37,510 nt of DNA from Deltaproteobacteria bacterium (GTDB lineage Bacteria > Desulfobacterota > Syntrophobacteria > BM002). The notes under the pieces are model-generated. The model did not search any database and was not told the DNA's origin. It saw only the letters and a program-made list of their open reading frames with translations. The stretch is taken from contig JAFDGZ010000036.1 of assembly GCA_019309045.1 (NCBI GenBank), forward strand, positions 1-37,510, read 5' to 3'. The translations under genes were made by a program, and so were the position numbers. Positions 1-37,510 of this stretch are shown one piece after another. Position 1 is the first letter of the stretch; each line of letters begins with the position of its first letter.

Positions 1-42
1 CTTCTTCTTCTTCACTACCTCTTTCTTTGCCTCTTCCGCCAT
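1..42 (-). CDS. 5' end of a gene with a Lys/Glu-rich N-terminus (partial)
   Basis: Reading leftwards from the ATG at 42-40, the frame gives MAEEAKKEVVKKKK and runs off the window edge. A good Shine-Dalgarno (AAAGGAGAG) lies about 6 bases upstream of the ATG, which makes this a believable gene start. The charged, Lys-rich start fits many small basic or ribosome-associated proteins, but 14 residues are too few to name a family. It runs in the same direction as the kinase at 326-1495 and is separated from it by 283 bases holding only an inverted repeat (228-248). Confidence 0.55.
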   Translation of the reverse strand, partial: MAEEAKKEVVKKKK

Positions 43-227
43 AGGTGCTCTCCTTTATAAAGAGTTCTTCCTGCCTGACAGCAGGAGTGCCATTGTTTGC
101 TGACAAAGTCCAGTTCGCCCACGATGAATAATCTGAGCCGCAGGAAGTATGCCAATCAATTCAGAACCAAAAAAATAGATAATTTCAGTAAGTTAAGAAA
201 AGAGAAGCGTAATGCAGCCAGGACCTT

Positions 228-248
228 GCTATTCCAATCTGGAATAGC
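228..248. repeat. Perfect 9-base inverted repeat with 3-base loop
   Basis: GCTATTCCA (228-236) and TGGAATAGC (240-248) are perfect reverse complements around ATC. It lies in the gap between the kinase stop (326) and the start of the leftmost gene (42). It could act as a transcript 3' end or processing hairpin for the kinase operon, but no T-run follows on either strand, so it is not a classical intrinsic terminator. I see nothing else in 43-325. Confidence 0.5.
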
Positions 249-325
249 ACTATTCCCTTTTGGAGCAGTGCAGGAGGTCTGTAGAGATTGCCGGGCAGCA
301 AAGCAATGGCTGCTTGGCAGGTTTT

Positions 326-1495
326 TCAGCTGGCTTGTTCTCGGGAGCTGGACTGGGTTGCTGCTGGCAATTGGGCATTCGAAGGGGTAGCCGTTTTGAT
401 TGGCCAGGAAATGGTAAAGGTAGCCCCCTGGCCGGGAATACTTCTGGCATTAATTGTGCCGCCGTGCTCTTCCATAATCCTCAGGGCGATGGCAAGACCG
501 AGGCCGCTGCCGGCCCGTTTTCGGGTGAAGAATGGCTGAAACACCTTTTCCAGGTCCTGCGGGTTGATGCCGGGACCAGTGTCGGATATCTGTATCCACT
601 GGCGCTCCTGGGCCTGGAAGCTGCGGATCTGCAATTCCCCCTGGCCCGCCAGAGCCTGCAGACTGTTGACAGCAACGTTAAGGATTGCCTCCTTCAACAT
701 GGAGGGATCGAAAGCGACTTTCTCCTGTTCAGGTGCTGCTTCGTGTCTGATGCTGACCTCTCCCCTGAGCTCCGGGTCTTTGTCCAGCAAAGAAACAGCG
801 TCCTCGATCAAGTCGGGCACACTGCCAAGACTCAGCTTTGGCTCCCTGGGGCTGGCATAGTTGAGAAACTGCGAGAGCTTTTCTTTCAGCCGCAGGGTTT
901 CTTGGCGAAGCAGCGTCAATATGTGCCGCCGTTCAGGATTCTGCTCTTCACTTTTTTCCAGAAGCTTGATGCCGGTGAGCAGGGCACCCAGTGGCGTCCT
1001 GATCTCATGAGCCAGGCCTGCGGCTATCTGCCCCAGCAGGGCCATGTGTTCCTGCCGCCTGAGAGCCTCGGCCTGCTCTGTTATTCTTTTTTCCAGCGCT
1101 TCAGAGTAATCCAGCAGTCTGGCTTCCATTCTTTTCTGTTCAGTCACATCACGGAGAATGTGGAGCCTGGAAGTTGTGCCGTCCGGGTTGGGTAGAGGCG
1201 ATACCAGCATGTCATAGGTGCGGCCCGTGAGCAGCGAACTCCATTCCAGCCTCTGGGGAGGACCAAAAGCACTCATGCCCTCGTAACAATGCAAACAGTT
1301 CGTGGGAGACAGTCCAAAAAACTCATGGCACGGCTTGCCCATTCCATCGCCGAATTCGTACCTGAGGTCGCGGTTCATGTACTCGATAATAAAGTTCCGG
1401 TCGGCAATGAACACGCCGTCCATGAGATTCTCGAAAATAGTGCGCAGCCGATCGCGCTCGAGTTCCAGCTGTTTCAGGGAAGTGTTATCTGTCAT
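326..1495 (-). CDS. PAS-domain sensor histidine kinase
   Basis: A 389-residue kinase with no membrane segment visible, so probably cytoplasmic. Residues 15-120 form a PAS domain that contains cysteines at 56, 67 and 70, which could bind metal or sense redox state; that is inference. HisKA follows, with the phosphoacceptor His163 in GLAHEIRTPLG. HATPase_c has an N box (Asn273, Asn277), DTGPGI at 305-310 and GSGLGLAI at 329-336. The Ser/Gln-rich tail after residue 370 looks disordered. The ATG at 1495 has GGGAG upstream. It lies 81 bases downstream of the NtrC-like regulator gene on the same strand, so the two almost certainly form one two-component operon, regulator first. The signal sensed is unknown. 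Confidence 0.93.
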   Translation of the reverse strand: MTDNTSLKQLELERDRLRTIFENLMDGVFIADRNFIIEYMNRDLRYEFGDGMGKPCHEFFGLSPTNCLHCYEGMSAFGPPQRLEWSSLLTGRTYDMLVSPLPNPDGTTSRLHILRDVTEQKRMEARLLDYSEALEKRITEQAEALRRQEHMALLGQIAAGLAHEIRTPLGALLTGIKLLEKSEEQNPERRHILTLLRQETLRLKEKLSQFLNYASPREPKLSLGSVPDLIEDAVSLLDKDPELRGEVSIRHEAAPEQEKVAFDPSMLKEAILNVAVNSLQALAGQGELQIRSFQAQERQWIQISDTGPGINPQDLEKVFQPFFTRKRAGSGLGLAIALRIMEEHGGTINARSIPGQGATFTISWPIKTATPSNAQLPAATQSSSREQAS

Positions 1496-1576
1496 GGCAA
1501 AGCTCCCTGCACTGGGGAGAAATCATCCCATATGTCGGGCCATCTGTGACTCACCAGGCGCCCGCTCCATCTCTTA

Positions 1577-2959
1577 CTACTGCCGCCCGCCTGCCGATTG
1601 TGGTCTGGCAATGCGGTATCTTTTCATCTTGCGCCACAGGGTATTGTAGCCGATGCCGAGAGTGCGGGCCGCCTGCCTCTGATTCCACTCACAGAGCTCC
1701 AGGACCCGCTTGATGTGCCGTTTTTCAACATCTTTCAGGGTCAAATCGGCGCCGCGTTCTTCTTCACCTGGGGCAGGAGTAGTGCTGTGTGCCGTCTCCA
1801 GGGGGAGATCGTCTGCCCTTATTTCCCTGTCCTGCAAAAAGATCAGGGTCCGTTCAATGGTGTTTTCCAGTTCCCGGACGTTTCCAGGCCAGGAATAGGC
1901 CTGCATCTTGCCTAGAGCCTGACGTGACAGATGAGGCCGATTTCGCCCCATGCGATCGGCATAGCGACTGATGAAGTGCTCTGCCAGGGGGCGAATGTCG
2001 ACCGGTCTGTGCCGCAGGGGAGGCAGGTAGATGGGAACTACTTTCAGACGATAATAGAGATCCTGCCGGAAACGGCCCTGCTCCACCAGCTTCTCGAGGT
2101 CCTTGTTGCTGGCGGCAATAATGCGGACGTCCACCCTGTACTCCGTGGTGCCGCCCACCGGCCGCACGCAGCTGTCCTGGAGAACTCTGAGCAGCTTCAC
2201 CTGAAAAGTCGGACTCGTTTCCCCGATTTCATCCAGGAATAGAGTTCCGCCGTCTGCCGCCTGAAACAGTCCCTTTTTATCGGCAACAGCACCGGTAAAG
2301 GAGCCTTTCACATGGCCGAAGAGTTCGCTTTCCAACAGGTTTTCCGTAAGAGCGCCGCAGTTGACCGCTATAAAAGGCCCGGAAGCCCTGCCGCTATTAT
2401 GGTGAATATACTTGGCAATGAGTTCCTTGCCGGTGCCGCTTTCACCCTCCAGCAATACAGTGGCATCGTTGCCGGCGACTCGCCGACTACTGGTCATGAC
2501 CCGGCGCATCTCCTCACTTTCTGCCACAATGTGAGAAAGCCCGGCTTCACGGAGCACCTCTCGCTGGAGAACAGCCACCTGCCGCCGCAGTCGGCGTCGC
2601 TCGAGGGCCTTTTTCAAAGTCAAGACCAGGTCCTCCGGATCCACCGGTTTGGTGAGATAGTCGTAGGCCCCCACCTTCATTGCCTGCACTGCCGTGTCCA
2701 CAGAGCCGAAGCCCGTTATAAGGATTACCTCGGTTTCCGGGGTGCGCTTCTTCACAGAACGGAGAATTTGCAAGCCGTCTACCTTGCCCAGACGAAGATC
2801 GGTGACCACCACCTGGTAGTTCCTGGTGCGCACCAGATGCATTGCCTCAGTACCGCTGGGAACTGCGGTCACCTCAAAGCCTTGCCTTTGCAGGTACATC
2901 TGCTGAGTGAACCGCAGAGAATCGTCGTCTTCCACGAGCAAGATGCTGGTCCGTGCCAC
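1577..2959 (-). CDS. NtrC-family sigma54-dependent response regulator
   Basis: A 460-residue regulator if started at the GTG at 2959-2957, which has AAGGAG upstream. An in-frame ATG at 3007 would add 16 residues unlike a receiver N-terminus. The receiver covers residues 1-120, with the acidic pair near residue 11, phosphoacceptor Asp54 (VVTDLRLG) and the conserved Lys in YLTKPVD. The central AAA+ domain has Walker A GESGTGKE, Walker B TLFLDEIGE and a sigma54 contact loop reading GSFTGA instead of GAFTGA. The C-terminal Fis-type helix-turn-helix includes NQRQAARTLGIGYNTLWRKM. It should activate sigma54 promoters when phosphorylated by the kinase encoded just downstream. Target genes cannot be told from the window, and I found no convincing -24/-12 site here. 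Confidence 0.95.
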   Translation of the reverse strand: MARTSILLVEDDDSLRFTQQMYLQRQGFEVTAVPSGTEAMHLVRTRNYQVVVTDLRLGKVDGLQILRSVKKRTPETEVILITGFGSVDTAVQAMKVGAYDYLTKPVDPEDLVLTLKKALERRRLRRQVAVLQREVLREAGLSHIVAESEEMRRVMTSSRRVAGNDATVLLEGESGTGKELIAKYIHHNSGRASGPFIAVNCGALTENLLESELFGHVKGSFTGAVADKKGLFQAADGGTLFLDEIGETSPTFQVKLLRVLQDSCVRPVGGTTEYRVDVRIIAASNKDLEKLVEQGRFRQDLYYRLKVVPIYLPPLRHRPVDIRPLAEHFISRYADRMGRNRPHLSRQALGKMQAYSWPGNVRELENTIERTLIFLQDREIRADDLPLETAHSTTPAPGEEERGADLTLKDVEKRHIKRVLELCEWNQRQAARTLGIGYNTLWRKMKRYRIARPQSAGGRQ

Positions 2960-3111
2960 AGAGGTTTCTCCTTGCTGTTTTTTTTCTGAACACAGATCAT
3001 AACACAAAATAACTGTGCTTGGCTGCAGCGGCGCATACTTATTATTGAAGGTCTACAGAATGACCGAGGCATTATCTTGCTAGAAATACTTGATAAATTA
3101 TCATTATCAGC

Positions 3112-3139
3112 TTGACAGCCAGCCTGGGACTGCTGTACT
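3112..3139 (+). promoter_or_regulatory. Possible sigma70 promoter for the beta-helix gene
   Basis: TTGACA at 3112-3117 is a perfect -35 box. TGTACT at 3134-3139 matches four of six -10 positions with a 16-base spacer. It would give a leader of about 95 bases before the ATG at 3242. The -10 is weak, so this is only a candidate. Confidence 0.35.
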
Positions 3140-3241
3140 TAGTTGTTAACATATTACAAAATTTACAAAAGGTGTCATCCAGATGCCATTTTTACTGAAC
3201 ATGGCTGGAGTTCCACTCAACCAAACAACAGGAGTAAGCAC

Positions 3242-4555
3242 ATGAGAGGCACATCTTCAAGCCGTATCCCAGCCAGATATCAGTTTGCCGCTGTTCTTGC
3301 CCTCGTCCCTGTCTTCATGCTGGCTGGTGCCTCATGGGGTGCTAATTTTTATGCCAGTGATGCTACGGAGCTCCAGAATCACCTGAGTGCTGCCGCCCTG
3401 AACGGCGAAGATGATACCATTATGGTAGCTAGAGGGATCTATAAGGGGAATTTTGAATATGTCTCCAGCGAGGGGCGCAGTATTACCTTGCAGGGTGGCT
3501 ACGATGCAACATTTTGCAGCCGGCAGGTTGATCCTGCAAAAACGGTCCTCGACGGTCAGAGCGCCGGCCGGGTCCTGCATCTCTACAACTCAGCCGGCGG
3601 CAGCATCACCGTTGACGGCTTTACCATCCGCAACGGCAGCGGCACCTTGGGTGCGGGTATCTACGCCCGTTCGGACATGGCAGTCGGAGACACGGGAGAC
3701 ATTACCCTCAGCAATAATATTATTACCGGCAATGATACCGGCACAGGCGGCAGCCTGAATGGAGGCGGCGTGAATATTTACTCTCACGTCAATGAGGGAA
3801 CATCGGCAAACATTCTTGTCAGTGACAATATTATTACCGGAAATACAGCCAATTATCTTGGTGGTGGGCTTTACGCCTTGACCATGTCTCTCGAGGGAAA
3901 TTCGGGCACTGTCACCTTCAGTAATAATATCATTGCCGGCAATACGGCCGCCGAATACGATGGCGGCGGCGTAGACGTCCATTCAGCTGTGGATACCAAC
4001 TCCTATACGTGCGGCAAGATTTCCTTTTACAATAATACCATTGCAGGGAATTCAGCCGGCCGGTATGCAGGAGGAGTCGGCATAGATACAAGCAACGGTG
4101 ATGCCAGCCTTTACAATAACATTGTTTGGGGCAACGCCGCCGCTTCAGGTCACGGCCGTGATCTGCATACTTTCTCCCAGGGGTGTACAGCAAAATTTTA
4201 CGCCTACTATAATGATTTCTCCGACGCCTATGGCTGCCCCTGGACCGGTGAGGAGTACAATATAAGCACAGATCCCCTTTTCGTGGCTCCTTCTCACGGC
4301 AATTACCACCTCCGCGGCAATTCACCCTGCAGAAATGCAGGCATATTCAGGAAGAAAGTTTACCTCAGCTCCATGGGCATGTGGCTTTACTATTACCATT
4401 TCATTCCAGACACAGACTTCGAAGGAGACAGCAGGGACAGCGAGGCCTGGATCGAAGAAACATCTGATCATTACTATAAATACTGCGACATCGGCGCGGA
4501 CGAATTCACTCCTTCTGCTACGCCAGCCATACCATTGCTGCTGTTGAACGACTAG
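3242..4555 (+). CDS. Exported right-handed beta-helix protein with choice-of-anchor Q C-terminus
   Basis: A 437-residue secreted protein. The ATG at 3242 follows AGGAG by 7 bases and begins a clear signal peptide (a basic stretch, then AAVLALVPVFMLAGASWG). The body is a parallel beta-helix, seen from repeated rungs of the type SNNIITGN, DNIITGNT, NNIIAGNT, YNNTIAGN and YNNIVWGN between residues about 150 and 290. The C-terminal part has the pattern typical of choice-of-anchor Q proteins: a D-rich segment (PDTDFEGDSRD) followed by DIGADEF. The last residues (IPLLLLND) are a short hydrophobic tail. Related proteins are surface or periplasmic and often bind or cleave polysaccharide, but no catalytic residues can be assigned. 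It is convergent with the DUF3786 gene. Confidence 0.85.
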   Translation: MRGTSSSRIPARYQFAAVLALVPVFMLAGASWGANFYASDATELQNHLSAAALNGEDDTIMVARGIYKGNFEYVSSEGRSITLQGGYDATFCSRQVDPAKTVLDGQSAGRVLHLYNSAGGSITVDGFTIRNGSGTLGAGIYARSDMAVGDTGDITLSNNIITGNDTGTGGSLNGGGVNIYSHVNEGTSANILVSDNIITGNTANYLGGGLYALTMSLEGNSGTVTFSNNIIAGNTAAEYDGGGVDVHSAVDTNSYTCGKISFYNNTIAGNSAGRYAGGVGIDTSNGDASLYNNIVWGNAAASGHGRDLHTFSQGCTAKFYAYYNDFSDAYGCPWTGEEYNISTDPLFVAPSHGNYHLRGNSPCRNAGIFRKKVYLSSMGMWLYYYHFIPDTDFEGDSRDSEAWIEETSDHYYKYCDIGADEFTPSATPAIPLLLLND

Positions 4556-4589
4556 GACGGGCATTACGTATGGGCCTTTGCTATTGATA

Positions 4590-5192
4590 CTATTTCAGGA
4601 GAGCGAAGATTCTGACCGCGGTGTATTCTGCCACGTCCGCCAGGGCGTCGACTGGCAAATGGCTGCAGGCGTCGGCAGCAAAGAGGCAGGTGACTGCAGC
4701 AGGAAACTCGTCATCCGGAAGATAGAATATGTAATAGAGCGGTATGCGGGGCAGGGGATAAAGGGTGAAAGAGAAATCGCCGGACGGGGCGTCCGGGTTC
4801 AGGCGACCAGAAAAACGCTTTGCCAGTTGTTCTTTGTGCTGCTCTATGGCAATCACGTGAGGGACAAGAATCTGCTGAGCTCTCGCCTCGAAGGCTCCCT
4901 GGTAGGGAGCGCTTCCGGGGAGCTCCTTGAATGACTGCAGGGGATGGAGTTGGGGCAATTTCTGCTCCACATGACGGGCGTAGAGTGCAATGAGGATGCC
5001 CTCCGGCCCCAGCAATTCTTCGCCATCGAGAAGAATTTTATCCGGACAGAGCAGGCAGGTGCTGGCAAAGGCCGAAAATTTCAGGCAGCCTTCGCGGCGT
5101 ATTGCCGGCAGGGCTTTTTCGAGCTGACGCTCACCGCGTCTCCAGGCATGCTCCAGGTGCTCCTTCAGAATTTGCAGGTATTGTTTGCTCAT
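4590..5192 (-). CDS. DUF3786 domain-containing protein
   Basis: A 200-residue protein matching the DUF3786 family along its length. The diagnostic stretches are FKELPGSAPYQGAF near residues 89-102, and the later run containing FTLYPLPRIPLYYIFY, then LPDDEFPA and a LFAADACSHLPVDAL segment. Two cysteines (CLLC, residues 46-49) sit where family members often carry metal-ligand-like cysteines. The family is common in anaerobic deltaproteobacteria and archaea, and its biochemical role is not established. The ATG at 5192 is preceded by GGAGG. A possible promoter lies about 70 to 100 bases upstream. The preceding permease gene is on the same strand but 204 bases away, so they are probably separate units. 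Confidence 0.85.
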   Translation of the reverse strand: MSKQYLQILKEHLEHAWRRGERQLEKALPAIRREGCLKFSAFASTCLLCPDKILLDGEELLGPEGILIALYARHVEQKLPQLHPLQSFKELPGSAPYQGAFEARAQQILVPHVIAIEQHKEQLAKRFSGRLNPDAPSGDFSFTLYPLPRIPLYYIFYLPDDEFPAAVTCLFAADACSHLPVDALADVAEYTAVRIFALLK

Positions 5193-5263
5193 TCACTGGC
5201 CTCCTTCTGCATGGCGGCAAAGGCGCTGCCAGGGTTCCTTCCAGCTTTGGGCTCAATTCTGGT

Positions 5264-5293
5264 ATAATACATTCTCCGGGGCCGCTCCGACAA
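5264..5293 (-). promoter_or_regulatory. Possible promoter upstream of the DUF3786 gene
   Basis: On the minus strand, TTGTCG (5293-5288) and TATTAT (5269-5264) are separated by 18 bases, with TG just before the -10 box. The placement is right for the gene starting at 5192. On the plus strand the same bases read TATAAT but no plus-strand gene follows. Candidate only. Confidence 0.35.
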
Positions 5294-5396
5294 TACCCTT
5301 ATAAGCACCGGCTTCAAGTTCAAAAGAGCTGGCGTCACTTATCATGATTTAGCGGCCGCATTACTGTCGAAACAGTTCATCACGTTCCGCTTCGCC

Positions 5397-5894
5397 TCAT
5401 TGCAACCAGCGAAAGACGAATTTCGACATATAGCCAATAATTACCGGGAAGACCAGGCTGCAGATCAACCTGGTGGCGGTGAGGTGCAGCCCCAGGATAG
5501 GGATTTCAAAGACAATGACCCGGTTTATGCTGAGCAGGGCCCAGGCAGACAGGTAGGCGATCAGCGGCCCGATGCTCACTCCTGCTTTGAACATGGCGGC
5601 CACGATGGGGAACTGGACCAGAGGACCCCCGGGGGTTAGCAGTCCCAGGAAGGTGCCGACAAAGAGTCCCTTGAGGCCGCTTTCTGCGCCCACCCAGCGG
5701 ACGAGCACCTCTTTCGGCAGGAGCACCTCCATGAGTCCCGCCACAAAAAAGGCGAGAATGAGAATCGGCAGGATGCGAACAAGAAGAGCGCCGCCCGAGC
5801 GCAGGGCCTGGATCGGCAGCCCAGGATCTCGCTGAAAGGCTATAGCCCCGAGAATGGCAGCGAGTACTGCCATGATAATGAATGCTCCGTTCAT
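5397..5894 (-). CDS. Half-length DUF318/ArsP-like permease
   Basis: A 165-residue integral membrane protein. The start at the ATG at 5894 is preferred because GGAG lies 8 bases upstream; an in-frame ATG at 5918 lacks this. Four or five hydrophobic segments are visible: residues 3-19, about 35-55, 75-100 with the Gly/Pro-rich GLLTPGGPLVQFP, 105-125 and 140-160. The region around LPKEVLVRWVGAESGLKGLFVGTFLG is typical of the UPF0718/DUF318 permease family, which includes the organoarsenical exporter ArsP. Full-length members are about 300 residues with two such halves, so this is a one-repeat version. Such short members often occur as pairs of genes, but no partner is adjacent here. The substrate is unknown. 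Confidence 0.8.
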   Translation of the reverse strand: MNGAFIIMAVLAAILGAIAFQRDPGLPIQALRSGGALLVRILPILILAFFVAGLMEVLLPKEVLVRWVGAESGLKGLFVGTFLGLLTPGGPLVQFPIVAAMFKAGVSIGPLIAYLSAWALLSINRVIVFEIPILGLHLTATRLICSLVFPVIIGYMSKFVFRWLQ

Positions 5895-6081
5895 CTGAAT
5901 TCTCCGCTTTTCTCTCATTGTCTACTCACAGACAGGCCGGCAAAAGGAGCCGGGTATGAACCTGGCCTGCTCTTTTTGCTTCGGGTCGCCAGGTCCCCCT
6001 GGCCAGTCTTGCTAGGTTGCTTGGCAAAAGATGCAAAAAATATTACTCTGAGGTCAACAAGCCGCAGGGAGCATAATTCAT

Positions 6082-7080
6082 TTGTACTGCATCCCTAACC
6101 GCAGAAAACTGGAGCCATTGCTGCTTCTTTCTTTTATCACAACTCTACTCTGCCTGGGAGCCGGGACTGGGATGGCCAGCACACTCATCCATGTTGAGGA
6201 GACTGCAGAGCAGCTGCGGCAGCATCTCCACACCCTGACCGTGGCCATTGGCGAGCGCAGCGTGCGGCTTCCGGAAAACCTCGCCAGGACCAGAGACTAC
6301 ATCATCTCATTTTATCAGGACCTGGGGCTCCCTGTGGAAACAGAGCAATACCAGTACCGCGACCTCGAGGTGGCCAATGTGATCTGCCGCCTGCAGCTGG
6401 GCGACAGGCCGGCGGCCCACTATATCGTCGGCGCTCACTATGACTCGGTCTGGGGCACCGTGGGCGCTGACGACAATGCCAGCGCCATTGCCGTGCAGCT
6501 CGAGACCGCCAGGGAACTGCTCCGCTTGAGCAGCAGCGCCAGGCTCAGTCTGCAGGTGACCTTTGTCTCTTTTGCCCTGGAGGAGCCGCCGGCATATGGC
6601 ACCAGGTATATGGGTAGTAGAGTGTATGCGAAAGCAGCCAGAAAGAGAAGAGAGCAGATCGACGGCATGCTCTGCCTCGAAATGGTGGGCTACACCTGCC
6701 AGGAACCGGGGTGTCAGAGCTATCCCTTTCCTCTCATGTTCATGAACTATCCTGACCAGGGCAACTTTGTGGGGCTGGTGGGCAATTTGACCTCCAGAGG
6801 ACTCACCAGGTCTCTTTGGCGGGCTTTCAAAAAAAACAATGAGCTGCCGGTAATCAGCCTCACCGTGCCGCTCGGGGGGTGGGTGATGCCCTCGGTGCGG
6901 CTGAGCGACCATGCCTCATTCTGGGACCAGGGGTATCCAGCAGTAATGATTACTGATTCGGCCTTCTACCGCAATCCACACTACCACCAGCCCTCAGACA
7001 CCATGGAAAAGCTTGACCTGCGCTTCATGGCTGAACTGGTCAAGAGTCTATTGATTTTTTTCAGGGAAGTCGGCTCCTGA
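6082..7080 (+). CDS. Exported M28-family zinc aminopeptidase
   Basis: A 332-residue metallopeptidase. The start is taken as the TTG at 6082, which follows AGGGAG by 10 bases and gives a signal peptide (basic NRRK, then a Leu-rich core ending near GMAS, residues 12-33). The M28 zinc centre is complete: His119 in GAHYDS, the bridging Asp130 in GADDNAS, catalytic Glu167/Glu168 in FALEEPP, Glu200 in CLEMVGY and a His in NPHYHQPSDT near 300-302. SDHASFW near 275 is also typical. It should remove N-terminal amino acids from peptides in the periplasm or outside the cell. It stands alone, diverging from the permease gene. Confidence 0.92.
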   Translation: MYCIPNRRKLEPLLLLSFITTLLCLGAGTGMASTLIHVEETAEQLRQHLHTLTVAIGERSVRLPENLARTRDYIISFYQDLGLPVETEQYQYRDLEVANVICRLQLGDRPAAHYIVGAHYDSVWGTVGADDNASAIAVQLETARELLRLSSSARLSLQVTFVSFALEEPPAYGTRYMGSRVYAKAARKRREQIDGMLCLEMVGYTCQEPGCQSYPFPLMFMNYPDQGNFVGLVGNLTSRGLTRSLWRAFKKNNELPVISLTVPLGGWVMPSVRLSDHASFWDQGYPAVMITDSAFYRNPHYHQPSDTMEKLDLRFMAELVKSLLIFFREVGS

Positions 7081-7090
7081 AATATGCAGC

Positions 7091-7273
7091 TCAAAACCTG
7101 TCACAACGAACGTCAGCGAGCTCCCTCTCCAGGGCTTCATCCACATCATCCTTGAACTTTCTCAGGGGATATACTGCACCGCATGACCTGCAGCGCCAGA
7201 AGACCCGCTGTCAGGTCTTGCCGATTGCGAGTGGTTTCTTGCATTTCAGGCACAAAGGAGTAGGTTTTTCCAT
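7091..7273 (-). CDS. Dual-CXXC small zinc-ribbon protein with in-frame TGA (probable selenoprotein)
   Basis: Started at the ATG at 7273-7271, the frame reads 20 codons, meets TGA at 7213-7211, then continues open for 39 more codons to a true TGA at 7093-7091. The 60-residue product would have Cys8-x2-Cys11, the TGA at position 21, Cys28-x2-Cys31 and a final VRCDRF. The two CxxC pairs form a zinc ribbon only if the TGA is read through. I recall a family called dual CXXC motif small (seleno)protein with Cys or selenocysteine at such an internal site, and this gene fits it. A perfect hairpin follows the TGA (separate entry). The alternative is a pseudogene with one nonsense change. There is no good Shine-Dalgarno before the ATG. 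Confidence 0.65.
7191..7213 (-). promoter_or_regulatory. Hairpin directly after the in-frame TGA (SECIS-like candidate)
   Basis: On the minus strand the TGA (7213-7211) is followed at once by CAGCG (7210-7206), a 10-base loop GGTCTTCTGG and CGCTG (7195-7191), a perfect 5-base-pair stem. Bacterial selenocysteine insertion elements lie immediately downstream of UGA and show a GGUCU-type apical loop in the E. coli formate dehydrogenase example; GGTCT is present in this loop. The stem is closer to the UGA than in E. coli, so the match is suggestive only. Confidence 0.45.
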
Positions 7274-7393
7274 AAGGGAATTGCTTTACACTGGAGCCAG
7301 CTCTTGTTGGGCATTGCCTCGTACTCTGCTCAAGCACTTGCCGCCTGTGGGGGCCTTTCTCTTGCTGGTGTCGAGCAACCTTAGATCCTCTGG

Positions 7394-7885
7394 TCAGCCA
7401 ATTGCCCGAAACAACAGCCTGCAGCAATCTGCACCTTCACATATCTGTTCTTGCAGCTCGAATTCAATCTGATCGCTGAACTCGGCGGCCCAGACCATGT
7501 ATTCGGTGGTGCATATCCGAGTACCAACGCGCCCGGAGAGGGCTTCTCTGCCCGAGTTGATCATGATCTCATGCCAAGGACAGTGTCTCAGGGTTATCAT
7601 CAGGAGATTGCCATCGTCACTGTAATCGCTGTCAAAGGCGAATCCATCGTAAGCAAGCTTGGTTGTAAGACACTTTGCCAGCGATTCCATACCGCCGCTC
7701 AAACCGGTCATGGACTTGAGCTTGCGAGCCTGAATCTTGGGCATCACTTTCCAGACTTCGTTATCAATGTCCAGGGCAGTGTCAAATCCGTATATCTCTT
7801 CAACCTTCATGAACCAGAGACCATCCACGGCCGTATAGCACCTTTTGAAGTATTCAACAACCTGTTTTTCGGTCAAATCAAGCAT
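7394..7885 (-). CDS. DUF6125 family protein
   Basis: A 163-residue protein starting MLDLTEKQVVEYF at the ATG at 7885, with GGAGGTG placed 5 bases upstream. I recognise the DUF6125 pattern: the AVDGLWFMKVEEIYGFDTAL opening, then EVWKVMPKIQARKLKSM near residues 40-56, a central RHCPWHEIM segment and a C-terminal Cys-rich end (CEGADCC). The conserved HCPWH and the paired cysteines suggest a metal or cofactor site, and the fold recalls L-2-amino-thiazoline-4-carboxylic acid hydrolase-like proteins, but no function is proven. It overlaps the GNAT gene upstream by 8 bases, so the two are translationally coupled. Confidence 0.8.
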   Translation of the reverse strand: MLDLTEKQVVEYFKRCYTAVDGLWFMKVEEIYGFDTALDIDNEVWKVMPKIQARKLKSMTGLSGGMESLAKCLTTKLAYDGFAFDSDYSDDGNLLMITLRHCPWHEIMINSGREALSGRVGTRICTTEYMVWAAEFSDQIEFELQEQICEGADCCRLLFRAIG

Positions 7886-8390
7886 TTGCACCTCCACTGG
7901 AAGCAAACCACTTCTCTTCCGCAAGGACCACAGAGGTCTCTATTTGTCGATCTGGGATTGACCAGTATTTTTTCAAGAGGCGGCTTTTCTCTGCGGGTGC
8001 TACCAATCGAAATCCATGTTTCTCATAGAAGCGAATCGCCCAGGTAGCCTCGGTCCAGGTGCCGATCAGGATAGGGCGTGAAGTCAAGGTGCGAAGGTGT
8101 GAAAGGAGTCTTCCGCCAATGCCACGCTTCTGATCAGCGGTTCGCACATAGGCGTGCCGAATCAGAGTGACATCCTGGATGTGTTGGATGCCCATCACTC
8201 CAATGAGCGCACCATCTTCTTCGTAACCCCAGAAGACAATGCCGGAGCCGATCTCTTCTGCGAGCTGTTGCCTGGACATATAAGGCTCATGCCAGCAGTC
8301 TAAAGGGATTGCTCCTTTGTACGCCTGGGCGGCCTCATTTATGATCCGGTAAATTGCCTCGAAATCATTTTCCTCGCATGGCCGAATCAA
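7878..8390 (-). CDS. GNAT-family N-acetyltransferase
   Basis: A 170-residue acetyltransferase. The GNAT fold shows as IRPCEENDFEAIYRIINEAA at the N-terminus, the central strand GALIGVMGIQ (residues about 60-69), the acetyl-CoA loop with QKRGIGGRLLSHL (the R/Q-x-x-G-x-G/A motif, near residues 86-98) and FYEKHGFRLV (about 124-133). The substrate cannot be told from sequence. Its stop overlaps the DUF6125 start by 8 bases on the same strand, an arrangement that implies coupled translation and perhaps a joint role. Confidence 0.9.
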   Translation of the reverse strand: MIRPCEENDFEAIYRIINEAAQAYKGAIPLDCWHEPYMSRQQLAEEIGSGIVFWGYEEDGALIGVMGIQHIQDVTLIRHAYVRTADQKRGIGGRLLSHLRTLTSRPILIGTWTEATWAIRFYEKHGFRLVAPAEKSRLLKKYWSIPDRQIETSVVLAEEKWFASSGGANA

Positions 8391-8476
8391 ACGTTCTCTC
8401 CACTATACACTCATCTTTTGGTTAGCGCACCTGGCGGCGAATTGATAGTAGTTGTGGAAGACTCATAAAGCCTGAC

Positions 8477-9328
8477 TTAACTGTAGTCGTAGAAGCCTTT
8501 TCCTGTTTTCCGTCCAAGCCAGCCAGCCTCAACATACTTGCGCAACAAAGGACAGGGACGGTATTTGGAGTCGGAGAATCCTTGATAGAGAGTCTCCATA
8601 ATTGCCAGACAGGTATCGAGCCCGATGAGATCCGCCAGCGCCAGTGGGCCAATGGGATGGTTCATTCCCAATTTCATTACGGTATCGATGTCTTCACGGC
8701 TGCCGACCCCATGATAGAGACAGTAGGCTGCCTCGTTGATCATGGGCATGAGAATGCGGTTGGCAATAAAGCCGGGGTAATCCTGGGCTTCGGCCGGAGT
8801 TTTCCCCAGGAAAACAGCAAGATCCCAGGTAGTCCTGAATGTTTCCTCTGAGGTGGCAAGCGCCCGGATCACCTCTACGAGCTTCATCACCGGAACCGGG
8901 TTCATGAAATGCATGCCGATTACTTTTTCAGGACGCTCGGTATGGGCTGCGATGCGGCCAATGGGGATTGAAGAAGTATTGCTGGCCAGAATCGTTTCGG
9001 GTCGGCAGATGCGGTCGAGATCTCGAAAAAGTTGAAACTTGATGTCCTCCTTCTCAGTGGCTGCCTCGACAATGAATTGAGCGGCGGCCATCTCCTGCAA
9101 CTCAACAGTGGGCTTTATTCTCTGCAGCACCGCCTCTTTTTCTGATGCACTTATCTTGCCCCTGTCGACACTTCGCCCGAGCAGCTTGTCAATGCTTGCC
9201 AGTGCCCGTTGCAGCAGCTCTTCACTGATGTCGCTCAGCACCACCTGCAAGCCGCTCTGGGCTGCCACCTGGGCGATGCCGCTGCCCATCAGTCCTGCTC
9301 CCACCACACCAAGAGATTCAATGTTCAT
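8477..9328 (-). CDS. hbd: 3-hydroxybutyryl-CoA dehydrogenase
   Basis: A 283-residue enzyme of the single-domain 3-hydroxyacyl-CoA dehydrogenase type, the usual length for Hbd. The Rossmann NAD site is [13 protein letters not shown] at residues 8-20. The catalytic region has [18 protein letters not shown] around residue 140 (His of the His-Glu dyad) and the C-terminal domain has [11 protein letters not shown] and [18 protein letters not shown]. It interconverts acetoacetyl-CoA and 3-hydroxybutyryl-CoA with NAD(H) in the cytoplasm. It lies 65 bases downstream of the thiolase gene that makes its substrate and is co-directional with it, so the pair forms a short acyl-CoA (butanoate or syntrophic beta-oxidation) operon. 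Confidence 0.95.
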
Positions 9329-9393
9329 TGCAGCTCTCCTGTATATCTAGCTGATGTCCAATTGGTGTAAGCCGGTCAGCAACTCCACCATAT

Positions 9394-10569
9394 CTACCGT
9401 TTTACCACCATTGCTACAGCTTCGCCCCCGCCGAGACAGAGAGAAGCGAGTCCCGTTTTCTTGTCCTCTCTGACCATCTGGTGAAGCAGGGTCACCAGCA
9501 CCCTGCAGCCGCTGGCCCCGATGGGATGGCCAAGGGCCACACTACCGCCGTTCACATTGACTCTGGCAGGATCGAGCTCCAGTTGCCGCAGCACCGCAAC
9601 AGTGGAGCCACTGAAGGCCTCGTTTATTTCAAAAAGGTCCACCTGGTCTAGAGTGAGGCCCTCCTTTTTCAGGCATTTGGGCACTGCCATAATCGGCGCT
9701 ACCAGGACGTACTTCATATCGATGCCGGCACTGGCCTGGGCTCCTATGGTGGCGAGGACAGGGCAGCCGAGTGACTCGGCCTTTTCCCTGGCCATCACTA
9801 CTACTGCGGCGGCCCCATCGCTGATGATCGAGGCGTTGCCGGCAGTAGTGACCCCGTCTTTCTTGAACACAGGCTTTAACCTGGCGAGATCTTCATAAGA
9901 GGACTCCCTGACACACTCGTCATCCTGAAAGAGAAAAGGTTCTTTCCTGGAGCGGGCCACGGTCACCGGTACGATTTCGTCGGCAAATATGCCGTTCTGG
10001 CGAGCCAGAAGGGCCCGCCGGTAAGATTCCGCAGCATAGCGGTCCTGCTCCTCTCTGCTCACCTGATATTTTTCGGAGCAGAGTTCATTGGAAATTGCCA
10101 TGTGGAAGTCGTTGACAATGTCCCAGAGGCCATCGTGCACCATGTGGTCACGCAGGGCAGCATCACCAAGACGGTAACCGGAGCGGGCCTTTTCCAGATA
10201 GTACGGGGCGCGGCTCATGCTCTCCATGCCGCCGGCCACTACCACATCGGCGTCTCCTACCTGGATGGCCTGCGCTGCCAGCATAACCGCCTTGAGCCCA
10301 GAGCCGCACACCTTGTTGACGGTAAGACATTCCACCTCCCAGGGAAAGCCAGCCTTGATGGCCGCTTGCCTGGCCGGATTCTGTCCATAGCCGCATGGCA
10401 GCACCATGCCCATGTTGATCTCGTTGACTTCTTCCTTGGCAATAGCTGCTCTGCGTACGGCCTCCTCGAGGACCACAGCCCCCAGGTCTGTAGCACCTAC
10501 AGAAGCAAGACTTCCCTGGAAATTGCCAATGGGTGTCCGCACTGCACTTACGATTACTGCTTGTCGCAT
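9394..10569 (-). CDS. atoB: Acetyl-CoA acetyltransferase (thiolase)
   Basis: A 391-residue thiolase from the ATG at 10569 (MRQAVIVSAVRTPIG), which has AGGAG 7 bases upstream; the ATG at 10590 and a second at 10575 are less well placed. The nucleophile Cys88 lies in NKVCGSGLKA, the catalytic His in LGHPIGASG (about residue 348) and the second Cys in SLCLGGGEA near the C-terminus. The length and these motifs are those of biosynthetic/degradative acetoacetyl-CoA thiolases. It condenses two acetyl-CoA or cleaves acetoacetyl-CoA. It is the first gene of the pair with the dehydrogenase gene. Confidence 0.94.
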   Translation of the reverse strand: MRQAVIVSAVRTPIGNFQGSLASVGATDLGAVVLEEAVRRAAIAKEEVNEINMGMVLPCGYGQNPARQAAIKAGFPWEVECLTVNKVCGSGLKAVMLAAQAIQVGDADVVVAGGMESMSRAPYYLEKARSGYRLGDAALRDHMVHDGLWDIVNDFHMAISNELCSEKYQVSREEQDRYAAESYRRALLARQNGIFADEIVPVTVARSRKEPFLFQDDECVRESSYEDLARLKPVFKKDGVTTAGNASIISDGAAAVVVMAREKAESLGCPVLATIGAQASAGIDMKYVLVAPIMAVPKCLKKEGLTLDQVDLFEINEAFSGSTVAVLRQLELDPARVNVNGGSVALGHPIGASGCRVLVTLLHQMVREDKKTGLASLCLGGGEAVAMVVKR

Positions 10570-10879
10570 GGCCATCTCCTCACGAAGCAAACCCAGACAA
10601 ATTATGCAGAACTATACATTTTAAACGACAGAGGATCAAACAGTTTCTCGGGCTGACGCTGCGCTGCCGAACAGGTTATGGAGCATTCTGGCTGCTCTTA
10701 ACCAGGCGGCCCTTTGCCATTAAGTAATCGGCCAATGAAGTCTGCTGGTCCTATTCTGTGGCAGAGGCAGGTAAGCCTCGGATCTTGGCTGAATATGATG
10801 GTCCATGAATCTCATTTGCTGCAACTGGCCAATTAAACTGTTTTAAGGCACAAGGCTTGCAAATGACCTGTGGTCGACA

Positions 10880-11068
10880 ATGATTGTGCTGGACCTTGAA
10901 AAGAGTTGCAGGGAAGTTCCTTTGGACGAGATGGTCTTGATAGACGGACCCATATGCCACCTTTTCTTCTTGAAAAACAACAGGAAATGTTTGCGGTACA
11001 CCCCTTTTGCCCAGGTGGTTGAGGCAATGCTGCAGTGGCAGACAGCTGCCAATCTGCCTGGCAGCTGA
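10880..11068 (+). CDS. Possible small hypothetical protein
   Basis: This 62-residue reading frame lies in a 566- to 588-base gap between the thiolase and the HD-GYP gene and reads like a real protein (MIVLDLEKSCREVPLDEMV, then LIDGPICHLFFLKNNRKCLRYTPF, then AQVVEAMLQWQ). Codon choice (CTG, AGG, GAC) resembles that of neighbouring genes. The two cysteines 22 residues or so apart and the KCLRYTPF motif are distinctive. No strong Shine-Dalgarno precedes the ATG, and the frame is open upstream to 10847, so an earlier non-ATG start is possible. I do not recognise a family. The rest of the gap (10591-10846) shows nothing I can support. Confidence 0.4.
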   Translation: MIVLDLEKSCREVPLDEMVLIDGPICHLFFLKNNRKCLRYTPFAQVVEAMLQWQTAANLPGS

Positions 11069-11156
11069 GGTCGCTGGATTGCCGGGTAGTTGTGTGCTTT
11101 GCAGCAAGGAAGAGCAGCAACCTCTATAGACTGTCTCGGCCAGCAGGGGTTCCGAT

Positions 11157-12266
11157 ATGGAGGCACCAGTGGTTCAACCTCGAGCACTGAAGCTGGATAG
11201 AACAGAACAGGCGGAGCAGGCCACCGTTCTTATCGTGGATGACGAAAAACCAGTACGTACTCTGTTTGGCCGGTTGCTCGAGATGGGCGGCTATCAATGT
11301 ACTCTTGCTGCCAATGCTGCAGAGGCACGCGGCTATTTGAAGGAGCAACGGTTTGATCTCATACTGAGCGATGTAAACATGCCGGGTGAGTCAGGACTCG
11401 ATTTTGCCAGATACGTGCTGCGCAGGCATCCCAATACTGCCGTGGTCATCATGACGGGGGTGGATGACCCGGAAGTTGCCAAGACAGCCCTGGATATAGG
11501 CGCCTACGGGTATGTGACCAAGCCGGTGGATCACAATGACGTGCTTTTCAATGTATCCAATGCCCTCCGTCGGCGGAATCTCGAGATGGACAGCAGGCTC
11601 CACAGGGAGAATCTGGAGAGGATTGTCCAGGAAAGGACCGCCAAGCTCCGAGAAAGAGAAGCCAAACTGCATCATGCTCTGGCAACATTGGGCAAGGCCA
11701 TGGAAGGGGTGGTGCAGGCCATGGCCCTTACCGTGGAAACAAGAGACCCCTACACTGCCGGCCACCAGCGGCGAGTGGCGGAGCTGGCCCACGCCATTGG
11801 CAAGGAGATGTCTCTGCCCGAAAGCCAGCTCGATGGCATACGCATTGCCGCCATTATTCATGATCTTGGCAAGATTTCGGTGCCAGCAGAGATTCTCAGC
11901 AAACCAGGCAGGATAAGTGACATTGAATTCAATATGATCAAGTCGCATTCTCAGGTGGGCTATGACATTCTGAAAAATATAGAGTTTCCCTGGCCGGTGG
12001 CGGAAATAGTTCTCCAGCATCACGAGAGACTCAATGGCTCTGGTTATCCCCAGGGTCTCGAGGGAGAAGAAATTCTTCTCGAGGCTCGCATCATCTCAGT
12101 GGCTGATGTGGTTGAGGCCATGGCTTCCCACCGACCATATCGACCGGCTCTGGGTATAGACAGGGCCCTGGAGGAAATACTGCAAAACAGCGGCGTGCTC
12201 TATGACCCAGAGGTGGCAAAGGCGTGCGTCAGATTGTTTAGAGAAAAAGGTTTTACCCTGGGCTAA
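11157..12266 (+). CDS. HD-GYP domain response regulator (probable c-di-GMP phosphodiesterase)
   Basis: A 369-residue cytoplasmic protein. A receiver covers residues 22-140, with the acidic triad at 28-30, phosphoacceptor Asp72 (LILSDVNMPG) and the Lys in YVTKPVD. A coiled-coil-like charged linker (145-175) leads to the HD-GYP domain. Its signature residues are all present: HDLGK at 235-239, the following helix with SHSQVGYDIL, HHERLNGSGYPQGL (288-301, including GYP) and the RIISVADVVEAM segment with HRPYRPALG. Family members hydrolyse cyclic di-GMP when the receiver is phosphorylated. No kinase gene is adjacent. The N-terminal 20 residues are not conserved. Confidence 0.93.
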   Translation: MEAPVVQPRALKLDRTEQAEQATVLIVDDEKPVRTLFGRLLEMGGYQCTLAANAAEARGYLKEQRFDLILSDVNMPGESGLDFARYVLRRHPNTAVVIMTGVDDPEVAKTALDIGAYGYVTKPVDHNDVLFNVSNALRRRNLEMDSRLHRENLERIVQERTAKLREREAKLHHALATLGKAMEGVVQAMALTVETRDPYTAGHQRRVAELAHAIGKEMSLPESQLDGIRIAAIIHDLGKISVPAEILSKPGRISDIEFNMIKSHSQVGYDILKNIEFPWPVAEIVLQHHERLNGSGYPQGLEGEEILLEARIISVADVVEAMASHRPYRPALGIDRALEEILQNSGVLYDPEVAKACVRLFREKGFTLG

Positions 12267-12447
12267 CTTCGTTATAAAGGAGAGCGCACCGCATTTCCCA
12301 CAAGCGAATCAGGGAGGGTGCCGCCAGGGCGCACCGCGAGTCTTTCCAGTCACTATACAGCACCTGCAGTCATCATGTTTCAGCAAATTCAGGCAAAATT
12401 TCCATAGTGCAAGCAACAGCCTCATAGACTAAAATAGGCAATTAATT

Positions 12448-12627
12448 TACCCGATAGGGTATAATCTTAAGAAAATTCGCTTGACATTATACCCGAACGG
12501 TATTATTTTTCTCTTGTGACGGATAAATTATACCTCATCGGGTATATTTGCTTGCGGAACATGTATTATCGATCCCGAAAGGGTATAATATATTCAGAGT
12601 AACAATTTGAATCGTCCCGAACGGGTA
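12448..12627. promoter_or_regulatory. Array of five phased palindromic operators upstream of hipB
   Basis: Five copies of a palindrome with consensus TACCCGAwCGGGTA lie at 12448-12461, 12490-12502, 12531-12544, 12572-12585 and 12614-12627. Their centres are 41 to 42 bases apart, close to four helical turns, so bound dimers would sit on one face of the DNA. Some copies merge into TATAAT-like sequence (12460-12465, 12584-12589), and a TTGACA lies at 12481-12486, so binding would cover promoter elements. HipB proteins repress their own operons through such sites, so autorepression by the adjacent hipB product is the natural reading. The last site ends 7 bases before the hipB ATG. Confidence 0.8.
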
Positions 12628-12634
12628 TAGTAAG

Positions 12635-12871
12635 ATGAATATACAGACATTCATAAGAAGGCAGCGTAAGCTTCATGGCCTGAGCCAAGCCGAGCTGGCC
12701 CGGAGAGCTGGAGTTGGACTGAGATTTATTAGAGAGTTGGAGCGAGGTAAGCCCACTTTGAGAATGGACAAGGTGAACCAGGTTCTTCAGTTGTTTGGCA
12801 AAACTCTCGGCCCGGTAGAGTGGCGGCCAGGAATAGAAGAGACTGTGACCCATGAAGAGCAAGAGCAATAA
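12635..12871 (+). CDS. hipB: HipB-type antitoxin and autorepressor
   Basis: A 78-residue DNA-binding protein with an XRE-type helix-turn-helix over residues 5-60 (RRQRKLHGLSQAELARRAGV, then FIRELERGKPTLRMDKVNQVL), followed by LFGKTLGPVEW, which is typical of HipB. The acidic tail is short. It should bind the five palindromes upstream and repress the operon. In HipBST systems HipB mainly regulates transcription, whereas HipS is the direct antitoxin. Its 3' end overlaps the next gene by 20 bases. Confidence 0.9.
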   Translation: MNIQTFIRRQRKLHGLSQAELARRAGVGLRFIRELERGKPTLRMDKVNQVLQLFGKTLGPVEWRPGIEETVTHEEQEQ

Positions 12872-13202
12872 GGGCATAGTTTATCTATGGGACAAGAGAG
12901 CCGGCCTTCTGGAAAAGACGGAGAGCGGCTATCGCTTCACCTATGATCAGGAATACCTGTCCGCACAGGATGCCCAGCCTGTAAGTCTAACTTTACCCTT
13001 GAGAAAACAGCCCTACGAAAGCGAGTCTCTGTTTCCCTTTTTCCTGGGTCTCATTCCTGAGGGTTGGCTGCTGGATATTACCAGCCGCACTCTGAAAATA
13101 GACCCAGAGAATTCATTTGAGATACTTCTGGCAACCGGGGCTGACTGTATAGGAGCAGTTACCGTGCTCCCAGAAGAAAATGGAGACGTTCGTGAAGAAT
13201 AA
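12852..13202 (+). CDS. hipS: HipS-like antitoxin (stand-alone HipA N-terminal domain)
   Basis: A 116-residue protein equal to the N-terminal subdomain of HipA only: GIVYLWDKRAGLLEKTESGYRFTY, the LTLPLRKQPYESESLFPFF segment, LGLIPEGWLLD and the closing GADCIGAVTVLPEE. Full HipA proteins carry this domain fused to the kinase. Here it ends with its own TAA at 13202 while the kinase is a separate overlapping gene. This is the arrangement of the E. coli O127 HipBST system, in which HipS neutralises the HipT kinase. It overlaps hipB upstream and hipT downstream. Confidence 0.85.
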   Translation: MKSKSNKGIVYLWDKRAGLLEKTESGYRFTYDQEYLSAQDAQPVSLTLPLRKQPYESESLFPFFLGLIPEGWLLDITSRTLKIDPENSFEILLATGADCIGAVTVLPEENGDVREE

Positions 13203-14124
13203 GTGCCTTTCTTGTCATATTTTGGCGGTTGACTCGGAACTTGGCAGGGGGTACCATCGCAGGTGTTCGAGGCAGCTTTTTGGCACGCCACACCCCCCTG
13301 AAGTACCGTTCGGGACCGCGGATGTGACCCGAGAGGCTCAAAAAATGGTCGGGAAGATGTCTATTTCCGGGGTCCAGCCAAAACTCTCCGTAATCCACGA
13401 GCGGAGGAAACACCAGATAATTGTGGTGGAAAGGGGAGGGCTCTACATCCTCAAACCGCCAGTCGGGCGGTTTGAGTCTATTCCTGAAAATGAGAACCTT
13501 TGCATGAACATTGCCGCCACTTATGGAATCGAGGTTCCACCGCATGGCCTTGTCCCGCTCATGGACGGCAGGCTTGCCTATCTGGTGCGAAGATTTGACC
13601 GCTCGGCAGACGGCTCGAAACTGCAACAGGAGGATTTTCAGCAGCTCCTGCAAAAAGAAGACAAGTATGATGGATCCTACGAGAGTATTGCGAACTTTAT
13701 CAAGGAACACTCTTCCGTTCCAGGACTTGACCTTATAAGGCTTTTTGAAAGAGCACTCCTGTTTTTTGTGTTGGGCAATGGGGATGCACACCTGAAGAAT
13801 TTTTCTCTTCTTCGCAGCGAGGAGATTGGTTATCAGCTCTCACCGGCCTATGATATCATCAACTCCAGGCTGTTATTGCCCGAGGAGCGAGAAGAGGTGT
13901 GTCTCAGCCTCCAAGGCAAGAAGAATCGCCTTTCCGGAAGAGATTTTTTCGGCCTGGCAGAGCACTTTGGTCTTACGAGGAAACAGGCTGAGAATTCTCT
14001 AGACCATCTGCACGATCTCAAATCGACAATTGAAACAATGATCAAAGGTAGCTTCCTGAAAACAAATCTTCGGAGGGGCTTTCTTGAAATCTTCCGTGAG
14101 AGAATGGCCAGGCTCTTTACCTGA
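13192..14124 (+). CDS. hipT: HipT-like Ser/Thr kinase toxin
   Basis: A kinase of about 310 residues. The GTG at 13192 has TGGAG 6 bases upstream and is preferred; an in-frame ATG at 13180 adds four residues. It begins with a possible zinc-binding element, CLSCH followed by HRRC about 12 residues later. The HipT-type Gly-rich loop reads SISGVQPKL, with the paired serines known to be autophosphorylated in HipT. The nucleotide-binding Lys is in YILKPP, the catalytic segment is GNGDAHLKNFSL (Asp and Asn) and the metal-binding Asp is in PAYDIINS. The E. coli homologue phosphorylates tryptophanyl-tRNA synthetase; the target here is unknown. It lacks the HipA N-terminal domain, which the preceding gene supplies. 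Confidence 0.88.
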   Translation: MKNKCLSCHILAVDSELGRGYHRRCSRQLFGTPHPPEVPFGTADVTREAQKMVGKMSISGVQPKLSVIHERRKHQIIVVERGGLYILKPPVGRFESIPENENLCMNIAATYGIEVPPHGLVPLMDGRLAYLVRRFDRSADGSKLQQEDFQQLLQKEDKYDGSYESIANFIKEHSSVPGLDLIRLFERALLFFVLGNGDAHLKNFSLLRSEEIGYQLSPAYDIINSRLLLPEEREEVCLSLQGKKNRLSGRDFFGLAEHFGLTRKQAENSLDHLHDLKSTIETMIKGSFLKTNLRRGFLEIFRERMARLFT

Positions 14125-14460
14125 CTGGCTGCATACAGGAGGATTTCTGAGAGCTGCAAGTCGGCTGATCTATTTCGCCTCCATTTCCATGCCTTATGCT
14201 TGCCCCACCTGCCCAGCAGGTGCAAAGCATGCTGCTAGGGAGAAGTTCCTGCCCTGATGAAGTGCCTCAACTTATCTCAGCGAATTGAACTCTTTGAACG
14301 GTTTGAAGAATGGTTAAAAGAAGCGAGAAAGGCACAGCCTGGTTAAAATCGAAAGACCGTAATCGGGTGACTGCGAGCTGCCAGCTCTTACGTGGGGGTA
14401 CCTTTCCAGCCGCGATGCGCACGACTTCTACGACTCGGGCGCTTTGAGGGAGGCGAGTGG
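14125..14460. other. Intergenic stretch without a supported gene
   Basis: The 336 bases between the hipT stop and the hicB stop hold no gene I can defend. A 29-codon plus-strand frame starting MKCLNLSQRIELFERFEEWL lies at about 14260-14350 and could be a fragment of a coiled or helix-turn-helix protein. It is too short to name. No clear terminator is visible after hipT. Confidence 0.4.
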
Positions 14461-14673
14461 TTATGCCATGACTTCAACATAAGTCGAATAGCTCTGTGGC
14501 ATGGGGATCGGGTAGCCCTCATCTTTGAGGCCATCAAGGTGGAGTTCAATCGCCTCTCGCATAGCCTGCTCCACCTCTTCGCGGGTAGTGCCAGTGGCCA
14601 CACACCCCTCGAGATCTGGTGAGTAAGCTGAGTAGCCAGTTTCGGTTGTCTCTATAACGATTAAATATTTCAT
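14461..14673 (-). CDS. hicB: HicB-family antitoxin
   Basis: A 70-residue HicB protein: MKYLIVIETTETGYSAYSPDLEGCVATGTTREEV is the typical partial RNase H-like fold, followed by EQAMREAIELHLDGLKDEGYPIPMP. It is short and carries no separate DNA-binding domain after the core. It should bind and inhibit the HicA RNase. Its ATG overlaps the hicA stop as ATGA (14673-14670), so the two are translationally coupled, toxin first. Confidence 0.92.
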   Translation of the reverse strand: MKYLIVIETTETGYSAYSPDLEGCVATGTTREEVEQAMREAIELHLDGLKDEGYPIPMPQSYSTYVEVMA

Positions 14674-14858
14674 TGCTTCAAACCTGCTTTCTTGAGAATA
14701 CTGTTCAATGTCCCCTTGGCCAGATCGTGATTTGGTTTACCAGCGATGGTGATCAGGCCAGGCTTGAGTGAATGTTTATATTGTTGATGGCTGCCACGCG
14801 TCCTGCTCAGGTACCAGCCATCTTCTTCAATCATTTTGATGACATCTCTAACTTTCAC
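14670..14858 (-). CDS. hicA: HicA-family mRNA interferase toxin
   Basis: A 62-residue toxin if started at the GTG at 14858 (then KVRDVIKMIEEDGWYLSRTR). An in-frame ATG at 14951 would add 31 residues unlike HicA. The dsRBD-like fold and the catalytic His in TRGSHQQYKH are present, and the tail ITIAGKPNHDLAKGTLNSILKKAGL is typical. It cleaves mRNA when freed from HicB. No strong Shine-Dalgarno is visible, consistent with low toxin translation. Confidence 0.9.
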   Translation of the reverse strand: MKVRDVIKMIEEDGWYLSRTRGSHQQYKHSLKPGLITIAGKPNHDLAKGTLNSILKKAGLKQ

Positions 14859-15122
14859 ATTGGTGATGATGCCACATTTCAGGTTAATAAGCAAATAGCA
14901 TGAGTAGGCGGTGAGGGGTAAGCAGTTTTTTTCTTTTCTAACTCCATGCACTGCGTCCCATGGTCTTTGTGAACTGAGAGAAAGTTATAATTTTGTGGAC
15001 GTGCCCATTTTCTGGGCAAGGAGTCATAGCGCTTGCAACTGCACCATTTTCCTGGTAGACAAAAAGACAGTTTCCCTTGAGATTCAGGGGCACCATCTAC
15101 GATCTTCTATCTCTGGCCGACT

Positions 15123-15164
15123 GACCCCGTACCCCTGCTAAAAAGGGAGACGGGGTCTTTTTTT
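15123..15164 (+). terminator. Intrinsic terminator
   Basis: GACCCCGT (15123-15130) and ACGGGGTC (15150-15157) form a perfect 8-base-pair stem with a 19-base loop, followed at once by seven T (15158-15164). The gap 14859-15504 around it holds no gene I can support, so the transcript that ends here is not identified. It may belong to a lost gene. Confidence 0.7.
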
Positions 15165-15504
15165 GATGAGATAGGCTGAGACCCTGGTTGTCTCACGCCA
15201 AGCCGCCAGGGTCGCAAAGCAAGGAGAGCCGTCAGCAAGTATGGACAGCCAGATAACAGGATCGCGGAGAGTGCAGACGAGGAGGCGAGGAGTGTGGAGA
15301 AGAAGGAAGCTTCTTCTTTCAGCTCGAGGTCTCCCCGGCATGTTCCGCTCGCTGTTGGTGGGGAACTCCTCTGCTGTTTGCAGAGGAGCATTCTCAGCGA
15401 TATGAGCACTAACTATAATTGAAGCGAACCTGTGACTTTTTTGCACGCTTTGCGCCTAGGCGTGAGACAAGAAATTGTGATCACCAGGAAATGAAGAGAG
15501 CACC

Positions 15505-16050
15505 ATGGGAGACAAGAAGGCACTTGTTCCACCGGAGGTAATTGTCAGGAAGATTTTCTTCTTGCGCGCCGAGAAGGTCTTGCTGGACCGCGATCTAGCG
15601 GAGCTTTATGGCGTTGAAACCAAATAGTTGAAGCGAGCAGTCCGCCGCAACATAAAGCGATTTCCTGAGGATTTCGTATTTGAGCTGACAAAGGAGGAAT
15701 TCGACAACTTGAGGAGCCAATTTGGCACCTCAAGTTGGGGTGGCACTAGGTACAGGCCTATGGCCTTCACCGAACAGGGCGTGGCCATGCTCTCATCCGT
15801 GTTGAATTCTGATCGAGCCATTGAGGTCAATATAGCGATAATGCGGGCTTTTGTGCATTTGAGAAGAATGATAGCATCTAACGACGAACTGGCCCACAAG
15901 CTTGCCGACCTGGAAAAACGTCTCGAAAAACACGACGAGGACATTGGCTTGATCTTTGAGGCCATCAGGGAATTGATGAAGCCGGCTGATAAGCCTTCCA
16001 GAAAAATCGGTTTCCAGGTTGGCGAAGGCCGTGCTGGCCATGGTGCATAA
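15505..16050 (+). pseudogene. ORF6N domain protein broken by an in-frame TAG
   Basis: From the ATG at 15505 the frame reads MGDKKALVPPEVIVRKIFFL, continues through RDLAELYGVETK and hits TAG at 15625-15627. It then stays open for 140 codons beginning [20 protein letters not shown], to the TAA at 16048-16050. The joined protein is a textbook ORF6N gene: the DNA-binding ORF6N domain up to [20 protein letters not shown], then a helical C-terminus. ORF6N proteins normally have a residue such as Gln or Val at the TAG site, so a single C-to-T change of CAG would explain the stop. Such genes occur in phages and in accessory islands. Internal initiation at the TTG right after TAG would remove half the domain. 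Confidence 0.85.
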
Positions 16051-16077
16051 TGTGCCTGGTACATAGTGCACCTTTCA

Positions 16078-16181
16078 GCTGTAAGGGGAGCAAATTCAAA
16101 TGAAGTCTGGAGTCCAACGTTTCGAGTCTCGGGTCATACCAGGTATTTCGGTGACTTCGGACTCGGGACTCAAGACCCGGG
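16078..16181. repeat. Dispersed repeat, copy A
   Basis: These 104 bases recur at 18522-18618 almost without change, apart from a 7-base stretch missing from the second copy. The first 25 or so bases match the last codons of the four-helix-bundle gene at 18159-18547, so copy A carries only the 3' end of such a gene plus the GC-rich 'gactcgggactc' tail. The remainder of the gap to 16349 holds weakly similar sequence and no gene. It looks like debris of a mobile or recombining unit that includes the four-helix-bundle gene. Confidence 0.8.
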
Positions 16182-16349
16182 ACCCTGGACTCGGGACTAA
16201 CTTTCAGGCGAGAGATAGCGGTGGAACTACGAAACGCCCCCAGAAAATATGCCCAGGATATCGAGAAAGTAGAACGATTTTGACCTGATTTGTCACAAAA
16301 GTGCAGTATAGAGGAGTCCGAAGCTGGAACCGTATTAGAGTAGACGAGT

Positions 16350-17756
16350 ATGAGACTGAGTGACATCAAGCATTTGGCGAAAGAGGGAGAGTCAAGCACT
16401 GTCGAGTTCAAGAAATCAACGGGGCAGCTTAGTCGCGCCGCAGAAACGATTTGCGCGTTTCTTAATGATGAAGGCGGCAGAGTCATCATTGGTGTCACGC
16501 CCGAAGGAAAAATAGTCGGCCAGCAAGTTACAGATAAAACGCTGAGGGACATTGCAACTATGCTTCAAAAGTTCGAGCCGCCAGCACCTGTTTCAACCAT
16601 CCGCATTCCAATTGCCAATTCCAAGCTTGAGCTGATTGTATTGGAAGCGAGGCCTTCAGAGGAAGCACGGCCATTCACCCTTAGTGGGCGTCCATACTAT
16701 CGAATTGGGACAACGACCTCAGTTATGCCCCAAGAACGCTACCAAGAACTTTTGCTAGCTCGCATTCATAGTCGGCACCGGTGGGAAAATGCGCAGGCGG
16801 ATATGATTGACATAGGCCAACTGGACCACGAAGAGATTCTGCGAACCATGCGAGCGGGCGTTGCGGCTGGCCGGCTGCCTCAGTCCACAGGCCAAGATAT
16901 CGGGGACATCCTCGAAAAAATGGGACTCAGCGTCAACCGGCAAATAGTCAACGCAGCTGTGGTGCTTTTTGGAAGGCGCTTTTTGCCAGAGTATCCTCAA
17001 TGCCAGCTTCGAATGGCGCGCTTCAAAGGAATTGACAAAGCAGAATTTCTCGATAATCGACAGGTCCAAGGTCACGCTTTTCAGCTCCTTGATGAAGCTA
17101 TGCTTTTCCTTCAGCGACATCTTCCAGTGGCTGGAAGAATTCAACCGGGGCTGTTTGAACGCATCGACGAGCCGCTTTTTCCAGCTGCTGCTCTTCGTGA
17201 GGCACTTGTCAACGCCTTCTGCCACAGAGATTATGCGCACGCTGGTGGAGCCGTGAGCATAGCCATATACGATGATAGGTTGGAAATTTGGAGCGATGGC
17301 TCCCTTCCTTTTGGCTTGCGTGTTGAGGATCTTAAGCGGGATCACCCTTCGCGGCCTCGCAATCCCTTAATTGCTGATGTCTTCTATCGCCGGGGCCTGG
17401 TCGAGCGGTGGGGCCGTGGCACGCAATCGATCGTGGATCTCTGTGTTAGGGCTGGCCACCCGGAACCAGAGTTCGTTGAGCAAGCAGGAGCGGTGGGAGT
17501 CCTTTTCTTGCCCAGCGAATATATTGCACCTCATCGGGTTGCACATGATTTGACGGCAAGGCAACGAGAGATTCTACAGATCCTAGCGGGAAGCTACGAT
17601 CTGCCTTTACGCTTCATTATGAAAGCACTCAAGGATCCTCCCGCGTCAGCCACTGTAAGAGATGACCTCTACCACCTAAAACGACTTGGTCTAATTGATT
17701 CAAAGGGGCATGGTAGAGGTGCGGTTTGGTTTTTAGTGAAGAGGCCTCCGGAATAG
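16350..17756 (+). CDS. AlbA_2 / HATPase predicted transcriptional regulator (COG2865-like)
   Basis: A 468-residue protein. Residues 10-120 form the AlbA_2 (Schlafen-type) nucleic-acid-binding domain: EGESSTVEFKKSTGQLSRAAETICAFLNDEGGRVIIGV. A GHKL ATPase-like domain follows, with REALVNAFCHRDYAHAGGAVSI and DDRLEIWSDGSLPFGL, then RNPLIADVFYRRGLVERWGRGTQ. The C-terminus (LTARQREILQIL to LGLIDSKGHGRGA) is a winged helix. This architecture is widespread in accessory regions and is often described as an ATP-binding or putative DNA-binding regulator. Some relatives are found among defence genes, but a role here is not shown. It is probably a single-gene unit, followed by tandem repeats at its stop codon. 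Confidence 0.88.
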   Translation: MRLSDIKHLAKEGESSTVEFKKSTGQLSRAAETICAFLNDEGGRVIIGVTPEGKIVGQQVTDKTLRDIATMLQKFEPPAPVSTIRIPIANSKLELIVLEARPSEEARPFTLSGRPYYRIGTTTSVMPQERYQELLLARIHSRHRWENAQADMIDIGQLDHEEILRTMRAGVAAGRLPQSTGQDIGDILEKMGLSVNRQIVNAAVVLFGRRFLPEYPQCQLRMARFKGIDKAEFLDNRQVQGHAFQLLDEAMLFLQRHLPVAGRIQPGLFERIDEPLFPAAALREALVNAFCHRDYAHAGGAVSIAIYDDRLEIWSDGSLPFGLRVEDLKRDHPSRPRNPLIADVFYRRGLVERWGRGTQSIVDLCVRAGHPEPEFVEQAGAVGVLFLPSEYIAPHRVAHDLTARQREILQILAGSYDLPLRFIMKALKDPPASATVRDDLYHLKRLGLIDSKGHGRGAVWFLVKRPPE

Positions 17757-17804
17757 GCTGGAATAAGCTGGTGAATAAGCTGGAATAAGCTGGTGAATAA
17801 GCTG
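17751..17804. repeat. Short tandem repeat at the end of the AlbA_2 gene
   Basis: Units gaataagctg (10 bases) and gaataagctggt (12 bases) alternate: 17751-17760 (one change), 17761-17772, 17773-17782, 17783-17794 and 17795-17804. The stop codon of the upstream gene lies inside the first unit. Slipped-strand expansion is the simplest origin. The following 17805-18158 holds further low-complexity sequence (repeated accgtttac near 17876-17902 and cccgggtctc near 18069-18109) and no gene. Confidence 0.9.
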
Positions 17805-18158
17805 GAACGCGGTTTACCCCATGACTGTCACGAGTTGCAGACATCCTATTTTGAGCAAAGGATGGTTTCTACCGTTCACCGTTTACTGTTTACCGTTTAC
17901 CAGTTTAACGACTTCAACGGTTTGAACGATTTGTCGCACGCTATGCGCCATACGCTCTACGCTTCCCCGGATGGGAAGAACTATGGCACGTGGAGGCCAA
18001 TTAGCAAGGCAGTGGCGAACTACTCAGACACTTGTTTCCTCTAGGCAGGGCCGAGGGGCAAGTCTTGTATCCCGGGTCTCGGGCTCCGAGTCCTGTGTCC
18101 CGGGTCTCACGTCTCGCGTCAAATCAGGGCGTTGGACCTGGGATTGGAACTCTGAACC

Positions 18159-18547
18159 ATGGCCAAAATAGAACGCTTTGGAGATATTGAGGCGTGGAAG
18201 AAAGCTCATGAACTCACCAGGGCTATATATAGAGTTAGCTCCGCCTGAGACTTTGCCCGTGATTCGGTCTCAGGGATCAGATAAGACGGGCAGCAGTCTC
18301 GGCGATGTCGAATATCGCAGAAGGATTTGAACGTGGTGGTGATATGGAGTTCCGACAGTTTCTGGCCATCGCCAAAGGCTCTGCTGGTGAAGTAAAGGCC
18401 CAGCTCTATGTGGCACTCGACGCACAATTCATTTCTCTAGAGGAATTTGACAGCCTGTATGCCCTGGCGCAAGAAGTCGGTCAACTGATTGGTGGCTTGA
18501 TGCGATATCTGTCTTCTTCCGGCTATAAGGGGAGCAAATTCAAATGA
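18159..18547 (+). pseudogene. Four-helix-bundle (23S rRNA IVP-type) protein, broken
   Basis: From the ATG at 18159 the frame reads MAKIERFGDIEAWKKAHELT, runs on through RAIYRVSSA and stops at TGA (18246-18248). It continues as DFARDS and then must shift by one base near 18264 to give GLRDQIRRAAVSAMSNIAEG and an intact remainder ending YKGSKFK at 18547. The joined protein is a four-helix-bundle (S23/IVP) protein. Two lesions, one nonsense and one single-base deletion, mean it is dead. Such genes are common in accessory DNA and are often flanked by repeats, as here. The internal ATG at 18305 could express only the last 80 residues. Confidence 0.85.
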
Positions 18548-18618
18548 AGTCTGGAGTCCAACGTCTCGGGTCATACCAGGTATTTCGGTGACTTCGGACT
18601 CGGGACTCAAGACCCGGG
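18522..18618. repeat. Dispersed repeat, copy B
   Basis: Matches copy A (16078-16181) apart from 7 missing bases after 'gtccaacg'. It begins inside the last codons of the four-helix-bundle pseudogene and extends into a GC-rich non-coding tail with repeated 'gactcggg' and 'cccgagactc' motifs up to about 18650. Confidence 0.8.
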
Positions 18619-18828
18619 GCCCGAGACTCAGGGCCCGAGACTCAGGCCCTCTCTATATCGAGCGCTTTTGACCGGATCTGTCAATCTCCTGGATTATACA
18701 ATACACAGTTGGAAGGTGAAAAAATGGTTGATCGATTAAATACTGGGAGGACTGATTAGTTTTAGAGGAACCTTCAAAGGCAATCTCTGACATTGAGATT
18801 TAAAGCAAAAGCGAGAGCAGATAGTGGA

Positions 18829-19000
18829 ATGCCGTTATCTACCGGCCATCCCTTGGTGGATGTGGGCCTTGCCACAGTTACGGCCTTTGATGGCAAGAAG
18901 AGACCCGAGGATCTGAACAAACAAGACTTTGACGCCATAGCAGACTTACATGGCCTAGAACTACGTGGTAAACCCACTGAAGTCGTTTCTGACCATGGCA
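18829..19000 (+). pseudogene. Remnant of a cas8b1/cst1 5' end
   Basis: From ATGCCG at 18829, about 170 bases match the start of the intact cas8 gene (31406-31584). I count roughly nine in ten bases equal by eye. The remnant reads MPLSTGHPLVDVGLATVTAF, stays in frame for about 45 residues, then has one extra T near 18951 and a CAG-to-TAG change, so both frames are closed. Similarity ends near 19000. It lacks a 9-base duplication present in the intact copy. It is a decayed partial copy from a type I-B locus that lies immediately before the truncated cas3 and the III-D operon. Confidence 0.88.
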
Positions 19001-19175
19001 TTATCGGATAGCGGACTTACTTTTAGCTCCTCTCAGGCGGTGTTTAAAGCTTCTTTTTGTGCTCAGGACGCAGGAACAGTGATAACCTGGATAAAATTTG
19101 ATCCAGTTGGGGCAAGATAAGAGTTGATTCAATATGTTGGTTTCGACAGCAAAATAGTTTTTCGAAGCTAATCCA

Positions 19176-19868
19176 ATGCAATTGTATCCATTTCAACAAC
19201 AAGCATGCGATTTGATCTTATCCGGCAGGTCTGTGGTTCTCCAGGCACCGACGGGTGCCGGTAAGACGCGCGCCGCCCTTTATCCTTTTTTCCTGGCCTG
19301 GGAGCGCGGCCAGGATTTCCCCCGCAAGTGTATCTATTCCGTGCCGCTGAGGGTGTTGGCCAACCAGTTCTGGGACGAATACACGGACCGCAGGCGCCAT
19401 TGCGGCCTCACTCGCCCCATGGATGTGACGGTCCAGACCGGCGCCCGCCCTGAGGACCCACGCCTTGAGGGCAACCTGATCTTTACTACCATCGACCAGA
19501 CACTGAGCAACTTTCTCAACATCCCCTACTCCCTGAGCCTGGGGCAGGGCAACCTCAACGCCGGGGCCATACTCTCCTCCTACCTGATCTTTGATGAGCT
19601 CCACCTCTTTGACCCTGACTCCAGCTTGCCGACTACAATCCATCTCCTGCGGCTGCTTCGCGGCATCGTCCCGTTCATCGCCATGAGCGCCACGCTCTCT
19701 GGGGAGATGATCGAAGCTCTGTCCCGGGAGTTGGATGCCGAGCCGCTGGTGCTCCCTCCGGAGGACCTCGCCGCCATCCCCTCGCAGCAGAAAACACGCC
19801 GCGTGCATACCGTGGAGGCCGGGCTGATGGCCGAGTTAGCAACCTACTTTTCGCTGGAGGGCAGTTGA
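19176..19868 (+). pseudogene. Truncated Cas3-type helicase (first RecA domain only)
   Basis: A 230-residue frame with Walker A QAPTGAGKTRAAL (residues about 23-35), motif Ia YSVPLRVLANQF, motif II DELHLFD and motif III MSATLSGEM. These mark it as the N-terminal RecA domain of a Cas3-like helicase. It has no HD nuclease domain in front and stops at 19868, before the second RecA domain (motifs IV to VI). A working Cas3 needs both RecA domains, so this is probably a gene remnant, though the frame itself is intact. It differs strongly from the complete cas3 at 34790, so it comes from another system. No strong Shine-Dalgarno precedes the ATG. 19869-20081 holds nothing convincing. Confidence 0.75.
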
Positions 19869-20081
19869 GGAAACGGGAATGAATTTCCAAAAGATTTGGG
19901 AATGAGGCTTAAGATAGGGAGGAAGGTTCTTAGTACAATGTACAATGAATGTGTACCTCAATTCATAGGGGGAGGTCAGGAATGGCTAAAGCACGAAGGC
20001 TGACGATAACACTGGAAGCGCTGATGTCGGTAGTTTTGGGAGGTGGGCATCTGCTAACTCGATCCTGCAGAGGAGGCCACT

Positions 20082-21746
20082 ATGGAACAAAATGAACATT
20101 GGGTCCTCCTTCATGGCGATGTGGACACTATCAAAGATTTCGTTTTCGAGACATCTTCCCTGCCTCAGATTCGCGGTGGCAGCCAGTTGTTGCTGGAATG
20201 CGAAGACGAGGTCACGAAAAAAGTCGAAACGCTCGGCGGCGAGAAAATCTACTGTTCAGGGGGCAGCTTCCTCTTCGAGATCCCTGCAGATAAAGTTGGG
20301 GCAGCGAAGGGAGATATTGAAAACATCTACCTGGAGCGCACGCTGGCAGCAACGGTAACGATAGCCCACGAAAGTGGCTCATCGCTCCCTGATCCCCAAA
20401 ACACTCCCCAAGAGGGATGGGCCAAACGGCTCTGGGATGCCCATCAACAGGTTCAACAGAGCGGCGATTTTGCCCGACGGGTGGCCTTTCTCAGCGCCCA
20501 CGTCCGCAAGGCGAAGAACCAAAAGCGCAGCTCCCCCTTCTTCGAGGCCTTTCCCTTCGGCAAGCGGTGTGATGCCTGCGGCAAACGCGTCACCCTGGAA
20601 GAGATTACCCGTCGGGAGCCGGAGGAGCAAGAACGGGAGGAGTTGGTAGCCCTGTGTGCGGTTTGTCTGCAACGGCACAGGACAGGGGTGCGGAGTGGTA
20701 AGCAGCATGTTCGGGGCCGATTTAATGAGCGTTTTTCTCATCAATACGCCCCGACAGCCAATCATCCTCCGGATCTCGATCACCTGGTGAGAAGCGCCCG
20801 CCGCAGTTATGTGGCCTTCCTCTACGCCGATGGGAATGACATCGGTCGGTTGTTGCAACAGGTCCGCAGCAAAGAGGAATTCGCGGCCCTCTCCAGGGCG
20901 CTGGAAGAGGGAACCCAACAAGCTTTGTTTAAGGCCTTGCAGCAGGCGTGCGGTCAAGAACTACAAAAGAACAATGGGTACTGGCCTTTTGAAATCGTCA
21001 ATGTCGGCGGCGACGATGTGACGCTCTTGATTCAGGCAGGCTACGCCTGGGAAGTTGCGGTGAAATTCCTGGAAGAATTCGAGGCACGGATTAAGGTCCT
21101 TGTGATGGACACACTGGGCTACTGGCTGGAAGGTTGGCCGGAGAAGATCACGGCCTCCTGTGGCATCGCGATTGCTGATGTCAAACACCCGGTTCGCTAC
21201 CTGGAGTATCTGGCCAGCGATCTGCTCAAGAGGGCGAAGCGGGAGGCCAAAGCGAGTGCAGAACGTCCCCAGAGTGCAGTAACATTTCTCTGGCTGCCTA
21301 ACCCGGTCGCCGCAGAGAAGGCAGAGCCTCTGATGAGTTACTATCAGCGTGGGGATAATAGGCTCACAGCCAGGCCGTATACCCTTGAACGGGCCGAAAA
21401 ACTCACACATCTGGTTCAAGAAGCATCCCAATGGCCCAGGGTGCGGGCGTTGCGCCACCGGTGGGGTGAAGCCTTGGACAGGGGGATGTTGGTCTCACTG
21501 AACACGGTCTATTACGATATTGCACGTAGGGGAGATGAGGATCGTGTCCAGTTAACCCGTTTCTTGTCGGAAGTGGGCAGATCGGCGGAGCAACAGGGAT
21601 ATTGGACAACTCCGCCGGGCCCTCTCTGGCAGCTTTTTGAGAAAGACAACAAAAAACCCGGCTTCAGAACCGCCTTGCTCGACGTGTTGGAACTGGCCGA
21701 ATTGCGTGCGATGCGGCCGGATGTGCCAGAAGAGGAGGAACGCTGA
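20082..21746 (+). CDS. cas10: Cas10 of a type III-D CRISPR-Cas system
   Basis: A 554-residue Cas10. The first Palm-like domain begins at once (WVLLHGDVDTIKDFVF, then SLPQIRGGSQLLL), so there is no N-terminal HD DNase domain. A zinc ribbon follows, with CDAC at 163-166 and CAVC at 192-195. The second Palm domain has YADGNDIGRLL near 248-258 and an intact GGDD at 309-312, so cyclic oligoadenylate synthesis from ATP is expected on target RNA binding. The helical C-terminal domain ends at 554. It opens the III-D operon; AGGAGG lies 7 bases before the ATG. The next gene overlaps it by one base (TGATG). Confidence 0.93.
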   Translation: MEQNEHWVLLHGDVDTIKDFVFETSSLPQIRGGSQLLLECEDEVTKKVETLGGEKIYCSGGSFLFEIPADKVGAAKGDIENIYLERTLAATVTIAHESGSSLPDPQNTPQEGWAKRLWDAHQQVQQSGDFARRVAFLSAHVRKAKNQKRSSPFFEAFPFGKRCDACGKRVTLEEITRREPEEQEREELVALCAVCLQRHRTGVRSGKQHVRGRFNERFSHQYAPTANHPPDLDHLVRSARRSYVAFLYADGNDIGRLLQQVRSKEEFAALSRALEEGTQQALFKALQQACGQELQKNNGYWPFEIVNVGGDDVTLLIQAGYAWEVAVKFLEEFEARIKVLVMDTLGYWLEGWPEKITASCGIAIADVKHPVRYLEYLASDLLKRAKREAKASAERPQSAVTFLWLPNPVAAEKAEPLMSYYQRGDNRLTARPYTLERAEKLTHLVQEASQWPRVRALRHRWGEALDRGMLVSLNTVYYDIARRGDEDRVQLTRFLSEVGRSAEQQGYWTTPPGPLWQLFEKDNKKPGFRTALLDVLELAELRAMRPDVPEEEER

Positions 21747-22408
21747 TGCAGCACCTGCGCTTGGAATTGCATTTCATTTTGGATACCGCCTTTCATACCA
21801 CTGGAAATCGCTGGCGCTGGGGGGCGGACAAGGCGCTGGCGATGGCGCCTGACGACACCTATGTCATCCCCGCCACCACCCTAAAAGGGACCTTGCGGGA
21901 CCGGGCCGAGATGCTCCTGCGCACCTGGGGACAAGACGTGTGCAGCGGGCCGACACCGAACACGATGTGCTCCGAACCGGACCGGCTTTGTCCCGTCTGC
22001 CAGGTTTTCGGGAATCCGCGTTTCCCTTCACCACTTTGCTTTCAGGATGGACGATTCGAGCCAGATGTAGTGGCCCAGATCCGCAGTGGGATTTCCATCA
22101 GTCGCCAGCGGCACGCTGCCCTGCCAAGACGCCTGTTCTTTGTCGAAACCACTTCACCAGGCCCGCTGGAAGCCATAGCAATCTGCGAAGGATACTTCCC
22201 GAACCGGGAGAGCGCCCTGCTAGGCTGTGCGCTGGTCATCTTGGCCGCGCAATGGATGCCCGCCGTCGGTGGGGGGCGCACGCGAGGCCTGGGATGGATA
22301 GAGAAAATAAAGGTTGAGGTTACTCTGAACAGTGAGCCGGTTCCTCAACAACAATTGGAAACGCTCTGGCGTGAATGGTCAGGAGGGCACAATGTGGCTG
22401 AAGATTAA
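21746..22408 (+). CDS. cas7: Cas7-like RAMP protein, Csm3 type (III-D)
   Basis: A 220-residue RAMP subunit of the effector backbone. The RRM-like start (LRLELHFILDTAFHTTG), YVIPATTLKGTLRDRAE, LCPVCQVFGNPRF and the C-terminal GGGRTRGLGWIEKI are family hallmarks. Asp28 in WGADKAL is positioned like the target-RNA-cleaving Asp of Csm3. It overlaps cas10 by one base and csx10 by 17 bases. Confidence 0.88.
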   Translation: MQHLRLELHFILDTAFHTTGNRWRWGADKALAMAPDDTYVIPATTLKGTLRDRAEMLLRTWGQDVCSGPTPNTMCSEPDRLCPVCQVFGNPRFPSPLCFQDGRFEPDVVAQIRSGISISRQRHAALPRRLFFVETTSPGPLEAIAICEGYFPNRESALLGCALVILAAQWMPAVGGGRTRGLGWIEKIKVEVTLNSEPVPQQQLETLWREWSGGHNVAED

Positions 22409-23600
22409 ACCGGAAGTGCCTTTGATTCTGGGCGACGTACGGGCCGGTTCTCAGTTCTTGAGTTCGATCCATTACATCCCAGGCCGGGTGCTCCGAGGCG
22501 CTTGGGCGGAATGGCTTCAGGCTCAAGATCAGCAGAACATCCTGCCCACTGTCGAACGCGTGCGTATCGGGAACTTCTTCCCTACGACCGAGTGGCGTCC
22601 GATACGCTACACGTTTCCACTGCCACTTAGCGCTCTGACGTGCAAACGGAAGAGCGGCTTTCTTAGAGAGCCGCATAAAGAGAACCCGGGCCACGGTGTC
22701 GTGGACACACTGTTACCTCAACTGGCCTATTCGCTTCTGGAAGAGGCGGGTGCTCGCTTCTCCGTCCCCTTCGCTTTGACCTGTATCGAATGTGGCGACC
22801 GGATGGAACCGGCGGGCGGCTTCTACACCCTCTACCGAGATGGCTCCACTGAGCGCTACGCTCAGATACAACTGCGCTACCACGCACAGACCAAAGTAGG
22901 CCTCAGCCGGCACCGTCGCGCCGCCGTAGAGCAGATGTTGTACACGGCGAGCGCATTGAGCCCGAGGGTGAAATCTCTGCAAGAGGAAGATGAGACGACT
23001 GCACTGATCTTCATGGGGCGTGTGCACGGCGAGAGAGAGGATGTGGAAGCCCTGATAGACGCCGTCAACCACGTCGCCATCGGTGCGCTTCACACCCGGG
23101 GCTATGGCCGCGTGAGAGCGGAAGAAGCCGATGTGGAAGGTTTCCCGGGCATTAAAGAGCGGGTGACGCGGTTCAAGGAGACGCTGGCTCATTGCTGGCA
23201 AGACCTGAAGCGATTGGCTGTCAATGCTGAAGATCTGCCTGAGGGGCCAGAAGGCATCTACTTCTCTGTAGACCTGCTGAGTCCCGGCGTATTCCGGCAA
23301 GGCGGCGTGCCCGGCCTGGTGCCCACGCTGCACATCAACGGCCAGGCGCTGGAGCCGGTGTTCTGGATGACGCGGCCCGACTTGGCCAGCGGCTGGTCGG
23401 CGGGCTGGGGGCTGCCTAAACCCACAAACCTGGCCGCCCGGATGGGCAGCACCTACGTATACCGCTGGGAAGGAGACCCGAAACCCCTTATCACCGCTTT
23501 AGAGCATCTGGAGCGCCGGGGCATCGGTGAACGATGTGACGAGGGCTTTGGCGAGTGTTTGATTTGCCATCCATTTCATCAGGAGGTAGAGGAAAAATGA
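22392..23600 (+). CDS. csx10: Csx10-type Cas5-like RAMP protein (III-D)
   Basis: A 402-residue protein from the ATG at 22392, which has AGGAGG 5 bases upstream. It starts MWLKIKPEVPLILGDVRAGS, then SIHYIPGRVLRGAWAEWL, the standard Csx10 opening. A CIECG pair is seen near residue 137, a second RAMP unit covers the last third, and the Gly-rich end reads ERCDEGFGECLIC. Csx10 is the signature subunit of type III-D and serves as the Cas5-like 5'-handle binder. Its stop overlaps the next ATG (AATGA). Confidence 0.88.
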   Translation: MWLKIKPEVPLILGDVRAGSQFLSSIHYIPGRVLRGAWAEWLQAQDQQNILPTVERVRIGNFFPTTEWRPIRYTFPLPLSALTCKRKSGFLREPHKENPGHGVVDTLLPQLAYSLLEEAGARFSVPFALTCIECGDRMEPAGGFYTLYRDGSTERYAQIQLRYHAQTKVGLSRHRRAAVEQMLYTASALSPRVKSLQEEDETTALIFMGRVHGEREDVEALIDAVNHVAIGALHTRGYGRVRAEEADVEGFPGIKERVTRFKETLAHCWQDLKRLAVNAEDLPEGPEGIYFSVDLLSPGVFRQGGVPGLVPTLHINGQALEPVFWMTRPDLASGWSAGWGLPKPTNLAARMGSTYVYRWEGDPKPLITALEHLERRGIGERCDEGFGECLICHPFHQEVEEK

Positions 23601-24016
23601 GAAAGCTCAAGGCAACGATTCGCCAACGGATCGCGGCGCAGGATGACCAATGGGTCCAAGCGGCAGAATCTTTGGCCCAAAGTTTGTGGAACAGCCTGGA
23701 GAAAAGCGAGAGAAAAGATGGCAAAGTCGGTCAGCTTCGCAATATCCTGGATATTGCCGAATCCAGCGACTCCTGGGAAGCCCTGAAGCTGTTCATACGC
23801 TATCAAGCGGCTCGCGGACAACTAGGAAAAAAGAAGGGACGGCAGTGGGCAGAGGGTACTATCCAGCAATTGGAGGCTCTGCACAACAAGGCCCAAGCAA
23901 TAGCGGACAGCGAGCCCGGCGTGGATCCCAAAGTCGTCCACATAGAAATCGTCTCCCGCGTGCTCGGCTACGCCGTTCGCTGGCACGTGTGGGACGTGAA
24001 AGGAGCCGGACAATGA
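23597..24016 (+). CDS. cas11: Small subunit, Csm2-like Cas11 (III-D)
   Basis: A 139-residue all-helical protein. The central GKVGQLRNILDIAESSD, then SWEALKLFIRYQAARGQL, closely follows the Csm2 pattern of a QLR helix followed by a long helix ending near an Arg/Gly. It should form the inner filament of the III-D complex. GGAGG lies about 10 bases before the ATG; both ends overlap the neighbouring genes by four bases. Confidence 0.8.
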   Translation: MRKLKATIRQRIAAQDDQWVQAAESLAQSLWNSLEKSERKDGKVGQLRNILDIAESSDSWEALKLFIRYQAARGQLGKKKGRQWAEGTIQQLEALHNKAQAIADSEPGVDPKVVHIEIVSRVLGYAVRWHVWDVKGAGQ

Positions 24017-24909
24017 GCGTCTTCGACCGTTTTCAGAACCAGACCCGAATCCAGGCCATCTTAGAGATGCACACGGCCTTGTCGGTGGGAAGCCGTGGCT
24101 CGCTGGAGCCCACGGGAACCGACCTGCCGGTGATGAAAGGCCCAGACGGCGTGCCCTTTATCCCGGGATCTTCCATCAAGGGCGCTTTCCGAGCGCTGGC
24201 CGAGCGCATTCTGCGCACCTTTACAGACCAGTTTGACATTGAAAGGTGTGAAAACGGAGACCCTGTTATCTGGGCCTGTGATCCGCTAGACAAGCCTTGT
24301 GTCCCGGAAAGAAGTCGGGATGACCGAGTAGGGAAAGAGGAACTGTGGCGCGAAGCGGTAGAAAGGGAGCGCCGTGGAGAGGGTTCCGCTGATGCCATTT
24401 TCGCTCAAGAGCTATGGAATCACAGTTGCACTGCCTGCCGGCTCTTCGGCTCGCCCTGGTTCGCTGGACGGGTGGCCTTCAAGGACGCTTTTCTGCTGAA
24501 TGGCGATGAACTGCCGGTGGTCACCCAAATCCGCGATGGTGTGGGCATTGACCGGGACCTGGGTGCCGCCCGCAGCGGAGTCAAGTACGACTTTGAAGTG
24601 GTAGTCCCTGGGGCGCGTTTCGGTTTGGAAATCCTGATGGAGAACGTAGACGACTGGGAACTGGGATTCCTACTCACCATGCTGCGTCTGTGGGAGGACG
24701 GCAACCTGGCGCTCGGCGGGAAGGTCACTCGCGGCCCCGGATGGGGCAAACTAGTGGACACCCAACTGCGACGGCTGGACCAGAACACCTTGCTGGACTA
24801 CTTGCTTCAGGGACAGCAGGAACCTGCGGAGCCGACCGTTTTCATTACGGCATTTCAAGAACACATCGCCAACGCCCTGAAGCAGAACGGGAGGGAGAAC
24901 GATGCATAG
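24013..24909 (+). CDS. cas7: Cas7-like RAMP protein, Csm3 type with likely catalytic Asp (III-D)
   Basis: A 298-residue Cas7 subunit from the ATG at 24013, which overlaps the cas11 stop (ATGA). It shows ALSVGSRGSLEPTGTDLPVM (with Asp37 equivalent to the Csm3 target-RNA-cleaving Asp), PFIPGSSIKGAFRALAE, a CTACRLFGS zinc/thumb motif and the end ALGGKVTRGPGWGKL. An acidic insert (residues about 90-125) makes it longer than ordinary Csm3. It overlaps the next gene by 8 bases. Confidence 0.9.
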   Translation: MSVFDRFQNQTRIQAILEMHTALSVGSRGSLEPTGTDLPVMKGPDGVPFIPGSSIKGAFRALAERILRTFTDQFDIERCENGDPVIWACDPLDKPCVPERSRDDRVGKEELWREAVERERRGEGSADAIFAQELWNHSCTACRLFGSPWFAGRVAFKDAFLLNGDELPVVTQIRDGVGIDRDLGAARSGVKYDFEVVVPGARFGLEILMENVDDWELGFLLTMLRLWEDGNLALGGKVTRGPGWGKLVDTQLRRLDQNTLLDYLLQGQQEPAEPTVFITAFQEHIANALKQNGRENDA

Positions 24910-25858
24910 GACCCGCTACAATGCCTTGCGTTTAGCATTGGCCATCAGCCCCCGTGGCCCCTTGCTGGTCAAGGCGGGCGGTACTTCTGCTAACCCCACC
25001 TTGCCGGATATGCAGTTCGTGCGTACCTACCATCCTAAGAAGGGCGAGACGGTTTACATTCCCGGCTCATCCATCAAGGGCGTGGTGCGTGGCTTCGTGG
25101 AGAAGGCCCTGCGCACCGTGGATCCACACCCTGATCAACCAGGACCAAAGCATCACGATGATTGGCGGTGGGCCTGTGCGACTTTTGAAGCCAAGGAAGA
25201 GGAACGCAAGGACAAAATAAAATGGAATTGCCCAAGATTTCTGGATGAAGTGAGAGAAAAGATGGGGCGTGAGCTGCTTTCCTGGGAAATCTATGCCAAT
25301 TCCTGCGGTGCCTGCCGCATTTTCGGTCATACCCGTCTACGCGGTCGGGCGGCCTTTACCGACCTGATCCCAACCGACGAAGTAGCCACCGAAATCCGGT
25401 ACGGCGTGGCCATCTCCCGCCTGACCCACGCCGTGGCCCACGGCCCCTTTGAGATGGAAGCCGCGGTGACCGGAACCTTTAAAGGTCACCTGGTGCTGGA
25501 GAACTATGAAATCTGGCAGTTGGGACTGCTGGCTTCGGCCCTGGAGGCGATGAATCAAGGGTTGGTGAAGGTGGGCTTCGGCAAGAACCGGGGCTTCGGT
25601 GAGGTGGAGGTGACGGTAACAGAGGCGCGAATGGATGAAGTCGCTACCGCGGCGGACATGTCGGTGCTGCGGGGGTTGGGTGCCTTTGGCAACGGAAGCC
25701 AGCAGCAGGATTATGGCCTTTCCCCACCGGAGATGATGGAGGGATTGCCCGATCCGAAAAAGCGCGCCGATCTGGGCATCTACAGCCGTCGCATTTACGA
25801 CACCAAGGGCTGGCAGGTCATCGCACGAAAGGCGATCGCCGCGTTGAGCACAGGATGA
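24902..25858 (+). CDS. cas7: Cas7-like RAMP protein (III-D)
   Basis: A 318-residue Cas7 subunit. It has LPDMQFVRTYHP with Asp36 in the catalytic position, VYIPGSSIKGVVRGFVEK, SCGACRIFGHTRLRG and GFGKNRGFGEVEV near residue 228. A C-terminal extension of about 75 residues with no recognised domain follows. This is the third of four RAMP backbone genes in the operon. It ends at 25858, 11 bases before csx19. Confidence 0.88.
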   Translation: MHRTRYNALRLALAISPRGPLLVKAGGTSANPTLPDMQFVRTYHPKKGETVYIPGSSIKGVVRGFVEKALRTVDPHPDQPGPKHHDDWRWACATFEAKEEERKDKIKWNCPRFLDEVREKMGRELLSWEIYANSCGACRIFGHTRLRGRAAFTDLIPTDEVATEIRYGVAISRLTHAVAHGPFEMEAAVTGTFKGHLVLENYEIWQLGLLASALEAMNQGLVKVGFGKNRGFGEVEVTVTEARMDEVATAADMSVLRGLGAFGNGSQQQDYGLSPPEMMEGLPDPKKRADLGIYSRRIYDTKGWQVIARKAIAALSTG

Positions 25859-25869
25859 GGGAGGACCCG

Positions 25870-26313
25870 ATGGCAAGACAACAGGTGTATGCCTACTCCC
25901 TGGAAGGCTCCGTCGAAGACTTGAAGCAGTGGACGGAGGAATACCTTGGAACCTCAATGTGGCACTGGGTGGCCGATCCCGCGAGGCTGGAGGTGGGCGA
26001 AGGTCTGCCGATAGACTGGAAAGACCAGGGCTCTGCCTTCAACGAATGGGGTGAATTGCGCTGGTGGTGCCACAAGGATACCTACGAAGCCCTGCTGGTC
26101 ACCGAACAGACCGCAACAGGCTTGACCCCGCTCCCCGGCTTGTGGCAGGCGGAAATCCAGTCCGTCTTCTTGCAGAACCTGCGAGAACAGCGTGTGAACC
26201 CGAATTTCGTGGCCTATCCGGGGGGAAATGCTGCCGGGAAGATAGAAGTGCGGGTATGTTATCGAGACGGCACAGCGACCCTGGTCAGCCTGCGCAAGTT
26301 CTTGCCAGAATGA
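25870..26313 (+). CDS. csx19: Csx19-like protein (III-D)
   Basis: A 147-residue protein from the ATG at 25870, with GGGAGG 6 bases upstream. The WGELRWWCHKDTYEALLVTE stretch (residues about 57-76) and the position between cas7 genes of a III-D operon match Csx19 (TIGR03984). The other visible features are Trp-rich (WHWV, WKDQ, LWQAEI), suggesting a compact beta-rich fold. Its role is poorly defined; in cyanobacterial III-D complexes Csx19 is an accessory subunit. Confidence 0.7.
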   Translation: MARQQVYAYSLEGSVEDLKQWTEEYLGTSMWHWVADPARLEVGEGLPIDWKDQGSAFNEWGELRWWCHKDTYEALLVTEQTATGLTPLPGLWQAEIQSVFLQNLREQRVNPNFVAYPGGNAAGKIEVRVCYRDGTATLVSLRKFLPE

Positions 26314-26326
26314 GGAGAAATGAGCA

Positions 26327-27310
26327 ATGGCCCGACGTAGAAGACCACAACCGACAGAGCCCAAGCCGTTTTTTTCGATTTCGATTCAAGGGAAGCCGAG
26401 ACCAAAAAAAGAAGAACCTACTCCTCACGACCGCTTTAGCGAATGGAGCGGACGAATAGAGTTGGAGATCGAGGTGCTCTCCGATTACCTGTACGTAGGC
26501 AGCGGGAATTTCGACCTGTTTCCTCTGCAAAGACAGGACCAGGCTCGCTACACCATTGCCCGGCGCAACGGCGAACTGGTAATTCCTGGTACCGGCATCA
26601 AAGGCGCGGTGAGAAGCGTGGTGGAGGCCATCTCCAATTCATGCGTGCGGCTGTCAGCGCGAAGAGAAAGGGGGCCGGGGTCTCATCGCCCTTGCAGCGA
26701 CCCAAGCCGGTTGTGCCCGGCGTGTCGCCTGTTCGGCACCACTGGCTACCGGGGCCGGGCGCACTTCTCCGACGCTGTGCCTCTGGGAAATGTGGAGACA
26801 ACTACCATCAAGATTGCCGATCTGTGGCCCCCGCGCATTACCAGGGAGCGCAAGTTTTACCAGACCAAGGCTTTCCAGCCGCAGGACATGCGCCCTCAGA
26901 AAAACTACCGTTTCCTGGAGGTAGTACCCAAGGGAGCATACTTCAAAACCACGCTGTTTTTCGAGAACGCCACAACCGCCGAGATGGGTGTGTTAGTACG
27001 CGCTTTGGGACTGGCTTTGCACCCGGAAGAAGAGGGCAGCGAGGTTTACGCCTTCCCCATCAAAATCGGCGGCGCCAAGCCCCGCTGCCTGGGCAGTGTG
27101 CGTTTTCATCCGAAGAGGATTCAGGTGCTGTCCGCAACCGGCGACAGCCTGTTCCAGTCTCTGCTCACCGGCGGATATTCTCAGGGCATCAAGGCTCAGT
27201 TGCTGGAATGGCTGGCTAACACGTCATTGCTCGATCAAGAGGCCTGGACGGAGTTTCGGGAGAAAGCAAAGCCACAAACGGACGCGCCGTGTCCCAAGGA
27301 GATCTACTGA
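26327..27310 (+). CDS. cas7: Cas7-like RAMP protein, divergent (III-D)
   Basis: A 327-residue RAMP protein. A basic N-terminal tail (about 40 residues, ARRRRPQP) precedes the fold. Family marks are VGSGNFDLFP, LVIPGTGIKGAVRSVVE and LCPACRLFGTTGYRG. The usual Asp before the conserved Gly-Lys-Gly helix is not clear, so RNA cleavage by this subunit is doubtful. The C-terminal 100 residues resemble those of Cas7 units that cap the complex. Its TGA overlaps the next ATG. Confidence 0.85.
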   Translation: MARRRRPQPTEPKPFFSISIQGKPRPKKEEPTPHDRFSEWSGRIELEIEVLSDYLYVGSGNFDLFPLQRQDQARYTIARRNGELVIPGTGIKGAVRSVVEAISNSCVRLSARRERGPGSHRPCSDPSRLCPACRLFGTTGYRGRAHFSDAVPLGNVETTTIKIADLWPPRITRERKFYQTKAFQPQDMRPQKNYRFLEVVPKGAYFKTTLFFENATTAEMGVLVRALGLALHPEEEGSEVYAFPIKIGGAKPRCLGSVRFHPKRIQVLSATGDSLFQSLLTGGYSQGIKAQLLEWLANTSLLDQEAWTEFREKAKPQTDAPCPKEIY

Positions 27311-27630
27311 TGGTCAGTGTGGATGAGCAGATTCAACTGGCGGAACAGATTGCCAAACAGTTGCCAGAGGTCACCCGCAATGAGTGGGTGCGCTGGATGC
27401 AGGTCGCCAACCAGCGTGGTCTGGATTACGCGATTCGCTATGCAGAACGGCTCTCCGCGGATCCCACGATGCGCCCGGCTATCCAGCGAGCCAATCGGTT
27501 GATTGCACGAGCCGTTCGGTCCCACCAGCAAGCCTTAAAGCGTTTAGACCGAAAGAGCCAGGAAGCCGTCCTGGGATATGTCGCGTGGTTGTTGAAGATC
27601 GGCGCTCTACGTGGATCTTTACGTGCCTGA
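27310..27630 (+). CDS. Uncharacterised helical protein inside the III-D operon
   Basis: A 106-residue protein predicted to be almost wholly alpha-helical (EQIQLAEQIAKQLPEVTRN, RGLDYAIRYAERLSADPTMR, QQALKRLDRKSQEAVLGYV). I do not recognise a family. It overlaps the preceding cas7 stop by one base (TGATG) and lies 12 bases before the PIN gene, so it is co-translated with both. Two ideas fit: an extra small (Cas11-like) subunit, or the antitoxin partner of the PIN protein. Basic residues are plentiful (RRAIQRAN-like stretches), which is compatible with nucleic-acid binding. Confidence 0.75.
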   Translation: MVSVDEQIQLAEQIAKQLPEVTRNEWVRWMQVANQRGLDYAIRYAERLSADPTMRPAIQRANRLIARAVRSHQQALKRLDRKSQEAVLGYVAWLLKIGALRGSLRA

Positions 27631-27642
27631 TGGAGTGTAGCC

Positions 27643-28077
27643 ATGCGATTCGTGTTCGACACCAGCGTGCTCGTGGACTACTTGCGAGACGACGAAATGG
27701 CTGCTAATGCCCTGTTTGTGGCTACGGAAAAGGGGAACGTGTTCATCAGCCTGATCAGCTTTATGGAGCTATGGCTCTCGCACAACAGGAGCAACGCGGA
27801 GATCCAAGAGGAAATAGCGGCATTACAAGAACTGTGTAAGAGATTGGAAATCAGAATCGTCCCATGCACACACCGCTCGCAACAACAGGCTCTGGCTTTA
27901 CTGGAGCGCAATCGTTCTCCGTTGGGAAGGAATGCCCTGCCGGATAGCCTGATCATAGCCACAGGAATAACTCGGCGGGCCTACTTAGTGACAAGAGATG
28001 GGCATTGGTTTGATGTTGCTGGGAGTACACGGGAACTTCGAGTGCTATCGCCAGAAGAACTGGTGGAGGAGCTCTGA
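27643..28077 (+). CDS. PIN-domain nuclease (VapC-like) inside the III-D operon
   Basis: A 144-residue PIN protein with the acidic set of the family: Asp6 in FVFDTSVLVDYL, Glu42 in SFMELW, Asp101 in LPDSLIIATG and Asp119 in VTRDGHWF. The length is that of VapC toxins, which cleave tRNA or rRNA. It follows the 106-residue gene by 12 bases and is followed 2 bases later by the NE0113-family gene, so it belongs to the CRISPR transcript. It may be an addiction toxin tied to the locus or an effector of the type III response; sequence cannot decide. Confidence 0.87.
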   Translation: MRFVFDTSVLVDYLRDDEMAANALFVATEKGNVFISLISFMELWLSHNRSNAEIQEEIAALQELCKRLEIRIVPCTHRSQQQALALLERNRSPLGRNALPDSLIIATGITRRAYLVTRDGHWFDVAGSTRELRVLSPEELVEEL

Positions 28078-28079
28078 CA

Positions 28080-29090
28080 ATGGCAAGAAAACTCCTCATC
28101 GCCACCCTGGGCACCGCACCCGCCGTCATCACTGAAGCCATTGACCTGCTGACCGAGCAAAACGTCCGGCCGGATGGGGTGCAGTTGCTCACCACAATGG
28201 ATTCAGACGTTCAAGAAAGCTGCAACCTGTTGCTTGAGCACCTACCTGCTCACGATGGCATCGCCTGGGTCGACCCGGTTCCTATTGCTGCCTACGGGGA
28301 TATGGATACCCCAGATGCCGCAGTCGAGTTTATGCAGGTGGCCTGCCGCCTTTTGAAAACGTATCGGGATGCCGGTTACCGCCTTTTCGTGAGCATTGCC
28401 GGTGGCAGGAAGGCCATGTCGGCCCTGCTGGCCCTGGGCGTCCAGTTTTACGGCGCAGAGCGGTTGTTCCACGTGTGGGTTCCGCCGTGGATTGAAGCGG
28501 AGGGCGAGATCACCAATCTACGGAAGTGGAAGGACTTCCCGGACAAGATCAACGAAGCATTGCATCCATCGTTGGATGTAGAGGAAAGCGATCGCCCCCG
28601 CATTGTGGATTTGCCCTTCATTGGCCTGTTCCCACTGTTGAACGACATCCGGGCAGCTCTACAGGGGGAAGCAGCACCCCCAAGGGAAATCAAGCAACTG
28701 CTGATTGCAAACGCACTCTTGACAGGTCAGGGGGAGCCAACTCCGATGGGCCAAACGGTTGCTGTCATCCTGGAGGGTGTAGAAGGCCTGCCGCCGGCCC
28801 GTCAGGAAGAGTGCAAGGTGTCCATCGCCAAACATCACTTTTCCAACAGGTTGGAACGCTTTGCCTGGGAACTGTGTGGACGTTTCCCTTACGTCACCAA
28901 GATTCGCAGCGGTGAATGGCGGAGCGGTGAGGGCAAGGTGAAAGTAGAGTCTCCCAACATCATCCGCGTCTTTGCACCGCTGGGAACCGATTTCCCCTTG
29001 CAACTTATCCTAACCACCACGGCCACCAGCGAGGGGCAACTGGAGGCGGCAAGGCGGGACGTTGAGCGGTATCTCCGGAGGAGAAGATAA
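28080..29090 (+). CDS. CARF protein of the NE0113 (TIGR02584) family
   Basis: A 336-residue protein. The N-terminal CARF-like domain carries LLIATLGTAPAVITEAI (motif I at residues 5-21) and VSIAGGRKAMSALLALG (motif II, 104-120), both typical of the NE0113 family of CRISPR-associated proteins. These bind cyclic oligoadenylate. The C-terminal half (about 190-336) is not recognised by me and has no R-x4-6-H HEPN motif. A ring nuclease or signal-dependent effector role is inferred. It is coupled to the PIN gene and the CARF-HTH gene. Confidence 0.82.
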   Translation: MARKLLIATLGTAPAVITEAIDLLTEQNVRPDGVQLLTTMDSDVQESCNLLLEHLPAHDGIAWVDPVPIAAYGDMDTPDAAVEFMQVACRLLKTYRDAGYRLFVSIAGGRKAMSALLALGVQFYGAERLFHVWVPPWIEAEGEITNLRKWKDFPDKINEALHPSLDVEESDRPRIVDLPFIGLFPLLNDIRAALQGEAAPPREIKQLLIANALLTGQGEPTPMGQTVAVILEGVEGLPPARQEECKVSIAKHHFSNRLERFAWELCGRFPYVTKIRSGEWRSGEGKVKVESPNIIRVFAPLGTDFPLQLILTTTATSEGQLEAARRDVERYLRRRR

Positions 29091-29093
29091 GAA

Positions 29094-30065
29094 ATGGGCG
29101 TCTACCACCTTATGGGCCTCGGCCGCTCCGCGGGCACCGTCATCGGGCCATTGACCTATTTGGCTCACCGTTACGAGCGCTGGAATGCCGATGACCGGCG
29201 CTTCTTCGCCCGCTCCGGTGAGGCCCGTCAGCGCCAGGCCGGCGTAAAGGTCGGCGATGTGCAGGCACTGGTCCTTTTCACCACGCCGGAAGTGCTGAGT
29301 GGCCAGGTCGCGGCCATTGGCTATGTGGACAACCAACGGGGCGAAATCGCAAAGGGCCCCGCAAAAGACGGCGGGCGAATGAAAGAAATCCTGCGGGACC
29401 TGCTCTGCCGCGAATGGCCGGCCATCAGTGGTGGGCGCACCGTCGGCACCATCTTCTGGTGCGAAGTGGACCGCCGGGACATCCGCACCACCTACGAGAG
29501 AGTTATCCAGGTCGTGGCTGCGCTGGCTGGAGTCGGTGGTCAGGGAAAGGAGATGTGGGCCAACCTGACCGGCGGCAACAACGTCATCAACGCCGCCCTG
29601 GAACTGGCCGCCATACTCTCAGGCGACGTGGCCCGGATTTACTACGTCCAGGCCGAGAACCCCGAGGCCGAAAAATGCGTGCGCTACACCGCCGAGAACG
29701 GCTATTGGGTGGAGTTGCCGGTGATGCCGCTGGCATTGGGCCGACTGAGCCAGGCCATCATTAATCTGCTGGCAAATCAGGGTGCGCTCGACCTGAAGAA
29801 CCTGTACAGCCTCCTGAAGAACGACTACTGGGACCTGAGCCGGGGGCTCACATCAGAGGAGGTACTGCGGGAGGAATACCTCTCTCCGATCTGGAAACAG
29901 GGCCTCATTGCTGAAACCCCCGATGGCTATGTCGTCGGCCCCCAGTGGGAGGTGATCCAGCCTTATCAGGAGGTTCTGAAAAAGGCTCTCGAAAACCCTG
30001 TGCCTATCGAGCAATTGGCAAAACAGCAACCTTGGCTCGAGAAAGAAAAGCTTCCTCTGACCTAA
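29094..30065 (+). CDS. CARF-HTH protein (possible cOA-responsive regulator)
   Basis: A 323-residue protein. Residues 1-205 look like a CARF fold: YHLMGLGRSAG at the start, and EMWANLTGGNNVINAALELAA at 153-173, the second ligand motif. Residues 218-290 resemble a winged helix (LSQAIINLLANQGALDLKNL, then a wing near ETPDGYVVGPQWE). No nuclease motif is seen. Csa3-type CARF-HTH regulators switch CRISPR transcription in response to cyclic oligoadenylates; a similar role is likely but unproven. GGAG lies about 8 bases before the ATG; the gap to the preceding gene is 3 bases. Confidence 0.7.
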   Translation: MGVYHLMGLGRSAGTVIGPLTYLAHRYERWNADDRRFFARSGEARQRQAGVKVGDVQALVLFTTPEVLSGQVAAIGYVDNQRGEIAKGPAKDGGRMKEILRDLLCREWPAISGGRTVGTIFWCEVDRRDIRTTYERVIQVVAALAGVGGQGKEMWANLTGGNNVINAALELAAILSGDVARIYYVQAENPEAEKCVRYTAENGYWVELPVMPLALGRLSQAIINLLANQGALDLKNLYSLLKNDYWDLSRGLTSEEVLREEYLSPIWKQGLIAETPDGYVVGPQWEVIQPYQEVLKKALENPVPIEQLAKQQPWLEKEKLPLT

Positions 30066-30127
30066 ACAAGAGGGAACACATTGTCATCACCTATTCTAGC
30101 GAAGATCTTTACCGGAGGTAGATGTCT

Positions 30128-30517
30128 ATGATTATTCTCAACTTCTCCCACCCCCTCACCCCAGACCAGCTACAGCAGGTGGAAACATTCACCGGCCAGG
30201 AGGTGGAGCAGGTGATGGAAGTCAATAGCCACATACACCCCCAGGGGGATATTTTACCTCAGGTGGTCAGGATGGCCGATGAGTGTGCTCTTTCACCTGC
30301 TGAGTGGCAGACTCTTCCCCTGTTGGTGAATCCACCGTCACTGAACTTTGTGGCCGTGGCCCTATTGGCGGAACTTCATGGGAGGTGTGGATACTTTCCT
30401 GCCCATTTGCGATTGAGGCCGGTGTCGGGCGCCATGCCACCTCGGTATGAAGTGGCAGAAATATTGGATTTGCAGGCGTTGCGCGAGGCTGCGCGGCAAA
30501 ACAGGTGGCGACCATGA
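30128..30517 (+). CDS. csx15: Csx15-family CRISPR accessory protein
   Basis: A 129-residue protein starting MIILNFSHPLTPDQLQQVE. The ATG at 30128 is preferred to the one at 30122 because GGAGGT lies 8 bases before it. FSHPLT, the TGQEVEQVMEV segment, EWQTLPLLVNPPSLN and VALLAELHGRCGYFP make it a Csx15 member. Recent work groups Csx15 with ring nucleases that destroy cyclic oligoadenylates, which would switch the response off. It sits 62 bases after the CARF-HTH gene. Confidence 0.78.
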   Translation: MIILNFSHPLTPDQLQQVETFTGQEVEQVMEVNSHIHPQGDILPQVVRMADECALSPAEWQTLPLLVNPPSLNFVAVALLAELHGRCGYFPAHLRLRPVSGAMPPRYEVAEILDLQALREAARQNRWRP

Positions 30518-30570
30518 CGCTGAAGAGAGAGGGGCTGGACCAGTGTAATCAATCATGAAAGGAAAATGTA

Positions 30571-30963
30571 ATGAACCGTTCTCGTGACTGGTGGATTCAG
30601 GCCCAGGCGGATTTGCGCCATGCCCAAAACGCCCTGGAAGATGGCGATTACGACTGGGCCTGCTTTGCTGCCCACCAGGCGGCGGAAAAGGCCTTGAAGG
30701 CCATTTTTGAACAACGCCAGCAAAAGGTGTGGGGCCACTCCGTGACCCGTATGTTGCAGGTATTGCAGGAAGAGGGTGTTACTGTTGGCGATGACCTTTT
30801 GGATGCCGCCAGGACCCTGGATAAACATTACATCCCCACCCGCTATCCTAACGGTCTTGAACAGGGCGCACCCACCGAGTTCTACACCAGAAAGGAAGCC
30901 GAGGATGCCATCAGCTATTCGCAAAAAATCCTACGGTTCAGTGACCATCTACTCGGTGGATAA
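30571..30963 (+). CDS. HEPN-domain protein (HepT-like partner of an MNT gene)
   Basis: A 130-residue HEPN protein: WWIQAQADLRHAQNALEDGD, CFAAHQAAEKALKAIFE and the DKHYIPTRYPNG segment place it in the HEPN family found next to minimal nucleotidyltransferases. The R-x4-6-H RNase motif of the HepT toxin is not seen; the YIPTRYPNG element is characteristic of another subgroup. It overlaps the nucleotidyltransferase gene downstream, forming a HEPN/MNT pair between the III-D operon and the I-B operon. Confidence 0.87.
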   Translation: MNRSRDWWIQAQADLRHAQNALEDGDYDWACFAAHQAAEKALKAIFEQRQQKVWGHSVTRMLQVLQEEGVTVGDDLLDAARTLDKHYIPTRYPNGLEQGAPTEFYTRKEAEDAISYSQKILRFSDHLLGG

Positions 30964-31339
30964 GGAGCTGGTCACCCAGGCACTAAACGGGTTTGTGGCC
31001 GCCTGCCGGCAGCGGCCGGAAGTATTGGCCGTGGTACTTTTTGGCTCCTTTGCGGGGAATTGGTTTGGAGTGGGCAGCGACGTGGACATCTTGATCATTC
31101 TTGAGGACAGCCCGTTACCATTCCTGCACCGCCTCCCGTTATATCAACCGGCAAGTTTTCCGTTGGATGTTGATGTCTTTCCATATACCTGGAAGGAAGT
31201 CCAAGCCGGACAAGCAGTTGCCAGAGAGGCACTGAGCACCGGCCGCGTCTTGTGGCAGCGGGAAGGCGTGGATCTGACCTCCAGCTTTGAACCGGCATGG
31301 AATGGCGAAGGACAAAGACCGTCACCCCGCAGCCGATGA
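30905..31339 (+). CDS. Minimal nucleotidyltransferase (MNT)
   Basis: A 144-residue protein if started at the ATG at 30905, overlapping the HEPN gene by 59 bases; GTG codons at 30941 and 30956 are alternatives. The catalytic motif GS-x10-DxD is intact (GSFAGNWFGVGSDVDI), as expected for an MntA-type antitoxin that adds AMP to its HEPN partner, and a third acidic residue is in FPLDVDVF. The last 20 residues look unstructured. It stands 67 bases before cas8 on the same strand. Confidence 0.87.
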   Translation: MPSAIRKKSYGSVTIYSVDKELVTQALNGFVAACRQRPEVLAVVLFGSFAGNWFGVGSDVDILIILEDSPLPFLHRLPLYQPASFPLDVDVFPYTWKEVQAGQAVAREALSTGRVLWQREGVDLTSSFEPAWNGEGQRPSPRSR

Positions 31340-31405
31340 GTCTAGCCTTTTCCGGCCCGGCTTTTCTGAGGCTCATTAGTTCATTGACCCAAAGGAGGTG
31401 ATGAA

Positions 31406-32893
31406 ATGCCGTCTTTTACCGGTCATCCCCTGGTGGATGTGGTGGATGTGGGCCTTGCCACGATTACGGCCTTTGCTGGCAAGACGAGACCCGAGGATCT
31501 GAGCGAACAAGACTATGACGCCATAGCAGACTACATGGCCCAGAACTACGTGGTAAATCCACTGAAGTCGTTTCTGACCGTGGCTTTTCCCAACAGCGGG
31601 TTTACTCAGCCAGCCTTTGAGAAGACTCCTGAAAGGCGGGAAGCCTATGCTGAGCGGGTTTTGAGGGGCTACAGAAGAAGGACTCCTGCTCTTTCCGGCG
31701 AGCGGTGCGTATTCACAGGACTCCCACCGATAGGCTTGGCACTCGATGACAAGAATAAACTGCCGCCCGGAAGGGCCTTCAGGCAACACATTCCCATGGT
31801 TACAGGGGAAGACGTCATCAATTTTCACCCTTACGGCGATGCAGGTATCCCGGTCTCAGGGATAGCCCTCCTGGCGATCCAGGCATTCCCGCTTGGCTGC
31901 TCCAAGGTGGCAGGGAAACTGCTGGCAGTGCACAGTGATGACGAAGACCTGATGGTATGTTTCGCCAAACGGTTTCTTCAAGCCAACCGCAAGCACATTC
32001 TTGCAGCCCAGGCAGCGGAGTTGAAAAAACTTCCAGAACCCACTCATAGGGTAGGGACCTTGCTAGTGGGAAGCCTCTTGGAAATCGAAGACGAACGCCT
32101 TGCCACCGGCCGTGACCCTGAAATCCCGGCCTCTGTCACAGCATATCATCTGAGCAACAGCGGCCAGGGTGTGGATCTCTCTATCTATCACCTACCCCTG
32201 GAGGTGGGAGGCTTTCTACGGCTGGCTTTGACTCCTCGATATCGGCAGCAATGGGATAAGATCAGGCAGCGAGGGTGGGAAATAGTGGCAGCCCGCAAGA
32301 AGGCGAAGAAGGGATCGGCGGAGCCTGAACCGCCCAGCTATAACACGCTGTATGAAGATCTGCTCCGGTTGCCAGACAATACTTCTGTATTTATCCGCAC
32401 CTATTTCTTGAGAACACCGCAGCGAACACGAAGACCGGGTGATCCACGAGCCGAATACTCCATCCGGGGTGAGACGGACTTGATATCGTGGCCCCTGACA
32501 GAACAATTCCTAAGAAAGGTGGTGCTTATGGATCAGGTTAGAATCAATCATATCAGGACGTTGGGGGATAGGCTTGCCCATTATGTAAAGGAGGAGAACG
32601 ATCGGCGTTTCTTCCACACCTTTTTGACCACGAACCGGTATACGGATCTACGGCTGGCCCTTATTAAAGCAGGGCATGCAAGAGTCCGTAAGGGCCAGGC
32701 GCCGCTTATCACTTTTGATCAATTTATAGCCGTATTCGAACAAGGCGAAAACTTGCCGCAACAGGATTGGAGGTTTGCCCGCGACCTTGTGCTCATTCGT
32801 ATGATCGAACAATTATACCAGAGCGGCTGGGTCAAGGAGCATGCAGATGAACTGGGAGAGGTTGAAGATAGCGCTGAAGCTATCAATAGCTAG
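31406..32893 (+). CDS. cas8b1: Cas8b1/Cst1 large subunit (type I-B)
   Basis: A 495-residue Cascade large subunit of the Cst1 type, recognised by FTGHPLVDVVDVGLATITAF, the RCVFTGLPP segment near residue 97 and LPPGRAFRQHIPMVTGEDVI. The pair of CxxC motifs usual in Cst1 is reduced to single cysteines here. Nine bases are tandemly duplicated at about 31424-31450, giving VDVVDV where the remnant at 18829 has only VDV. It is the first gene of the I-B operon; GGAGGTGATG precedes the ATG at 31406. The order cas8-cas7-cas5-cas3-cas6 is that of Tneap-type I-B loci. Confidence 0.85.
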   Translation: MPSFTGHPLVDVVDVGLATITAFAGKTRPEDLSEQDYDAIADYMAQNYVVNPLKSFLTVAFPNSGFTQPAFEKTPERREAYAERVLRGYRRRTPALSGERCVFTGLPPIGLALDDKNKLPPGRAFRQHIPMVTGEDVINFHPYGDAGIPVSGIALLAIQAFPLGCSKVAGKLLAVHSDDEDLMVCFAKRFLQANRKHILAAQAAELKKLPEPTHRVGTLLVGSLLEIEDERLATGRDPEIPASVTAYHLSNSGQGVDLSIYHLPLEVGGFLRLALTPRYRQQWDKIRQRGWEIVAARKKAKKGSAEPEPPSYNTLYEDLLRLPDNTSVFIRTYFLRTPQRTRRPGDPRAEYSIRGETDLISWPLTEQFLRKVVLMDQVRINHIRTLGDRLAHYVKEENDRRFFHTFLTTNRYTDLRLALIKAGHARVRKGQAPLITFDQFIAVFEQGENLPQQDWRFARDLVLIRMIEQLYQSGWVKEHADELGEVEDSAEAINS

Positions 32894-32931
32894 ATGAAGG
32901 CATAAAACTATTTGCAGAGGAGGTTAGGGTA

Positions 32932-34020
32932 ATGGCTTTTGTTACTGGAATGTTTCTTATTGATGCACCTGCTTCGGCTTTGAACAACCTGGGGCAGATA
33001 CCAGGTTCCCGAACGGACAATACGGTAGGAGTAAAGATAATTCCCACAAGGGAGGGAGGGTACCCTTACGTTTCAGCCCAGGCGTTCCGTTACTGGCTGC
33101 GCAAGACACTGGAACACGGAGAGTGGGGATGGGTGGCCGCACCGGTCTACAGAGAAGCGAAAGTGGCTTACACGGACGCCAACCCATTGAAGTACTGGGA
33201 CGACGACCTGTTTGGTTACATGCGAGCGCCGTCCAAACGTGAATCAGCAAGGGCGGCAAGGGAGGCGGATGAGTCTCGTGCTGGCGAGACCCCCACCAAG
33301 GAAACGGTGACCCGGATCTCTCCCTTCAGGGTGAGTACCCTGGTATCATTGGCTCCCACCGGAGTGGTAGATGACTTCGGGGTCATGAGCCGCCAAGAGG
33401 GAGACCCTGTGCCCCATGAGCATCAGTTCTACAGGACAACCCTTAAGGGGCTCTTTTCTCTGGACCTTCATGCCGTGGGTACCTTCACCTACAGGCAGAA
33501 GACCGGGTATCTTAACCTCGATGAGGAAAGAGAAAAGGAGGCAAAAGAGAAGGAGCTTGAGCACCTGGTGGAGGAAAAGGCATTCAGGGTTCCTTTGAGC
33601 GAGAGAATCAGCCGCATAACTGCACTCTTCGAGGGGCTGGCGCATCTGGATGGCGGAGCCAAGCAAACAATTCACTACACTGACGTGAGCCCTAGGCTGG
33701 TGATCATGGCCGTCACTAAAGGGGGCAACCACGTGTTCGGGCATGTAGTGGACGCGGATGTGCGACACCGTCCAGTAATGAAGATAGAGGCCCTTCGCGA
33801 ATCGCTGGACGTGTTTGCCGATGACATCCTCTCTCAGGTGTACGTAGGCTGGACCAAGGGGTATCTGGATGGGGAGCGAGCCCGTTTTACAGAGGCACTG
33901 TCCGAAGGAGGTATACTTGCGGATTTCAAGGAGCGCATAAAGGTCTCACATCCACGACAGGCCTTTCAGGCGATTGCGGCTACGTTTCAGAATGAACAGA
34001 ACAGTGGGTGGTTTTCTTAA
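32932..34020 (+). CDS. cas7: Cas7/Cst2/DevR family protein (type I-B)
   Basis: A 362-residue backbone subunit of Cascade. Hallmarks are VTGMFLIDAPASALNNLG at the N-terminus, VGVKIIPTREGGYPYVSAQAFRYWLR and LVSLAPTGVVDDFGVMSRQEG, then YRTTLKGLFSLDLHAVG. These are the Cst2/DevR signatures. An acidic linker (about 95-120) and a Lys/Glu-rich segment (about 195-215) are inserted. GAGGAGG precedes the ATG. It lies 38 bases after cas8 and 51 before cas5. Confidence 0.92.
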   Translation: MAFVTGMFLIDAPASALNNLGQIPGSRTDNTVGVKIIPTREGGYPYVSAQAFRYWLRKTLEHGEWGWVAAPVYREAKVAYTDANPLKYWDDDLFGYMRAPSKRESARAAREADESRAGETPTKETVTRISPFRVSTLVSLAPTGVVDDFGVMSRQEGDPVPHEHQFYRTTLKGLFSLDLHAVGTFTYRQKTGYLNLDEEREKEAKEKELEHLVEEKAFRVPLSERISRITALFEGLAHLDGGAKQTIHYTDVSPRLVIMAVTKGGNHVFGHVVDADVRHRPVMKIEALRESLDVFADDILSQVYVGWTKGYLDGERARFTEALSEGGILADFKERIKVSHPRQAFQAIAATFQNEQNSGWFS

Positions 34021-34071
34021 TAGAAAGGCCAGCTTCTCTTACAGGGAGACTTAGACGAACAGGAGTAAGGC

Positions 34072-34815
34072 ATGGAGGTTTTGAAGATTGTGGCGGAAGG
34101 GGTAACCACCTCTTTCCGGTATCCTCACTTCATGCAAGGTATTCAGCCCACGTTCAGAATGCCCCCTCCCGCAACCATATATGGGCATGTTTGCAGCGCC
34201 TTAGGGGAATGGTTCGATCCGACAGGTATTATGTTTGGCGTCCAATTCTACTATAAGGGCGTGTTCGAGGACATGGAGCATGTGCACATTGTAAGCCCGT
34301 CCACCGGGCGATTGCCAGGAACCAAGGTGCTGAAGGCGTTGGAAGGGAAGGTCAATCCGTTTCGGAGGGAGATACTGGCGCATCCCAGTCTGACCTTGTA
34401 CATCAGCCGGCCTCAATGGCTTGATGCCTTCCGCCACCCAAGGTATGCGGTGGTGTTAGGCCGCTCTCAGGATCTGTTTACTTACCAGAAGGTTGAAGTG
34501 GTTTCCCTGGAGCCGAGAGAAAGTGCCTATTTCGAAGCTACACTTGCTCCGTATGGGTTAGCAAAGCGTACGGGCGCAGGCAGGGTTGTTACCATGCCCC
34601 GTTTCGTGGACTACCTGCGAGGCAGGGAGCCTTTTTTCGGACGATACGTAATACTGGAAAGACGGGTGCACACGCGCGATTTCCTGCTTTTTTCAGAGGA
34701 TCCGGAGCCTCGGTACTGGACGGACCCTACGGGTCCTGTTGTCGATGGGGATGCTCAAGGGGTGATCTTGCACACTTGGGTTGGAGAAGATGACAGTGTC
34801 TTTCGATTGGCATGA
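34072..34815 (+). CDS. cas5: Cas5 (type I-B)
   Basis: A 247-residue Cas5: MEVLKIVAEGVTTSFRYPHF, then FRMPPPATIYGHVCSALGEWF, the Gly-Ala-type helix typical of Cas5t. It holds the 5' crRNA handle. AGGAG is placed 9 bases before the ATG. The last 26 bases overlap the cas3 start, so the two are coupled. Confidence 0.92.
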   Translation: MEVLKIVAEGVTTSFRYPHFMQGIQPTFRMPPPATIYGHVCSALGEWFDPTGIMFGVQFYYKGVFEDMEHVHIVSPSTGRLPGTKVLKALEGKVNPFRREILAHPSLTLYISRPQWLDAFRHPRYAVVLGRSQDLFTYQKVEVVSLEPRESAYFEATLAPYGLAKRTGAGRVVTMPRFVDYLRGREPFFGRYVILERRVHTRDFLLFSEDPEPRYWTDPTGPVVDGDAQGVILHTWVGEDDSVFRLA

Positions 34816-37174
34816 GACCCTTGCGGAGATCTGGGCCAAGAGCCCTGTACTGGGGAGCGATAAAGGCGAGAGCCTTCGGGAACACACTTATAATTTAATG
34901 GTGCGTCTGGATGGTTTGGCGAGGCTAAGGCCCAAGCTCCAGGAGGAGTTCAACTTGCCGAGGCTTTGGCTCATACTCCAGCGCGCAGCCTGGCTTCACG
35001 ACTGGGGTAAGGCAGCCCCTTCTTTCCAACTCATGCTGAGAGGCGGTCCGACCTGGCACCACCGCCACGAGGTACTGTCTCTTCTCTGGGTCGATTGGTG
35101 CTGTCATGACCTGGAGTCAACAGAGGCCACCTGGGTTGCCTCGATCGTCGTATCGCACCACAAGGAAGCTCGTGATATCTTCGAGTTGTATCCCTTTGGT
35201 CTTGCAGAGGAAGATGATCCTGTCGGAGACCTGGTATCCGAAGTTGACGTTGACACCTGTAGAATCTTGTGGGAATGGCAACGACAGCAGGCGATGACTA
35301 GCTGGACACCTAATCAGCCGGAGGGCGAAGTACCCGGTGCACCGCTCCCTCCCCCATGGGAGGAGGCCGTGGCTCGTGTAAGAAGAGAAGGGGTGGAGAG
35401 AATCAGGTTCTGGCTGGATCGATTTCGTCGTTTGGTTGCCGGGTTTGAATCAGGAAATGAATCACTTTCTCCAACTCTGGGGTTCCTTCTGCGGGGATTC
35501 ATGCTCCAGGCAGATTACACGGCCTCAGCTCATGTCGCTCAAGGAGAAAGGCCTCGCCTTGAAGATGGACGCATTCTGAAAGCGTTCTCCTTGAATCAGG
35601 CTTCTCTCTATGAACACCAGGCTGCTGCAGCCAGAACCGAGGGAAACACCATTCTTATTGCTCCAACAGGTAGTGGGAAGACCGAGGCGGCGCTCCTTTG
35701 GGCCTCATGTCAGAACCGATGTCAGACGGGCATACCTCGTCTCTTTTACACCCTGCCCTATCAGGCCAGCATGAATGCGATGTTTGACCGCCTCAACGGT
35801 GCATTTTCAGGCAAGGTTGGTCTCGTCCACAGCAGGTCCCTCGCGGCATTGTATCAACGTTTCATGGATCAGAAATATTCAGTCAAGGAAGCCGGTCGAC
35901 AAGCGCAATGGATGAAGGCCTTGGCAAGGCTCCACGTCCAGCCGATGGTTATTTTCAGCCCCTATCAGATGCTCAAGATTGTATACCGCCTGAAGGGCTA
36001 CGAGGCCATGCTTGCCGACTATGCCCAGGGGGTCTTCGTGTTCGATGAAATCCACGCTTACGAACCGAGGCGCCTTGCCATGATCCTGGAGACCGTGAAG
36101 TATTTACGGGAGGAATGGGGTGCTCGTTTTCTGGTGATGTCGGCAACCCTTCCAGCACCTATAAGAAATCGGGTAAAACAGGCCCTTGAAAACCCGGATG
36201 TGATAACCGCCGCTCTACCCTTATATAAGGCGTTCTCTAGGCACCAGGTGAGTGTTGTCCCTGGCGACCTCTTGGAGGCAGCTAATCTGGAAAGGGCTGT
36301 TCGAGACTGGCATGGGGGCAAGAGTGTACTTGTGACGTGTAACACGGTGGCGAGGGCTCAGGCGGTGTATAGGGCGATTATGAAAAGTCCGCTTAAACCC
36401 CCAGGGGGAGAGCTGATCCTATTGCACAGCCGCTTCAACGCAAGGGACCGCTTCAGAAAAGAGCACTGCATTTTGTCTAATTTGGCTTTGGGGAGGGTTG
36501 GATCTGAACACAAAAGCGAACGTCCCGTAATGGTGGTGTCCACCCAGGTGATTGAAGTGAGTTTGAATGTAGATATGGACACCATTTACTCTGATCCTGC
36601 GCCGCTTGAGGCACTGATTCAGCGATTCGGCCGCGTCAACAGGAACCGCAGGATGCCCGTGGCTCCCGCATATGTGTTCGAAGAGCCGGCCGACGGGCAG
36701 GGAATTTATGACCCTGCCTTGATAAAGGAAGCGTTGCAAGTGCTCAATTGCAACAGCGACCGCCCGCTTGACGAGATGGGAGTGCAAGACTGGCTGGACG
36801 GAATCTATACTGGAAAGATCCTCGCAGACTGGGAAGCCTCCTATGAAAGTACCGCTACTGAATTCCGTACCGCCTTTTTGAAAACCCTGATTCCATTTGT
36901 GTCTGACCCTGAGCTGGAGGAAGCTTTTGACCGCTTGTTCGACGGGGTCGAGGTACTTCCCGCAGCGTTGGTGAAGGAATATCTGGAACTCAATGATCGA
37001 GATCCTATCGGAGCGACACAGCTGCTCATACCAATAAGATGGGGACAATATCACCTTTTGACCAAAAGAGGGCGGATTAGGCCATGTCAAGGTAAAATGC
37101 CCTCGGTGGTGGACGGCCATTATGATCCAGAGGTTGGATTGGACTTTACGAAAAACCAACAGGAGAACGTCTGA
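34790..37174 (+). CDS. cas3: Cas3 HD nuclease-helicase (type I-B)
   Basis: A 794-residue enzyme from the ATG at 34790 (MTVSFDWHETLAEIW); a TTG nine bases earlier is possible, but GGAG lies just before the ATG. The HD domain has REHTYN, AAWLHDWGKAAPSF, HHRHEVLS and SHHKEARD. The helicase has Walker A IAPTGSGKTEAAL, motif II DEIHAYEPRR, motif III MSATLP and motifs V/VI in VSTQVIEVSLNVDMD and LIQRFGRVNR. Thus both nuclease and helicase are complete, unlike the fragment at 19176. It unwinds and cuts target DNA recruited by Cascade. Confidence 0.95.
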   Translation: MTVSFDWHETLAEIWAKSPVLGSDKGESLREHTYNLMVRLDGLARLRPKLQEEFNLPRLWLILQRAAWLHDWGKAAPSFQLMLRGGPTWHHRHEVLSLLWVDWCCHDLESTEATWVASIVVSHHKEARDIFELYPFGLAEEDDPVGDLVSEVDVDTCRILWEWQRQQAMTSWTPNQPEGEVPGAPLPPPWEEAVARVRREGVERIRFWLDRFRRLVAGFESGNESLSPTLGFLLRGFMLQADYTASAHVAQGERPRLEDGRILKAFSLNQASLYEHQAAAARTEGNTILIAPTGSGKTEAALLWASCQNRCQTGIPRLFYTLPYQASMNAMFDRLNGAFSGKVGLVHSRSLAALYQRFMDQKYSVKEAGRQAQWMKALARLHVQPMVIFSPYQMLKIVYRLKGYEAMLADYAQGVFVFDEIHAYEPRRLAMILETVKYLREEWGARFLVMSATLPAPIRNRVKQALENPDVITAALPLYKAFSRHQVSVVPGDLLEAANLERAVRDWHGGKSVLVTCNTVARAQAVYRAIMKSPLKPPGGELILLHSRFNARDRFRKEHCILSNLALGRVGSEHKSERPVMVVSTQVIEVSLNVDMDTIYSDPAPLEALIQRFGRVNRNRRMPVAPAYVFEEPADGQGIYDPALIKEALQVLNCNSDRPLDEMGVQDWLDGIYTGKILADWEASYESTATEFRTAFLKTLIPFVSDPELEEAFDRLFDGVEVLPAALVKEYLELNDRDPIGATQLLIPIRWGQYHLLTKRGRIRPCQGKMPSVVDGHYDPEVGLDFTKNQQENV

Positions 37175-37175
37175 A

Positions 37176-37370
37176 GTGATACCCGTAGACACCTTGTGCC
37201 CCCTCTGGCACCTGAGATTTATCTTGGAGCCCACGGAGGTGATAAGGCTTCCCGGGATGAACAAGGGGATCACCGTGCGCGGGGCGTTTGGGCCATCGCT
37301 CAGGAACCTGGTTTGCGCGGACAGGCAGGCATCCTGTGACTCATGCCGGATCATGGGGCAGGCCATGTAA
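37176..37370 (+). pseudogene. cas6: Cas6 N-terminus, truncated
   Basis: From the GTG at 37176 (one base after the cas3 stop, with AGGAG 10 bases upstream) the frame reads the start of a Cas6: LRFILEPTEVIRLPGM, then GITVRGAFGPSLRNLVC and CDSCRI. It then stops at TAA (37368-37370) after only 64 residues, whereas Cas6 proteins are about 200-260 long. The conserved Cys that follows in relatives is missing. The gene is therefore cut at this point by deletion, insertion or rearrangement. Confidence 0.75.
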
Positions 37371-37504
37371 TTGTCTTTCGCCTATTCTATCTTTTTGCGA
37401 CTGTGCCTTTTTTTCGTTTGGGGGTGCGGGATGGGGTGACTGAACATGCGGCGGCCGCCATGGCGGAGCTGCAACAGAGACTTGGCGGGAGCACATTGCG
37501 CTGA
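37343..37504 (+). other. Open frame at the right edge, possibly the 3' end of an inserted gene
   Basis: A 53-codon frame from the ATG at 37343 to TGA at 37504 reads HVIVFRLFYLFATVPFFRLG, then VRDGVTEHAAAAMAELQQRL. It overlaps the end of the truncated cas6 in another frame and resembles the C-terminal end of a larger protein, perhaps a transposase. I cannot name the family. It hints that cas6 is interrupted by foreign sequence here. Confidence 0.3.
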
Positions 37505-37510
37505 GCGCGC

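Follow-up and report, generated by a model that had tools for sequence, protein, structure and literature searches.

The window, by which we mean the whole 37,510-nucleotide stretch that was analysed, carries on its minus strand a small open reading frame that starts with an ATG at 7273–7271, runs for 60 codons and ends with a terminal TGA at 7093–7091 (Table 1). This frame fits exactly the coordinates of an earlier note on the same DNA, which had described a TGA in frame as codon 21, flanked by two CxxC pairs, with 39 further codons beyond it; the description was confirmed on the minus strand, a strand absent from that note and set by the present analysis. A plus-strand reading of 7091–7273 was dropped, since the family match described below came from the minus strand. 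With the internal TGA read as selenocysteine (Sec, U), the product is MEKPTPLCLKCKKPLAIGKTUQRVFWRCRSCGAVYPLRKFKDDVDEALERELADVRCDRF.

Table 1. Coordinates of the dual-CXXC gene, its internal features and the gene upstream of it (positions in the window)
Feature	Position	Strand	Remarks
Coding sequence of the dual-CXXC small selenoprotein, 60 residues, U21	7091..7273	-	Terminal TGA (7091-7093) included
In-frame TGA, codon 21, read as Sec	7211..7213	-	TGA 68, Cys 17 among 85 members read
First CxxC, CLKC, residues 8-11	7241..7252	-	Invariant in the alignment
Second CxxC, CRSC, residues 28-31	7181..7192	-	Invariant in the alignment; codons contribute to the SECIS stem
Predicted bacterial SECIS	7176..7196	-	8-bp stem GCGCUGCA/UGCGGUGC, apical loop GGUCA, 22 nt after UGA
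Hairpin of the earlier note	7191..7210	-	CAGCG-GGTCTTCTGG-CGCTG, 10-nt loop, immediately 3' of TGA
DUF6125 / ATC hydrolase-like gene, upstream on the same strand	7394..7924	-	Linkage not conserved

Beyond the DUF6125 gene, genes for a GNAT acetyltransferase, a 3-hydroxyacyl-CoA dehydrogenase and a thiolase follow further upstream on the same strand, while an M28 peptidase gene lies downstream in convergent orientation. The gene has different neighbours in a sister genome. Elsewhere in the window, at 20082–30062 on the plus strand, we identified a type III-D-like CRISPR-Cas effector locus with Cas10 (20082–21746), Csx10/Cas5 (from 22314), several Csm3/Cas7-like genes and two CARF/Csx1-like genes at 28014 and 29094. 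Reading of the sequence at 13180–14124 (plus strand) indicated a HipA-like protein, for which PADLOC gave weak PDC-M03A matches only. The minus strand also encodes a DUF3786 protein (4590–5192) and an ArsP_1 permease (5397–5918), the latter of 173 aa against a profile of 294 positions and possibly one half of a split permease.

When Cys was substituted for U, the 60-residue protein matched NCBIfam NF041197 with 65.4 bits (curated cut-off, 40 bits), its residues 8–60 covering positions 1–53, that is, the whole 53-position profile. The match still reached 56.3 bits in the six-frame genome search, at which the TGA was kept as a stop. The family of dual-CXXC small (seleno)proteins that had been mentioned in the earlier note is thus matched over its cut-off. 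No Pfam domain scored above its cut-off for the 60-residue protein, Zn_ribbon_RPB9 being below it. A 2026 review (PMC13188914) lists NF041197 (CxxC_Se_CxxC, hypothetical protein OS_HP3) as a known selenoprotein family with the motif RxU and cites for it work on the Olavius algarvensis symbiont from 2007, and OS_HP3 was also named in an earlier review (PMC9312934). A weak second match in this genome (C115, 21 bits), with one TGA and one TAG inside, looks spurious.

The window protein shares with NF041197 the full-length match, both CxxC pairs, the Sec/Cys site and the C-terminal CDR-hydrophobic end, and the columns C8, C11, C/U21, C28 and C31 were invariant in the alignment. It differs from most members in having Lys two residues before Sec and Gln directly after it, where most have Arg at both places. 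The RxU motif is therefore KTU in this protein, and as the same place is Arg in 47 and Lys in 12 of 68 Sec-containing members, RxU is not strictly defining for the family.

NF041197 matches were detected in 81 of 297 genomes of the phylum and in 46 of 56 genomes of the class, and each of the 48 matches in the class had exactly one in-frame stop, a TGA. All full-length matches from the phylum and class searches had either TGA or no stop. The earlier note had proposed the residue of homologues at position 21 as a check, and Cys or TGA was what we found there: among 85 members, read with a pattern that required TGA or Cys although the underlying searches read through every stop, the site was TGA in 68 and Cys in 17, and never TAA, TAG, Trp or another residue. 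These counts refer to related sequences spanning many genera and families, not to independent events. The terminal stops of the 68 TGA members were mixed (27 TGA, 24 TAG and 17 TAA), and in nine members from the family that the window belongs to, the internal codon was always TGA, whereas the terminal codon was TGA, TAA or TAG. Since TGA occupies the same column in 68 loci and occurs once in each of the 48 class matches, its arrangement is far beyond chance.

No gene of the neighbourhood was common to the whole family that could serve as a clue to function. As for subgroups, one with Sec lies behind gcvH- and fabD-like genes and others lie near truA or def-fmt, these names coming partly from reading the sequences. 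A Cys-only subgroup (L018-L024, L028-L030), mostly ending in IIYD, lies directly behind pyrE (orotate phosphoribosyltransferase, also named by sequence reading). A search for related loci with a relative as the query returned one locus, in a Deltaproteobacteria MAG, and the plasmid search for the gene gave no match. Many genomes of the phylum carry a diverged form, mostly as a second copy, with the motif G-x-U-x-x-A-x-V, the TGA at the same site and no CDR end (L088-L091, L094-L099, L101, L102 and L104-L108); it was not found in this genome. Of the diverged form, the three loci whose scanned sequence had Cys at the site (L088, L089 and L099) scored above the NF041197 cut-off, so the family may consist of two subfamilies.

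According to the published model, a bacterial SECIS has an apical loop of 3–9 nt with a G within the first two loop positions, an upper stem of 4–16 bp, a distance of 16–37 nt from the UGA to the loop and a minimum free energy of at most −7.5 kcal/mol (PMC13188914). The 5-bp hairpin that the earlier note had pointed to does exist directly after the TGA; as a SECIS, however, it breaks the rules of the model, its loop being only 5 nt from the UGA and its energy, when folded alone, −5.7 kcal/mol. Its predicted pairing probability was about 0, as its bases are common to a stronger hairpin at 7196–7176, and it was rejected as the likely SECIS on spacing, loop length and pairing probability. The stronger hairpin, which lies just 3′ of it, is likely the SECIS: with −11.8 kcal/mol it satisfies every rule of the model, and it is part of the minimum-energy fold with a pair probability of at least 0.97 for seven of its eight pairs.

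Of the 68 Sec members, 40 had a rule-abiding hairpin of −7.5 kcal/mol or better, compared with 2 of the 17 Cys members (p 0.0007 by Fisher's test). Within the stem lie the codons for the Cys residues of the second CxxC, and a shift of these codons to TGC was seen in the Sec members alone (p 0.001). All 15 class members keep the central stem pairs; most pairs are invariant in this set, and the count of covariations was not above that of shuffles. The test for synonymous recoding was not significant for the window gene alone (z −0.88, p 0.18); across the whole set, it set Sec members (mean z −1.38) only modestly apart from Cys members (−0.96). The SECIS hairpin is thus well supported as a feature of the group and moderately supported in this one gene. 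It resembles the SECIS of Escherichia coli fdhF, whose short stem is capped by an apical loop with GGUC some 20 nt from the UGA, and differs from it in stem sequence and coding context.

The presence of sel genes in the genome, another check that had been suggested, was borne out: selA (621 bits), selB (397 bits), selD (371 bits) and a tRNA-Sec gene (74.8 bits; tRNA-SeC with anticodon tca by ARAGORN) were all detected. The selD gene (L042, G000:C39:27299-28225) has one in-frame TGA of its own, so the SelD of this genome is probably itself a selenoprotein, as known from other bacteria. From what is established for bacterial Sec insertion, SelB with Sec-tRNA would bind the GGUCA hairpin about 22 nt downstream of the UGA, and UGA 21 would then be decoded as Sec.

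A single-sequence AlphaFold2 model of the protein was of low confidence (pLDDT 72, pTM 0.52). It showed a beta hairpin with strands at residues 14–19 and 24–28, residue 21 being at the turn, between the two CxxC knuckles. With this low-confidence model as the query, Foldseek gave no match with E under 0.1; the best matches were to zinc ribbons, for the most part RPB9 of RNA polymerase II, and in several cases the rmsd was 1.1–1.5 Å over about 35 columns. A profile search against solved structures gave weak matches only, many of them to zinc-binding proteins. As modelled, the protein resembles the zinc ribbon of the RPB9 N-terminal domain in that a beta hairpin connects two CxxC knuckles, but it shows no sequence membership in that family. 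It also differs in its C-terminal helix, in the conservation of its C-terminal end and in having Sec at the turn of the hairpin, and nothing pointed to an association with a polymerase. Basic residues flank Sec in most members, with R/K two residues before it in 59 of 68 and directly after it in 60 of 68.

From these observations, the product is most likely a zinc-ribbon-like protein with a selenol beside basic residues at the hairpin turn. The two CxxC pairs would hold a metal in a small zinc ribbon, and Sec, with the basic residues alongside, would be an exposed selenolate, redox-active or substrate-binding. That zinc or iron is bound by the four Cys and that the selenolate serves in redox reactions or in binding electrophiles is a moderately likely guess.

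Sec may instead coordinate the metal that the CxxC pairs hold and not be free at the turn, which would change only this last step and leave the gene a selenoprotein gene. The presence of five invariant Cys/Sec positions inside one 24-residue stretch fits such a role, whereas the model, with its low confidence, puts residue 21 at the hairpin turn, and in zinc ribbons this turn lies away from the metal knuckles; we consider a liganded Sec unlikely. Returning to the exposed selenolate, a zinc-ribbon scaffold with a reactive selenol at its turn could work on its own in redox chemistry or in the handling of electrophiles in Desulfobacterota that use Sec, a tentative proposal that we regard as possible rather than probable. 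To our knowledge, such use of a zinc ribbon has no precedent among selenoproteins.

It is very improbable that the TGA arose by nonsense mutation in a Cys-containing family and that the gene is a pseudogene in decay. No clear Shine-Dalgarno sequence precedes the ATG of this gene, as a decaying gene might show, and most relatives have a GAGG-type site upstream of their start. Against this, TGA stands at the same codon in all relatives found in the class, which come from different genera and families, random nonsense mutations would include TAA and TAG, and protein constraint continues past the TGA. Differences 3′ of the TGA numbered 416, 235 and 650 at codon positions 1, 2 and 3, respectively, and dN in the frame after the TGA was 0.32–0.45, while dS was above 1 or saturated. 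The excess of third-position differences together with these rates speaks strongly against a decaying gene; judged from the sequence comparison, the frame beyond the TGA is under purifying selection at the protein level. A TGA read by tryptophan suppression or programmed read-through is just as improbable, since Cys, and neither Trp nor any other residue, stands in the members that lack TGA, the genome has the Sec machinery and a hairpin that follows the SECIS rules lies 3′ of the TGA.

We conclude that the 60-residue gene is genuine and that its internal TGA is, by inference, almost certainly decoded as selenocysteine. The earlier note's main reading of the TGA as Sec was supported by every named test that was run, and we hold with great confidence that the locus truly encodes a selenoprotein of the NF041197 (OS_HP3) family, with Sec at UGA 21.

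The gene is an ordinary member of an already catalogued family, and the finding is a solid correction of annotation rather than a surprise: a small gene that gene finders easily overlook was confirmed as real, and its strand, stop and SECIS were fixed. Members of OS_HP3 this small are under-annotated, as the prediction tool of one study missed one OS_HP3 gene (PMC12013277). The family is widespread in the lineage, and its clear set of Sec/Cys pairs makes it a testing ground for what Sec adds to a zinc-ribbon-like protein.
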